DNA of 60,460 nucleotides from Myxococcales bacterium (GTDB lineage Bacteria; Myxococcota_A; UBA9042): positions 1 to 60,460 of the forward strand of contig SHZF01000021.1 of the NCBI GenBank assembly GCA_009692425.1, given 5' to 3'. This document shows, one piece after another, positions 1-60,460 of the stretch. Positions within the stretch are counted from its first letter, which is position 1; each line of letters opens with the position of its first letter. The position numbers and the translations under genes are program-made. The notes beneath the pieces are model-generated. The model had not been told where the DNA came from. It was given only the letters and a program-made list of their open reading frames with translations, and ran no database searches.

Positions 1-105
1 GCCGCCACCGCTGCCGCCGCCGCCGTAGCCGCCGCCGCCGCCGCCGCCGCCGTAGCCGCCGCCGCCGCTGCGAGCACCGCCGCCGCCGCCGCCGCCGAAG
101 CCGCC
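1..105. repeat. GCC/GGC trinucleotide-rich low-complexity tract
   Basis: Nearly uninterrupted GCC triplets on the plus strand, broken by GTA and CTG-like codons. On the minus strand it is in frame with the RRM protein and encodes its poly-glycine/tyrosine tail. It may vary in length by slippage. It reaches the window edge, so the full extent is not visible. Confidence 0.85.
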
Positions 106-363
106 CGTGCGCGGGGCGCGCTCCTGCGCTTCGCTGACCTTGATGGCCCGGCCGTCCAGGGTCTGGCCGTCGAGGCGGCTGATCGCCTCTTTCGCCGTCG
201 CCTCATCCGCCATCGTCACGAAGCCGAAACCGCGCGACCGTCCCGTCTCGCGATCCGTCATCACCTTGGCATCCGTCACTTCACCGACCGCAGCAAACGC
301 CGCGCGCAAGGACGCATCGTGCGTGTCCCAACTCAGGCCACCGACAAAAAGCTTGTTCCGCAT
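1..363 (-). CDS. RRM-type RNA-binding protein, glycine-rich tail (partial, runs off the left edge)
   Basis: A single RNA recognition motif protein of the bacterial cold-inducible type, expected to bind single-stranded RNA in the cytoplasm. The ATG is at 363 and 121 residues are visible before the window ends. RNP2 (LFVGGL, residues 5-10) and RNP1 (RGFGFVTM, 44-51) are both intact, with the usual beta-alpha-beta spacing. From about residue 87 the protein becomes almost pure glycine with scattered Tyr, Arg and Ser, encoded by GGC runs. A promoter-like sequence lies about 85 bp upstream. The C-terminus is missing, so total length is unknown. The domain assignment is firm; the cold-shock role is inferred from the family. 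Confidence 0.9.
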   Translation of the reverse strand, partial: MRNKLFVGGLSWDTHDASLRAAFAAVGEVTDAKVMTDRETGRSRGFGFVTMADEATAKEAISRLDGQTLDGRAIKVSEAQERAPRTGGFGGGGGGGARSGGGGYGGGGGGGGYGGGGSGGG

Positions 364-446
364 TACACTAACACCTGTTTGCATGAGCTCGACGCTTCGA
401 GCGAGTTGTCCACCTGCATCACGACTTGTACTGAAGGTGTGGCAGC

Positions 447-475
447 ACAGTAGCACACGCAACGACGTGCGCCAA
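447..475 (-). promoter_or_regulatory. sigma-70-like promoter of the RRM gene
   Basis: On the minus strand a -35 box TTGGCG (470-475) is followed after exactly 17 bp by a -10 box TACTGT (447-452). The start codon is at 363, giving a leader of roughly 75 nt. The rest of the 364-654 gap holds nothing I can assign, including no convincing terminator for rpoC. Confidence 0.5.
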
Positions 476-654
476 CCGTTTTTTTGCACCGCTGGCGCCC
501 GCGGGTAAGAGTACCGACCGAAATAATTCGATCCCTCTTGCCGTTGCCGCGAGTCGGCCCTGGCCGCGAGCTTGGCAACCCGGCACCAAAAAGGGCGCGG
601 GGTCACGGCCTTGGGCATGTTGAGTTGTTTTCGTCGGCGCCCTGAGCCCGCCGG

Positions 655-5202
<4,548 letters not shown>

Positions 5203-5327
5203 GGTTCACATCCTTGTCGGGTCGGGGCGCGCAGTCCCGGCTCTGGGCCCCGGACCGGCATCTTCTGTCTCTGTTCTCGTGTTTCCCGGCGCCCAGGGCG
5301 CCGACTCATATCGGCACGGAGTGCACG

Positions 5328-10253
<4,926 letters not shown>

Positions 10254-10366
10254 TGCGTCGTTACTCCTGCTAGCGGGAACTTCGGCTTGAGCTAGCGGTG
10301 CGTGCGTGCAGAAACAGGGCGGGCAAAGGCGAAGCCCCCGGGTCGCAGCGAGGCGTGAACCCCGCC

Positions 10367-10382
10367 GCGACCCAGAGGTCGC
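10367..10382 (-). promoter_or_regulatory. hairpin in the rplL-rpoB intergenic region (possible attenuator or processing site)
   Basis: A perfect 6-bp stem, GCGACC/GGTCGC with a 4-nt loop, lies in the 229-bp gap between rplL and rpoB. No U-tract follows, so it is not a simple Rho-independent terminator. In other bacteria this gap holds a partial attenuator and RNase III processing site. That role here is an inference from position. Confidence 0.35.
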
Positions 10383-10482
10383 AGGGTTTGCCCGAGACAC
10401 CGGGTGGGCCCGAAAAGTTGGGACCTGCCTGAAGCATCACAAGGGGCCAAAGGCTGCGCGCAGCGGCCAGGCCCTCGCGGTG

Positions 10483-10869
10483 CTACTTGATCTCGATTTT
10501 CGCGCCGGCGTCTTCGAGCTTCTTCTTGAAGCCCTCGGCGTCCGCCTTCGAGACGGCCTCCTTGACGAGGCCGTCCGGCTTCTCCGCCAGTTCCTTGGCC
10601 TCTTTGAGACCAAGCTGAGTGAGTTCGCGGATCACCTTGATCACGTTGATCTTGTTGGCGCCCGGCTCCTTGATGATGACGTCGAACTCCGTCTTCTCTT
10701 CAACAACCGGGGCCGCCGCTGCGGCCGACGCCGGAGCTGCTCCCGCCGCCGCGACCGGAGCTGCGGCCGACACACCCCACTTCGCCTCGAGGTCTTTCAC
10801 GATTTCGGAAAGCTCGAGCACGGTGAGGCCGGACAGGTGGTTGATCAGATCGTCACGAGAAATGGCCAT
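10483..10869 (-). CDS. rplL: 50S ribosomal protein L7/L12
   Basis: Stalk protein of the large ribosomal subunit that recruits and stimulates translational GTPases. It has 128 aa, close to the usual 120-128. The N-terminal dimerisation helices (residues 1-33) lead to an Ala/Pro-rich flexible hinge (about 35-57). The globular C-terminal domain carries the conserved [21 protein letters not shown] factor-binding surface. It follows rplJ by 90 bp on the same strand, the normal rplJL arrangement. Translation from MAISRDDL is preceded by a GGGAGT Shine-Dalgarno-like sequence. Confidence 0.97.
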
Positions 10870-10959
10870 GATGGGACTCCCTTCTTTGCTTCGCCGTCGT
10901 GCGCCGCCGGGTTGCCGTGCGACGCCATCTGGCGGGAACGAATGCGCACCCGCAGCGAC

Positions 10960-11481
10960 CTACGCGGTCTCTGCGAGTTGTTCCTTGCGCGCGTTGAGGA
11001 CGTTCAAGAGCGAGCGCGGAGACGCCGCCAGCGTGCCGACGAACTTCGTCGGGACCGCCAGCAACGTGCCCAGCAACATCGACCTCAACTCGTCGCGGCT
11101 CGGCAGCATGCTGAGCATCTTGACCCCATTGAGGTCGAGAGCCTTGCCGCTGACGCAGCCGCCCTTGATGACGAGTTTCGGCTGATCCGCGGCCACCTTG
11201 AGGATGGCCTTGGCCGGCGCGGACGGGTCCACACCGAAGACCACCAAGATGGGGCCAACCAGTTGAAAGCTCACCACCTCGAGCGAGGTGCCCTTGATCG
11301 ACAAGCGCGCAAGGGTGTTTTTGATGACGCGGACCGTGCCGCCGACATCCCGGAGCGCCTTGCGGAGAGCTTGGACTTCGGTGACCGAAAGTCCTTTGTT
11401 CTCCGCGACGACCAGGGCATCGATGCCAACGAGTTCGCGCCTCAGCGCATCGACCCGAACCTGCTTTTCTTGCTTGTTCAC
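10960..11481 (-). CDS. rplJ: 50S ribosomal protein L10
   Basis: Base of the L7/L12 stalk, binding 23S rRNA through its N-terminus and L12 dimers through its C-terminal helix. I place the start at the GTG at 11481 (product MNKQEKQVRV, 173 aa) because GGAGG lies 7 nt upstream and the length fits the family. The frame remains open to 11706 but the extra Arg-rich stretch is unlike any L10. Conserved features include VAENKGLSV, the RVIKNTLARL segment and the GPILVVFG region. The 243 bp upstream, before rplA, are noncoding and could hold an L10 leader. Confidence 0.95.
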   Translation of the reverse strand: MNKQEKQVRVDALRRELVGIDALVVAENKGLSVTEVQALRKALRDVGGTVRVIKNTLARLSIKGTSLEVVSFQLVGPILVVFGVDPSAPAKAILKVAADQPKLVIKGGCVSGKALDLNGVKMLSMLPSRDELRSMLLGTLLAVPTKFVGTLAASPRSLLNVLNARKEQLAETA

Positions 11482-11724
11482 GGGTCTACCTCCCCACCCA
11501 TGCGGGCGGGACACCTTTGCTGCGCCTGAGGGAGACGAGTCCCGGGACCTTCCCGCAACCCTGGAGCGCGTGTGCGCCCCGATGCCTCCGCCGGACTTGT
11601 GCTTGCGCTGCCGGCTTCCCAGGCTGCCACGGGAGTTTTCGGCCGCCGTGGCGCGGCCCCTGCGTACGGCCGAAGCCGCGTTGCAGTTCGGACGACGGGC
11701 CCCCAAGGGCCAGCCGATAAATGA
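11482..11724 (-). promoter_or_regulatory. rplJ leader region (possible L10 autoregulatory element)
   Basis: This is the longest noncoding gap inside the ribosomal protein run (243 bp). In many bacteria this position carries an mRNA leader bound by the L10-L12 complex, which represses rplJL. I see GC-rich inverted segments but did not fold it or match the consensus, so the call rests on position. Confidence 0.25.
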
Positions 11725-12435
11725 CTAGACGAGCTTGAACTCGGCGGCGAGCGCCACGTTGTCGACCCGCACGCCGGGCGAGTGGGTCAGCGCCAGCGTC
11801 ACGCCGCGCAGGTACGTGCCCTTGGCCGTGGACGGCTTGAGCTTGGCGAGCGTCTCGATGAGCGCGGCGATGTTGTCGCGGATGCGCTTCGGCTCGAACG
11901 ACTTCTTGCCGACGCCGGCGTGCACGATGCCCGACTTCTCGGTGCGGAACTCGATCTTGCCGGCCTTGGCCGCCTTGACCGCGGTGCCGACGTCGAACGT
12001 GACGGTGCCGACCTTCGGATTCGGCATCAGGCCGCGCGGGCCGAGCAGCTTGCCGATCTTGCCGACCGAAACCATCATGTTTGGCGTTGCGATGCACGTG
12101 TCGAAGTCGTACCAGCCGCCCTTGATTTTCTCGATGAGTTCGTCGCCGCCCGCGAAGTCGGCGCCCGCATCGAGCGCTTCTTTTTCTTTCTCACCCTTGG
12201 CAAACACCAGGACGCGGTTGACCTTGCCGGTGCCGCCGGGCAGCACGACCGCGCCGCGCACCATCTGGTCCGCGTGCTTCGGGTTGACGCCCAGGTTGAC
12301 GGCGACTTCGACGGTTTCGTCGTAGCGGCCCCCGCCAAACTCTTTGATGGTCGAGATGGCTTCGTCGAGCGAGTAGCGCTTGGCGCGGTCGAACTTGGCG
12401 AGCGCGGCGCGGTATTTCTTGGAACGCGTAGGCAT
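11725..12435 (-). CDS. rplA: 50S ribosomal protein L1
   Basis: L1 stalk protein that helps release deacylated tRNA from the ribosomal E site, and in many bacteria a translational repressor of the rplK-rplA mRNA. It has 236 aa, typical length. The diagnostic segment [19 protein letters not shown] is present, followed by [20 protein letters not shown]. It starts 26 bp after rplK on the same strand, with an AGGAGT Shine-Dalgarno. Confidence 0.98.
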
Positions 12436-12461
12436 GGGACTCCTTCAGGGCGTGCGTCGGG

Positions 12462-12887
12462 CTAGCCGATCACATCGATGCCCATCGAGCGGGCGGTGCC
12501 GGCAATGGTCAGCATAGCGGTGGCGGACTGCGTGGCGTACAGGTCCGGCATCTTGATCTTGGCGATCTCTTCGAGCTGGGCTTGCGTGACCTTGCCGACC
12601 TTGTCGCGGTTCGGCACGGCGGAACCCTTGTCGAGGCCGGCATACTTGAGCAACAGGCGGCTCGCCGGCGGCGTCTTCGTGATGAACGAAAACGACCGGT
12701 CAGAATAGACCGTGATCACGACCGGGATGACCATCCCGGCCTGCGCCTGCGTCTCGGCGTTGTACGCCTTGCAGAACTGCATGATGTTGACGCCGTGCTG
12801 GCCGAGCGCCGGACCCACCGGCGGCGAGGGCGTCGCCTTGCCGGCCGGCAACTGCAGCTTGATGTAGCCCGTGATTTTCTTTGCCAT
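12462..12887 (-). CDS. rplK: 50S ribosomal protein L11
   Basis: Binds the GTPase-associated region of 23S rRNA and is the usual docking partner of RelA and elongation factors. The start [12 protein letters not shown] at 12887 gives 141 aa, the family length. A longer open frame reaching 13025 is Arg-rich shadow. The Pro-rich segment [19 protein letters not shown] (thiostrepton-binding region) is intact. The C-terminal RNA-binding domain ends in [11 protein letters not shown]. It is followed by rplA and preceded by nusG. Confidence 0.97.
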
Positions 12888-13063
12888 GACTGTGGCCTGC
12901 CTCGATGCTCGCCTGGAGCGGCGAAATTGCGCGTTGCCTCTTGCACGCCGCCAAGCGGCGCGGTGCCTGTTACCCGCCGACAACCGGCGTGGTGTGCTGC
13001 GAACGGCCGGCAACGGGCCTCGCACGGACGGCGGAGGCCGAACCTCCGCCGAAATCTCTGCAG

Positions 13064-13669
13064 CTAGCTGCCGATCTTCTGCACCTGCATGAAGCCGAGT
13101 TCGACCGGCGTGGCGCGACCAAAGATCGACACGAGAACCTTGAGCTTCTGCTTGTCGCCGCTGACTTCAGCGACCGTGCCCGTGAAGTTGGCGAACGGCC
13201 CGTCGACCACGCGCACCTCGGTGCCTTCGTCGAAGCTCAGCACAGGCTTGGCCTGCACGTCAGCTTGCTCGAGTTGCTTCGTGATCTTGGCGATCTCGGC
13301 GTCGGGCACCGGCGGCGGATGCATGCCAGTGCCGAGAAAGCCAATAATTTTCTGCGTGCCCTTGACCAAGTGCCAAGACTCGTCGTTGAGCGCCATCTGC
13401 ACGAGCAGGTAGCCCGGAAAGAACTTGCGCTTGGTTTCCCGCGGCGTCCCGGCGCGCATCTCGGCGACCTTCTCGGTCGGGATCAGGATCTCGCCGAAGT
13501 GGTCCTCCATCCCCTCGTTCTTCATGCGCTCCAGCAGGCTTGCGCGCGCGACGTTCTCGGAGCCGGTGTACACGTTGACGATGTACCAGCGCTTGCGGCG
13601 CGCGGGTACGGCCACCGCTTGCGGTGCGTTCCCGTTGCCCTGGTCGGCCATTGTCATCTGTTCGACCAT
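13064..13669 (-). CDS. nusG: transcription termination/antitermination protein NusG
   Basis: Universally conserved elongation factor that binds the beta' clamp and links RNA polymerase to Rho or the ribosome. It has 201 aa with an NGN domain ([16 protein letters not shown], then [11 protein letters not shown]) and a C-terminal KOW domain ([18 protein letters not shown]). The ATG at 13669 has AAGGGGA 6 nt upstream. Two further in-frame ATGs at 13657 and 13651 are alternatives. It lies between secE and rplK, the standard order. Confidence 0.97.
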
Positions 13670-13756
13670 CTCCGTCCCCTTGCCGCTGTTGACCTATCGT
13701 CTCAGCGTGTACGTGCGCCAGTCGCCATCACGGCGGGAATCCTCGCGGAACCTGGG

Positions 13757-14140
13757 CTAGATTCCGTAGATGGCCTTCGTCAGCAGGCGGAAGCCGAAGT
13801 CGAACAGCGCTAGCAGCACCGCGACCAGCACCGTGGTCACCATGACGACAACGGTCGACAACCGGGTTTCGGCAAACGACGGCCACGTCACCTTGCGCAG
13901 TTCGCCGGCGACTTCGTGCGCCAGGTTGAAGACGCGCTGATCGCGCCACAGCGCAATGCCACCGAGTACGCCGACCGACATGCCGCACAGGTTCGACAGG
14001 CGGAATTCGCGGCCGATGATGCCGACATCCCACTCCGGTCGAACGAGGTCGAACACGCCCGCGAACAGATGCGCGGTCAGAAGCCACAGCAGCAGGGCGG
14101 TGGAGACGAACGCGAAGTTCACCATGCGTTCCTGGCTCAT
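13757..14140 (-). CDS. secE: preprotein translocase subunit SecE
   Basis: Inner-membrane subunit that clamps SecY in the Sec translocon. It has 127 aa and three hydrophobic segments (about residues 9-30, 51-66 and 94-116), like the three-span E. coli form rather than the minimal one-span form. The signature amphipathic helix ELRKVTWPSFAETR precedes the last membrane span. An AGGAGA Shine-Dalgarno lies just before the ATG. It sits between tRNA-Trp and nusG. Confidence 0.95.
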   Translation of the reverse strand: MSQERMVNFAFVSTALLLWLLTAHLFAGVFDLVRPEWDVGIIGREFRLSNLCGMSVGVLGGIALWRDQRVFNLAHEVAGELRKVTWPSFAETRLSTVVVMVTTVLVAVLLALFDFGFRLLTKAIYGI

Positions 14141-14248
14141 CGGGGTCTCCTCTCGCTGCGGGCGTGGGCGCAGGGGCCTCGGGGGGCAAGAACCTCAGCG
14201 GCGCGGCCTTCAAGGCCGGTCGATCGGCGGGGCATTCCCTGCCGCCAG

Positions 14249-14321
14249 CAGGCCAGGCGGGATTTGAACCCACAACCCGCGGATTTGGAGTCCGCTGCTC
14301 TACCGTTGGAGCTACTGGCCT
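14249..14321 (-). tRNA. trnW: tRNA-Trp (CCA)
   Basis: A complete 73-nt cloverleaf. The acceptor AGGCCAG pairs with CTGGCCT, with a G discriminator. The anticodon loop reads CTCCAAA, so the anticodon is CCA. The T-arm has the standard GGTTCAAATCC. It sits between rpmG and secE, a common position for this tRNA. Confidence 0.97.
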
Positions 14322-14346
14322 GTCGCGCTACGGCGTGTCGCGTGGA

Positions 14347-14526
14347 TCACTTCGCTTCTTTGTGTTCGGTATGCTTGCGCTCGTAGCGGCAGTACTTCTT
14401 GAAGGTCAGACGCCCGGGCGTCGTCTTCTTGTTCTTCGTCGTCGTGTAGCGCGAAACACCCGGAATGCCGCTCGCACGGCAAGTCTGGCATTCCAAGTGG
14501 ACGATGCTGCGGTTGGATCCGGCCAT
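14347..14526 (-). CDS. rpmG: 50S ribosomal protein L33, half-degenerate zinc ribbon
   Basis: Small ribosomal protein of 59 aa. The sequence matches the L33 core ([21 protein letters not shown], then [10 protein letters not shown]). It keeps the first CxxC (Cys13, Cys16) but only one Cys in the second knuckle (YCRYERKH). It is thus intermediate between zinc-binding C+ and Cys-free C- paralogs. The ATG at 14526 is preceded by GTAGAGGAA. It lies between tuf and tRNA-Trp on the same strand. Confidence 0.92.
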
Positions 14527-14699
14527 GATTTCCTCTACCTACTGCACTGCCGTGCCTCTTGGACCCGCCTGCGGTGGGCAGGAACCACCAACGCGGTGTT
14601 GGCGCACTGCCGGGGCCTCTGGAGATGCTCCCGGCGGGCAGGACCCACTGTGCGTTCAACCGCGCAACGCGGCCTGAACGAGCGGCATGGACGACCGCC

Positions 14700-15902
<1,203 letters not shown>

Positions 15903-15940
15903 TGCCTGATCCTCCCACCACGGTGTGCGTGGCGTGTTGG

Positions 15941-16036
15941 GGCGCCTTGCGCCGCTGACCTACCCTGTGTGCGGCGCCTTGCGCCGCTGACCTACCCTGC
16001 GTGCGGCGCCCTGCGCCGTGAAACTACTCTGCGTGC
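15941..16036. repeat. 32-bp tandem repeat, three copies, between tRNA-Thr and tuf
   Basis: Three head-to-tail units begin at 15941, 15973 and 16005, each opening with GGCGCC(C/T)TGCGCCG. The first two differ at a single base and the third is diverged in its second half. The GGCGC/GCGCC core can form a small hairpin in each copy. The array sits in the tuf leader, between the processed tRNA and the tuf Shine-Dalgarno. Confidence 0.85.
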
Positions 16037-16070
16037 GGCCGGGCCGCGTAGAGGCGATGCCCGGACGCGG

Positions 16071-16143
<73 letters not shown>

Positions 16144-16185
16144 GCGGGAAGTCGAACTTGTCCGCGCCGGACGCTGCAGAAGACG

Positions 16186-16258
<73 letters not shown>

Positions 16259-16374
16259 ACCGACCGAGCCAGGCTCGCCGTGATGCATCCGGACACGCTG
16301 CAGCCTCTACGGACACACCGCGTCGGCCTCTCTGCAGCGCGCGGCCATCAGGGCCGCAAACCCAGCTTATTCGG

Positions 16375-16456
16375 TGGAGGGTGGTGGATTCGAACCACCG
16401 TAGGCGTTGCCATCTGATTTACAGTCAGACCCCTTTAGCCACTCGGGCAACCCTCC
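16375..16456 (-). tRNA. trnY: tRNA-Tyr (GTA)
   Basis: An 82-nt class II tRNA with a long variable arm. The acceptor GGAGGGT pairs with ACCCTCC, with an A discriminator. The anticodon loop reads CTGTAAA, giving anticodon GTA. It lies 2 nt downstream of tRNA-Thr(TGT), so both come from one precursor. Confidence 0.96.
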
Positions 16457-16458
16457 GG

Positions 16459-16531
16459 AGCTGGCGATGGGAATCGAACCCGCAACCTGCTGATTACAAA
16501 TCAGCTGCTCTGCCAATTGAGCTACACCAGC
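16459..16531 (-). tRNA. trnT: tRNA-Thr (TGT)
   Basis: A 73-nt cloverleaf. The acceptor is GCTGGTG/CGCCAGC with one wobble pair. The anticodon stem GCTGA/TCAGC encloses TTTGTAA, giving anticodon TGT. It is the first gene of the tRNA-tuf-rpmG-secE transcription unit, about 75 nt downstream of the predicted promoter. Confidence 0.96.
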
Positions 16532-16614
16532 ATGGTTCTGGCGCGTTCCGGTTGCGGGACTCGCCCGCCCCCGGAGACGCCTCCGCGCACGACGGAGAAC
16601 CCAAGGGGGCCGCG

Positions 16615-16643
16615 ACTGTACAGGCAGTCCTTGGGGCTGTCAA
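16615..16643 (-). promoter_or_regulatory. sigma-70-like promoter of the tRNA-tuf-secE operon
   Basis: On the minus strand a perfect -35 box TTGACA (16638-16643) is followed after 17 bp by TACAGT (16615-16620). The -35 box overlaps the stop codon of rlmB. It is the best promoter match I found in the window and precedes the first tRNA by about 75 nt. It probably drives the stable RNA/translation operon. Confidence 0.7.
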
Positions 16644-17818
16644 GGCTCGGCGGCGCTCTCCGGCGGCACGCTGGCAAGCTCCGGTGCGGCTGGAGGGGGC
16701 ATCGCAGCGCGTACGGCGCTGAGGGCCAATCCTGCGAAAACACTCACGTTCAATGACTGCATTGGACCCACGGCGGGCAACGTCAACAGCACGTCGCAGC
16801 GCTTGCGGACGAGCGGGCGCAGGCCGTTGCCCTCGGCGCCGAGCACGATCGCGGCAGCCCGGCCCCAGCGCCAGGTGCGCAAATCGCCCTGCGCGCCATC
16901 GAGTACGGTGCCCACGACTTCTACGTCGCGCGCCGCGAGGTCCTGCAACGTGCGCGCGAGGTTGACGACGCGGACGACCGGCACGATCGCGCTGCCCCCT
17001 TCGGCGATCCGCTCGACGGTCGGCGTGATCTCGGCGGCGCGATCCTGCGGCAACACGAGCGCGGTCGCGCCAAAAAACGCTGCGGAACGGAGGATGGCGC
17101 CGACATTGTGGGCGTCGGTCACCGAGTCGAGCACCACGATCAGCGTGCCGGGTACGGCGCCACGGATCGGCACAACTGCGTCAAGTTCCACGTAGGGAAA
17201 CGGCAGGATGCGTGCGGCGACCCCTTGCGACGGTCCCGGTGGCAGTCCCTGCGGCATGGTCGGCAGAACCCGCACGTCGCCGGCAGTCGCGAGTTCGCGC
17301 AGGCGGGCTGCAGTGCGCGGGTGGGCATCCCAGATGTGCAGTTCACGCACGCGCTCCGGGCGCAGGCGGACCAGGGCTTCGACCGCGTGTTCACCGATCA
17401 GCAGATCGTCCGCGATGGCGGCGCGCGACTGCGGCGGCCGATCGTCGCGTGGCGGGCCGTCAAAGCGGCGACCCTCGGGCGGGCGCCCGTCGAAGGAGCG
17501 TCCCCCGCGCGGCGACCCGTCGAAGCGGCGGCCATCGGGCGGGCGCCCGTCGAGGGGACGTCTCCCGGAAGGTGGACCATCGAAGCGGCGGCCATCGGGT
17601 GGGCGACCGTCGAAGGGAGGTCGATCGCGAGGCGACCCATCGAAACGGCGGTCGGCCGCAGGGCGTCCCTCGACCGGACGTCCCGCGTCGCGGGGGCCTG
17701 CTGCCCGGCGGACGTCGACGCTCGCGGCTGGCTTCGCGTCCCCCTGCGGTGGGCCGGCGGGTGCGGCCGGTGCGATGTCGAAACGGCTTGGGGGCAATTC
17801 GTCGTCGGCAGCGGTCAT
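16640..17818 (-). CDS. rlmB: SpoU/TrmH-family rRNA 2'-O-methyltransferase (RlmB-like) with disordered repeat N-terminus
   Basis: SPOUT methyltransferase predicted to methylate a ribose in 23S rRNA (the E. coli family member modifies G2251). It has 392 aa, far longer than the usual ~245. The first ~135 residues are a low-complexity Arg/Pro/Asp/Gly segment containing three 20-residue repeats. Then come the substrate-binding domain (LIGEHAVEALVRL) and the catalytic SPOUT domain. The three family motifs are visible: NVGAILRSAAFFGA, IVLGAEGNGLRP and MQSLNVSVFAGLAL. The start overlaps the pyrF stop as ATGA. RlmB is the best match, but another TrmH-type rRNA target cannot be excluded. Confidence 0.85.
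   Translation of the reverse strand: MTAADDELPPSRFDIAPAAPAGPPQGDAKPAASVDVRRAAGPRDAGRPVEGRPAADRRFDGSPRDRPPFDGRPPDGRRFDGPPSGRRPLDGRPPDGRRFDGSPRGGRSFDGRPPEGRRFDGPPRDDRPPQSRAAIADDLLIGEHAVEALVRLRPERVRELHIWDAHPRTAARLRELATAGDVRVLPTMPQGLPPGPSQGVAARILPFPYVELDAVVPIRGAVPGTLIVVLDSVTDAHNVGAILRSAAFFGATALVLPQDRAAEITPTVERIAEGGSAIVPVVRVVNLARTLQDLAARDVEVVGTVLDGAQGDLRTWRWGRAAAIVLGAEGNGLRPLVRKRCDVLLTLPAVGPMQSLNVSVFAGLALSAVRAAMPPPAAPELASVPPESAAEP
17471..17650 (-). repeat. 60-bp tandem repeat inside rlmB (RRFDG...DGRPPDG)
   Basis: Three 20-residue units (about residues 57-76, 77-96 and 97-116) follow the pattern RRFDGxPxxxxxxDGRPP(D/E)G, with a partial fourth copy after them. The encoded stretch is rich in Arg, Gly, Pro and Asp and is predicted to be disordered. 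It lies upstream of the methyltransferase fold. Confidence 0.8.
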
Positions 17819-18582
17819 GACATGCCCTCCAGCGGGTGCGGCCCTGGGGCTGCTGCCTGCGCGATCTCTGCCAGCAACGCGGACGCGGCGGCACGTGGGT
17901 CCGGGCTACGCGTGACGGGCCGACCGACGACCAACAAATCGGCGCCCGCCGCTGCCGCGTGCGCCGCGGTCGCGATGCGCGCCTGGTCGTCGTTGCCCTG
18001 GCGGTCACCCGCACTGCGAATGCCCGGCACGACACGGACAAACGCAGCCGGCAGATGCGCCGCCAGCGGCAATTCCAGCGCCGACAGCACCGCGCCATCG
18101 AGGCCCGCGCGCGCGCACAGTTCGAGTCGCCGCGCCACCAGGCTGGCTACAGGCCCATCGTAGCCGTCCGCCGCTAGGTCGTCACGTTCGAGGCTGGTGA
18201 GCACGGTGACGCCGACAACCCGGGTGCGCCCCCTGGCAGCGCGCAGCGCCGCGTCGAGCATCGCGCGCCCTCCCGCGGCGTGGACGGTGACCAGTGCCAC
18301 GTCGAGCCGGGCGATCGAGTCGACCGCGAGCCCAACCTGGTGGGGAATGTCGTGCAATTTCAGGTCGAGGAACACCTCAAATCCGGCCAGTCGCATGTGG
18401 TGCACGACGGATGGGCCCACAGCGGTGAAAAGCGAGAGCCCAACCTTGACCAGGATCGGCAGGCCGTGCAGCGCGTCGAGCACGGGCTCCAAGGGTTCCA
18501 ATGCCGGTGCATCGAGCGCGATCGCAAGCCGGGGCAGTGCCGGGCCGAACCCTGCGCGCGGCGCTGGCATGAGCGTCGTCAT
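17815..18582 (-). CDS. pyrF: orotidine 5'-phosphate decarboxylase
   Basis: Catalyses the last step of de novo UMP synthesis, OMP to UMP plus CO2. The start is the ATG at 18582 (MTTLMPAPRAG, 255 aa), which overlaps the proS stop as ATGA. Longer in-frame extensions are not credible. The catalytic motif DLKLHDIP (Asp, Lys, Asp) is intact, as are the LAIALD opening strand and the phosphate-binding region VVPGIR...VVGRPVT. At its other end the stop overlaps the rlmB start, again as ATGA. The three genes are therefore probably translationally coupled. Confidence 0.95.
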   Translation of the reverse strand: MTTLMPAPRAGFGPALPRLAIALDAPALEPLEPVLDALHGLPILVKVGLSLFTAVGPSVVHHMRLAGFEVFLDLKLHDIPHQVGLAVDSIARLDVALVTVHAAGGRAMLDAALRAARGRTRVVGVTVLTSLERDDLAADGYDGPVASLVARRLELCARAGLDGAVLSALELPLAAHLPAAFVRVVPGIRSAGDRQGNDDQARIATAAHAAAAGADLLVVGRPVTRSPDPRAAASALLAEIAQAAAPGPHPLEGMS

Positions 18583-20363
18583 TGCAGTGCAGCCGCGTGC
18601 AGCGGCCCGCCCGCGCGCGCTGCGGCGAGAGCGGCCGCGACCCGATCGACGAGGCCCGCCACGGGCGTCTCGAAGCGCTCGCCCGTGCGCCGGATCTTGA
18701 CTTCGACGACTCCATCCTGGGCCTTGCGCCCACACACGATGTGCAGCGGGTAGCCCACCAAGTCTGCGTCGTTGAACTTGACGCCGGGCCGCTCGTCGCG
18801 GTCGTCGCGCACGACGTCGATCCCGCGGGCCTCGAGCGCGGCCTCGATCGCTTCTGCCGTCGCGGCCTGCGGGCCATCGATGGCCAGAGGCAGCACCACA
18901 ACCGGGTACGGCGCCAGCCCGACCGGCCAGCAGATGCCGCGCTCGTCGTGATTCTGCTCGATCGCAGCCGACACGATGCGCGTCACGCCGATGCCATAGC
19001 ATCCCATCTCAAAGGGCTTTTCTGTGCCGTCTTCGGCGACGAACGTGGCGTTCATCGCCTGGGAGTACTTCTGGCCCAGGTAGAACACGTGGCCCACCTC
19101 GATGCCGCGAAAGCCGCGCAACGCCGCCCCGCACTGGGGGCATGGGTCGCCGGGCACCGCCATTCGGATGTCCGCGACGGTAAGACCGGAGCAGTCGCGG
19201 ACCGGAACGACACCCTGCCGATGTGCTTGTTTTTCGTTCGCGCCGCACACGGCAGTGGTCAGGGCCATCACCTCGGCATCGGCCACGCAGCGGACGCCGC
19301 CGCCGTGCCCCAGGCCCCCGTTGCCCCCGAGAGCGCCGGAACCGTCCGCAGCCACCGGACCCACGTACCCGGGCGGCAGGCCGGTGGCCTTCGCGAACCA
19401 CGCGGCGTCCGCGAGCGCGACCAGGCCGGCGCCGAGGTGGGCCTTTACCTTGACCTCGTTGGCTTCGCGGTCACCGCGCACAAAGGCGGCGACGGGCTGG
19501 CCGTCAGCCTCGTACAACACGGCCTTGATCATCTGCCGGGGCGTGCAGCCGAGCGCCGCGCACACCATGTCGATCGTTTTCGCGCCCGGCGTGGCCACGA
19601 TTGCCGATGGCCCGGCGTCCCCGGGCAAGCTGGCGCGGGCTGGCGCGGGACTCGGGCACTTCTCGACGTTGGCCGCGTACGTGCACGCGCCACACGCCAC
19701 GAGGGCGTCTTCTCCAGAATCCGCCAAAACCTGGAATTCATGCGACATGCTGCCGCCGATCGCGCCGGTGTCCGCCTCGACGGGTCGGAACGCCAAGCCC
19801 ATTCGCTCGAATGTCCGCACGTACGCGTCATACATCGTGCGGTAGCTCGCATGGGCGCCCGCCACGGTCGCGTCGAACGAGTAGGCATCCTTCATCACGA
19901 ATTCGCGGCCGCGCATCAGACCGGCACGGGGCCGCATCTCGTCGCGGAATTTCGTCTGGATCTGATAGAAATTCAACGGTAACTGGCGATAGCTGCGCAC
20001 GTCCTTGCGCGCCAGATCGACCACGACCTCTTCGTGGGTCGGCCCGAGGCAAAACTCCGCATTCTTGCGGTCTTTCAAGCGCAACAGCTCCGGCCCGTAC
20101 TTCTCCCAGCGCCCCGACTCCTGCCACAGTTCGGCGGGCACTACGGCCGGCAGGAAGACTTCGAGCGCACCGGCCCGGTTCATCTCTTCGCGCACGATGG
20201 CCTTGACGCGCTCGACGACGCGGACCCCCAGCGGCAGGAAGCTGTAGATGCCTGCCGCCACCCGCCGGATGTACCCGCCGCGCACGAGGAGTTGGTGCGA
20301 GACGGTGTCGCCGTCCTTCGGCGGATCCCGCAGCGTGGGCAGATGCAAGCGGCTGGCGCGCAT
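18579..20363 (-). CDS. proS: prolyl-tRNA synthetase (bacterial type with editing domain)
   Basis: Charges tRNA-Pro. The start MRASRLHLPTLRDPP at 20363 has GGAG 8 nt upstream and gives 594 aa, close to the E. coli enzyme (572). Class II motifs are present: motif 1 around the RRVAAGIYSFLPLG segment, motif 2 (FRDEMRPRAGLMRGREFVMKD) and motif 3 (CYGIGVTR). Between motifs 2 and 3 lies the INS editing domain that clears mischarged alanine (VATPGAKTIDMV, KAVLYEADGQPVAAFVRGD). The C-terminal anticodon-binding domain ends the protein. It is the first gene of proS-pyrF-rlmB. Confidence 0.97.
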   Translation of the reverse strand: MRASRLHLPTLRDPPKDGDTVSHQLLVRGGYIRRVAAGIYSFLPLGVRVVERVKAIVREEMNRAGALEVFLPAVVPAELWQESGRWEKYGPELLRLKDRKNAEFCLGPTHEEVVVDLARKDVRSYRQLPLNFYQIQTKFRDEMRPRAGLMRGREFVMKDAYSFDATVAGAHASYRTMYDAYVRTFERMGLAFRPVEADTGAIGGSMSHEFQVLADSGEDALVACGACTYAANVEKCPSPAPARASLPGDAGPSAIVATPGAKTIDMVCAALGCTPRQMIKAVLYEADGQPVAAFVRGDREANEVKVKAHLGAGLVALADAAWFAKATGLPPGYVGPVAADGSGALGGNGGLGHGGGVRCVADAEVMALTTAVCGANEKQAHRQGVVPVRDCSGLTVADIRMAVPGDPCPQCGAALRGFRGIEVGHVFYLGQKYSQAMNATFVAEDGTEKPFEMGCYGIGVTRIVSAAIEQNHDERGICWPVGLAPYPVVVLPLAIDGPQAATAEAIEAALEARGIDVVRDDRDERPGVKFNDADLVGYPLHIVCGRKAQDGVVEVKIRRTGERFETPVAGLVDRVAAALAAARAGGPLHAAALQ

Positions 20364-20463
20364 GGCAAAGTCTCCGCGCCACCGCCCCGGCCCGCCGGAA
20401 CCGACGCGGCCCGCGGCAGCCAGCGCACGGCCGCGCATGAATCAGGCGAAACGGATGCCGCGG

Positions 20464-23400
20464 CTAGAGTTCGTACGTCGCGTGCATCGACCGCATGAGA
20501 TCGAGCAGGCTGACGCGGAACTGGTACTCCGAGAACAAGTAGCTGGCCTGCAGCGTTGCGAGGTCCGGGAATTTGTCGAGTTCCTTCTGCGCGGCCTTTA
20601 CGGCCAGACAGCCGGGGTTCATCAGGTCAGTCGACGTCTTCTGTGCGATGTACGTCTTGCCCGACAGTGGGTCGGTGAACTCGCACTTTTCCGTGCCGCC
20701 CGGCAGCGTGATCGCCGCCTGGTTGCCCTTCAGGAAGATGCGGCTGACGTCCATGAAGCTGCGGTCCCAGCCGCGCTGCAGCAACGCCATGCCGTACTGC
20801 GCCGCCAGCAACGGCATCCGGAACCGACTCGACGGGAAGAACGGGCGGGCGTCCGGGTAGATGCGGTACTTGATGCAGCCCTTCATGTCGGCTGCCACGG
20901 TGCCAGGAGGGAACGCCTTCGCGTCCGCGCACGCCTTGCGCTGTTGTTCGGCGCCCGGACCCACGAACGTCGGCGCGACGATGATGTCGTCGTCTGCCAC
21001 CTCGGTGCCGCCGTGCAGCATGAGCCAGCCGACCGGGTTCTCGTCCTCGACGTTGATCGCCGAGTAGATGTTCATGAGTTGGCGCGGGAACGCGCTGAAG
21101 AAGCTCACGAGGAAGCGCCGCTGATCTTCGGACTCGTTGACGGCCTGGAAACGGGCCATCGTCGGGTCCGACAGGAAGATGAACGCGGCGAGCCGGTCGT
21201 AGATCTGGCCACCTGACGTCGGCCGCTGCAAGTATCCGCCGCCCCAGCCGCCGTACAACTGCCGGGAACCGGACGTCTCGTCGAGGTAGTGGGGGTCGCC
21301 GGTATTCTGGTCATAGTTGTTGTACGGCTCGAAGCGCAGGCGCTTGGCGTTCCAAGCGTAGATGCCGGGGCTCGGCCGCTGCAGTACGCCGGCCATCGTA
21401 TTGAACGTGTTCAGCATCGCGTACGATCCCGCCAGGCCGCCGTTCGGGTCCTGATCCCACTCGCGACCGTAGCGCTTCTTCCACCACCCGTTCTTGTTGT
21501 AGGTCGCAAAGTCGACCATCCAATACTGGAACTGCCGCGTGGCGCGCCAGAACGCCCCCTGCACCCGGCCCGAATAGTTGTTGGTGTGGAACGTCTCTGA
21601 ATCACGGCTGTAGCCGTAGAAGTACCAGTACTGCTCGTAGTCGTCGAGCGAGTTGCGCGCGATCTCGTAGGCGTCGGCGCCTTCGTCACCCGTCGCGCAC
21701 GTCGCGGTCTGGCCGTTGATCTCGTCCGAGCAGAAGCGATAGGGCACTTCGACGATGGCGGCACCGTTGGCACCCTTGGTCTTGGCGCAGAACTTTTCCT
21801 CCCCCATCGCCTGGCACTGGGAGCCGGCGGCGCAGTCCGCATCGGCCGCGCAGCGGTCGCCCTTCAAGTCCGACCACGCGACGTGCTTGCGGTTGTACAT
21901 GTTGTCGATCGCATCCTTGGCACCTTTGCCCGATGCAAAGTAGCGCGGCAACGACGACCAGTGGACCCGGCGCGTTAGGATGTTCATCGGGTGCGTGCCC
22001 TGCTGCGTCACCATCGTCACGGCCGGGTTCTCGTCGTTGGGTGTTGCGAGGTAATCCTTCAGGGGCGGCAGGTCGCCTCCGCCGGCGAGACCGACAGCTG
22101 CGGGCGGAGCGGTGTCCAGCGCGGGCGGGTTCGCGAACGTCTCCACCATGTCGCCGTACGCGAACTTCAGCGCGGCCTTGTCGTACAGGCCCACGCCTTG
22201 GTCGCGGCCGTTGAACTTTGCTGTGTAGTCCATCACCGACGCGAGTTGCTGCGTGCGGATGTGCTCGCGCCCCTGCTCCGGCGTGTCCTGCTGCCACGGG
22301 TTGACGACGTCGGTCCGGTTGTTCGAATCAAGCTTGAGTTCCCAGTACTTGCGGTGGTAGTTCAGCGCGTCGGTCGAAGCCTCGAAGTTGTGGCGCAGGC
22401 CGAGCGTGTGGCCGACCTCGTGCAACTGCGTGCCCTTGTAGATGCGCTGCCACAGTTCGAGCTTGACCTCTTCGCGCAGGCGCTGGACGACCTCGCGGCC
22501 GATCTCCTGGGTGACGCGCACCGTCTCGTCCGTCGTGTCCGAGTACAACGGGCCCGGCAGGAAGCGGTACTTCTCCGCATTCGGCTGGGCGGCGTTCGCC
22601 TGGTTCACGGCGAGGCGCAAGTCCTGCATCAGGTCCGCCGTCGAGCAGCGGTGCCAGCGCAGGTCCGGGCCATTGGTGCGGCAGATGCGGCCCTTTGCGG
22701 TGCCCTGCGACTCGTAGTCACCTGCCTTGGCGCACGCATCGCTCGTGGCGCGGCTGCCGTCCTTGAAGTTGTCGAAGATGGTCGGAACCTTGGCGTCGAG
22801 GTACGCCTTGCATATCTCCGCGTCGAACCGGCGGCCGTACTCCTCGGCCATGCCGACCAAGGCGCCGTCGGCGAAATCGGCGAGGTGGATCGTGCGCTTG
22901 CCGAGCTCAGCCACGACCTTTTCACGGGCGCGGATGGCAGCGGTGTGGCCCCACTGCGCGATCGACATGCGCTTGAGGTCGTCCGGGCTCACGGTCGATG
23001 CCGTGCCGGCCTTGACGCGCGGGTCCTTGAACAAGGTGTGGGCGAAGTACGAGTCGTCGCCGCTCACCAGCATCGCGTCGATGCTCGGGTTGGACTGGAT
23101 GCGGGCCATGCGCGATTGGGCCCACGTCCCTGCATCGTCGCCGTGCTCCAGCCCGAGGGTCTCCAGGCGCTGGCGTACGTCGGGGTCGATCAGGTTCTTG
23201 ACCATGCCCTGGACGTCTGTCGTGCTTTTCGGCACCTTGGTGTCGTAGCCACGCTTGACCGCACGCGAGACATTAAAGAGTTTTTCGCTGGCGCGCTTGA
23301 TGTCGTTGAAGTCCTTGATGCCGGACTGCAGTTCAATCGCTTGCATCGCCGCCTCGGCGCCGAGCTTCATCACGCCCGAGTACGCATGGGCACTCGCCGA

Positions 23401-25083
23401 AATCGTCTCGCCCGTGATCGGGTCGGCCGCAGAGGGACCGTAGCCATACAGGCCCGCCTGGTTGGGCGCAGGCACGGCGTGCATGAAGCTGTAGCGCAGG
23501 TCGCCGAAGCGGTGCGGCTGGCTCATGTTGCGGCAATACTTGCCGTACTTCGTGCCCGCGTAGGTCTTGCTGCCGAGCTTGAGGTCCGGGTATTCCGCGG
23601 TGGCGGCTCCCTCAGACTTCGCCTTGACACCCGCCAGACTCGAATTCTCGCATACGATGAACATCGGGAAGTCGGGCTTCTTGCCCTTGCGAAACTCGAC
23701 GACCTGATTGTACGGGTCCGACCACGCTTCGCCGATCTCGACCGACTGCTTCACGAGTTCGCGCGGGTGGTCGTCGTTGAGGTAGTACACGATCGGGACC
23801 GGCGACATCTTCGTGTAGTCGAAGCCGCCCTTCCACATCGCGCCCGCGCTGCCGGCCGGCTTGCACGCATTGTTGCCTTCCATGCCATCGACCACGCTCG
23901 CCTTGGGGTCAACGTAGCACTTCACGTACTTGTCCCAGATGCGGTGGCGCTGGGCGCGGCGCACGGCGTTGTTGAAGATGTTGCCAAACTCGATGTCGAA
24001 GGCTGGCCGCTCGCTGCGGAAGAAGCCGAATTTCTCGAACTCGACGTCGTCCATCTCGCGCGACACATAGCGGCGCTCGTCGCCGGCCTTGTACTGCGGC
24101 ACTTCGAGGAAATAGCTGCGCGCGCGGATTTCCTCGGATGTGCAGTCGAACACGCCGCCGATGTACCAAGGGTAGAAGAAGCAGATGGGGATCATGCCGA
24201 AGCCGCTCAGGTACGTCGTCGGCGCACCGACCACCCAGCGGTTCATGAACGTGATCGTCTTCTGCGTGCCGTACTCCGGCGACTTGGTCTCGCTCATCTC
24301 GAACTGCTCGTCCTCGGGAGCGACGTCGCCCTCGTACAGCGAGCCGAACGTGCCGGCGAGCCCAGCCGCGTTGACCTCTTCGCTCAGCACGGTGCCCGCA
24401 CCCCACGCGACACGCATGTATTCGCGCTGATACCACTTGCGGTCGGTCGTGTTCTCGCCCTTGACGTTGGTGGTCTCGCCCGTCGCTGCCGAATAGGCGT
24501 ACTGCACGTCGAAGTGCGAAATGGCCCACGCCCACATCGGCGCGCCCCGATACACGTAGCGCGGCGTCTTGCGAACGCAGAAGCCGTGCCAGTCCTCCTC
24601 ACCCGTGAGCGTTGGCTTGGCCGCGTCGGCGCACCAGGCGTCCTTGCCGCACGTGGAGTTGTCGCCCGGCGCGCATTTGATTTTCTGGTAGTCCTCCGGC
24701 ATCGCGGAGACGACCGGCTTGCCCTTGGCGTCCTTCACAGCGATGTCGACGTCCGATCGCTGCGCGTAGGCCTCCGAACCCACCTGGAATTCGTAGGTAC
24801 GGTAGAAGATGAGGTTCTTCTCCTGCACTTCGAACACGCCGCGCACGAGCGAACTCATGGCGCCGGGAAACGAGGAGGCCGACGTGAACGAAGCGTGGAC
24901 CACCGTGTTGCGCAGGTACCACTCGCGGCCGAGGATGTCCGCCTTCTTGACGGCGTTTGGCTGCACTTCGTTGATTTCGGGCCGGTCCTGGGCGCATGCC
25001 AACGCGCTGGTCAGGGCGGCGGTCAGCGCGAGCCGGCTCAAGTAGCGGTGCGGGCGCTGGGCGAGGTGGGTCGGGGCGTTCAT
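20464..25083 (-). CDS. giant exported zinc metalloprotease, Met-zincin family (paralog 1)
   Basis: A 1,539-aa predicted surface or periplasmic metalloprotease. The start at 25083 (MNAPTHLAQRPHRYLSRL) has GGAGA 7 nt upstream. A signal peptide ends in SALAC, an imperfect lipobox, so it may be a lipoprotein. The zinc motif HEVGHTLGLRH has His888, Glu889, His892 and His898, followed by the Met-turn SVMDY (Met951). The upstream segment YGPSAADPITGETI resembles the DPRTGE strand of Met-zincin (DUF4953/DUF5117-type) proteases. Several short Cys clusters (for example CAADADCAAGSQC) may form disulfide knots. It is about twice the usual family size. The next gene upstream is its larger paralog. The substrate is unknown. 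Confidence 0.8.
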   Translation of the reverse strand: MNAPTHLAQRPHRYLSRLALTAALTSALACAQDRPEINEVQPNAVKKADILGREWYLRNTVVHASFTSASSFPGAMSSLVRGVFEVQEKNLIFYRTYEFQVGSEAYAQRSDVDIAVKDAKGKPVVSAMPEDYQKIKCAPGDNSTCGKDAWCADAAKPTLTGEEDWHGFCVRKTPRYVYRGAPMWAWAISHFDVQYAYSAATGETTNVKGENTTDRKWYQREYMRVAWGAGTVLSEEVNAAGLAGTFGSLYEGDVAPEDEQFEMSETKSPEYGTQKTITFMNRWVVGAPTTYLSGFGMIPICFFYPWYIGGVFDCTSEEIRARSYFLEVPQYKAGDERRYVSREMDDVEFEKFGFFRSERPAFDIEFGNIFNNAVRRAQRHRIWDKYVKCYVDPKASVVDGMEGNNACKPAGSAGAMWKGGFDYTKMSPVPIVYYLNDDHPRELVKQSVEIGEAWSDPYNQVVEFRKGKKPDFPMFIVCENSSLAGVKAKSEGAATAEYPDLKLGSKTYAGTKYGKYCRNMSQPHRFGDLRYSFMHAVPAPNQAGLYGYGPSAADPITGETISASAHAYSGVMKLGAEAAMQAIELQSGIKDFNDIKRASEKLFNVSRAVKRGYDTKVPKSTTDVQGMVKNLIDPDVRQRLETLGLEHGDDAGTWAQSRMARIQSNPSIDAMLVSGDDSYFAHTLFKDPRVKAGTASTVSPDDLKRMSIAQWGHTAAIRAREKVVAELGKRTIHLADFADGALVGMAEEYGRRFDAEICKAYLDAKVPTIFDNFKDGSRATSDACAKAGDYESQGTAKGRICRTNGPDLRWHRCSTADLMQDLRLAVNQANAAQPNAEKYRFLPGPLYSDTTDETVRVTQEIGREVVQRLREEVKLELWQRIYKGTQLHEVGHTLGLRHNFEASTDALNYHRKYWELKLDSNNRTDVVNPWQQDTPEQGREHIRTQQLASVMDYTAKFNGRDQGVGLYDKAALKFAYGDMVETFANPPALDTAPPAAVGLAGGGDLPPLKDYLATPNDENPAVTMVTQQGTHPMNILTRRVHWSSLPRYFASGKGAKDAIDNMYNRKHVAWSDLKGDRCAADADCAAGSQCQAMGEEKFCAKTKGANGAAIVEVPYRFCSDEINGQTATCATGDEGADAYEIARNSLDDYEQYWYFYGYSRDSETFHTNNYSGRVQGAFWRATRQFQYWMVDFATYNKNGWWKKRYGREWDQDPNGGLAGSYAMLNTFNTMAGVLQRPSPGIYAWNAKRLRFEPYNNYDQNTGDPHYLDETSGSRQLYGGWGGGYLQRPTSGGQIYDRLAAFIFLSDPTMARFQAVNESEDQRRFLVSFFSAFPRQLMNIYSAINVEDENPVGWLMLHGGTEVADDDIIVAPTFVGPGAEQQRKACADAKAFPPGTVAADMKGCIKYRIYPDARPFFPSSRFRMPLLAAQYGMALLQRGWDRSFMDVSRIFLKGNQAAITLPGGTEKCEFTDPLSGKTYIAQKTSTDLMNPGCLAVKAAQKELDKFPDLATLQASYLFSEYQFRVSLLDLMRSMHATYEL

Positions 25084-25183
25084 CTGAGGTCTCCGATTTG
25101 CGTGGTCCGCGTTCGGGTGCGCTGCTCGCGCGGGCGGGTTCAGGTGCGCATGGTGCGCGTTCGGGGGGGCCAAGTGGGCCAGG

Positions 25184-28100
25184 CTAGTTCAGGCCGATCG
25201 AGCCGTAGATGCCGTAAAGGTTGCGGAACTGGTCGACGAGCTCCATTTCCTTCTTGATCGTGTTCGCGATGACTTCGCGCTCGGCGCCTGTGGCCTTGCT
25301 GAGCCACGTCTTCGCGCACGCCACACCGTCGCTGCACAGGCCGTCTTGGCACGTCGACCCCGAGGCACAGCCCGACTTGAGCTTGTTGAGCTTGCGCAGG
25401 GTCTCGTATGTCGGCGAATACTGGTCCGACGTGTAGTTCGGCTTGGGCGCCACGTAGGTCTTCTTGCCCCACGGGTCCTCGAATTCGGCAACCTCCAGCT
25501 TCGTTTCGGCCCCACCGACCTTGCCTTGGCCGAACGTGTACTGGCCGCCGGAGCCCTTGAGCCACACCGCCATCGAGTCGGTGTAGCTCGGGTCGAAGCC
25601 GGCCGGCAGGTTCGCGATGGCCTCGACCGACGCCATCAGCCGCAAGCTCGGGTTCATCACCGACGGCACCACGCGCGCTTGCGTGGCGGGAGCCGGCTTG
25701 AAGGGGTTGTAGGGGATGAACTGCTTGGTCGTCGGGTGGAACGTGCCGCCAATGCGCTGGACGTCGCCCGCCGCCATGCCGCCGAGCACGTCGGCCAGTT
25801 GCTTCGGGTAGATCGTGTTGAAGCCGATCGCCGTGCCGCGGAACAGCGGAAGTTGCTCGCCCACGTAGTCGGTCAGGAAGTTGGCCGTCGAGTTCGTCAT
25901 CATGCCGATCGAAGCCGCCTTCTCCCAGTAGGAGCCGATGACCTTCGGGTGGTCGTAGTAGTAGTAGCCCTTCTTCGTTGCGAACGCCGTCCACGGGAAC
26001 TTGCCGAGGCCGATCGGTACGTTGGCACCCGCCTCACAGCCTGCGGCGCCCACTTCGTACGACACGTTCGTGTACGTGTTCGAGTCCTTGTCGAAGGCAT
26101 AGCAGCCCGGCGCCGGCGACGTGATCGATGCGGTGAAGCGCTTGAACGCGTCTTCCGACGCCCGCTTGAGCGGGTAGAGGCCGAACAGGCCGTTGTCGAA
26201 CTGGTCCCACCAGCCGTAGACGCGGTAGATGTTGTTGAACAGGGCGTAGAAGCGGCCGGCGTCGGCCATTGGCCCGAGCCAGCGATCCTGGATGCGCGCC
26301 ATGTAGCCCGCCGGGCTGCCGCCGCGGGCGAACCAGAGGCGCTCGCGCTTGAACGCGTCGAACAGGTAGTACTCGTTGAGCATCTCGCCGGAGTGGAAGA
26401 CGATCTCCTCCGGGCTCGAGCCCATGTCGAAGCGGTAGCAGCCGAGGTTGCCAGCGTACTCGTCGGAGCAGTACTTGTAGGGCACCTCGAAGAAGGTCTT
26501 GTCGGCGTCGCCGCGGCCGTAGTGTTGGTTGTTGTCCATTTCCTGCTCGAGGTACTGCGCCGGCACCGACTCGCGTTTCTTGTTCAGTTCCGGTGGCATC
26601 CAGTCGTTGGGATACGCCAGCGACGTCGTCACGCGGCCGCCCCACTGCCAGTCGGCAGTGTCTTGCTTCCACGAGACGTTTTCGAAGGACGTGCCCTGGT
26701 TCTTCGCATAGCGCCGGGTCTGCTTGGTCAGGTAGCTCGTGTCGGCGTAGACCTCGAGCATTTCGCCGTAGCCGTACTTGATCGCCGCGTAGTCGTACTT
26801 GCCGAGACCCCACACGTCGGCGTGGACACGCTGGCCGTAGTCCATGACCGTCGAGTACTGGTACTCCGTGCGGCGGTTGTCGATTTCCTTCGCCGTCATG
26901 TGCGGGCGCGGCACGTATTTCTTGAGCTCTTCGAGCTTCGACTCCTGCTCGACGAGCGTGCCGGCGAACTGGCCGGTCAACGCGGCGGCGCAGAAGCCGC
27001 CCTGGCACAGTTGGCCATCGGTGCAGGCCGCGTCGTCCTTGCACGCGACCTTCTCGTGGCACAGCCCGCCCTTGCAGAAGGCGCCGTCGCCGCAGGCCGC
27101 GTCGCTCGTGCACGCCACTGTGAACGGCGTCTTGCCGTGGCACGTGCCGACCTGGCTGCCGTCTTGATCGACGCACTTGGTCTTGGCGCACTTCGCACCG
27201 CCCGGGCACTCCGCGTCGGCCGTGCAGGCCTTGAGCACGCACTTTTCGCCGAATTCGTCGTTCAGGCAGAACGAGTCGGCCGACACCACGCCCGAGGGCG
27301 CATTCAACTGGCCGCAGACCACGGCCTCCTTTTCGCGGCCCTTGTCCGGATCGAAGTACGGGTCGAAGTAGTTCAACAGGTCCATCGAGGCTTCAAAGTT
27401 GTGGCGCAGGCCGACGGTGTGGCCGACCTCGTGCTCCATGACGCCGCGGAAAAGCGCAACCGACAGCGCGGTCCGCAGTGCGTCGCCCTTGTAGCAAGCC
27501 TTATCGAAGACCTTCGTGTCCGAACCCGCGTACTTGTCGGTCGGCGTCTGGCCGGGCTGGCAGCGCATGCGCTTGGCCAGGCCGAGCAGCGACGCGTCCT
27601 CGAATTCGGCCGGCGTGATGCTGTGGATGCCGAGCAACTGCAGGCGGCGCTTCTCGTCAATGGCCCGCTTCGGCGTCGCCCATCCCAACGGACTGATCTT
27701 GCCGAGCAACTCCGGTCCAATCTGCTCGCCGGGCTGCACGGCGCCCTCGGACATCACGAGCGCGACCTCGTCGTTGATTAGTGCCCGCTCCACCGACGTG
27801 CCCTTGAGCTTGTCGAACTGCGCGTACACCTGCTTGATGTCGAAGCTCGGGATCGCTTTGTCGAGTACCTTCTGGAGGTTCTTCGGGTTCTCCAGATCGT
27901 GGACCAGCTTGTCAGCTTCGAGCGGCAGCAGGCCGGCACCGCGCGCGAGGTCGGCCAACCGCAGTGTCGATTCAGACTTGGCGCGTTCGAGCGCCTCGGT
28001 GTCGGTCTCTTCGTCTGCGCCCGCACCGGCGGGAAGCGCCGCGCCCCACAGCGACTTGTCCTTCGCCGTGGTGGACTGCTGGTTGATATAGTCGCGGATG

Positions 28101-30592
28101 TACTTGCCCGACGCGACATCTTTGGGGTCCAGATCGCCGTTGAGCAGATCGACGAGGTCCTTGGCGTACTGGGCGTACGTCACCATCGCGGAGCCGTACA
28201 CGTTCGCCGTCGCCCAGATGGTCTCGCCGGTGTCCGGGTCGCCTGCCGAGGGGCCGTAGCCCAGCGGCGAAGACGCATTCGTCTGCGTCACCCAATACAG
28301 GAAGTTGTAGCGGCCGTCGCCGATGATCTTCGGTTTGGCAGCGTCCGACACGAAGCCACCGTCCGCCGTGTCGGTGCACGGGTTGTGGTCGACTTCCTTG
28401 CCGTTGACCTTCTTCTTCGTCCAGTAGCGGCAGTCGTTGTACGTGCTGAAGTTGCCGCGTTCGTCGGCGCTGCACGACTTGAGCGACCGCGTGTAGACGT
28501 TCTCGCACAGCACGAAGATGTGCGGCACGGTCGCCTTGAGGTCCTCGCGCTGCTTGTAGTCCGCCGCCGTCAACATCTGGCGCCAGCCGACGCAAGTGCC
28601 GACACCGTCTACGCTCCGGCACGAGACATCGGCGCGATCGCCGGACTTCAGGAACACGACGTGCTGGGTGTCGCCGAAGGTGGCGAGGAAATCCGTCGCC
28701 TGACCGTACTCGAGGGCGTCGGCCTTGCGCGTGCCGTTGATGCCGACTTCGAGCGCGTCGCCTTCCGACGTCTTGCCCTGGCGCGCGGCCACGCCGTGCA
28801 GAATGCGCGCGCCGACCTTGCCGACTGCCGAATGCAACACCGCGATCTGGTCGCCGCCGAAGTACACGACGTGGACGACGTCGCCGGATGCGAGCTTGAC
28901 GTTGGGCAGCTTGACCGACACCGCGCCGGCCGTCACGGTCAGTTCCACGGATTTGCTGCTCGGCTTGACTACGGTGCCCTGATCGGCGGCCTTGACGACG
29001 CCCGCGGCGTACTTCGCACCGTCGATCTTCGCCAGTCCACCGATGTCGAGAGAGGCCGCCGCGCTGCCGGGCGTGGCATTCAGGAACGCCACCCAGGCGG
29101 TGCCGGCCAGCTTCGGGCGGGCGTCGGGGGCGTCGTCGAGCACGGTGACCTCGCCCTTGCCGTCCTTGCCCGCGCCGACGATCAGCCGGTTCGACTTGAT
29201 GCTCTTGAACGCCACAGTGCCCTGGGCAGCGGCGTGCGCGGAGCAGTCGGCGTTGACCTTGCAGAAGCGCTCGCCGAAGCGAGACTGCCCGTCCGCGAAG
29301 CCTTTGCCCCACTTCGCTTCCCAGAACCACAGCCACGAGACCATGTCGCGGAAAACGTCGTTCCACGAATCGGCCGTGTCGTATTCGGCGGCGATGTGGT
29401 TGGCGGGGTGGTCGGCCGACAGGTGGTAGATGATGGGGCGCGTGCCACGTTGGGTGTATTCGATGCGGGCACCGGTGGAGCACTTGCCGGCGGGGCGGCC
29501 GTCAGGATCCATCGCGAACCAGTCGGCCTGATCGCATACGGCGGGGGCCGCACAGTCGCGATTCGTCAGGCAACGCGTTTCCTTGCCGGCGGCGTCCTTG
29601 GTGGCCGTGAAGTTCTTGGAGTGTTCCCAGATGTTCCAGCGTTGCGCCTTGTAGTCGTGGCCCGAATACGTCAGGCCGTAGTCCTCGTCGTAGCGGTAGC
29701 GATCCGCGAGGAAGAAGCCGAATTTGTCCGCCGCGTCGCGGTTGTGGTACGGCCGGATCTCGTAGTCGTTGACGCGCTTGGGGGACACGCGGCGGTACGC
29801 GACGCGGACGTCGAATTGGGCGCCGGAGCAGTCGCCGGGAGCCAGCGAATATGTTGAGCACGCACCCGTCGACATTGGCTGGCCGAACATCCGGCGCGTG
29901 AAGTGGAAGTAATCCACCGCCTTTTCCTTGCCTGCGCGGTGCATGTAGAAGCGGTTCGGGTCGTCGCCGTCATGCTCCTGGACATAGTGATCGACGGGGC
30001 TGTACTTCATCGAACCTTGCGGGAACATGACGTTCATCAGGGCATTGCCCATCCAGTCGACGCGGATGTACTTGCGCTTCCACCACGCGTTCAGGCTGGA
30101 GTTTTCCGTGAGTTCGTTCGTCTGTGCGCCCGTGGATTTGTTGAAGTTCCGGATGCGGTCGAAGTGCGAGACGATCGGGTACATCGCCACCGGATTGCCG
30201 AGGACCAGGTCGATGAACTCGTGCTCGTGGCCTGCGCGCCAGTAGGTGCGGATCTTGCGCTTCGTCCACTTCGCGTCGGCACCCAGGACGCGTTCGGTGA
30301 ACGGGTAGGCGACCAGCCAGTTTTCCTGGATGTCGAACAGCAACTTGCCGTCTTCGCCGCCGAAGTTCTGCTGGCCGACGAAGCCGAAGCCTGCGTTGGC
30401 GGGCATGTCGCTGACGACGGCGATCTCGTACCACACGCCATGCAAATCGGCTTTGCGGATGTAGTTGGCCTGCGTGCGGTCGATCAGGCCGTCGTTGCCG
30501 ACCTCTTCGACGCAGCCGGTGGTGGCGGCGGCGAGCGCGGCGGCCAACAAGGCGGGCAGGACGGACAGCGCGGTGGGGCGAAGGAGCTTCAT
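25184..30592 (-). CDS. giant exported zinc metalloprotease, Met-zincin family (paralog 2, with Cys-rich and DUF4397-like inserts)
   Basis: A 1,802-aa paralog of the next gene. The start MKLLRPTALSVLPALL at 30592 has GGAG upstream. The signal peptide ends AATTGC, suggesting a lipoprotein. The zinc motif HEVGHTVGLRH has His1054, Glu1055, His1058 and His1064. The Met-turn TVMDY has Met1250, 186 residues after the last His, against 53 in paralog 1. The gap is filled mainly by about 115 residues with 16 Cys in an EGF/knottin-like rhythm (C..DAAC.DG..C..G.C). A beta-sandwich region near residues 475-620 resembles DUF4397. YGPSAGDPDTGETI matches paralog 1. It lies 100 bp upstream of paralog 1 and 110 bp downstream of the barrel gene. 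No substrate can be named. Confidence 0.8.
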   Translation of the reverse strand: MKLLRPTALSVLPALLAAALAAATTGCVEEVGNDGLIDRTQANYIRKADLHGVWYEIAVVSDMPANAGFGFVGQQNFGGEDGKLLFDIQENWLVAYPFTERVLGADAKWTKRKIRTYWRAGHEHEFIDLVLGNPVAMYPIVSHFDRIRNFNKSTGAQTNELTENSSLNAWWKRKYIRVDWMGNALMNVMFPQGSMKYSPVDHYVQEHDGDDPNRFYMHRAGKEKAVDYFHFTRRMFGQPMSTGACSTYSLAPGDCSGAQFDVRVAYRRVSPKRVNDYEIRPYHNRDAADKFGFFLADRYRYDEDYGLTYSGHDYKAQRWNIWEHSKNFTATKDAAGKETRCLTNRDCAAPAVCDQADWFAMDPDGRPAGKCSTGARIEYTQRGTRPIIYHLSADHPANHIAAEYDTADSWNDVFRDMVSWLWFWEAKWGKGFADGQSRFGERFCKVNADCSAHAAAQGTVAFKSIKSNRLIVGAGKDGKGEVTVLDDAPDARPKLAGTAWVAFLNATPGSAAASLDIGGLAKIDGAKYAAGVVKAADQGTVVKPSSKSVELTVTAGAVSVKLPNVKLASGDVVHVVYFGGDQIAVLHSAVGKVGARILHGVAARQGKTSEGDALEVGINGTRKADALEYGQATDFLATFGDTQHVVFLKSGDRADVSCRSVDGVGTCVGWRQMLTAADYKQREDLKATVPHIFVLCENVYTRSLKSCSADERGNFSTYNDCRYWTKKKVNGKEVDHNPCTDTADGGFVSDAAKPKIIGDGRYNFLYWVTQTNASSPLGYGPSAGDPDTGETIWATANVYGSAMVTYAQYAKDLVDLLNGDLDPKDVASGKYIRDYINQQSTTAKDKSLWGAALPAGAGADEETDTEALERAKSESTLRLADLARGAGLLPLEADKLVHDLENPKNLQKVLDKAIPSFDIKQVYAQFDKLKGTSVERALINDEVALVMSEGAVQPGEQIGPELLGKISPLGWATPKRAIDEKRRLQLLGIHSITPAEFEDASLLGLAKRMRCQPGQTPTDKYAGSDTKVFDKACYKGDALRTALSVALFRGVMEHEVGHTVGLRHNFEASMDLLNYFDPYFDPDKGREKEAVVCGQLNAPSGVVSADSFCLNDEFGEKCVLKACTADAECPGGAKCAKTKCVDQDGSQVGTCHGKTPFTVACTSDAACGDGAFCKGGLCHEKVACKDDAACTDGQLCQGGFCAAALTGQFAGTLVEQESKLEELKKYVPRPHMTAKEIDNRRTEYQYSTVMDYGQRVHADVWGLGKYDYAAIKYGYGEMLEVYADTSYLTKQTRRYAKNQGTSFENVSWKQDTADWQWGGRVTTSLAYPNDWMPPELNKKRESVPAQYLEQEMDNNQHYGRGDADKTFFEVPYKYCSDEYAGNLGCYRFDMGSSPEEIVFHSGEMLNEYYLFDAFKRERLWFARGGSPAGYMARIQDRWLGPMADAGRFYALFNNIYRVYGWWDQFDNGLFGLYPLKRASEDAFKRFTASITSPAPGCYAFDKDSNTYTNVSYEVGAAGCEAGANVPIGLGKFPWTAFATKKGYYYYDHPKVIGSYWEKAASIGMMTNSTANFLTDYVGEQLPLFRGTAIGFNTIYPKQLADVLGGMAAGDVQRIGGTFHPTTKQFIPYNPFKPAPATQARVVPSVMNPSLRLMASVEAIANLPAGFDPSYTDSMAVWLKGSGGQYTFGQGKVGGAETKLEVAEFEDPWGKKTYVAPKPNYTSDQYSPTYETLRKLNKLKSGCASGSTCQDGLCSDGVACAKTWLSKATGAEREVIANTIKKEMELVDQFRNLYGIYGSIGLN

Positions 30593-30702
30593 GGGTACGG
30601 ACTCCGGAGGCGCGGGTGCAAGAAAGGCCAGGTTTCGGTCAGAGCAAGCGTTCGGGTATTGGCTGCGCGCTACGCTTTTTGGGGAAGCCGCGCGAAAAAT
30701 GT

Positions 30703-31824
30703 TCAGAAGCTGCGGGCCAGGCCGACGCTGACGCTGGAATAGTTGTCCGACAAGGACCGGAAATCCCAGAACGGGAAGCGCAGGGTCTTGTTGTCGGCGC
30801 TGTACGGAGGCGACGCGGTGAACGTGCCGAGGCTGACGGATGTGAGCTTGTCCTCGCCAAGCGAGTACGACACGTCGAGCGTGCCCCACTGCGTGTCGCG
30901 GCGCATGCGGCCGGGCTTGGCGTATTCCGACGTGTATTCGTCTTTCGGGAAGGACTGGTAGCCGAAGTTGTTGAATATGTAGTAGCCGGCCGCGAACGAC
31001 AGGCGATCGCTCGCCTTGATGTCGACGCTCAGGGACTGGCGAAAGAAGAAGCTCGAGTTCTGGATGCCGAGCAGGACGTCGCTCGGTCCCACGCCTTCGG
31101 CGCCGCCCTGACGCGGCAGCACCCCCGGCGAGCCGGGTTCATTGTGCAGCACGCGATTCGGGTACTGGTTGAAGTTCTTGGCGAACGACGAACCGTAAGC
31201 CACCGTGACGATGCCGATCGCCCGCTTGAGGGAAATCGACGACGCGATCTTGAGCCAACGGGTCGCGAACTTCGCATCGCGTGAGACGGGCAGTTCGACT
31301 CCCAGGCCAGCCGAGAATCCAAAGCCACCCGGGAGCTTCATCGCTTCGGATTTGCCGTCGGCGTTCATGGTCTGGGGCGACCACGACAGGCTCAGCGCGG
31401 TGTCGAACAGCGTCGTCTGGTACAGGTGGACCTGGTCGCGGTCGCCGTTCGTCTCGATGTTCTTGTCGAGGCGCTGCTTGGCCGAGAACGACAGGCCGGA
31501 CGTGATCTTGTAGGCGGCGCCCAGCGCCACGCTGGCATCAGCTCCGGCGCGCTGCTGCTCACCCGGAACGAATGTGCCGCCGTCGATCGAGTACGACAGG
31601 TCGAGTGAGCCGCTGAGCGGGAAATTGTCGGAAGGCTTCGGTCGCTCTGCCTTCTGGGCGGTGGCGTCGGCCGTGGCGTCGGCTGGCGGCGTCGAGGGGC
31701 CGTCGATCCCGAAAGCGAGCCCGGGCACCAGGCAGGCGCCGAGGACGCCCAACTTGGCAAACCGCCCGGGGAATTCCCGGTTGGTTGCGCAGCCCGTCCT
31801 GAAGCGGGAAACCGATATCGACAT
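30703..31824 (-). CDS. predicted outer membrane beta-barrel protein
   Basis: A 373-aa exported protein. The start MSISVSRFRTG at 31824 has GGAGG upstream; the open frame extends further but without support. The N-terminus has a signal-like hydrophobic stretch ending in PGLAFG. After a short Ala/Pro linker the sequence alternates polar and hydrophobic residues with many aromatic girdle positions (GSLDLSYSIDGG, GFGFSAGLGVELPVS, SVSVGLARSF). It ends in Phe, the usual signal for BAM-assembled barrels. I recognise no specific family. It is the first gene of a probable operon with the two giant metalloproteases, so it may serve as their export route, anchor or partner. Confidence 0.65.
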   Translation of the reverse strand: MSISVSRFRTGCATNREFPGRFAKLGVLGACLVPGLAFGIDGPSTPPADATADATAQKAERPKPSDNFPLSGSLDLSYSIDGGTFVPGEQQRAGADASVALGAAYKITSGLSFSAKQRLDKNIETNGDRDQVHLYQTTLFDTALSLSWSPQTMNADGKSEAMKLPGGFGFSAGLGVELPVSRDAKFATRWLKIASSISLKRAIGIVTVAYGSSFAKNFNQYPNRVLHNEPGSPGVLPRQGGAEGVGPSDVLLGIQNSSFFFRQSLSVDIKASDRLSFAAGYYIFNNFGYQSFPKDEYTSEYAKPGRMRRDTQWGTLDVSYSLGEDKLTSVSLGTFTASPPYSADNKTLRFPFWDFRSLSDNYSSVSVGLARSF

Positions 31825-31862
31825 GGGCGCCTCCGGAACTTGCCGGAAAAAAGAGAGCGAGG

Positions 31863-31891
31863 ACGGTAGCAGGCATACAGCAGGCGCGCAA
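31863..31891 (-). promoter_or_regulatory. predicted promoter of the barrel-metalloprotease operon
   Basis: On the minus strand TTGCGC (31886-31891) and TACCGT (31863-31868) are separated by 17 bp, about 40 bp before the barrel start codon. The divergent plus-strand gene begins at 31965, so this 140-bp gap probably holds control sites for both directions. Confidence 0.45.
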
Positions 31892-31964
31892 GGACGTTTT
31901 CGCGACGGCGCCAGCTTGCCTCCGCTGCCGGCTTGGGGCATGCAGGGCGCTGGAGGAGGGGACG

Positions 31965-32483
31965 ATGGCGAAGGGTGTCCAGCGACGGCGGTCTGACCTG
32001 CAACGCATTCCGGCGATGTTGTGCGGATTGTACCGCACCACCGTGCCGATGCGGGGCCATGCCGACCACCTCGGGCCCGACCAACTGGTCATGCTGCACG
32101 ATCACCGACCGGAATCGATGCCATACGTGCTGTTTCCCGCCCGCAACGAAGACAACCAGTGGGTGTTTGAAGACGACCCGCATACGGCCGAAGACGCCGA
32201 CTTCCTGCTTGGGCTCGTCTCGCTCCGGCCCGAAGGGTACTACGTCGTGGCGCACGATTTGGCGTTGTCCGACGACCCCGATCACAAACTGGCAGAGCGA
32301 TCGCTCGTCATGGTCGGCTATACGCGGCAAGGTCGCGTGTTGTTGTTTCCCGCGCGCTTCCAGGGCCTGACCGTGCAGTTCGCCACGGAGGGGTACCCGT
32401 TTGATCCCGATGACGTGTTGGACGCGCTGACGCCGGCGAATTTCGATGTGCCGACCGATGGCGACGATCGCACGGTGCACTGA
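31965..32483 (+). CDS. hypothetical protein, acidic, 172 aa
   Basis: I do not recognise this protein. It starts at the ATG at 31965, directly after GGAGGAGGGG, an excellent Shine-Dalgarno. There is no signal peptide and no membrane segment. The sequence is acidic in its middle and C-terminal thirds (EDDPHTAEDADF, DPDDVLDALTP) and alternates predicted beta strands (YVLFPARNED, GRVLLFPARFQG). The repeated phrase LFPAR suggests two related halves. It is divergent from the barrel operon and followed by a 208-bp gap. It is probably cytoplasmic. Codon use matches the neighbours, which supports a real gene. Confidence 0.7.
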   Translation: MAKGVQRRRSDLQRIPAMLCGLYRTTVPMRGHADHLGPDQLVMLHDHRPESMPYVLFPARNEDNQWVFEDDPHTAEDADFLLGLVSLRPEGYYVVAHDLALSDDPDHKLAERSLVMVGYTRQGRVLLFPARFQGLTVQFATEGYPFDPDDVLDALTPANFDVPTDGDDRTVH

Positions 32484-32691
32484 CCGGGGTTACAGGTGTT
32501 TTCAAAGCCGCGAAGCACTGCAAAGACGTATTGCACCGCGGGCCAAGTGGCGGTAGACCTCTTGGGTCGCTCGTGCGCCGTGGGCCGGGCCGCGCCTGCC
32601 CGGTCACAGACCGTTTGGTGAGGGTCGCGCGTCAGGGTTTGGCTCAGGCGTCGGGCCGCGGCGCGCGCTGCGGCGCGGCAGGGAGGTCGCT

Positions 32692-34716
32692 GTGCGTTTT
32701 ACGTGTCCGAGCTGTGCAAAGTCGTACCGCATGCCACCTGAGCGACTCGGTGCGGCAGGGCGCGCGCAGGTCAGTTGCCCGAATTGCAAGGCGACGGTGC
32801 TCGTGCGGGCCACAGGGGGCGAGAATCTGGAGTGCCGACTTGGCCAGGCCCATGATTCGGCGCCGGTGATTCACGCGGCGTTGGTGCGACCGGCGTCCGG
32901 CGGCTTCGGGGCCAGTCCGATCGCGGTTCCCGCGCAGGCTCCCGGCGCGGCTCCCGCGCAGGCTTACGGCGCGGCTCCCGCGCAGGCTTACGGCGCGGCT
33001 CCCGCGCAGGCTTACGGCGCGGCTCCCGCGCGGGCTCCCGGCGCGGCTCCCGCGCAGGCTTACGGCGCGGCTCCCGCGCGGGCTCCCGGCGCGGCTCCCG
33101 CGCAGGCTCACGGCGCGGCTCCCGCGCGGGCTCCCGGCGCGGCTCCCGCGCGGGCTCCCGGCGCGGCTCCCGCGCAGGCTTACGGCGCGGCTCCCGCACC
33201 GCTGCCTTCGGACGTCGCATGGTTCGTCGCGATCGGCCGCGACCGGCAGGGGCCGATGACGCGCGCGCAGTTGGCCGGCCTCCTGCGCGCCGGGACCGTG
33301 AATCCTGAGTCGCTCGTCTGGTGCAAGGGCATGACAAATTGGACGAAGATGGTTGATGCGCCGCAGCTGGCGAGTCTCGTCGCGTCCGCCTCCGTCGGCG
33401 CCGCCGCAGCTCCGGTTCCCGCGCCGGAGCCGGCCGCGCCTCGGCCCGCCGCAGCGGTCGCCGCGCCTCGTCTGGCCGCCCAACCCGCACCGTTGGCGGC
33501 GGCCGGCCCTGCGGCACCGCAACCGAGCGCCGCGCCGCGACCTTCATCGCCGCTGCAGCCGGCCGCACGGGTTGGTGCTGCGGCCCAACCCGTCGCGAGG
33601 CCCGCGCCGGCCGCACTCGCCCCGAAGCCGGTGTCCGCGGCCAGGCCTGCCGACTCCAAGGCTGCGTCCGCAGCCCAGCCCGCCGATTACGAAGACGCTG
33701 GACCCACATTGGAACAACCGTTGCCCCTTTTCGGCAAGGCCGCACCGTCCTCCAAACTCGTACGCGAGCCGCGCCCCGCTGGTGGCGATCGGTTGGGCGC
33801 AGGCAAACCCGCAGCGCCCGAACTGAACAGCATGCAGGCCGACGCCCATGCCGGAGCGTTCTTTTCCCACGACCTCGACAACGTCGAATTTCAACTGCCG
33901 GACCCGAATAGGCACAAGCCGACGAAGGAGGAGTACCAGAACCTGCTGCAGGAATTCTCGGTGATGTTTCGGCTCGACAAGCGCACCAAGCGACAGAAAG
34001 TCGGCATCGCGGTGACGATGGGCGTGCTCGTCGTCGGCGTCATCGTGTTCGGTGTAATGCTGAAGATCGACGGCGACCGCAAGCGCTCACTGATGAGCGA
34101 TACCAAGGCGATTCTCGGCATGTTCGCGCTGCAGTACCAAACGAGCGTGACAATGGACGTCGGCACGGAGGACCCGGAGGCGGCGGCCCAGATCGTGGCC
34201 GTGCCGGGCGCGCCGCCGCCGGTCAAGCCGAAGCAACAGGTGCAGACGAGCCAACTGGCCAAGCACCTGGCCGGCAAGATCCAAGCGCGCCGCAAGGCGT
34301 CTGCGCGCACCGTCAGCATGGGACTTTCGGCGGCCGACCAGCGCGCCCTCGACGTGGCGACGCGGGCTGCACAGGCCGATGCCGTGGCGCGGGCGCTCGG
34401 CGGTGTCGGTGGCAAGGTCGAGAGCGTGCAGATGGTCGGCATCGCCAAGGAAAAGGTCTCGACCGCAGAACTGAACCGCATGTGCGACAATGCCAGCGGC
34501 GACTTGCGCAGTTGTGCCAAGGGGGTGCTGGGCGACGAGAATGCGTCGTTCCGCGTGTCGTTTACGGTCGGTCTCGGCGGCAAGATCGAAGCCGTCAAGG
34601 CCATCGAGGATGGCAAGCAGAATGGAGAGCTCACGACATGCGCTCAGGCCAAGCTGGGCCGCAAGAGCTTCACGGCCCAACCAGAGCCCGTGACGCACTC
34701 CTGTCGCGTGAACTAG
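32692..34716 (+). CDS. GltJ/AgmX-like protein: zinc ribbon, Pro/Ala repeats, GYF domain, one membrane span, TonB-like C-terminus
   Basis: A 674-aa inner-membrane protein starting at GTG (32692) five nt after GGGAGG. In order: an MJ0042-type zinc ribbon with Cys5, Cys8, Cys29 and Cys32; a Pro/Ala repeat (residues 80-167) from eleven 24-bp units; a GYF_2 domain (WFVAIGRDRQGPMTRAQL to about residue 232); a long Ala/Pro linker; a single membrane span (about 437-457); and a periplasmic part whose last ~80 residues look TonB-like (SFRVSFTVGLGGKIE), with several Cys. The order matches myxobacterial GltJ (AgmX), which links cytoplasmic regulators to the envelope gliding machinery. No other gliding genes are visible, so a general envelope-coupling role is equally possible. 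A weak TTGCAC-17-TAGACC promoter lies at 32531-32559. Confidence 0.75.
   Translation: MRFTCPSCAKSYRMPPERLGAAGRAQVSCPNCKATVLVRATGGENLECRLGQAHDSAPVIHAALVRPASGGFGASPIAVPAQAPGAAPAQAYGAAPAQAYGAAPAQAYGAAPARAPGAAPAQAYGAAPARAPGAAPAQAHGAAPARAPGAAPARAPGAAPAQAYGAAPAPLPSDVAWFVAIGRDRQGPMTRAQLAGLLRAGTVNPESLVWCKGMTNWTKMVDAPQLASLVASASVGAAAAPVPAPEPAAPRPAAAVAAPRLAAQPAPLAAAGPAAPQPSAAPRPSSPLQPAARVGAAAQPVARPAPAALAPKPVSAARPADSKAASAAQPADYEDAGPTLEQPLPLFGKAAPSSKLVREPRPAGGDRLGAGKPAAPELNSMQADAHAGAFFSHDLDNVEFQLPDPNRHKPTKEEYQNLLQEFSVMFRLDKRTKRQKVGIAVTMGVLVVGVIVFGVMLKIDGDRKRSLMSDTKAILGMFALQYQTSVTMDVGTEDPEAAAQIVAVPGAPPPVKPKQQVQTSQLAKHLAGKIQARRKASARTVSMGLSAADQRALDVATRAAQADAVARALGGVGGKVESVQMVGIAKEKVSTAELNRMCDNASGDLRSCAKGVLGDENASFRVSFTVGLGGKIEAVKAIEDGKQNGELTTCAQAKLGRKSFTAQPEPVTHSCRVN
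32929..33192 (+). repeat. 24-bp tandem repeat, eleven units, in the GltJ-like gene
   Basis: Eleven consecutive 24-bp units, each encoding PA(Q/R)A(Y/P/H)GAA. The units differ only at the Q/R codon and the Y/P/H codon, so they form a few exact classes in irregular order. The length is a multiple of 3, so gain or loss of units keeps the frame. Confidence 0.95.
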
Positions 34717-34761
34717 CGGCCCAGGCTGAGCGTTGGGCGGTGGATGCCTGAGGAGGAAGTC

Positions 34762-35469
34762 ATGTTCTGGTCCCCAAGTCCGCAGGTGCTGCGCCGTGCG
34801 TGGGTTGCCGCCGCGATCGGGAGCGCTGTCCTTGCGCTGCCGGTGCACGCCCAGGAAACAAAAATCAGAATGGACATCGTGGGTTTTGATGCCGAAGCCA
34901 AAACGATGCTCGTCAAGCTCGACGACGTGAACCAAGGACTGGCGCTGCGGCTCTACGACGTGGAGAGCGGGGCGCCGGCCAAGAAGTCGCAACTCGTGCA
35001 GTACCAGCGTGTCGATGGCCCCAAGACGATCAAGGAGGCGCGCAAGCGTTTCAAGATCACGGACCCGGGCGTCGAGGACACGATGTTCCCGCTGGACCCC
35101 AAGGATGAATCGCAGGCCCTTTCGTTGTTCGGCCTGATGGCGGCAAAGGACCGCTTCGTCGTCGCGATCACCGACAAGCGCAAGCTCGGCAAGCTCAAGG
35201 ACATCAAGATCAAGCAAGACGAGGAGACGAAGACGCTCGCCAAGGCAGCTCTCAAGACCGTGTACTGGACGACCGACCGCAAGACGCTCGTCGCCGTGGT
35301 TTCGCAGAAGCTGGAAACGACGGGATACTCCAGCGATACCGACGAGTTTCATGCTTTGCGCTTCAAGGTCGACCAGATCCAGTGGGTCGAGAACACAGCG
35401 CCGCCGCCTGAAAACAAGGAAGGCGAGGAAAAGAAAGAAGAAAAAAAGAAGGGTTGGTGGCCGTTCTGA
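34762..35469 (+). CDS. exported hypothetical protein with charged C-terminal tail
   Basis: A 235-aa secreted or periplasmic protein of unknown function. The ATG at 34762 follows GAGGAGGAA by 3 nt and is preferred over the in-frame start at 34744. A classic signal peptide (basic n-region, AAIGSAVLALPVHA) is cleaved after VHA. The mature part is rich in Lys and Asp with predicted beta strands (IRMDIVGFDAEAKTMLVKLDD). It ends in a Glu/Lys stretch (EGEEKKEEKKKGWWPF). It follows the GltJ-like gene by 45 bp and overlaps the start of the ABC transporter gene. Co-transcription with both is likely. Confidence 0.65.
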   Translation: MFWSPSPQVLRRAWVAAAIGSAVLALPVHAQETKIRMDIVGFDAEAKTMLVKLDDVNQGLALRLYDVESGAPAKKSQLVQYQRVDGPKTIKEARKRFKITDPGVEDTMFPLDPKDESQALSLFGLMAAKDRFVVAITDKRKLGKLKDIKIKQDEETKTLAKAALKTVYWTTDRKTLVAVVSQKLETTGYSSDTDEFHALRFKVDQIQWVENTAPPPENKEGEEKKEEKKKGWWPF

Positions 35470-37292
35470 CGTCTGCGCCAGCCCAGCGGGGCTTCGCCGA
35501 CTGGCAACTTGCGGCGCGGTTCTGGCCGTACGTCCGCCCCGATGCGGGTTGGGTCGCGCTGGGCGTGGCGGTCGTGCCGATCATGTCGGTGGCGGGTCTC
35601 TTGCAGCCGTGGCTCATCATGGCCGCGATCGATGGACCAATCGCGCGCGCCCTCGCGCACCAGCCCGAGCCGACAGCGAGCTGGTCGACCTCGTCGTGGA
35701 GCCTGGGCGCGATCGCAGGCGCGTTTCTGGGCGCCGTGATCGCCGAATATGGTACGCGCAGCCTGCAGCATTGGGCCTTGCAGAAGGCGGGGTTCGCGAG
35801 CCTGCAGCGACTGCGGCGCGGCGTGTTCGGGCACGTGATCAAGCAGGGCGCCGCGTTCTTCGACGAGCGCGCATCGGGCAACCTGCTCTCGCGGACGACC
35901 ACCGACGTCGAGGCGCTCGGTGAAGTGCTGACTTTTGGCATTGTGGGCATCGTCGGCGACGTCGTCGACATCCTCGCGATCGTGGCCGCCATGGTGCTGC
36001 TCGACCTTGAACTGACGCTGGTGACCGCGCTGGCTGCGCCCGTCGTCATCGGCGTCGTGCAGTTGTTCCGGCTGCGGCTGAGGTTCCACTCGACGAACAT
36101 CCGCAAATCGATGGCGGCAGCGTCCGGGCACTTCCAGGAAGCGCTGGCCGGCGCCCGCATCGTCCAACTGCACGGGCGCGAACAAGCGACCGTCGAGGAG
36201 TACCAGGCGCTGAACTTCAAGTACCTCGACGCATTCCGGCGCTCCAACGTCTACGACGCGGCGCTCTACGCGATCATGGACGGCGTCGCATCGCTGTGCA
36301 TCGCGCTGCTCATCTGGTGGGGCGGTGCGCGTGCGCTGGCGGGTACGGTAACGTTGGGGTTGCTGGTAGCGTTCATCCAGTACATTCAGCGCGTCTTCGT
36401 ACCGGTGCGCGAACTGTCCGGCAAGGTCGCCACGATCGAGCGCGCTCTCGCCGCGTTGGAGCGTATTTTCGGTCTGTTCGATGTCGATCGATCGCTGCCT
36501 TCGGGAAGCCACGCTCCGGCCCACGTCGCCGGGCGGGTCGACGTCCAGGGTCTCGATTTTTCCTACGACGGTCGCCAGACCGTACTCGAAGGCATCACGT
36601 TGGCCGTGGCGCCTGGCGAGGTGCTCGCGCTCGTCGGGCCGACCGGCTCGGGCAAGTCCTCGCTGACCCGGTTGTTGACACGCATGTACGAGCCACCGCC
36701 CGCGACGGTGCGGCTCGACGGCGTGCCGGTCGAACAGTGGCAGACGCGGGCGCTGCGCCGGGCGATCGGCGTCGTCCCGCAAGACGTCGTCTTGTTCTCG
36801 GGCACGCTGGCCGATAACGTGGCGCTCGGCAACCCGGCCGTCACGCGCGACCGCATCGAACGCGCGCTGCGCGAGGCACGGTTGCAACTCGTGGTCGATC
36901 GGCTGGGCGGACTCGACGCGCGCGTGGCCGAAGCGGGCGCCAACCTGTCGGCAGGCGAGCGGCAGTTGTTGTCGATCGCGCGCGTTCTCGCCCTTGACCC
37001 ACGCGTGGTGGTGTTCGACGAAGCGACCGCCAACATCGACAGCGAGACGGAGCAGGCGCTGCAGGAAGCGATCGCTGCCGTCTTGCGTGGCCGCACCGCA
37101 ATCGTGGTGGCGCACCGGCTGTCGACGATTCGCCGGGCCGACCGCATCGCCGTGCTCGAACGCGGCCGCGTCGTCGAAATTGGCAACCATTCAGAACTGA
37201 TGAGGAACAACGGCCTGTACGCCCGCCTCGTCGATGCTGCTGCGCGCCAGGCAACAGTGGCAGGCGCCGCGCTGCGGCTGGCACCCGTATGA
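35457..37292 (+). CDS. ABC exporter, fused membrane and ATPase domains (MsbA/ABCB type)
   Basis: A 611-aa half-transporter that should work as a dimer in the inner membrane. The N-terminal ~310 residues contain the six membrane spans of a type IV exporter. The nucleotide-binding domain has Walker A (GPTGSGKSS, near residue 395), the Q-loop, the signature LSAGERQ (near 497), Walker B (VVVFDEATANID, near 517) and the H-loop (VVAHRLS). The start is uncertain: GTG at 35457 or TTG at 35454, both inside the end of the previous gene with an AGAAG-type Shine-Dalgarno. The substrate could be lipid, peptide or drug; sequence alone does not say. hisS follows 22 bp downstream. Confidence 0.92.
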   Translation: MAVLTSAPAQRGFADWQLAARFWPYVRPDAGWVALGVAVVPIMSVAGLLQPWLIMAAIDGPIARALAHQPEPTASWSTSSWSLGAIAGAFLGAVIAEYGTRSLQHWALQKAGFASLQRLRRGVFGHVIKQGAAFFDERASGNLLSRTTTDVEALGEVLTFGIVGIVGDVVDILAIVAAMVLLDLELTLVTALAAPVVIGVVQLFRLRLRFHSTNIRKSMAAASGHFQEALAGARIVQLHGREQATVEEYQALNFKYLDAFRRSNVYDAALYAIMDGVASLCIALLIWWGGARALAGTVTLGLLVAFIQYIQRVFVPVRELSGKVATIERALAALERIFGLFDVDRSLPSGSHAPAHVAGRVDVQGLDFSYDGRQTVLEGITLAVAPGEVLALVGPTGSGKSSLTRLLTRMYEPPPATVRLDGVPVEQWQTRALRRAIGVVPQDVVLFSGTLADNVALGNPAVTRDRIERALREARLQLVVDRLGGLDARVAEAGANLSAGERQLLSIARVLALDPRVVVFDEATANIDSETEQALQEAIAAVLRGRTAIVVAHRLSTIRRADRIAVLERGRVVEIGNHSELMRNNGLYARLVDAAARQATVAGAALRLAPV

Positions 37293-37314
37293 CGTGCGGG
37301 CCGCGAGGAACAGA

Positions 37315-38637
37315 ATGGAACCCAGGACGCTCAAAGGTTTTCGCGACTACTTGCCGGCCATCGAGGCTCCCCGCAAGGCAATGATCCGCGCAATCGAGGC
37401 GACTTTCGAGTGCCACGGGTTCGTGCCGCTGCAGACGCCGGCGCTGGAGTACCTGGAGACGCTGGCAGGCAAGTATGGCGACGAAGGGGACAAACTCTTG
37501 TATCGCTTCGCGGATCACGGCGCCCGTGACGTCGCGTTGCGCTACGATCTGACGGTGCCGCTCGCTCGCGTCGTGGCGCAGCACCGCGGCGAACTCCAGT
37601 TGCCGTTGCGGCGCTACCAGGTGGCGCCGGTATGGCGCGCCGACAAACCACAGCGCGGCCGGTTCCGCGAGTTCGTGCAGTGTGATGCCGACATTGCCGG
37701 CGTGGACTCGGCGATCGCCGACGCCGAAGTGTTGTGCGCAGGCCTGGCCGTGCTCGACGCGCTCCACATCGATGGCGCACGCCTGCACCTGAATCACCGC
37801 GGCGTGCTTTTCGGGCTGCTGCGCACAGCCGGCGTCGCCGACCTGGCGCTCCAACTGGCGAGCATTCGCGCCATCGACAAGCTCGACAAGATTCCGGCCC
37901 ACGCCGTGCGGGCCGAAATGGTCGGTCACGGCGTGCCGGACGAGGTGGCGGGGGCCGTGCTGGCGCGCTTCACAACGGAGCGACCGGCCCTCGAAGGACT
38001 CGACGCCGCCCTGTCCACTGCCTCAGACGCCGCGACGTTCGAGGCCGTCGCGCGGTTGCGGCGCGTGGTCGAACTGGTGACCGCGGCGGGGCATGGCGAC
38101 CGCATCGTGTTCGACCCTACGATCGCGCGCGGCCTCGATTACTACACGGGCTTGATCTACGAGACGCGACTGACCGACGCGCGCGTTGCAGGCATCGGCG
38201 CCGTGATGTCGGGCGGCCGCTATGACGGGCTGATCGGGCTTTTCTGCAAGGACGCGATCCCGGCCGTCGGCATCAGCCTGGGTCTCGACCGCCTGCTCGC
38301 CGCGCTCGTCGAACTCGGCCTGGCCGCCGATGGCGACGCCCGCGTGCCTGTCTATGTCACGGTTTTCGACCCCAGCACGGCGCAGGCGGCGTTGGGGCTT
38401 GCGGGCCGGTTGCGTGCGGCTGGGCTGCGAGCCGAGGTCGATGCCGTGGGGGGCAAACTCGGCAAGCAACTGGAGCGGGCCTCGAAACGCGGGGCTCGGG
38501 TGGCGGCGATCGTCGGTCCCGAAGAAGTCGCTGCGCAAACGGTGGTCCTCAAGGACTTGCGCCGCGGCGTCCAGGAGCGGTTCGCACTCGAAACCGTCAC
38601 TCAGGCGACTCGGGAGTGGATTGAGAGGCCAGACTGA
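37315..38637 (+). CDS. hisS: histidyl-tRNA synthetase
   Basis: Class II synthetase that charges tRNA-His. The start MEPRTLKGFRDYLP at 37315 follows GAGGAA. Length is 440 aa, typical (E. coli 424). Motif 1 lies near the KGFRDYLP opening and motif 2 at YQVAPVWRADKPQRGRFREF. The family-specific histidine motif is RGLDYYTGLIYE and motif 3 includes the GGRYDGLIG and GISLGLDRL segments. The C-terminal anticodon-binding domain (VYVTVFDPSTAQAALGLAGRLR) is complete. A 303-bp noncoding stretch follows. Confidence 0.96.
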   Translation: MEPRTLKGFRDYLPAIEAPRKAMIRAIEATFECHGFVPLQTPALEYLETLAGKYGDEGDKLLYRFADHGARDVALRYDLTVPLARVVAQHRGELQLPLRRYQVAPVWRADKPQRGRFREFVQCDADIAGVDSAIADAEVLCAGLAVLDALHIDGARLHLNHRGVLFGLLRTAGVADLALQLASIRAIDKLDKIPAHAVRAEMVGHGVPDEVAGAVLARFTTERPALEGLDAALSTASDAATFEAVARLRRVVELVTAAGHGDRIVFDPTIARGLDYYTGLIYETRLTDARVAGIGAVMSGGRYDGLIGLFCKDAIPAVGISLGLDRLLAALVELGLAADGDARVPVYVTVFDPSTAQAALGLAGRLRAAGLRAEVDAVGGKLGKQLERASKRGARVAAIVGPEEVAAQTVVLKDLRRGVQERFALETVTQATREWIERPD

Positions 38638-38802
38638 CGTGTTTCGTCACGATCAGGTGACGTGTTGCGTCGATCCTGACAGTCCGTGTCACGGGTCCGA
38701 GACACCAAGGCGTCAAAAAACTATTGTGATAGCAACATGTTGACGTTTTGTTCCAGGTTGGCATCGGTTGTGCATGGCTTCCAAGTGGGGGATCACTTCG
38801 AG

Positions 38803-38872
38803 CCCTCCGCTGAAACGACTGAGCAGGTACGGGGCGCAAGCCCACGACCACCTCAGATGGAGAAGCGGAGGG
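38803..38872. other. strongly structured intergenic element between hisS and the TPR lipoprotein gene
   Basis: The 303-bp gap 38638-38940 is lower in GC than its surroundings and holds a nested palindrome. The outer stem CCCTCCGCT (38803-38811) pairs perfectly with AGCGGAGGG (38864-38872). Inside are CTGAG/CTCAG and GGT/ACC stems separated by a symmetric CA/AC loop, capped by GGGC-GCAA-GCCC (38832-38843), a GNRA tetraloop hairpin. A second hairpin AAGTG/CACTT (38783-38798) precedes it. On the plus strand two T-runs follow, so it could terminate hisS or regulate the next gene. On the minus strand the tract ends in TTTTTT near 38715. Its function is unknown. Confidence 0.6.
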
Positions 38873-38940
38873 TTCGGAGTTTTTGGGCTGTTTTTTCTGG
38901 GCCAGTCGACCCGCGGGCGCCGGCCGGGCTGACTTGGCGC

Positions 38941-40242
38941 GTGGCGCACCCCCCCCACCGTACTCCCGTCGATCGTCGTCCGCGTGGCGCAGACCGAGCG
39001 CTGCAATCGGCAGTGCTGGTCCGTGTGCTGGTCCGTGTGCTGGCCCCCGTCCTGGTCGGCGCGACCGTGCTGGCGGGGCCTGCGGCCTGTGGCGCAGCGC
39101 GCCCTCACGTCGTCGAACTCGACCCCATCGAACTGAAGGCGGACCGCAGCGGGACCCAACTTCTTGTATACGTGCGAGATTTCTCGCAGTTGGTCGAGGA
39201 GGCGGGCGCGAAGATGGCTGCCGGCGAATCGGCCGAGGCGGCGCGGCTCTACGACCTCGCCGTGGCCGAGTTTCCCGACCGGCCCGGGGTGTACGCGGTG
39301 CGCTACAACGCCGGCCTGTGCTGGCTGAAGGTCGGTCGGCCCGATCTGGCGGCCGACCGGTTCGCCGACGCCATGCAGCGCGCGGCTGGGACGCGCCATG
39401 CCCGCGACGCGCTGTTCCTGTACGCCGAGGCCCTTGACGCCGCCGAGCGTCCTGCCGATGCGGCGCGCGTCTACCGCGGCGCGCTCGACGATCCGGGCGT
39501 GCAGGCGTCGATCGGCGGTCCGCTCGGCTTGCTCGACGAACTGGAGGCAACGGCACGGGCCGGGATCGCGTTCCGGCGCGCCCAAGACAGCGCGCGGGCC
39601 GACGAAGCCTTCAAGCGGGTGGAGCGGCTCTACCAGGACCACCGCGACGTGCAACTCGTGGCCGAGAGCGAGTGGGTGGCGCGCGCCTTGTACGAGCGCG
39701 GGGAAATCTACCGGGAACTGTTCGCCGGCATCCGCTTCAAGCTCCCGATCGAGCGGATGAAGCGCGATCTTGAAGACAAGGCGAACCTGTTTCTGAAGGC
39801 CGAATCGGCGTATTTCCACGGCGTGCGGTTGCACCACCGCACCTGGTCGATCGCGGCGGGCTACGAGATCGGCAACTTGTATCAGCGCCTTATCGAGGAC
39901 ATCGAGACGGCCGAAGTTCCCGACGAGGTGACCGGCACGCTCGTCGACGAGTACCGCGACGAGCTGTGGAACCACACCGAAGGACCGGCGAAACGCGCGC
40001 TCATCATCTATCGGAAGAACATCGACCTGTGCAAGCAGTTGGGCGAGGCGTCGAGCGATTGGGCGGCGCGCTCCGAGGCCGGACTGCGCCGGATGGAGGA
40101 ACTGATCGAGACCGCGACGGAACGGCGGGCGCGGCTCATCCAGGATCGTGCGACGGCGGCCGGTGTTGCGCCGACGCCCGCTTCGGGCAACCCTACGACG
40201 GCAGCACCCGGACCGCTCGGCAAGGGTCGCCGCAGGAAGTAG
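38941..40242 (+). CDS. TPR-containing lipoprotein-like protein
   Basis: An exported tetratricopeptide protein of about 433 aa. The start is uncertain: I use the GTG at 38941, though the frame is open from 38686 and other GTGs (39013-39037) lie closer to the hydrophobic core. A signal region (VLVRVLVRVLAPVLVGATVLAGPAAC) ends at a Cys that may be lipidated, although the lipobox is imperfect. TPR-like helical pairs follow, for example GESAEAARLYDLAVAEFP, RYNAGLCWLKVGRPDLAADRF and LFLYAEALDAAERPADAARVY. Such proteins scaffold envelope complexes. It lies 7 bp upstream of the ureohydrolase gene, so the two are probably co-transcribed. No partner is evident. Confidence 0.7.
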   Translation: MAHPPHRTPVDRRPRGADRALQSAVLVRVLVRVLAPVLVGATVLAGPAACGAARPHVVELDPIELKADRSGTQLLVYVRDFSQLVEEAGAKMAAGESAEAARLYDLAVAEFPDRPGVYAVRYNAGLCWLKVGRPDLAADRFADAMQRAAGTRHARDALFLYAEALDAAERPADAARVYRGALDDPGVQASIGGPLGLLDELEATARAGIAFRRAQDSARADEAFKRVERLYQDHRDVQLVAESEWVARALYERGEIYRELFAGIRFKLPIERMKRDLEDKANLFLKAESAYFHGVRLHHRTWSIAAGYEIGNLYQRLIEDIETAEVPDEVTGTLVDEYRDELWNHTEGPAKRALIIYRKNIDLCKQLGEASSDWAARSEAGLRRMEELIETATERRARLIQDRATAAGVAPTPASGNPTTAAPGPLGKGRRRK

Positions 40243-40249
40243 CACTGCC

Positions 40250-41236
40250 ATGGCCGACACGCTCCGCTTCGTTCGCGCCGACACGACGCAGCCACCCAAC
40301 AAGGGCCGCCGTGACGACCCCCGCATGGCCGGGCGGATCGTCGCGCTCGATGCCGTCGTGGAGCCCGATCGGGTCATCGCAGTGCTGCTCGGTGTGGCCG
40401 ACGACCGCGGCGTGCACCTCAACGGTGGGCGGCTGGGCGCGAGCGATGGACCCCAGCGGTTTCGCGACGCGTTCGGGCGACTGCCGGCGCCGCCGGATTT
40501 CGGTCCGGGTACCGTGCTCTCGGCCGGCGACCTGATGCCTGCAGACCACACCGGCGAAACCCACGAGCGACTCGCCGAAGTGGTCGCGGTGCTGCGGCAG
40601 CGTTTTGCACGCGCCCGGTTCGTCGTTGTCGGCGGCGGCCACGACCATGCGTACGGCGAACTCTGCGGCCTGGCGCGCTGGCTGGGCGCGCGCAATCCCC
40701 ACGGGCGGCTGGCCGCCGTCAACGTCGACGCCCATGCCGACGTGCGCCCGCACACCGGCGAGCCGCACTCCGGCACGCCTTTTCGCCGCCTCCTGACCGA
40801 CGCGTCGGCCCGCCTGTACGGCGAATCGCTGTGCCAATGGGGCCTGCAGCGCTCGGCGAATGCGCTCGCACACCTGCAGTTCCTGCAAGCGCAGGGTGTG
40901 CGCACCGTGATGTGGGACGAGATTCCGGACGGCGACCGCGCGGCCGGCGATCAGTTGACCGCGATCCTCCACGGGTTTGCCCACACGCACGCCGTGGTCG
41001 CGCTGTCGGTCGATCTTGATGGCTTTCCGCACGCAGCGTCGCCCGGCGTCAGCGCGCCCTCGCCGCTCGGGGTGCCGCCGGGAGCGGTCGTGCGCGCGGC
41101 GGCGGCGTTGGGGCAGTTCGAGCCGCACGCATCGCAACTGGGCATCTACGAGTTGAACCCGCGGTTCGACCAGGACGGGATGTCGGCGCGGCTGGCGGCG
41201 CGCATCGCGTGGAGCTACGTCACGGGGCTTGTTTGA
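40250..41236 (+). CDS. ureohydrolase family enzyme, probably formimidoylglutamase-like
   Basis: A manganese-dependent arginase/agmatinase-fold hydrolase of 328 aa. The ATG at 40250 follows AGGAAG. Metal ligands are visible as GGGHDHAYGE (His, near residue 128), NVDAHADVRP (Asp-His-Asp, near 162) and SVDLDGF (Asp-Asp, near 257). The phrases HSGTPFRRLL and SPGVSAPSPLG are more like HutG than agmatinase. HutG splits N-formimino-L-glutamate to glutamate and formamide in histidine degradation. No other hut gene is in the window, so the substrate is unproven. It converges on hemB with a 30-bp gap. Confidence 0.75.
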   Translation: MADTLRFVRADTTQPPNKGRRDDPRMAGRIVALDAVVEPDRVIAVLLGVADDRGVHLNGGRLGASDGPQRFRDAFGRLPAPPDFGPGTVLSAGDLMPADHTGETHERLAEVVAVLRQRFARARFVVVGGGHDHAYGELCGLARWLGARNPHGRLAAVNVDAHADVRPHTGEPHSGTPFRRLLTDASARLYGESLCQWGLQRSANALAHLQFLQAQGVRTVMWDEIPDGDRAAGDQLTAILHGFAHTHAVVALSVDLDGFPHAASPGVSAPSPLGVPPGAVVRAAAALGQFEPHASQLGIYELNPRFDQDGMSARLAARIAWSYVTGLV

Positions 41237-41266
41237 GTCACTGGGCCTGCCTGCATACCCGCGCCG

Positions 41267-42247
41267 TCAGCCTTGGCGCAGCCACCGCGCGGCCGACCGC
41301 GCAAAATACGACAGGATCACGTCGGCGCCAGCCCGCCGGATCGCCAGCAGCGACTCCAACACGCTGCGCCGCTCGTCGAGCCACCCGTTGGCGGCGGCCG
41401 CCTTCAGCATCGCGTATTCGCCGGACACCTGGTACGCCGCCACCGGCAAGGTCGTCGCCGCCCGCACCGCCGCAATCACGTCGAGGTACGCGCCGGCCGG
41501 CTTGACCATCACGATGTCGGCTCCTTCGGCCTCGTCGAGCGCAACTTCGCGCAGGGCTTCGCGCCGGTTGGCGGGGTCCATCTGGTAGGTCTTCTTGTCG
41601 CCGAAGCGCGGTGCGGAATCGAGCGCGTCGCGAAAAGGCCCATAGAACGCCGACGCATACTTCGCGGTGTAGGCGAGGATCGAGACTTCCGTGAAGCCAG
41701 CGCCGTCGAGCGCGCGGCGCACGGCACCCACGCGGCCGTCCATCATGTCAGACGGTGCGACGATGTCGGCTCCGGCGCGGGCCTGGCAGAGCGCCTGGCG
41801 GCACAGGGCAGCGACCGTTTCGTCGTTGACGATGCGGCCGTCGCGCACGATGCCGTCGTGACCGTCGCAACTGTAGGGGTCGAGCGCCACGTCGGTGACG
41901 ACGGCCAAATCGGGAAAGCGCTGCTTGAGAGCGCGGATCGCACGCGGCACCAGGCCGTCCTCGTTCCAGGCCTCGGCGCCGTCGGACGTCTTGAGTTCCT
42001 CGGCCACGGCGGGAAACACCACGATCGCTCGCACGCCATCGTGCAATGCGCCCTCGGCCTCGCGCAGCAGACCGTCCAGATCGAGGCGCTCGCAGCCCGG
42101 CATCGATGGGATCGGCACACAGCCACGCCCGGAATGCAGGAACACGGGCAGGATGAAGCGATCCGGCGCCAGTTCGGCCTCGCGAACAAAAGCGCGCACC
42201 AGCGCAGACTTGCGGTTGCGGCGCGGACGAATCGGCAGGTCAAGCAT
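41267..42247 (-). CDS. hemB: delta-aminolevulinic acid dehydratase (porphobilinogen synthase)
   Basis: Condenses two 5-aminolevulinate molecules to porphobilinogen in heme synthesis. The start MLDLPIRPRRNRKS at 42247 has GAGG upstream and gives 326 aa, the family length. The two active-site lysines lie in YTAKYASAFYGPFRDA and MVKPAGAYLD. The metal loop reads DVALDPYSCDGHDGI: mostly the Asp-rich magnesium form but with one Cys. It is 90 bp downstream of the Cys-rich lipoprotein gene on the same strand. Confidence 0.96.
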   Translation of the reverse strand: MLDLPIRPRRNRKSALVRAFVREAELAPDRFILPVFLHSGRGCVPIPSMPGCERLDLDGLLREAEGALHDGVRAIVVFPAVAEELKTSDGAEAWNEDGLVPRAIRALKQRFPDLAVVTDVALDPYSCDGHDGIVRDGRIVNDETVAALCRQALCQARAGADIVAPSDMMDGRVGAVRRALDGAGFTEVSILAYTAKYASAFYGPFRDALDSAPRFGDKKTYQMDPANRREALREVALDEAEGADIVMVKPAGAYLDVIAAVRAATTLPVAAYQVSGEYAMLKAAAANGWLDERRSVLESLLAIRRAGADVILSYFARSAARWLRQG

Positions 42248-42337
42248 GACGGCCTCGGCAAGGCTCCGCACTGGGGAATCCGACCGCTTCTGCCCGCAGA
42301 CTGTGCCGACAACCACAGCGGCTGCGGTCAAAAGCAC

Positions 42338-45151
42338 TCAGAACGACAGGCAGAACTGGAAAATAAAACACTTCAAGCAGATGCCGTTGCACCCCGGGCA
42401 TTGGTACTGTGGCGGCGCACTGCTGGCCACGCACTTCCCGTTCGACGCGCACTTGCCCGGCACGTTGACGTCCGAGCACAGGTCCGCGCTGTACTTCGCC
42501 TGGCAGGTGATGCCCGACTTCGACAAGCACACGCCGGCCGAGCACGTCCCTTCCGGACACACGCCCGACGCCGCCACGCACGCGCTGCCGGAGACCGCCT
42601 TGAACGCGCACTGGCCCGTCTTGTCGCACGCGTCCTCGGTACACGCATTGCCATCGTTGCATTGCTTGAAGGCCGCGCCTTCGCACTTGCCGTTGACGCA
42701 CTTGTCGTTCGATGTGCAGGGGTTGCTGTCGTTGCATACCTTGTCGTTGAACTGCGACTTGCACAGGCCCGCCTGGCACAAGCCGTCGGCGCACGGGTCG
42801 TTGTTGCCGGCGTCGCAGGGCTGGCCCGACGCCTTGGCGGGGTGCGAGCACGCGCCGCTGGCGCACACGTCGGTCGTGCAGATGTTGCCGTCGTCGGTGC
42901 ACGCGGCCGTGTTGTTCGTGTGTGTGCAGCCCGCCGTGCAGCCATCCGAGGTGCACGGGTTGCCGTCGTCGCAGTTCTTCGAGTCCGTGCCCTTGCATAC
43001 GCCAGACAGACACTTGTCGGCCGTCGTGCACGGGCTGCCGTCGTCGCAGAACACGTCGGAGTCCTTGATGTAGGTGCAGCCCTGGCCCTTGAGGCAGGCG
43101 TCGGTCGTGCACGGGTTGCCATCGTTGCAGGTCGGCTTGTTGGCCCCCTTGCACAGGCCCGAGGCCGAGTCGCAGGTGTCGGTCAGCGTGCACGGATCGT
43201 TGTCGTCGCACGGTGAGTTCGAGTTGACATGCGCGCACTTGCCGCCCTGGCACGCGTCCTTCGTGCACGTCTTGCCGTCGTCGTCGCACGGCACGTTCGA
43301 CTTGGCCGGGTGCGAGCAGCCCTTGGCGGCGCACACGTCATTCGTGCACAGCAGGCCATCGTCTTCGCACGGCTTGCCGTCCGACGCCTGGTGCACGCAC
43401 TTGCCGGCCGCGCACACGTCGTCGGTGCACGGGTTGCCGTCGGTCAGGCACAGCGCGCCGTTCTGGGCCGGCGGGTGGCTGCACGCGCCCTTCAGGCACA
43501 CGTCTTGGGTGCAGGTGTCGGCATCTTCGAGGCACGCCTTCTCCGAGCCGAGCAACTGGTTCGAGCACTTGCCCTGATCGCAGAAGTCGGCCGTGCACGG
43601 ATTGCCGTCGTCGGCGCATGGGACCGTGAACGCCACCGGCGGGTGCACGCACTTGCCGCCACCGCACACGTCTTGCGTGCACTTGTTGCCGTCGTCGAGA
43701 CATGGCGTCGTGTCCTTGATCGCCGGGTGGTTGCACTTGCCGGCCTGGCACACGTCCTGCGAGCACGGGTCGCCGTCGTCGGGGCACGGGCCGCCTTCGC
43801 CGGTCGGCGCGTGGCTGCACTTGCCGTCCTTGCACAGGTCGAGCGTGCATGGGATGCCGTCGTCGGGGCAGGGGCCGTCGTTCGGCTTGTGCACGCAGCC
43901 GCCGCCGGCCTCGCAGGTGTCGGTCGTGCAGGGGTCGGAGTCGTCACACGTCAACGACGCCTTGCCTTGGCACGTGGCTTGGCCGGTGCACGCGTCGCCC
44001 GACGTGCACGTGTTCGAGTCGTCGCACGCCACACCGACCTGCGGCGTCTGTTTGCACGAGCCGTCGGTGTTGCACGAGCCCTTCGTGCACGGGTTGCCGT
44101 CGTCGCACAGGTCCTCGTCGGTCGCACCGTCGCAGTCGTCGTCCTTGCCGTTGCACGCTTCGGGCTTCGCCGGGCCGGCATCGCACAGCGGCGCACCGTC
44201 CTTGCACGCGATCAGCTTGCCTGGGCACTGGCCGAATTCGGTGGCGACCGACTTGCACGTCCCCTTGGTCGTCAAGTCGTCGACCTTGCCGTTGCAGTCG
44301 TCGTCCTTGCCGTTGCACTCCTCCTGGGCCGGCACCTGTCCGGAGCACTCCTCGAGCCCGGTCGGCGCACACAGGCGAAAGCCCGGGCACGCCCCCAACG
44401 GATTCTTGTTCACGCATTCCGTCTTGAGTTGCAGCGCGATCGCCTTCTTGCTGCACGTGCACACGCCGGACTTGGGCGCGCACTGCTGTACCTTCTTGCC
44501 GGTGGCCGCATCGATCTCGGTCGCGCACTCGAAATCCCCGGGGCACGGCAGCTTGGCGGGGCCGCAGATCGCGCCGCAGAACGAACCTGCCGGCCCGCGC
44601 GCGATGCACACGTTGTCGACTTCGCCGAACTGGCCAGAATTGCAATCCGCGTTCGTGGTGCACGGGTCGCACAGCTTGCCGAACGCGGGCACGCACAGGT
44701 AGGTCACGTCGCCGCCGCCGGAATCGAGCGGCGCGCACAAGAAGCCTTGCGGGCACGTGTCGGCGCACTTCTTCGAGCACACGTTGCCCTGCGGCGACGG
44801 CACGCACAGCCCGGTGTCGCAGTCGCCGGGCTGTTGGCACGGCGCGCCGAACTGGCCGGCACTCGGCGGCCCGCTGTCGGCGCCCGGTTGTGTGGTGTCC
44901 GTGCCCGCATCGGCCTTCTGCGGGGTGCCGGTGTCGTTGCCCGGCGTGGCGGCATCCGACCTCGCGCTGCCCAAGTCGTCTGCGGTCGCACCGGTGTCGC
45001 CGCCGAGGTTGAACAAGCCGTCGGACCCCGACGAGTCGGTGGACACCTTCGTGCCGTCCGGCGCTTCCTCCTCCGAGCACGCAGACAGCAAGCACGGCAC
45101 CAGCGCGAGCCAGGTGAACGAGGGCAGGAGCGGCAAGGCGCGGCGCGACAT
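42338..45151 (-). CDS. large Cys-rich repeat lipoprotein with MopE-like metal-binding motifs
   Basis: A 937-aa predicted surface lipoprotein. The start MSRRALPLLPS at 45151 has GAGG upstream and the signal peptide ends in a perfect lipobox, LSAC. A Ser/Thr/Asp/Gly linker rich in acidic residues follows. Two MopE-type metal-binding motifs (ECNGKDDDCNGKVDD near 276-292, ACNGKDDDCDGATDED near 331-347) come next. Residues ~350-850 hold 19 clear Cys repeats of the form C(D)DGNPCTxDxCxxGxCxH, plus one degenerate copy. Each repeat has acidic residues that could bind calcium or copper. The protein ends in FQFCLSF. It follows a MlaE permease gene by 43 bp. Function is unknown; adhesion or metal binding at the surface is inferred. 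Confidence 0.85.
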   Translation of the reverse strand: MSRRALPLLPSFTWLALVPCLLSACSEEEAPDGTKVSTDSSGSDGLFNLGGDTGATADDLGSARSDAATPGNDTGTPQKADAGTDTTQPGADSGPPSAGQFGAPCQQPGDCDTGLCVPSPQGNVCSKKCADTCPQGFLCAPLDSGGGDVTYLCVPAFGKLCDPCTTNADCNSGQFGEVDNVCIARGPAGSFCGAICGPAKLPCPGDFECATEIDAATGKKVQQCAPKSGVCTCSKKAIALQLKTECVNKNPLGACPGFRLCAPTGLEECSGQVPAQEECNGKDDDCNGKVDDLTTKGTCKSVATEFGQCPGKLIACKDGAPLCDAGPAKPEACNGKDDDCDGATDEDLCDDGNPCTKGSCNTDGSCKQTPQVGVACDDSNTCTSGDACTGQATCQGKASLTCDDSDPCTTDTCEAGGGCVHKPNDGPCPDDGIPCTLDLCKDGKCSHAPTGEGGPCPDDGDPCSQDVCQAGKCNHPAIKDTTPCLDDGNKCTQDVCGGGKCVHPPVAFTVPCADDGNPCTADFCDQGKCSNQLLGSEKACLEDADTCTQDVCLKGACSHPPAQNGALCLTDGNPCTDDVCAAGKCVHQASDGKPCEDDGLLCTNDVCAAKGCSHPAKSNVPCDDDGKTCTKDACQGGKCAHVNSNSPCDDNDPCTLTDTCDSASGLCKGANKPTCNDGNPCTTDACLKGQGCTYIKDSDVFCDDGSPCTTADKCLSGVCKGTDSKNCDDGNPCTSDGCTAGCTHTNNTAACTDDGNICTTDVCASGACSHPAKASGQPCDAGNNDPCADGLCQAGLCKSQFNDKVCNDSNPCTSNDKCVNGKCEGAAFKQCNDGNACTEDACDKTGQCAFKAVSGSACVAASGVCPEGTCSAGVCLSKSGITCQAKYSADLCSDVNVPGKCASNGKCVASSAPPQYQCPGCNGICLKCFIFQFCLSF

Positions 45152-45194
45152 GGAGAGCCTCAAAGTCAAGCGAATCATGGACCCGGACCGGGTC

Positions 45195-46043
45195 TTAGAA
45201 GATAGCAAAAATGAGCCCCGAGATCACGAAGTCAAGCAGGACGACGGCAAAGGACGCGTTGACCACCGCCCGCGTCGTGGCCCAGCCGACGCCTTCGGAG
45301 CCGCCTTGCGCTTCGAGGCCCGCCTGGCCCGCGATCAACGGGATGGCGCAGCCGTACGCGAACGCCTTGGCCAGCCCCGACACGAGGTCGCCGGTGCCGA
45401 TGAGTTGCGTGGTCACAAAGGTCAACGGATGCACCCCGAAGCCGACGAATGCGGTCAACATGCCCGTGATTTCGCCGATCAGGACTGCATAGATGGTCAG
45501 GCAGATCATCATCACGCCGGCTGCCAGGAAGCGCGGCACGACCAGATAATTCACGGGGTCGGCATTGCACATCCGCAGCGCATCGACTTGCTCAGTGACC
45601 ACCATCGAACCGATCTCAGCGGCGATGCCCGAACCGACGCGCGTGGCCACCATCATGCCGGTGATCGTCGGGGCGAACTCCTTGATCATGACCTGCAGGA
45701 ACGCCGCACCGAGCATCGAGAAATCGGGCAGGATCTTCTCCACCTGCGTCGCGACCTGGTAGACCAGGATCATGCCGAGAAAGCCCAGCGTCACGGTGAT
45801 GAAGACGATCGACTGGTTGCCCATCGCGTACATCTGCCGCGCCACGGAACCGCGTTCGCGCCGACTGCGCACGATATGTGACAAGGTGTCGCGTGCCAGC
45901 CGCACAAGGTCGATGGTGGGGCGCAGGCGCGCAGTCAGCCAGTTGCCGCGAAGGCGAGGCGGTGGCGGCGGGCCGGCGTCGATGGGCACCGGCCGCGGGG
46001 AGAAACCGCCCGAGAGCATGGCGGCGTTGCGGTGCGAGGCCAC
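45195..46043 (-). CDS. MlaE/YrbE-family ABC transporter permease
   Basis: Inner-membrane permease of the kind that moves phospholipids between the inner and outer membrane with MlaF and an MCE protein. It has 282 aa (usual ~260) with a Pro-rich N-terminal extension. Family signatures are clear: MGNQSIVFITVTLGFLGMI, EFAPTITGMMVATRVGSGIAAEIGSM, VTEQVDALRMCNADPVNYLVVPR and a hydrophobic C-terminus. The start is a GTG at 46043 without a clear Shine-Dalgarno; ATG 46019 is an alternative. It lies 11 bp downstream of the PEGA-protein gene. No MlaF ATPase or MlaD/MCE gene is nearby, so its partners are elsewhere or it works differently. Confidence 0.88.
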   Translation of the reverse strand: MASHRNAAMLSGGFSPRPVPIDAGPPPPPRLRGNWLTARLRPTIDLVRLARDTLSHIVRSRRERGSVARQMYAMGNQSIVFITVTLGFLGMILVYQVATQVEKILPDFSMLGAAFLQVMIKEFAPTITGMMVATRVGSGIAAEIGSMVVTEQVDALRMCNADPVNYLVVPRFLAAGVMMICLTIYAVLIGEITGMLTAFVGFGVHPLTFVTTQLIGTGDLVSGLAKAFAYGCAIPLIAGQAGLEAQGGSEGVGWATTRAVVNASFAVVLLDFVISGLIFAIF

Positions 46044-46054
46044 GGCGGTGGCGC

Positions 46055-47236
46055 TTACTTCGGGGCCGGTTTGGCACTGAGGCCGGCGGGCTTGCCACTG
46101 TCGCCGGTGGGCTTGCCACTGTCGCCGGTGGGCTTGCCACTGTCGCCGGTGGGCTTGCCACTGTCGCCGGTGGGCTTGGCGGCTGGCGTCGGCGCGGTTG
46201 CAGGCCCCTCAACGGTCTCGCTCAACGACTCCAGCCTCGCCTCGACCATGATCGGTTGATCCCGCACGATCTCGATGCGCCGGTGCCAGCGGTCGTGGCC
46301 TTCCTTGTGGAACCGGATCACCCACTTGCGGGCTGCAAGCTCGTACGGCTCCTCGCGGGTGCCCTTGCCCGAGATGGAGCCTTCCTTGGTCGCCTTGTCG
46401 GCGAGGCGTTTCTCCACCGGCTCATCGTCGAGGTAGGTGGTCACTCCGTCCGTTGGCGTGACGCGCACGATCAGCTTGCCGAAATACGTGATCTGCTTGG
46501 GCCGAATCACCGCTGGCGTCGGGTCGCCCTGGCGCACGCTCACGAAAAGCTCGTGATCGGTGTAGCCGACGCAACTCGCCTCGACCTTGCGTTGCCCTGT
46601 CATGGTTTCGATCTCGCCCGAGCCGATGCCCACGAAGGTGCCATCGACGCGCAGTTCGCACGTCGCGGGCTCCGACCGGATCTGCAAGGTGCCCGTCGGC
46701 AGCTTCGCCCGCAGGAAATCGAGCCGCGCATTGGCCTTGTCGAGCTTGACCTGCATGTCGGCCTTGCGGGGATTCGTGTCGGGCAAGTCTTTCACCGCTC
46801 GCTTGGCAAGGATCTGCACGGCGGCCATCGCGCGGAACTCCAGTTCGACGTTGTTGAGCGCCTCGGCGAACGCGCCCGTATTGAACGGGTAGTCGACCGT
46901 CGATGGATCCAGTTGCCACGCCGCTTCGAACAACTGCATGCCCTTCTGGTTCTGGCGCGCATTGGCGGCAGCGACGCCGGCCTGGGCCCGCTTGAGCGCC
47001 TCCTTGACGTTGCTGTCGCGCTTCTCGACGCGCTCGCGGGCTTCGCGCTGCTCGGCCGATTCCTGGACCTGCATCTCGGCTTTGCGCTTTTCCAACTCCT
47101 CGCGCTGGCGGCGCTTCTCTTCGATCTCGCTGCGATCGACCGCTGGCGGGGCCTGACCGAACGCGCTGGCGGGCACGAGTCCGGTGGCCAGGGCGAGGGC
47201 GACCAGGCGAAACGGACGAATGGGGCGGGTAATCAT
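46055..47236 (-). CDS. exported coiled-coil protein with PEGA-like domains and KPTGDSG repeats
   Basis: A 393-aa periplasmic or surface protein. It starts at 47236, 6 bp after the S41 protease stop, and has a signal peptide (LVALALATGLVPASAFG). A charged coiled coil follows (EEKRRQREELEKRKAEMQVQESAEQREARERVEKR). Residues ~205-270 fit a PEGA domain (GTLQIRSEPATCELRVDGTF, then VEASCVGYTDHE), and a second weaker one comes after it. PEGA domains occur on bacterial envelope proteins. The C-terminus carries four exact 21-bp repeats encoding KPTGDSG. It is followed 11 bp later by the MlaE permease. Confidence 0.7.
   Translation of the reverse strand: MITRPIRPFRLVALALATGLVPASAFGQAPPAVDRSEIEEKRRQREELEKRKAEMQVQESAEQREARERVEKRDSNVKEALKRAQAGVAAANARQNQKGMQLFEAAWQLDPSTVDYPFNTGAFAEALNNVELEFRAMAAVQILAKRAVKDLPDTNPRKADMQVKLDKANARLDFLRAKLPTGTLQIRSEPATCELRVDGTFVGIGSGEIETMTGQRKVEASCVGYTDHELFVSVRQGDPTPAVIRPKQITYFGKLIVRVTPTDGVTTYLDDEPVEKRLADKATKEGSISGKGTREEPYELAARKWVIRFHKEGHDRWHRRIEIVRDQPIMVEARLESLSETVEGPATAPTPAAKPTGDSGKPTGDSGKPTGDSGKPTGDSGKPAGLSAKPAPK
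46088..46171 (-). repeat. 21-bp tandem repeat, four identical units (KPTGDSG)
   Basis: Four exact 21-bp units starting at 46088, 46109, 46130 and 46151, with a partial fifth from 46172. Each encodes KPTGDSG at the C-terminus of the PEGA protein. The identity at DNA level implies recent expansion. Confidence 0.95.
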
Positions 47237-47242
47237 GAGTCC

Positions 47243-50179
47243 TCAGGGTGCGGCAGCCGGAGTGCCCGTACAGGCGACGAGCAGCGTGCGCTGCGCGACC
47301 TGACGCGGACCGGCGCGCGCTTGGATTGTAATGGTGTTGAGGCCACTGTCGAGCCGGAGCCGTGCTCGAAAGGGTACTTCAGCGCCGCCGCGGCCCGCGT
47401 GATACGATTGCTTGATGCCGCCGACGCTCGCCGTGACGAAACGGCGCGCGGCGGAGCCGATGTCGAACAGGGCCACCCCGCCGACATCGATGCTGCACGG
47501 CTCGGTGACAGGGCTGCGTGGCGCATCGACCGGCTCCCCGTGGCCGTCGAGGAACTGGATGCGCGGGGGAGCGTCCCACACGTCACCCGCCGCCTTGCGG
47601 GTCGCCTCGGCCTGCCGGCGTGCAGCCGATGTCGCGCGTTCGAGCCCCACGCGCGACCAGGCCAGGTCGATCGGCACCTTGCGCTCGATCGCGAGCACGT
47701 CGTCGGCAAGCGTCACTTCGAGGCGGATCGGCTCGGCGTCGTCCACGGCGGCGACAGCGCCCGTACCCTTGCGATCCAGGCCCCGCACGCCAAACGTTGC
47801 GACCGCGCGGCCATCCGGCGGTACGACGCCAAGGCGCACGCGTCCCTCGTCGAGGTGCAGCCGCGCGACGCCGGCCACGCGCACGCTGACGCCTGCCGCG
47901 AGAGTCGCCCCCGTGCCCCGGTTGTGGACGTCGATGCGCAGCCGCGCGGCCTCACCTGGCTGCACCACGCCGTCGCCGGGGCGTGTGGGCGCCGCGTCGT
48001 CGAGCGTCACCTTGAACGCAAACTCCGGCAGGGGCTTGCCAAGAATCGTCACGCTCGCCACCGCACGCCGCCCGAGCAGTCGCCCGTCGCTCGCCGCCTC
48101 CACGCGCAATGGCACCCGCAAGGAGCCGTGCCGCGAGGGAATCCGCACGCGAAGGTGGACCGTCCGGGACTGCCCGGGGTCCAGTTGCCCGACGAGTTGC
48201 TCGTGGCCGTCGAGGGCCGGATCGTCGCAGGTCGTCAGCACGTGAAGCCGGTGCAGCGGGACTTTGCCGGTGTGCGTCAGCGTGACCGAGAAGCGCAGCA
48301 CGCCGCCGGCATCGATCTGCAACCCGTCGGCGCCGGCCGGAATCTCGACGCGCACCGTCGGCTCGGCCGGCTCGCTCGCCGCGCGCCAGTCGATGCCCTG
48401 CCGGCGCAGGTGTGCGACCAGCATCAGATCGTCCAGGCGCTGCAGTTCGGCCAGGTCGGGCGCCGCCGCCTTGAGGAATTGCGCGGCATTGGCATCGCCG
48501 GCACGGCGCAACAGCAACGCCGCACGTTGGCGTGGCTCGCGCTCCATCACATCGAGGGGCGTCTCCTGCGCCACCTCCGGTGCGACGCCCGACCAGGCAT
48601 CGGGCAGCAACACCTTCCACTGCGTGCGCGGCAATTCCGCGGGACCCGTGGCGTCGGGCTGGACCAGCGCCCGGGTCGCACGCCGGCCGAAGCGTGACGC
48701 GCCGAACAAGCTGACCTGTTCGCGCGTCGCCGACACGAATTGTACGGCCACGTCCGGAGTGATGCCGACGCCGTGGATGCTGACGTCGCCCGGCACCAAG
48801 TACTTTGCCACCGTGAGCTTGAGGGCGCCTCCGCCCACCTCGAACGGCACTTGCACGGAGCCCTTGCCGAAACTCTGCTCGCCGACGACGATCGCGCGGC
48901 CCGAGTATTTCAACGCCCCTGCCACCACCTCCGACGCGCTCGCCGAGTGACCGGACAGCAGGACCGCGAGAGGCAGCCGCGTCCATGGGCCGCGCCCCGA
49001 AACCGTACGGACGTCGCGCTGGCGTCGGCCGCCGGTCACCGTGATGACCGCAGGGCCGCGTGCCACGAAAAGGTCCACGATTCTAACGGCTTCGTCGAGA
49101 AGACCGCCAGGATTGTCGCGCAGATCCAGCACCAAGCCCCCTTGGGCGCCCGCCCGGTCTAGGTCGGTGAGCGCCTGGCGCAACTCGTCGGCCGTCCCGC
49201 GCTGGAAGCCCTTGACCTTGGCGTAGCCGACGCCGGTGTCGAGCACCTTCCACTCGACGCTCTGCAGGTGGATGACGGCGCGCACCACGGCGAGTTCGCG
49301 GGGTTGCTTGAGGCCCGCCCGCCGCACGAGCAGGAGCGCCCGGCTGCCGACCTGGCCCCGCAGGCGGTCGACCGCGTCGTCGACGCCGAGGTTCAGCGTG
49401 TCCTCGCCGTCGATCTGGAGGATTTGATCGCCTGCCAGCAACCCGGCCTTCTCGGCAGGCGAGCCCGGCAGAACGGTCTGCACGGTCAGCAGGCCATCTT
49501 GGGTCAGGATCACGATGCCGAGACCGCCGAAGTGGCCGCCGGTTGAAGCCTGCATGTCGCGCCAGGCATCGGGATCGAGCATCCGGCTCCACGGGTCGAG
49601 CGGCTTGAGCAGGCCGTTGACCGCCGTGTACTCCAAGCCCGCCGCGTCCGCGTCCGCCGGCATGTGGTCGCTGACGAACCGCAGCGTGTCGAGCAGCGCC
49701 CAGCCAAGGCGAAAGGTATCCGTGGCATTGCCCAACTGTACGCAATGCGCCGCGTCGGCGATGCGCACGCGCAATTCGACGGGTTGGCCCGAACTGCGAC
49801 GCACGGGCGCATCGACCAGCATCTCTGGGATTTCGTGGGCAATGGCCTGCAGCGCAGACTCGAACATCTGCGGCGGCTCGATGCGCGCCGGATCGACGTA
49901 GCGGGTGCGGACCAAGTGGAGCGCCTGGCCCACGATTCGACCGGAGCGCAAGGCGGCGCGAGCCATCGTCGCGGTCGTTTCGGTGTGGGCGAGGCGCGGT
50001 GCCGGGCCTTGGAGCGACGGCAACGGTACGGGTGGCGCGGCGCGCGGGCGGACCGACCAAGATGCCAGCCACACACTCGCGCTAGCCAGGCCCAGCACGA
50101 GGGCGCCGGCGGCCACCCAGCGGCGCGGCGGCGAAGCCGGCAGGGCACGCGCAAACCGTTGTGCCAGCGCAGGCGACAA
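47243..50179 (-). CDS. S41-family (CtpA-like) serine protease with PDZ domain and long C-terminal beta region
   Basis: A 978-aa membrane-anchored C-terminal processing protease. I place the start at TTG 50179 (product MSPALAQRFARALPASPP) because GGGAG lies 4 nt upstream and the predicted N-terminus is basic and followed by a membrane segment (VAAGALVLGLASASVWLASW). The PDZ domain (GGLGIVILTQDG, VLPGSPAEKAGLLAGDQIL) spans about residues 190-290. The catalytic Ser is in GHSASASEV and the Lys in SFGKGSVQ, as expected for S41. Beyond residue ~560 come about 400 extra residues of beta-rich repeats (DGVVQPGEAARLRIDVHNRG), unusual for CtpA. It heads the PEGA-MlaE-lipoprotein gene set. The frame runs open to 53341 but that part is antisense shadow. 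Confidence 0.85.
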   Translation of the reverse strand: MSPALAQRFARALPASPPRRWVAAGALVLGLASASVWLASWSVRPRAAPPVPLPSLQGPAPRLAHTETTATMARAALRSGRIVGQALHLVRTRYVDPARIEPPQMFESALQAIAHEIPEMLVDAPVRRSSGQPVELRVRIADAAHCVQLGNATDTFRLGWALLDTLRFVSDHMPADADAAGLEYTAVNGLLKPLDPWSRMLDPDAWRDMQASTGGHFGGLGIVILTQDGLLTVQTVLPGSPAEKAGLLAGDQILQIDGEDTLNLGVDDAVDRLRGQVGSRALLLVRRAGLKQPRELAVVRAVIHLQSVEWKVLDTGVGYAKVKGFQRGTADELRQALTDLDRAGAQGGLVLDLRDNPGGLLDEAVRIVDLFVARGPAVITVTGGRRQRDVRTVSGRGPWTRLPLAVLLSGHSASASEVVAGALKYSGRAIVVGEQSFGKGSVQVPFEVGGGALKLTVAKYLVPGDVSIHGVGITPDVAVQFVSATREQVSLFGASRFGRRATRALVQPDATGPAELPRTQWKVLLPDAWSGVAPEVAQETPLDVMEREPRQRAALLLRRAGDANAAQFLKAAAPDLAELQRLDDLMLVAHLRRQGIDWRAASEPAEPTVRVEIPAGADGLQIDAGGVLRFSVTLTHTGKVPLHRLHVLTTCDDPALDGHEQLVGQLDPGQSRTVHLRVRIPSRHGSLRVPLRVEAASDGRLLGRRAVASVTILGKPLPEFAFKVTLDDAAPTRPGDGVVQPGEAARLRIDVHNRGTGATLAAGVSVRVAGVARLHLDEGRVRLGVVPPDGRAVATFGVRGLDRKGTGAVAAVDDAEPIRLEVTLADDVLAIERKVPIDLAWSRVGLERATSAARRQAEATRKAAGDVWDAPPRIQFLDGHGEPVDAPRSPVTEPCSIDVGGVALFDIGSAARRFVTASVGGIKQSYHAGRGGAEVPFRARLRLDSGLNTITIQARAGPRQVAQRTLLVACTGTPAAAP

Positions 50180-50308
50180 GGGACTCCCGGTCGAGCGCGC
50201 CGGAACTGGCCGGTGCGGACGGTCGCACAGTATAGTCGCGACTCCTCCGCGTCGCCTACCGCGGGGTCGGGCGTGGCCGTGGCACAATCGGGTGGCAATC
50301 GGGATGCG

Positions 50309-51967
50309 ATGTGCGCGCGGTGGGCACTCGTCGCCGCGGGCGTGGTGAGCGCTGTCCTCCTCGGGCGGCCCGCCGTGGCTCGCCCACCGCATGGCACCGC
50401 TCCGGCGGATGCGGCAAGCCCCATCGTCTCCAACTTGCTCGCGTGCCTGGCCCGGGAAGACGTCGCCTGTGCCGAGGCGCACCTTGCTGCGCTGCGCGCG
50501 CAGTTGCCGGCTTCGACCACAGTCGAATGGTTCCAAGGCTCCGTTGATTTTCTCGCCGGACGCTGGGGCCCCGCGCGGGTCGCCCTGCAACGTGTAGCCG
50601 GTTCGCCACTCGTGCCCGACGGCCTGCGGGATCGCGCCCAGGCCCTGCTGAAACTGGTCGATGCCAATGACGCCGTGCTGGCCGACACGAAGCCTCACCT
50701 GCTGGCGGCAGGTCGGGTGCAGGTGTGGCTGCGTCCCGGCGCCGACGAAGTGCTGCTGCCTTACCTCGAACGGGTGCTGGAGCGTGCCCTGCCGGCCCTC
50801 GAGCTTGCCTTCGGGCCGGTCGCGCGCAAGGCGCCGATCGTGATGCCGATCGTCGCGCGCGCCGCCGACCTCGGCCGCATCACAGGGTTGACGGTCGAGC
50901 AGATTCGCACGTCGGGTACGATCGCCGTGTGCAAGCACGACCGCGTGATGCTGACGAGTCCACAGGACCTCGTGTTCGGCTACCCGTGGGCCGACACGGT
51001 GACGCACGAACTGGTGCACTGGTTCGTGATCAAGCATGGCGGCGCGGGCGTGCCGGTCTGGCTGCACGAGGGCCTGGCGCGGGCGTTTCAGGGCGTCTGG
51101 CGTGCCGCGGACCCGGCCGACCTCGACATCGACGAGCGGCGCACGTTGGCAACTGCCCGCGCTCGCGGCCGCTTCATCGCGCTCGACAAGATGAGCCCGT
51201 CGATGGCCCTGCTGCCGAGCCAGGAGGAGACGCAGTTGGCTTTCGCCGAAGTGCACTCCGCCGCCGTGTGGCTGCTGCAGCACGCGCCCCTTGGCTCGGC
51301 CGATCCCTTGGCGGCGCGCGCAGGACAACTGGTCAACTTGTTCGGCAGCGGTCTCGGGGAAAGCGCCGTCATCGCGGCCATGACCGGGTCGAGCGCCGCC
51401 GTGTTTCGTTCTCGATGGCGCCGCGACCTGCTGCGGCTCGACCTGCGCCTGCCGCCCGCGGCAGAGGGTCCAGCGGCGCCCAATGCGGCGCTGGTGTTTC
51501 GCGGCGTCGGCGCGCACGGCTTGACGCGCTTGACCGACGAAGCCCGGCGCTTTGCCGAACTCGGAGACCGCCTCGCCGTTGCCGACCGGCCGGCCGCCGC
51601 CGCCATCGAGTATCGCAAGGCACTTGCCGCTGGCGCCGGTTCCGGCGGGGCACTGGTGTCGGCCCGCCTCGTGCGCGCCCTGCTCGACATTGGACGCAAT
51701 GAGGAGGCAGACCAGTGGCTGTCGCCCGCACTGCAGCAGCACGCCGACCACGCGCCCCTGCACGTGCTGGCTGCGCGCGCCGCGTTGGCCCAGGGCCGTC
51801 CGCAAGAGGCGTTGCAGTCTGTCGAGCGCGCTGCGTGGATCAATCCGTTCGACCCGCAGGTGCACGAATTGGCGGCCCAGGCGTGGAGCACCCTGGGCAA
51901 CGAAAAGCAGGCCGCCGCGGCCCGGGCCAATGCCCAGCGCGTGACGGGCGGCGCTGCGAATCCGTAG
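50309..51967 (+). CDS. exported HExxH metallopeptidase-like protein with C-terminal TPRs
   Basis: A 552-aa predicted periplasmic zinc peptidase of the Peptidase_MA (gluzincin-like) type. The ATG at 50309 gives a short signal peptide (MCARWALVAAGVVSAVLLGRPAVA). The motif HELVHWF is followed about 20 residues later by WLHEGLARAF, supplying the third zinc ligand Glu. The C-terminal third has TPR-like helices (AIEYRKALAAGAGSGG, ADQWLSPALQQHADHAPLHVLAARAALAQGRPQEALQSVERA). The start is only moderately supported, with a weak Shine-Dalgarno. It is divergent from the S41 protease gene; a TATACT box on the minus strand at 50229-50234 may serve that gene. tolQ follows after 90 bp. Confidence 0.75.
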   Translation: MCARWALVAAGVVSAVLLGRPAVARPPHGTAPADAASPIVSNLLACLAREDVACAEAHLAALRAQLPASTTVEWFQGSVDFLAGRWGPARVALQRVAGSPLVPDGLRDRAQALLKLVDANDAVLADTKPHLLAAGRVQVWLRPGADEVLLPYLERVLERALPALELAFGPVARKAPIVMPIVARAADLGRITGLTVEQIRTSGTIAVCKHDRVMLTSPQDLVFGYPWADTVTHELVHWFVIKHGGAGVPVWLHEGLARAFQGVWRAADPADLDIDERRTLATARARGRFIALDKMSPSMALLPSQEETQLAFAEVHSAAVWLLQHAPLGSADPLAARAGQLVNLFGSGLGESAVIAAMTGSSAAVFRSRWRRDLLRLDLRLPPAAEGPAAPNAALVFRGVGAHGLTRLTDEARRFAELGDRLAVADRPAAAAIEYRKALAAGAGSGGALVSARLVRALLDIGRNEEADQWLSPALQQHADHAPLHVLAARAALAQGRPQEALQSVERAAWINPFDPQVHELAAQAWSTLGNEKQAAAARANAQRVTGGAANP

Positions 51968-52020
51968 CGATCGCGAACACGTCGGCTGCGACCGCTGTGC
52001 CGACCGGACCGACCGCCTCG

Positions 52021-52049
52021 TTGTCTCGGATCGCGGCCTCGCGTACTCT
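52021..52049 (+). promoter_or_regulatory. predicted promoter of the tolQ operon
   Basis: TTGTCT (52021-52026) and TACTCT (52044-52049) are 17 bp apart. The -10 box ends only 8 bp before the tolQ ATG at 52058, and no Shine-Dalgarno precedes it. If used, the transcript would be leaderless or nearly so. Confidence 0.45.
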
Positions 52050-52057
52050 GCCGCGCC

Positions 52058-53029
52058 ATGACCGTGCCGTTGCTCCCGCTGCTCCCGTTCGCCCAGATCG
52101 AGATGGACCCACTGTCTGCGGCGGTGCAGTCCCGTGGCATGGTGCTCGTCGTCCTGGTTGCGCTCGTGTTGATGTCCGTCATGTCGTGGGTCGTGATCGG
52201 CAGTCGGCTTGCGTACCTGCGCAAGCTGCGTCGCGACATCGACAGTTTTCGGTTTGAATTCCAACGATTTCCTGACCTGCGGGTCGCTGCGGAGACGATC
52301 GGCAAGAGGTACGTCGGCCTGCCGCACATGCGCCTGGTGCACGCCGTCCTCAAGGAAATGCACCAACTCGAGCAGACAGGACCGCTGACCGAGGTCGACA
52401 TCGGCGGCCTGGAGCGGGCGCTGAACCGTGCTGCGGAGCCCCTCGTCGAGGAGATGGAGCAGGGGCTCGGCTTGCTGGCGACGACGGCGTCGGCCGCGCC
52501 GTTCATCGGGCTGTTCGGCACGGTGTGGGGCATCATGGGCGCATTTGGCGGCCTGGCCGATTCGGGCACGGTCCTCCAATCCGTCGCGCCCCACATTGCC
52601 CAGGCGCTCGTCGCGACGGCCGTCGGGTTGCTCGCCGCCATTCCCGCGTCGATGGCCTACAATGGCTTGGGACGCGTCGTGCGGCGCCTCGTGATCGATC
52701 TCGACGGCTTCGGACTCGAACTGCTCAACCTCGTGCGGCGGCGGCACCTGCGTCGAACCGCGCGGACGGCGGCGCCAGACGAGTTGGCTGCAGCACCGGC
52801 GCACGCGGAGCAGGGGCCCCCACCGCGGTCCCGGCAGCCGTCCGGTGGCCACGAGCCGCCGCCCGTACCGCACGACGAAGACGGGTTGCCCGGTGCCGAC
52901 ATCCCCGCGCCCGCAGCGGAGGTGCTGTCTGCACTGACCGAACTGCTGCCTTTGCACACCGAGACGGCCGAAGCCGAGCCTCGTCGTACCCCGCAGGACG
53001 CGAACGCCGCGACCTCCGACTCCAGGTAG
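52058..53029 (+). CDS. tolQ: TolQ/ExbB-family proton channel protein
   Basis: Inner-membrane subunit of a proton-driven motor that, with TolR/ExbD, energises a TolA/TonB protein. It has 323 aa (E. coli TolQ 230). A first membrane span (VLVVLVALVLMSVMSWVVIG) is followed by a cytoplasmic loop. Two further spans hold the family signature (TTASAAPFIGLFGTVWGIMGAF, then ALVATAVGLLAAIPASMAYN). The ~95 extra C-terminal residues are Pro/Ala/Glu-rich and probably disordered. tolR starts 7 bp later. Whether the system is Tol-like or Ton-like is unclear because no tolB or pal is nearby. Confidence 0.92.
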   Translation: MTVPLLPLLPFAQIEMDPLSAAVQSRGMVLVVLVALVLMSVMSWVVIGSRLAYLRKLRRDIDSFRFEFQRFPDLRVAAETIGKRYVGLPHMRLVHAVLKEMHQLEQTGPLTEVDIGGLERALNRAAEPLVEEMEQGLGLLATTASAAPFIGLFGTVWGIMGAFGGLADSGTVLQSVAPHIAQALVATAVGLLAAIPASMAYNGLGRVVRRLVIDLDGFGLELLNLVRRRHLRRTARTAAPDELAAAPAHAEQGPPPRSRQPSGGHEPPPVPHDEDGLPGADIPAPAAEVLSALTELLPLHTETAEAEPRRTPQDANAATSDSR

Positions 53030-53036
53030 GCGCCTG

Positions 53037-53699
53037 ATGGCATTCAGCTCCGGCGGTGGCGGCAGAGGGCGTGGGCGCATCGCGCAGTCGACGCTCGCTG
53101 ACATCAATGTGACGCCGCTCGTCGATGTCATGCTGGTGCTGCTCGTGATCTTCATGGTCGCGTCCGCCGTCGAGACTGCCCGGATTTCGCGCGAGGCCGA
53201 GACCTTGCGCCAGGTCGTCACCGAAGAAGTCGCCTCGGCCAGCCAGACGGACGAGAACCAGGTGCCGGTCGACCTGCCACGGGTCAAGGCCGACGCGGTG
53301 CCGAAGTCCGGAGGCAAGGAAAAGACGCCGGTACTCAGCATGGATGGCGAGCGACGCCTCTACCTCGACCGCGACGAACTCGTCGACTGCCGCAAGCGTG
53401 CCGGTCTGGTCGCTTGTCTCGATGCGTTCGAAGAGGCGTTGCAGAAACACCCGCGCGGGCAAGGATTGCGTCAGGTACACCTGCGCGCGGACCGGCGCCT
53501 CGACTACGGCATGGTGCTCGCCCTGATGGCGCGCATGCGGCGCGTCGGCATCGAGCACTTCGGCCTCGTGACGGAAGACCCCGAAGTCGCGGCGCCCAAG
53601 GCCTCTGCACCCAACACGTCTGCGCCCAAGGCCGCCGCTGTCCCCGGTGCGTCGGATTCCGGTGTCCCCGCGCCGGCCCCCGCGCCGCCCGGACCGTGA
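53037..53699 (+). CDS. tolR: TolR/ExbD-family protein
   Basis: Single-span inner-membrane partner of TolQ/ExbB, 220 aa. The membrane span carries the essential Asp (INVTPLVDVMLVLLVIFMV). The periplasmic domain follows, including the VHLRADRRLDYGMVLALMARMRRVGI region typical of ExbD/TolR. The C-terminal ~35 residues are an Ala/Pro tail (KASAPNTSAPKAAA) not found in E. coli TolR. It lies 7 bp after tolQ and 8 bp before the tolA/tonB-like gene, so this is a tight operon. Confidence 0.92.
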   Translation: MAFSSGGGGRGRGRIAQSTLADINVTPLVDVMLVLLVIFMVASAVETARISREAETLRQVVTEEVASASQTDENQVPVDLPRVKADAVPKSGGKEKTPVLSMDGERRLYLDRDELVDCRKRAGLVACLDAFEEALQKHPRGQGLRQVHLRADRRLDYGMVLALMARMRRVGIEHFGLVTEDPEVAAPKASAPNTSAPKAAAVPGASDSGVPAPAPAPPGP

Positions 53700-53707
53700 G
53701 GCAGGCG

Positions 53708-54592
53708 ATGGACGCGATGTCCGAAGTGGAATCGACCCTGGGCGCGCGCCTCGACCTCGGAGTCGGCGCAGGCGTTGCGCTGCTCGTTCACTTCGCCCTG
53801 GGTCTTGCCATCGTGCTGTCGCCGCCCGGCAAGCGCGCCGCAGCGGCCGAGCACGCCGCCGAACCGGACGGTTGTGCGTCGGTCGTCAGCCCGGCTTGTG
53901 TCGGCGCGGCCCCCAACCGGGTTGCCCTGCCGGCGGCGTCGGACGAGACCGCGAGCGCGATCGGGGAGCGCCGGTGCCCAGAGCCGGTGCGCCGTGGTCA
54001 ACGCCGCGAACATGAGCCGCCGCCCGCGGTCGCCGTGGATCTGCTGCGCGCCGAGGTCGTGGCAAACCTCGGCTCCGAGACCGGCAAGCGCCTGGAAACC
54101 GGAGCGCGGCCCGGCGCGGGCGGAACGCACGTAGCGCGACCAGAAGACAAACTCGCTGTCGCGGTCGAGTCCAAGACCCGGCTGGGCGAAATCCTCGCCG
54201 GCGGCACGGGCGGCGTAGAGCAACAGCGCAAGCTTGGCGAAATCCTCGGCACGGCGAGCGGCAAGGCGGGCGGTGAAGGCACGGTCAACGTCACGGGCTC
54301 GACGTACATGCGCGCCGTCGGCATGGCGGTGCGGTCCAAGCTCGTGCTGCCGCCGTCGATTCCCCTGTGGGAACGGGCAGGTCTGCAAGCCAAGGTCCGC
54401 GTGCGCCGCATGACGGCATCGGGCGGGGTACTCGAGTGGTCGTGGGACAAACGCAGCGGCAACGACGACTTCGACGAAACCGTGTCGGGTGTGATGAACC
54501 GCTACAAGGCCGGACTGCTGCAACTGCCCGCACCTCCGCCACACATTCTCGACCAGATCAACAGCCAGGGTGCGGCGATCATCGTGCGGTAG
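53708..54592 (+). CDS. TonB/TolA-like energy transducer
   Basis: A 294-aa protein with one N-terminal membrane anchor (GVALLVHFALGLAIVLSPP) and a long periplasmic part. The last ~95 residues (from YMRAVGMAVRSKLVLPPSIPLW to the C-terminus) resemble a TonB_2/TolA C-terminal domain. In the middle two near-identical LGEIL(A)G motifs occur. The ATG at 53708 is chosen because the earlier frame overlaps tolR. It should transmit TolQR motor force to an outer-membrane or periplasmic partner. The partner is unknown. Confidence 0.8.
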   Translation: MDAMSEVESTLGARLDLGVGAGVALLVHFALGLAIVLSPPGKRAAAAEHAAEPDGCASVVSPACVGAAPNRVALPAASDETASAIGERRCPEPVRRGQRREHEPPPAVAVDLLRAEVVANLGSETGKRLETGARPGAGGTHVARPEDKLAVAVESKTRLGEILAGGTGGVEQQRKLGEILGTASGKAGGEGTVNVTGSTYMRAVGMAVRSKLVLPPSIPLWERAGLQAKVRVRRMTASGGVLEWSWDKRSGNDDFDETVSGVMNRYKAGLLQLPAPPPHILDQINSQGAAIIVR

Positions 54593-54728
54593 CCGGGGCG
54601 TTGCCCGCCGCACGACATGCGGCGAACTGGACATCGAATCGCCGCGTGGTACCTCCGGCCCCACAGCCTGTCGGCCCCTTCGACAGGCCGCCGGGCCCGC
54701 CGCTTGGGCCCTCTCGCCGGGGTGCTCC

Positions 54729-55613
54729 ATGTCCGTCGTCTACGATCTTGGTTTTCGGCTGCGCTCAGCGCTGGAGTCGAGCCCGCTCGGTGCCGCATTC
54801 CAGCCGTTTGCCGGTGCGGTGTCGGGCCGCGCGCGCGTGATCGCCGTCGCCGCCCAAAAGGGAGGCGTCGGCAAGACCACGACCGCCGTACACCTCGCGG
54901 CCGGACTCGCCCAGCGCCATGGAATGCGCGTGCTGCTGATCGATTTGGACGCCCAAGGTCACGTCGCGTCCAGCTTGCGCGCTCACATTCGCATGAGTGC
55001 CGACGCTTCGGTGACGCAGGTGCTGCTGGGTCAGGTGCCCGACCTGCTCGCCGCCGTGGTGCCGACGACGCTCGACGGTCTGCATGTGACCACCGCAGAC
55101 AAGGGGCTTGCCGGTGCCGAAGCCCAACTGGCCGCTCGCATCGGCCGGGAGACGCTGTTGGCCCGCGCGCTGCGACCGGTGCGCGCCGTATATGACGCCA
55201 TCGTGCTCGACTGCCCGCCCAACCTGGGCCTGCTGACACTGAACGCGCTGTGCGCGGCCGACGAGGTGCTCGTTCCGTGTGACCTCTCGGTCCTTGCCCT
55301 CGAAGGCGTCGATGACCTCGTGCGCACGCTGGACCACCTCGCCAGCGGGCTGGGCCACGCGCCCCACCTGCTCGGACTCGTCCACACGCGCGTGGACCGC
55401 CGCAACCCGCGACAGAACGCCGCGATCCGGCGCGCTGTACAGCAACGCTACGCGGGCCTGCCACTGCAGAGCGAGATCGCCACGAACACCGCGGTGCCCA
55501 CGGCACAACTGCACGGACAGGTGGTGTACGCGCACGCTCCCGATTCGCCAGGTGCGCGCGACTACAGCGCCCTCTCAGACGAAGTGCATAGGCGCGTGTT
55601 CGCGCGAAGGTAG
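54729..55613 (+). CDS. ParA-family ATPase (orphan)
   Basis: A 294-aa Walker-type ATPase of the ParA/Soj/MinD superfamily. The deviant Walker A AAQKGGVGKTTTAVH, the switch I region IDLDAQGH and the Walker B LDCPPNLGLLTLNAL are all intact. The start MSVVYDLGFRLRS at 54729 is in a region without a clear Shine-Dalgarno, so it could begin elsewhere. No ParB gene follows. The gene lies 136 bp after the tolA-like gene and converges on cdnL. Orphan ParAs often position protein clusters rather than segregate DNA, but the cargo here is unknown. Confidence 0.9.
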   Translation: MSVVYDLGFRLRSALESSPLGAAFQPFAGAVSGRARVIAVAAQKGGVGKTTTAVHLAAGLAQRHGMRVLLIDLDAQGHVASSLRAHIRMSADASVTQVLLGQVPDLLAAVVPTTLDGLHVTTADKGLAGAEAQLAARIGRETLLARALRPVRAVYDAIVLDCPPNLGLLTLNALCAADEVLVPCDLSVLALEGVDDLVRTLDHLASGLGHAPHLLGLVHTRVDRRNPRQNAAIRRAVQQRYAGLPLQSEIATNTAVPTAQLHGQVVYAHAPDSPGARDYSALSDEVHRRVFARR

Positions 55614-55639
55614 GTCCGACCGACCACTGCGTGCGCGAG

Positions 55640-56152
55640 CTATACCGGTACGATGGCCACAGGGCGCGGGTCAGCGAAAATCAGGTCGAGTTCGTGGGCG
55701 ACCTCTTCTTCTTCCTGGCTGCGCGCCACCGACAACTCCTTCACGAGCAGCGTGCGCGCCTGGTCGAGCATCTTGCGCTCGCCGAAGCTCAACGGCTTCT
55801 GGTACTTGAGCAGCGACAGATCGCGTAGCACCTCAGCGACGTCGAAGATGGAGCCTGTGTTGATCTTCTCGACGTAGGCCCGGTAGCGGCGATTCCACGT
55901 CTGGTTGGGCTGGACGATGGCACGGTCGCGCAGCATGCGGTAGATGCGGTCGATCTGGTCGTTGCCAATCACCTTGCGCAGCCCGACCGACCCCACCTTG
56001 CTGACCGGGATCATGATCTTGCGGTTCGTGTTGAGCACGCGGAGCATGTACAGCACTTCTGTGTTGCCGGCGACGTGCTTGGACTCGATGGCCGTGATTT
56101 CCGTCACACCCTGGCCGGGATAGACCGCTCGATCGCCAATCTTGAACATCAT
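55640..56152 (-). CDS. cdnL: CdnL/CarD-family transcriptional regulator
   Basis: RNA polymerase-binding protein that stabilises open promoter complexes by contacting the beta subunit. The start MMFKIGDRAVYPGQGV at 56152 (170 aa) has GGAGA upstream and fits the family length (about 164 aa in M. xanthus CdnL). The N-terminal Tudor-like RID domain (YPGQGVTEITAIE) is followed by a helical C-terminal domain (LSFGERKMLDQARTLLVKEL). It lacks the HMGA-like tail of CarD proper. It has its own predicted promoter and a long leader. In myxobacteria CdnL is essential and acts at rRNA promoters. Confidence 0.92.
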   Translation of the reverse strand: MMFKIGDRAVYPGQGVTEITAIESKHVAGNTEVLYMLRVLNTNRKIMIPVSKVGSVGLRKVIGNDQIDRIYRMLRDRAIVQPNQTWNRRYRAYVEKINTGSIFDVAEVLRDLSLLKYQKPLSFGERKMLDQARTLLVKELSVARSQEEEEVAHELDLIFADPRPVAIVPV

Positions 56153-56309
56153 TTCAGGTCTCCACATGGACGTGCGTGGCGCGGGCGGCCTTCCGCCTGC
56201 TGGCATCGGTGTGGCAGGCAGGCTGGAGCGCCGTGGGGCCGCGCGAAGCACGTCAGCCGGGGGTCAAGTCGCACGCGGGAACGAAACGAATCCGCGCGCC
56301 GGCTCTGCG

Positions 56310-56339
56310 ATTCTACCCGATCCAGCGCATCAGCGGCAA
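56310..56339 (-). promoter_or_regulatory. predicted promoter of cdnL
   Basis: On the minus strand TTGCCG (56334-56339) and TAGAAT (56310-56315) are separated by 18 bp. It lies immediately downstream of the predicted recR terminator and gives a leader of about 150 nt before cdnL. The order terminator then promoter supports both calls. Confidence 0.45.
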
Positions 56340-56341
56340 TG

Positions 56342-56373
56342 AAAAACGGCGCAGCGCTTGGAATTCGTACGCC
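56342..56373 (-). terminator. possible Rho-independent terminator after recR
   Basis: On the minus strand GGCG...CGCC arms (extended by a T-G and A-T pair, about 14-nt loop) precede GTTTTTC, starting 9 bp after the recR stop codon. The stem is short, so the call is tentative. Confidence 0.35.
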
Positions 56374-56381
56374 GGACTGCC

Positions 56382-56984
56382 CTATTCGAGGGGCTGGCGG
56401 CCGCGCAGGGCCCGCCCCAGCGTGCCCTGATCCACCCAACCGAGATCCGTACCTGCCGGCACGCCGGTCGCAATGCGTGACAGGCGCAGCCCGCGGCCGC
56501 GCAACAGCCCGACTAGGTAGCTCGCGGTCGCCTCCCCTTCGACGGAGATCGGCGTGGCGACGATCACCTCGGGCGTGCCCAGTTCCGCAATGCGCCCGGC
56601 TAGGTCGCCAATCCACAAGTCGCGGGGGCCGAGGCCGCGCAAAGGCGACAGCACGCCACCCAGCACATGGTAGAGCCCGCGGTACTCCCCCGAGCGCTCG
56701 ATCGCGAGCAGGTCAGGCACGTCTTCGACGACACAAACGGTGCTCCTGTCCCGGTTCGGGTCGGCACACACGGGGCACAGGGCGCCGGTCGCGAGGTGAT
56801 GGCAGGCCGTGCACCGCTGCACCGCCGCGTGCAGATCGAGCAGCGCCGTGCCGAGGCCGCGTGCAAACTCGGGGTCGGCGTCAAGCACGTGCAGTGCCAA
56901 ACGTTGCGCGCTACGTTCGCCTACGCCTGGCAGGCGCGCGAACAGGGCGGTCAGGCGCTCGATCGGTGCGGGGAGCCAGGCCAC
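56382..56984 (-). CDS. recR: recombination protein RecR
   Basis: Loads RecA at single-strand gaps with RecO (RecFOR pathway). The GTG at 56984 gives MAWLPAPIERLTAL and 200 aa, the usual length. The open frame back to 57026 gives only extra non-family residues. Features are the helix-hairpin-helix LPGVGERSAQRLALHVL, the zinc finger CTACHHLATGALCPVC and the Toprim domain with VVEDVPDLLAIE. The Shine-Dalgarno is weak, which would suit translation coupled to dnaX 45 bp upstream. The ybaB/ebfC gene usually found between dnaX and recR is absent. Confidence 0.93.
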   Translation of the reverse strand: MAWLPAPIERLTALFARLPGVGERSAQRLALHVLDADPEFARGLGTALLDLHAAVQRCTACHHLATGALCPVCADPNRDRSTVCVVEDVPDLLAIERSGEYRGLYHVLGGVLSPLRGLGPRDLWIGDLAGRIAELGTPEVIVATPISVEGEATASYLVGLLRGRGLRLSRIATGVPAGTDLGWVDQGTLGRALRGRQPLE

Positions 56985-57029
56985 GGGAGACTCGCAGTGC
57001 GCAGGTTGGCGCGCGGCATGCACCAAGGG

Positions 57030-58832
57030 TCAGGCGATCGGCAGCAGCGCAGCGGGTGTCGGGGTCGTCGCGGCGATTTGGAGGATTTCGCCTTGAAACG
57101 CCTGCACAACCGCCTGGACGCGCGGGTCGCACCGCAGTTCCGACTCGATCGTCTGCACGTCAGCCAATTGCGCCTTGGCGCGCCGCACGGCAAGGCTCTC
57201 TGTGCGCGCCCGTGGCTCGTGCGGCCCGACATCGACCTTCCAAGCCCCGCCCAAGGCCACCGCGAGTCCATGCGCCAACCGTTCGAGAATGATGGGGTCT
57301 CTCGCCGAGTCGGCATGGAAATCGCTGGAAAACCCGAGTTCCACGCGCCCGCCTGCGCTGCGCTGCACCACGCAATGGTCAAGGAGGGCTGCTGCGGCAG
57401 GCGCGCCGGAGGGCCCACGCACGGCGGCCTGCCACGCGGCCAGGTCAGCGTCTGCGACGCGCCTTTCGTCGAGTGCAGCCACCGCCGCCAGTTGCAACGG
57501 CGCGGGACCCGTCTGCCGCGGTCCAGACGACGCCTGCTTGGGGGCAGGCGCAGCAATCGAGTTGGGCGCGGCGGTGGGGATTGGAGCCGCTCGCATGGTC
57601 GGTGGGCGCGTACCGCCGGTGGACCCAGCACCCCCGGAGGGGCCCGGATTTGCGCCTCCCGAGCCGCTGCGCGAAGCAGCGCCGGCCCCCCCGGCGAGCA
57701 AGCTTTCGACGCGCGACGCCAGCGCGGCCACGTCGATGAGTGCCGCGGCCCGGCACAAGCGCAGCAAGCCCAACTCAAGTACGAGGCGCGGGTAGCGTGC
57801 GTGCCCGACACTTTCCGCGAGTTCGAGCAGGACGTGGGCAAGCCGCTCCAGTTCCGCAGTCGCCGCGGGCTCCGCGAGCCTCGCCAGGCTGTCGATCTCG
57901 TTCTCGGCGCGATCGACGAGGTCGCGCGCATTCTGACCCGTCAACCGCACGACGAGCAGGTCGCGCGATTCCAACGCAAGAGTTCGTGCAAATGTCCGGA
58001 GATCGACGCCATGATCGTGGGCGGCTGCGAGCGACCGCAGCGTCGTTTCCGCGTCGCGGCGCACGAGCCCTTGCAACAGTTGGTGCGTTCGTGCCCGGTC
58101 CGCCACGCCGAGCAGTTCCGCGACCGACGCCTCGTCGAGGCGTTCCCCGCCAAATGCGATCACCTGATCGAGCACCGAGAGCGAGTCGCGCATCGAGCCG
58201 TCGCCCTCGCGCGCCACGAGATAGAGGGCGGCGTCGTCCGCGTTGACGCCCTCCTGCCGGCAGATGTCGCGCAAGCGCTGCACCACATCGGCGGCCCGCA
58301 CCCGGCGAAAATCGTAGCGCTGGCAGCGCGAGCGGATCGTGACCGGCAAGCGCTGTGGGTCGGTGGTCGCCAACACGAATACGACGTGGGGCGGCGGCTC
58401 TTCGAGGGTCTTCAGGAACGCGTTGGCGGCCGCATCCGTCAGCATGTGCGCTTCGTCGATGATGTAGACCTTGTAGCGGTCGCGCGCCGGCGCATAGCTG
58501 ACTCCGGAGCGCAGTTCGCGCACTTCGTCGATGCCGCGGTTCGAAGCGGCGTCGAGTTCGTGCACGTCCATGCTTCCGCCAGCCGTGATCTCGCGGCACG
58601 CAGAGCATTCATCGCAAGGCTGCGCGGTCGGCCCCTGGGCGCAGTTCAGCATCTTGGCGACGATGCGCGCCGTGGTGGTCTTGCCCGTGCCGCGCGCCCC
58701 GCAGAACAGCAGCGCGTGGGGGATCCGCTGCATCGCGATTGCGTTGCGCAGCGCCCGGGCGATCGGCTCCTGACCGACCAGGGTGTCCAAGCCTTGGGGG
58801 CGATACTTGCGCGCGAGGACGAGGTAACTCAC
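57030..58832 (-). CDS. dnaX: DNA polymerase III subunits tau/gamma
   Basis: Clamp-loader ATPase that assembles the beta clamp and links the replisome. It starts at GTG 58832, 7 nt after GGGAGG, and has 600 aa. Domain I has Walker A GARGTGKTTTAR, a zinc module with Cys residues (CAQGPTAQPCDECSAC), the DEAH box and the SRC motif (IRSRCQRYDF). Domain III is helical. A Gly/Ser/Pro-rich linker (SGSGGANPGPSGGAGSTGG) precedes a C-terminal tau-like domain. I see no A-rich slippery site for a gamma frameshift. The SRP RNA gene lies 114 bp upstream. Confidence 0.96.
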   Translation of the reverse strand: MSYLVLARKYRPQGLDTLVGQEPIARALRNAIAMQRIPHALLFCGARGTGKTTTARIVAKMLNCAQGPTAQPCDECSACREITAGGSMDVHELDAASNRGIDEVRELRSGVSYAPARDRYKVYIIDEAHMLTDAAANAFLKTLEEPPPHVVFVLATTDPQRLPVTIRSRCQRYDFRRVRAADVVQRLRDICRQEGVNADDAALYLVAREGDGSMRDSLSVLDQVIAFGGERLDEASVAELLGVADRARTHQLLQGLVRRDAETTLRSLAAAHDHGVDLRTFARTLALESRDLLVVRLTGQNARDLVDRAENEIDSLARLAEPAATAELERLAHVLLELAESVGHARYPRLVLELGLLRLCRAAALIDVAALASRVESLLAGGAGAASRSGSGGANPGPSGGAGSTGGTRPPTMRAAPIPTAAPNSIAAPAPKQASSGPRQTGPAPLQLAAVAALDERRVADADLAAWQAAVRGPSGAPAAAALLDHCVVQRSAGGRVELGFSSDFHADSARDPIILERLAHGLAVALGGAWKVDVGPHEPRARTESLAVRRAKAQLADVQTIESELRCDPRVQAVVQAFQGEILQIAATTPTPAALLPIA

Positions 58833-58946
58833 GGCAGCGCCTCCCGGTCCGACGGGGCTCGTCGCGAGATCCGCCCGCTGCCGCGGAGCCGGACCCCCAG
58901 GACGGCCAAAAACGAAGAGCAGAACCGGAGCGGAGCGTCACGTCAT

Positions 58947-59040
58947 GGGCAGGGCCGGCGGCACACGGGTTCACCGCTACCGTTGCTTCCTCTCGGACCT
59001 GGCGGGGTTCACGAATCCACCGCTGCCGCCGGCCTTGCCC
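58947..59040 (-). ncRNA. ffs: signal recognition particle RNA, small bacterial (4.5S) type
   Basis: A 94-nt hairpin RNA. The diagnostic symmetric and asymmetric loops are visible: CCAGGTCCGAGAGGAAGCA on the 5' side of the tip, then AACGGTAGCGGTGAACCC. The arms GGGCAAGGCCGGCGGCA and TGCCGCCGGCCCTGCCC close the molecule. It binds Ffh and targets membrane proteins. It lies between tRNA-Ser(GGA) and dnaX, a position common in bacteria. Confidence 0.93.
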
Positions 59041-59088
59041 ACGACGTACGTTTTCATGTGCGGGCCTGCAGCGCGAGGCGCAGGCCGG

Positions 59089-59176
59089 CGGAGAGAAGGG
59101 GATTCGAACCCCTGGTAGCCTTTTGAGCTACACCCGCTTTCCAGGCGAGTACCATAAACCACTCGGACATCTCTCC
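59089..59176 (-). tRNA. trnS: tRNA-Ser (GGA)
   Basis: An 88-nt class II tRNA. The acceptor GGAGAGA pairs with TCTCTCC, with a G discriminator. The anticodon loop CTGGAAA gives anticodon GGA. A long variable arm is present. A GGCCTGC/GCAGGCC hairpin separates it from the SRP RNA gene. Confidence 0.96.
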
Positions 59177-59240
59177 GGGGTGGGACCTGCCCTGCCGGGG
59201 CTCGCCGGTCGGCCGTGGGTGCGCCCGGTCGCACAGTCGC

Positions 59241-59324
59241 CCGCGCAGCAAGCTACGAGGTCCGCGCAGCAAGCTACGAGGTCCGCGCAGCAAGCTACGA
59301 GGTCCGCGCAGCAAGCTACGAGGT
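59241..59324. repeat. 21-bp tandem repeat, four identical units, between two tRNA-Ser genes
   Basis: Four exact, adjacent copies of a 21-bp unit beginning CCGCGCAGCAAGC, starting at 59241, 59262, 59283 and 59304. There are no spacers, so it is not a CRISPR array. The array lies between tRNA-Ser(CGA) and tRNA-Ser(GGA) and contains no start codon in a sensible context. Confidence 0.95.
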
Positions 59325-59348
59325 CCCAGGCACCGGCTCGCTGCATGG

Positions 59349-59433
59349 CGGAGAGCGAGGGATTCGAACCCCCGATACCTTTCGATACACCTGATTTCGA
59401 GTCAGGCTCCTTCAGCCACTCGGACAGCTCTCC
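59349..59433 (-). tRNA. trnS: tRNA-Ser (CGA)
   Basis: An 85-nt class II tRNA. The acceptor GGAGAGC pairs with GCTCTCC, with a G discriminator. The anticodon stem CCTGA/TCAGG encloses CTCGAAA, giving anticodon CGA. A long variable arm is present. Confidence 0.96.
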
Positions 59434-59541
59434 AGCACGCCGGTGCCCAAGGAGACTGCGGTCGCGGCGCACAGCCACGCAGACGCAGTCGGGCGACCGA
59501 CCGGGCAAGAGGATAGTGCGCCGCCGGCTCCCGCGCAAGGG

Positions 59542-60012
59542 TCAGGGGCCTGCGCGGCTTGCCCGGCTGCGCAGTCCGGCGAAGAAGCCCGACAGCAGCC
59601 GGCTGGCCTCGTCGCGCCGCACGCCCTCGGTCAGGATCACGCGGTGGTTCAGGCGTTCGTCTGCGCCGATCTGGTACTGCGACACGGCCGCGCCCGCCTT
59701 CGGGTCTCGGCATGCGAACACGAGGCGCCCGATGCGAGCATTCACGGCGGCACCCATGCACATAGGGCACGGCTCCAGCGTGACGAACAGGGTGCACTCG
59801 TTAAGTCGCCATGACCCGAGAAGGCGGCCCGCTTCGCGCAGCGTGAGGATTTCGGCATGCCCCGTGGGGTCGTGGTCGCGCTCGCGGCGGTTGGCGCTCG
59901 CGACGAGTACCTCCCCTTCGTGCGCGACAACGGCACCGATCGGCACCTCGCCGCGCCGACCCGCATCGGCGGCGAGCGCCAGCGCCATGTCCATGAAGTG
60001 GTTGTCGTGCAT
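59542..60012 (-). CDS. tadA: tRNA-specific adenosine deaminase
   Basis: Zinc deaminase that converts A34 of tRNA-Arg(ACG) to inosine so that one tRNA reads CGU, CGC and CGA. The start MHDNHFMDMALALAADAG at 60012 (156 aa) aligns with the family; the longer Arg-rich frame to 60099 does not. The catalytic motifs are HAE (in DPTGHAEILTLRE) and PCPMC (in LEPCPMCMGA). The Shine-Dalgarno is weak. Its RNA substrate gene lies 130 bp upstream on the same strand. Confidence 0.94.
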   Translation of the reverse strand: MHDNHFMDMALALAADAGRRGEVPIGAVVAHEGEVLVASANRRERDHDPTGHAEILTLREAGRLLGSWRLNECTLFVTLEPCPMCMGAAVNARIGRLVFACRDPKAGAAVSQYQIGADERLNHRVILTEGVRRDEASRLLSGFFAGLRSRASRAGP

Positions 60013-60142
60013 GGGGAAAGCTGTGCGCGCGTGCCGGGGCGCTCTGCAAGGACTCGCGCGTCGGCGAGCGACCCGCCGTGCCCGTCCGAGACGAGGCAAG
60101 TCGCTTTCATCGGCAGGCGGCTTGCGGCGGCGATGGGGAGGG

Positions 60143-60216
<74 letters not shown>

Positions 60217-60284
60217 GTCGCTTGCCTGCCCGGACCAGAAGGCTCGGAGCGTGCCGGCCTCCAGAATCATTCCAAACAACGCGG

Positions 60285-60374
60285 CGGAGAGGAGGGGATT
60301 CGAACCCCTGATAGGGGTTGACCCCCTATGACGGTTTAGCAAACCGTTGCCTTCAGCCACTCGGCCACCTCTCC
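60285..60374 (-). tRNA. trnS: tRNA-Ser (GCT)
   Basis: A 90-nt class II tRNA. The acceptor GGAGAGG pairs with CCTCTCC, with a G discriminator. The anticodon stem ACGGT/ACCGT encloses TTGCTAA, giving anticodon GCT. The variable arm is a long GC-rich hairpin (ATAGGGG/CCCCTAT). Confidence 0.96.
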
Positions 60375-60421
60375 GGGGTTGGCGGACGCCACCGAATCGG
60401 GGCACCTTGCGGTTGCCACCG

Positions 60422-60459
60422 GGTCGTGCGCTGTCAAACAGGTCGTGCGCTGTCAAACA
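60422..60459. repeat. 19-bp direct repeat, two copies at the right edge
   Basis: Two adjacent exact copies of a 19-bp unit starting GGTCGTGCGCTG at 60422 and 60441. The window ends one base later, so the array may continue. It lies upstream of tRNA-Ser(GCT) on the minus strand, so it could be part of that gene's promoter region. Confidence 0.8.
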
Positions 60460-60460
60460 G

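Follow-up and report, generated by a model that had tools for sequence, protein, structure and literature searches.

A predicted outer-membrane barrel and two paralogous putative lipoprotein Met-zincins encoded side by side in a class of Myxococcota

Do three neighboring genes of a Myxococcales bacterium, one for a predicted outer-membrane barrel and two for very large exported metalloproteases, encode a single functional unit, and what would such a unit do? The genes reside in a stretch of 60,460 nucleotides (contig SHZF01000021.1, C28 in our numbering), here termed the window, from a genome of 4.94 Mb that is 96% complete. All three are consecutive open reading frames on the minus strand, exactly where the original prediction had placed them (Table 1), and the sizes given for the proteases, 1,802 aa for P2 and 1,539 aa for P1, are likewise correct, as is their spacing of 100 bp. 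The gap between the barrel gene and the gene for P2 amounts to 110 bp. Start codons were assigned by a simple lipobox/RBS rule. A promoter-like site had been suggested to precede the barrel gene. A scan of positions 20300-32700 for sigma-70-like sites, which leaves other promoter types outside its reach, returned 0 sites with an average of 1.2 in shuffled sequences, and the suggestion is thus not upheld. The neighbors of the trio in the window are UP172, a GYF protein, proS, pyrF and a SpoU-type methylase. UP172 is a 172-aa open reading frame without a Pfam match (31965-32483, plus strand) that diverges from the barrel gene, exhibits 43-48% identity in genomes of genus g8 and is kept where the trio is absent. 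The zinc-ribbon/GYF_2 protein (32692-34716, plus strand) features long AQAPGAAPAQAYGAAP repeats and is regularly encoded near the trio in family f1.

Table 1. Positions of the three genes in the window and of sequence features in the encoded proteases.
Feature	Position	Strand	Details	Basis
Barrel gene	30703..31824	(-)	ATG start 31824, 373 aa	ORF, AF2 model, fold matches, orthologs
P2 gene, putative lipoprotein Met-zincin	25184..30592	(-)	ATG 30592, 1802 aa	ORF, PF16313 E 1.5e-9, class-wide orthologs
P1 gene, putative lipoprotein Met-zincin	20464..25083	(-)	ATG 25083, 1539 aa	ORF, PF16313 E 5.2e-9, class-wide orthologs
P1 lipobox	24994..24996	(-)	Cys30 (SALAC-AQD), then conserved EINEVQPN...K	Cys in 40/40 orthologs
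P2 lipobox	30512..30514	(-)	Cys27 (ATTGC-VEE), then LIDRTQAN...K	Cys in 30/31 orthologs
P1 zinc motif	22384..22422	(-)	HEVGHTLGLRHNF, residues 888-900	His ligands 40/40, Glu 39/40; PF16313
P2 zinc motif	27395..27433	(-)	HEVGHTVGLRHNF, residues 1054-1066	invariant in 31/31 orthologs; PF16313
P1 Met-turn	22225..22239	(-)	SVMDY	Met in 40/40 orthologs
P2 Met-turn	26837..26851	(-)	TVMDY	Met in 31/31 orthologs
P2-specific DUF4397-like insert	28523..29131	(-)	~residues 488-690	hhalign vs P1

The first protein of the trio had been proposed to be a barrel, and this is supported by a 12-stranded AF2 model (pLDDT 77) that begins near residue 44 of 373 and in which no long helix is predicted. The protein starts with an N-terminal signal sequence and ends with ...RSF. 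Foldseek placed FapF closest to the model among PDB folds, followed by general porins, the COG4313 channel and NanC. The match to FapF is weak (TM ~0.46, 9% identity), and the three 12-stranded barrels FapF, COG4313 and NanC were all matched with TM values of ~0.40-0.47 at ~10% identity.

Both proteases contain HEVGHT(L/V)GLRHNFEAS and a Met-turn with MDY, just as had been claimed. Proteins of the P1/P2 type are predicted lipoproteins of 1.2-2.0 thousand aa with Cys-rich inserts, in which a long insert separates the DP.TGE segment from the zinc helix. In support of the DUF4397-like insert of P2, PF14344 was matched in 7 of 19 P2 orthologs, while the P2 copy from the window itself stayed below significance. 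A complete HExxHxxGxxH zinc site together with the Met-turn is present in the 71 orthologs with a single Glu exception, a P1 ortholog in which Gly replaces the catalytic Glu. This one sequence among 40, as well as the very large non-catalytic regions and inserts, would fit proteins whose role lies mainly in structure or binding and whose catalytic centers are vestigial. Such a role is highly improbable, however, as the zinc ligands and the Met of the Met-turn are otherwise invariant in all 71 sequences (40 P1, 31 P2) with identities down to ~33-35%, and both proteins are probably active as proteases. A sequence search of the PDB with P1 gave no match; residues 31-1010 of P1 were modeled with low confidence (pLDDT 64), and a fold search with this model yielded no match below E 0.001. 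A haem conduit of the porin-cytochrome kind was also considered and could be ruled out, since CxxCH is absent from the 40 P1 and the 31 P2 proteins.

A signal peptide with a lipobox Cys is conserved in the orthologs, as expected for bacterial lipoproteins, and P1 and P2 are presumably lipidated and located in the outer membrane. The only P2 ortholog without the Cys, from locus L033, suffers from a mis-chosen start. L033 (CAMDBH010000034.1) stems from a record titled 'Klebsiella pneumoniae' MAG, a label that is almost certainly wrong, and the locus is of the Myxococcota type with 54% identity to the window.

P1 and P2 had been addressed as paralogs, and their homology indeed spans both proteins, signal peptide and C-terminus included (hhalign E 3e-154, 1228 columns, 23% identity), with BLASTP aligning them in pieces from E 1e-16. 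The segment YGPSA.DP.TGETI, which had been put forward in the same context, is indeed common to both proteins but does not by itself prove a special paralogy because it is a wider DUF5117/DUF4953 motif. In our tree the P1 and the P2 proteins each group in a monophyletic clade of their own (support 1.0 and 0.998, sampling uncorrected), so that the duplication predates the split of the families of the class and both copies were kept. Judged from sequence comparison, the paralogy of P1 and P2 is ancient and extends over their full length, and both fall into a clade that is divergent within the Met-zincin family DUF4953/PF16313. Their PF16313 scores of 36.2 and 38.0 bits lie above the Pfam gathering cut-off of 24.2 bits, and the domain was matched by 19 of 19 P2 orthologs at E <= 0.01. 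Full-length agreement is lacking, as only model positions 6-35 of 316 (~30) are matched, and it is the zinc motif together with the profile that marks P1 and P2 as divergent members of DUF4953. PF17148 (DUF5117) and PF17162 (DUF5118) were not detected in the class; across the phylum, 2 of 189 genomes contained DUF5117 and 0 of 58 contained DUF5118. Alignment with canonical DUF4953/DUF5117 proteins (L136/L137) extends to the upstream PIVYYLN...DLRY...YGPSA.DP.TGE region (hhalign 98%, E 1.6e-13). In contrast to the DUF5117/DUF4953 proteins, P1 and P2 feature the long insert, Cys-rich inserts and a barrel partner and, in the case of P2, the DUF4397-like insert. The genome from which the window originates encodes two further paralogs, both lipoprotein metzincins. 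One of them (L001:5638-10585, G000:C63) has its own barrel directly upstream, while the other (L002:5323-9393, G000:C53) is encoded without a barrel.

Is the arrangement peculiar to this organism? P1-like matches were obtained in 51 of the 53 genomes near the window, the window's own genome included. When we considered the 46 genomes of the class that are at least 80% complete, 43 contained both P1 and P2 and three contained neither (G007, G019 and G024). P2 and P1 form a same-strand tandem in every locus with enough contig; in genome G044 each of them sits at the end of a different contig, the pattern that a contig break would produce. The P2-P1 gap ranges from -1 to 104 bp (median 47, 39 loci) and the gap between barrel and P2 from 18 to 164 bp (median 78, 18 loci). 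Such short distances are operon-like, and the genes may well be co-transcribed. In 28 genomes from eight families (f1, f2, f3, f6, f7, f8, f9 and f10) a barrel gene immediately precedes P2, and a barrel of the trio type occurs in 40 of the 43 pair-bearing genomes and in none of the three pairless ones (Fisher p 0.0013, uncorrected for phylogeny). Most of the relatives are fragmented MAGs, and the counts are uncorrected for sampling. In families f5 and f12 and in genome G021, in which it resides on another contig, the barrel gene is not adjacent to the pair; in most of these genomes it is found elsewhere. No barrel was detected in f5 genomes G033, G042 and G047 despite the presence of the pair.

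Two of the genomes without the pair, G007 and G019, belong to the same genus as the pair-bearing genomes G010 and G021. In G007 and G019 (loci L142 and L143) the order UP172-GYF is kept and barrel-P2-P1 is missing there, with other genes including an aspartokinase-like open reading frame at the expected site; G007 also keeps D241. Both genomes retain other metzincins and a different type of barrel. G007 is 94% complete, and the absence of the trio from the locus may reflect either rearrangement or deletion. The trio therefore behaves as one block, the function of which is widely kept and non-essential.

Myxococcota include predators, and exported metzincins that are large, rich in Cys and present as several paralogs in a genome would suit prey digestion. 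It had accordingly been speculated that the trio serves the degradation of prey or polymers. P1 and P2 would then be digestive proteases, secreted or surface-bound, that break down prey or polymer protein, and the barrel a porin for product uptake, in line with NanC and COG4313, which appear among the weak fold matches and could point at a small-solute channel. We consider this rather doubtful and found no positive evidence for it. Nearly every genome of the class has kept the block, over sizes of 2.6-7.8 Mb and including those of 2.6-3.5 Mb, and in family f1 it is inherited between housekeeping genes (proS, pyrF, SpoU methylase and the GYF gene). Neither a peptide transporter nor another degradative enzyme was seen beside the trio, and the lipid anchors are invariant with no free secreted form. 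Vertical inheritance beside housekeeping genes in family f1, presence in genomes small and large, and invariant catalytic residues favor a general role in the envelope over prey digestion, without proving it.

Alternatively, the barrel could be a channel in its own right that has no more than an operon or a neighborhood in common with the proteases, which would act alone, for example in periplasmic quality control. Some f5 genomes keep the pair with no barrel next to it or no barrel detected at all, and many families have solitary barrels (f5, f18, f19), both of which are compatible with this idea. To us it appears unlikely, since barrel and pair are jointly absent from G007 and G019 and since adjacency of barrel and metzincin genes recurs in eight families that do not belong to the class and once more, at a second locus, in the window's genome. 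Another 60 loci surrounding barrel homologs were retrieved, of which 52 lie outside the class. A homologous metzincin adjoins the barrel homolog in 18 of the 60. One of these cases belongs to f9, and the other 17 make up the linked loci among the 52 from outside the class, where the partner is again a lipoprotein. In 13 of the 18 the barrel gene is followed by the metzincin gene on the same strand. With a handful of metzincin genes per genome, chance alone would place one within 8 kb of ~1-3% of the barrels, and ~1-2 linked loci would be expected among the 60 if the genes were independent, far fewer than the observed 18 (binomial <1e-12; the loci are related and p is a guide only). Barrel-linked single metzincins are spread over the tree. 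In G196, a genome from outside the class, a barrel homolog is followed by two tandem metzincins (L125:7324-16500, G196:C1:2207500-2224000) that are each other's closest relatives. This duplication is an independent one, so that the arrangement of a barrel ahead of a metzincin tandem has at least two origins.

A metzincin neighbor is lacking in 42 of the 60 loci, including all those from families f18 and f19. The linkage is therefore frequent and not obligatory, and the barrel may also work alone. The neighbors of solitary barrels in families f5, f18, f19 and f30 differ (AdoHcyase, ProRS, aminotransferase, kinase, LonB-like protease, cyclase, bactofilin), and no common function was found among them. 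In one f5 locus (L129:9485-12385) the solitary barrel follows genes for adenosylhomocysteinase and a second-type prolyl-tRNA synthetase with a ProRS-C domain, unlike the window, in which the proS next to the trio is of the editing-domain type. The original prediction of a dedicated gene set is thus well supported by the class-wide tandem, the barrel upstream in 28 genomes of eight families, the joint absence in sister species and the recurrent linkage in other classes. In f5 the pair is not situated beside the barrel. Single proteases without a barrel in relatives had been named as evidence against such a set, and barrel-less single metzincins do exist, so that this objection applies in part.

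We tentatively prefer, at a little less than an even chance, to read the trio as a single unit of function. It would be a proteolytic module that is anchored to the outer membrane, has a barrel as partner and serves to process proteins of the envelope. P2 and P1 would be two non-redundant, catalytically intact Met-zincins, each tethered to the outer membrane by an N-terminal lipid. The cognate 12-stranded barrel would serve as their membrane partner that docks or positions them, possibly in a complex, or passes proteases or substrates across the outer membrane. It may display the proteases, the proteases may gate or cleave it, or the two may share no more than their regulation. The most likely substrates of the module would be proteins of the cell's own envelope or surface, which it would process or turn over.

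A clue to docking may lie directly behind the lipid-bearing Cys. The motif (I/V)(D/N)(R/x)(V/T)Q.N...K, often continued by.F.GEWY, occupies this position in P1, in P2 and in the majority of barrel-linked single metzincins. It is thus kept well outside this species, and two canonical DUF5117/DUF4953 proteins do not contain it. Metzincins without a neighboring barrel from loci L002, L072 and L074 also carry it. The tether that follows the lipid-bearing Cys is commonly variable, and the conserved motif is therefore a plausible docking site and a candidate docking element. A bolder proposal goes further. The barrel would display or dock lipoprotein metzincins via this motif, the class-wide P2/P1 pair would form an obligate two-protease complex, and the whole would represent a lipoprotein-barrel system unrelated to Slam that occurs across several classes of Myxococcota. 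As a package we deem this improbable.

Comparison with established systems yields only partial likeness. In Slam systems, too, a gene for an outer-membrane barrel is found beside lipoprotein genes, with 185 of 353 Slams (52%) adjoining a lipobox protein (PMC5449769). In Slam proteins a TPR domain at the N-terminus is combined with a 14-stranded DUF560 barrel, and their clients contain an 8-stranded TbpB-like domain (PMC5449769). The barrel of the trio differs by its 12 predicted strands and its metzincin partners, and neither a Pfam TPR domain, in a protein of 373 aa in total, nor a DUF560 match was found. The Fap system combines FapF, a 12-stranded trimeric barrel and the best PDB fold match of our barrel, with the protease FapD, a C39 cysteine peptidase (PMC5557850), and thus likewise unites protease and barrel. 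FapF is further characterized by a plug helix and an N-terminal, periplasmic trimeric coiled coil. No coiled coil is seen in the modeled part of our barrel, the proteases belong to a different class than FapD, and amyloid subunit genes are absent from the neighborhood of the trio, which is made up of UP172, GYF, proS, pyrF and the SpoU-type methylase. FapF/FapD therefore offers a functional analogy only for a protease working with a 12-stranded barrel. In agreement with the original prediction, no description of the trio was found within the literature searched, in which DUF4953 is not mentioned, and reports on outer-membrane metalloproteases from myxobacteria contained nothing on the P1/P2 family.

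The conserved barrel partner provides a direct lead to the function of DUF4953 Met-zincins. Should the barrel indeed present lipoprotein proteases, the trio would represent a new system for surface lipoproteins or envelope proteolysis in Myxococcota with a docking motif that can be tested.

Follow-up and report, generated by a model that had tools for sequence, protein, structure and literature searches.

An MlaE-type permease gene in a protease-PEGA-lipoprotein cluster as the probable relocated part of a dispersed MCE transporter of myxobacteria

The stretch of DNA analysed here (60,460 nt, hereafter the window; contig C28 of a 4.94 Mb genome that is 96% complete) carries an MlaE/YrbE-type permease gene, MlaE-A, between the genes of a protease and its PEGA-domain partner on one side and that of a Cys-rich lipoprotein on the other, which raises the question of whether such a permease belongs to an envelope machine of a new kind or to a transporter whose other subunits are encoded elsewhere. 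We favour the second answer (with a probability of roughly 0.8): the cluster would be a mixed operon, and MlaE-A the relocated subunit of a dispersed two-permease, two-ATPase MCE transporter. The cluster and its downstream neighbour comprise:

47243-50179, minus strand: S41 C-terminal processing protease (978 aa; N-terminal membrane anchor, PDZ domain, long C-terminal extension)
46055-47236, minus strand: secreted PEGA-domain protein (393 aa; (KPTGDSG)n tail), conserved partner of the S41 gene
45195-46043, minus strand: MlaE-A, MlaE/YrbE-type permease (282 aa from GTG; alternative ATG at 46019)
42338-45151, minus strand: Cys-rich lipoprotein (937 aa, 122 Cys, lipobox LLSAC; CxDDGNPCTxDxC-type repeats)
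41267-42247, minus strand: hemB, delta-aminolevulinic acid dehydratase, an ordinary neighbour that is not linked to the cluster in relatives

The coordinates and Pfam domains of the four minus-strand genes, separated by 6 bp (S41/PEGA), 11 bp (PEGA/MlaE-A) and 43 bp (MlaE-A/lipoprotein), confirmed what the initial annotation had described. The protease matched S41 (PF03572, 144 bits), PDZ (54) and TIGR00225 (271 vs a cut-off of 218.6), retains both the Ser and the Lys of the catalytic dyad (within GHSASASE...SFGKGSVQ), and lies near the MXAN_5808 family TIGR03900 without passing its cut-off (606.4 vs 660.95); a search covering part of the literature for MXAN_5808 and for PEGA with Myxococcota found nothing relevant. 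The PEGA domain scored 23.8 in Pfam (cut-off 20.8), and the C-terminus of this protein is encoded by a short in-frame tandem repeat (window about 46080-46200) that yields the KPTGDSG units. MlaE-A lies above the gathering cut-off of PF02405 (193.4 bits vs 22.5) and under the NCBIfam cut-offs of TIGR00056 (166.4 vs 212.2) and NF033619 (138.4 vs 315), and is, judged by its sequence, a divergent member of the MlaE permease family; its predicted structure (pLDDT 82.6) fits Mce1 YrbE1A at 1.6-1.7 Å, and MlaE too. Divergently from the S41 gene, the plus strand (50252-55613) carries genes for a TPR protein and for TolQ-like, TolR/ExbD-like, TonB-like and ParA proteins; G004 and G008 retain them beside S41, as does G011 for some of them.

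Within the sample of the window's family (22 genomes, 14 of them with MlaE-A), the order S41-PEGA-MlaE-A was found in all 14 carriers, which belong to seven genera and differ in their flanking genes. As this linkage recurs in so many genomes and genera despite the differing flanks, it exceeds what chance would produce, and the proposal that these genes form a conserved cluster distinct from any known mla operon was borne out, the contrary possibility (no conserved linkage in relatives) proving false. In 10 of the 14 genomes, one of them truncated here by a contig end, the Cys-rich lipoprotein comes fourth; the four genomes of genus g6 have a BamD-like lipoprotein instead. PEGA-MlaE-A spacing is tight in several genomes (-4 to 27 bp), and in some others the called distances are as large as 210 bp upstream and 289 bp downstream of MlaE-A, the S41 starts and gaps in relatives being approximate since the gene caller merges some frames (S41 runs on upstream). 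We consider that the S41-PEGA-MlaE-lipoprotein cluster is probably co-transcribed within the family. In other families of the class, PEGA adjoins S41 in 11 of the 14 fetched loci and MlaE accompanies them in none. On the favoured reading, an old S41 protease-PEGA-lipoprotein envelope module has taken in MlaE-A. The named close relatives are MAGs from lakes and other sources, mostly labelled Myxococcales; a further sequence titled Klebsiella pneumoniae (CAMDBH010000072.1; permease identity 84%) carries the myxobacterial cluster and is apparently a mislabelled MAG.

Since the linkage has lasted across at least seven genera with changing flanks, some functional or regulatory tie may bind MlaE-A to the protease module. 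A tentative addition to the favoured reading, compatible with it, is that co-expression of MlaE-A with S41, PEGA and lipoprotein coordinates envelope lipid flow with protease or lipoprotein output, as the unbroken conservation in all carriers and the tight PEGA-MlaE-A spacing would suggest; against this, one insertion followed by inheritance in a single family is enough to explain the linkage, the wider spacings sit poorly with close coupling, and the lipoprotein has been exchanged in g6.

The window's genome contains four genes for MlaE and three for MCE (MlaD). Contig C37 holds an ATPase gene (ABC1) followed by an MCE gene (355 aa product), and contig C105 the series TPR lipoprotein-ABC2-MlaE-B, both pieces lying well inside contigs of 57-94 kb and away from their ends. 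The description of MlaE-A as a permease without ATPase and MCE partners therefore stands at the locus (throughout the family neither gene is adjacent and the partners lie on other contigs) and fails for the genome. The possibility that the partners are missing through an assembly gap was rejected, since all pieces are deep in long contigs and relatives are split likewise. Downstream of ABC1-MCE, the family carries a row of small genes with one gene of about 696 aa (L105, L106, L109, L110, L112), which by their sizes recall a type III/flagellar export cluster.

The origin of this arrangement is visible in families elsewhere in the class, where the MlaE-A ortholog and a second permease are immediate neighbours flanked by two ATPases, the MCE gene mostly coming next (order ABC2, MlaE-B, MlaE-A, ABC1, MCE). 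In named Polyangia such as Polyangium and Sorangium, MlaE-B adjoins MlaE-A with ABC1 and MCE nearby (ABC1 sometimes on the opposite strand). Roughly half of the named loci have ABC2 next to these genes, but the Polyangium loci and the majority of the Sorangium loci do not. The window's family has the ancestral operon split into parts that are no longer linked: ABC1-MCE (side by side in 17 of the 22 genomes), ABC2-MlaE-B (MlaE-B was found in 14 of the 22, and ABC2 adjoins it in most fetched loci, G003 and G009 excepted) and MlaE-A. In maximum-likelihood trees, branches with 99-100% support set off MlaE-A, MlaE-B, ABC1 and ABC2 as separate groups, with the scattered family copies falling among the operon-encoded orthologs, and the window's MlaE-A retains the residues that are invariant among operon-encoded permease copies, as well as the EQVDAL-type loop. 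A recent foreign origin of MlaE-A was likewise rejected, as it groups with orthologs of the class.

The transporter parts are inherited and lost together, separately from the protease module: genus g9 (G008, G011, G015 and G018) and G012 lack all four of the transporter genes covered by this search, MlaE-A, MlaE-B, ABC1 and MCE, and S41-PEGA-lipoprotein is contiguous in G008 (100% complete), G011 (97%), G015 (92%) and G012 (58%). Three genomes are discordant in having ABC1-MCE without MlaE-A: G002 and G020 (L087, L088) have contigs that stop within S41 or PEGA, immediately ahead of the expected place of MlaE-A, and G019 is 81% complete. The presence table of MlaE-A against ABC1 (14, 0, 3, 5) gave a Fisher p of 0.002, uncorrected for shared ancestry, and the co-loss amounts to few independent events (one genus and one genome of 58% completeness).

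The two ATPases differ in which motifs they have lost. Aligned to references, ABC1 is devoid of the LSGG signature in all 35 class loci and all 56 named loci (the position typically reads IGDG, LGDG or VGPS), and keeps the Walker-B DE with its catalytic Glu in 91 of 91. ABC2 keeps LSGG in 31 of 33 class loci (the others have LAGG and ISGG) and in 33/33 named ones, and carries DD for the Walker-B DE in every one of the 33 class loci and in only 8 of 33 named loci outside the family, so that its Glu-to-Asp exchange does not extend to all loci beyond the class. Heterodimeric ABC transporters such as TAP and TM287/288, which are exporters with fused TMD-NBD chains, have one degenerate site, the consensus site being formed by the Walker motifs of one subunit and the signature of the other. 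The complementary decay of ABC1 and ABC2, which could jointly build one canonical ATP site, argues for a heterodimeric ATPase pair of a comparable kind in an MCE-type transporter that, unlike TAP and TM287/288, would consist of separate subunits; here the heterodimer is read from sequence motifs.

We propose that MlaE-A and MlaE-B would sit in the membrane above an asymmetric ABC1/ABC2 pair and be served by one long MCE protein, that ATP would be hydrolysed at a single canonical site (ABC1 Walker A/B with ABC2 LSGG) while the other site is degenerate, and that the assembly would move lipids between the inner and the outer membrane, its substrate and direction being suppositions. It is likely that this represents a widespread myxobacterial MCE lipid transporter in which permease and ATPase alike are obligate asymmetric heterodimers, and whose genes, in one family, occupy at least three unlinked loci (one of them in the protease-PEGA-lipoprotein operon). 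The main competing arrangement, two separate homodimeric transporters (ABC1 with MlaE-A, ABC2 with MlaE-B), would accord with the fact that each ATPase gene adjoins one permease in the ancestral operon, and is improbable given that both sites of an ABC1 homodimer would lack a signature, that the defects of the two ATPases are complementary, that each operon has one MCE gene, and that g9 is without both permeases, ABC1 and MCE at once. The suggestion of the initial annotation that the permease was repurposed, acting with S41, PEGA and lipoprotein (and no ATPase or MCE) in lipid supply or lipoprotein export, can point to the four-gene linkage conserved within the family and is scarcely credible, since the partners are encoded in the genome, group in trees with their operon-encoded orthologs and were lost alongside MlaE-A, the S41-PEGA-lipoprotein genes persist without the permease, the lipoprotein is swapped in g6, and MlaE-A keeps the residues invariant in operon-encoded copies.

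The dispersed transporter shares its permease fold and family with MlaFEDB of E. coli and Acinetobacter (PDB 6xbd, 7d06), and the window's genome likewise encodes MCE protein, MlaF-like ATPases and MlaC homologs (two). It departs from MlaFEDB, in which one permease and one ATPase gene from a single operon each provide a homodimer, in that separate loci encode its two permeases and its two complementary ATPases, and a search for MlaA gave no match in this 96% complete genome. Two distinct permeases, side by side, also typify mycobacterial Mce1 (YrbE1A/YrbE1B-MceG; PDB 8fed), which employs the single ATPase MceG and six MCE proteins (PMC10517005), in contrast to the two ATPases with decayed complementary motifs and the one MCE gene per operon described here. 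The minimal MlaEFD system of Veillonella resembles the present one in its long MCE protein and in that a search of the window's genome found no MlaA, and differs in having a single permease and ATPase in one operon (PMC10665443) and in the MlaC homologs present in the window's genome. Within a limited literature search, we found no earlier description of an asymmetric dual-permease/dual-ATPase MCE transporter, or of an MCE system with a degenerate NBD.

A seeming lack of partners does not by itself make an MlaE a repurposed protein, and distribution surveys that accept MlaF only in the vicinity of other mla genes (as in PMC10665443) could overlook or wrongly count split systems. The lopsided ATPase pair is more unusual and of greater interest than the four-gene cluster: the paired decay of its motifs provides a test case from nature, simple in genetic terms, for the question whether a single ATP site is enough to drive an MCE transporter, and orthologs are available in cultured Sorangium and Polyangium.

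Further MCE genes are also scattered in the window's genome. A permease on C64 (L001) and a canonical ATPase-MCE pair on C94 (L012:7705-10148) lie apart, genes similar to this permease and this ATPase adjoin each other in G028, G035 and G038, and the C64 permease and C94 pair probably constitute a second system of this split kind. Branches are long in the permease tree that contains the copies from C64 and C13, and any placement of these two would be tentative. Regarding the proposal to look for mlaF and mlaD elsewhere, a complete mla operon with its own permease exists only in part: contig C13 (about 53.6-56.4 kb in G000; L010:8624-11387) encodes MlaE-D and an MCE protein together with an ATPase-like protein of 237 aa. 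The last of these is without Walker A, signature, Walker B and H-loop and matches no Pfam family, aligns by profile to ABC1/ABC2 (99.5% probability), and looks, by its sequence, like a dead but conserved pseudo-ATPase in an MCE operon; its counterparts occur in 12 of the 22 family genomes (L203-L214), with MlaE-D and/or MCE-D adjoining.
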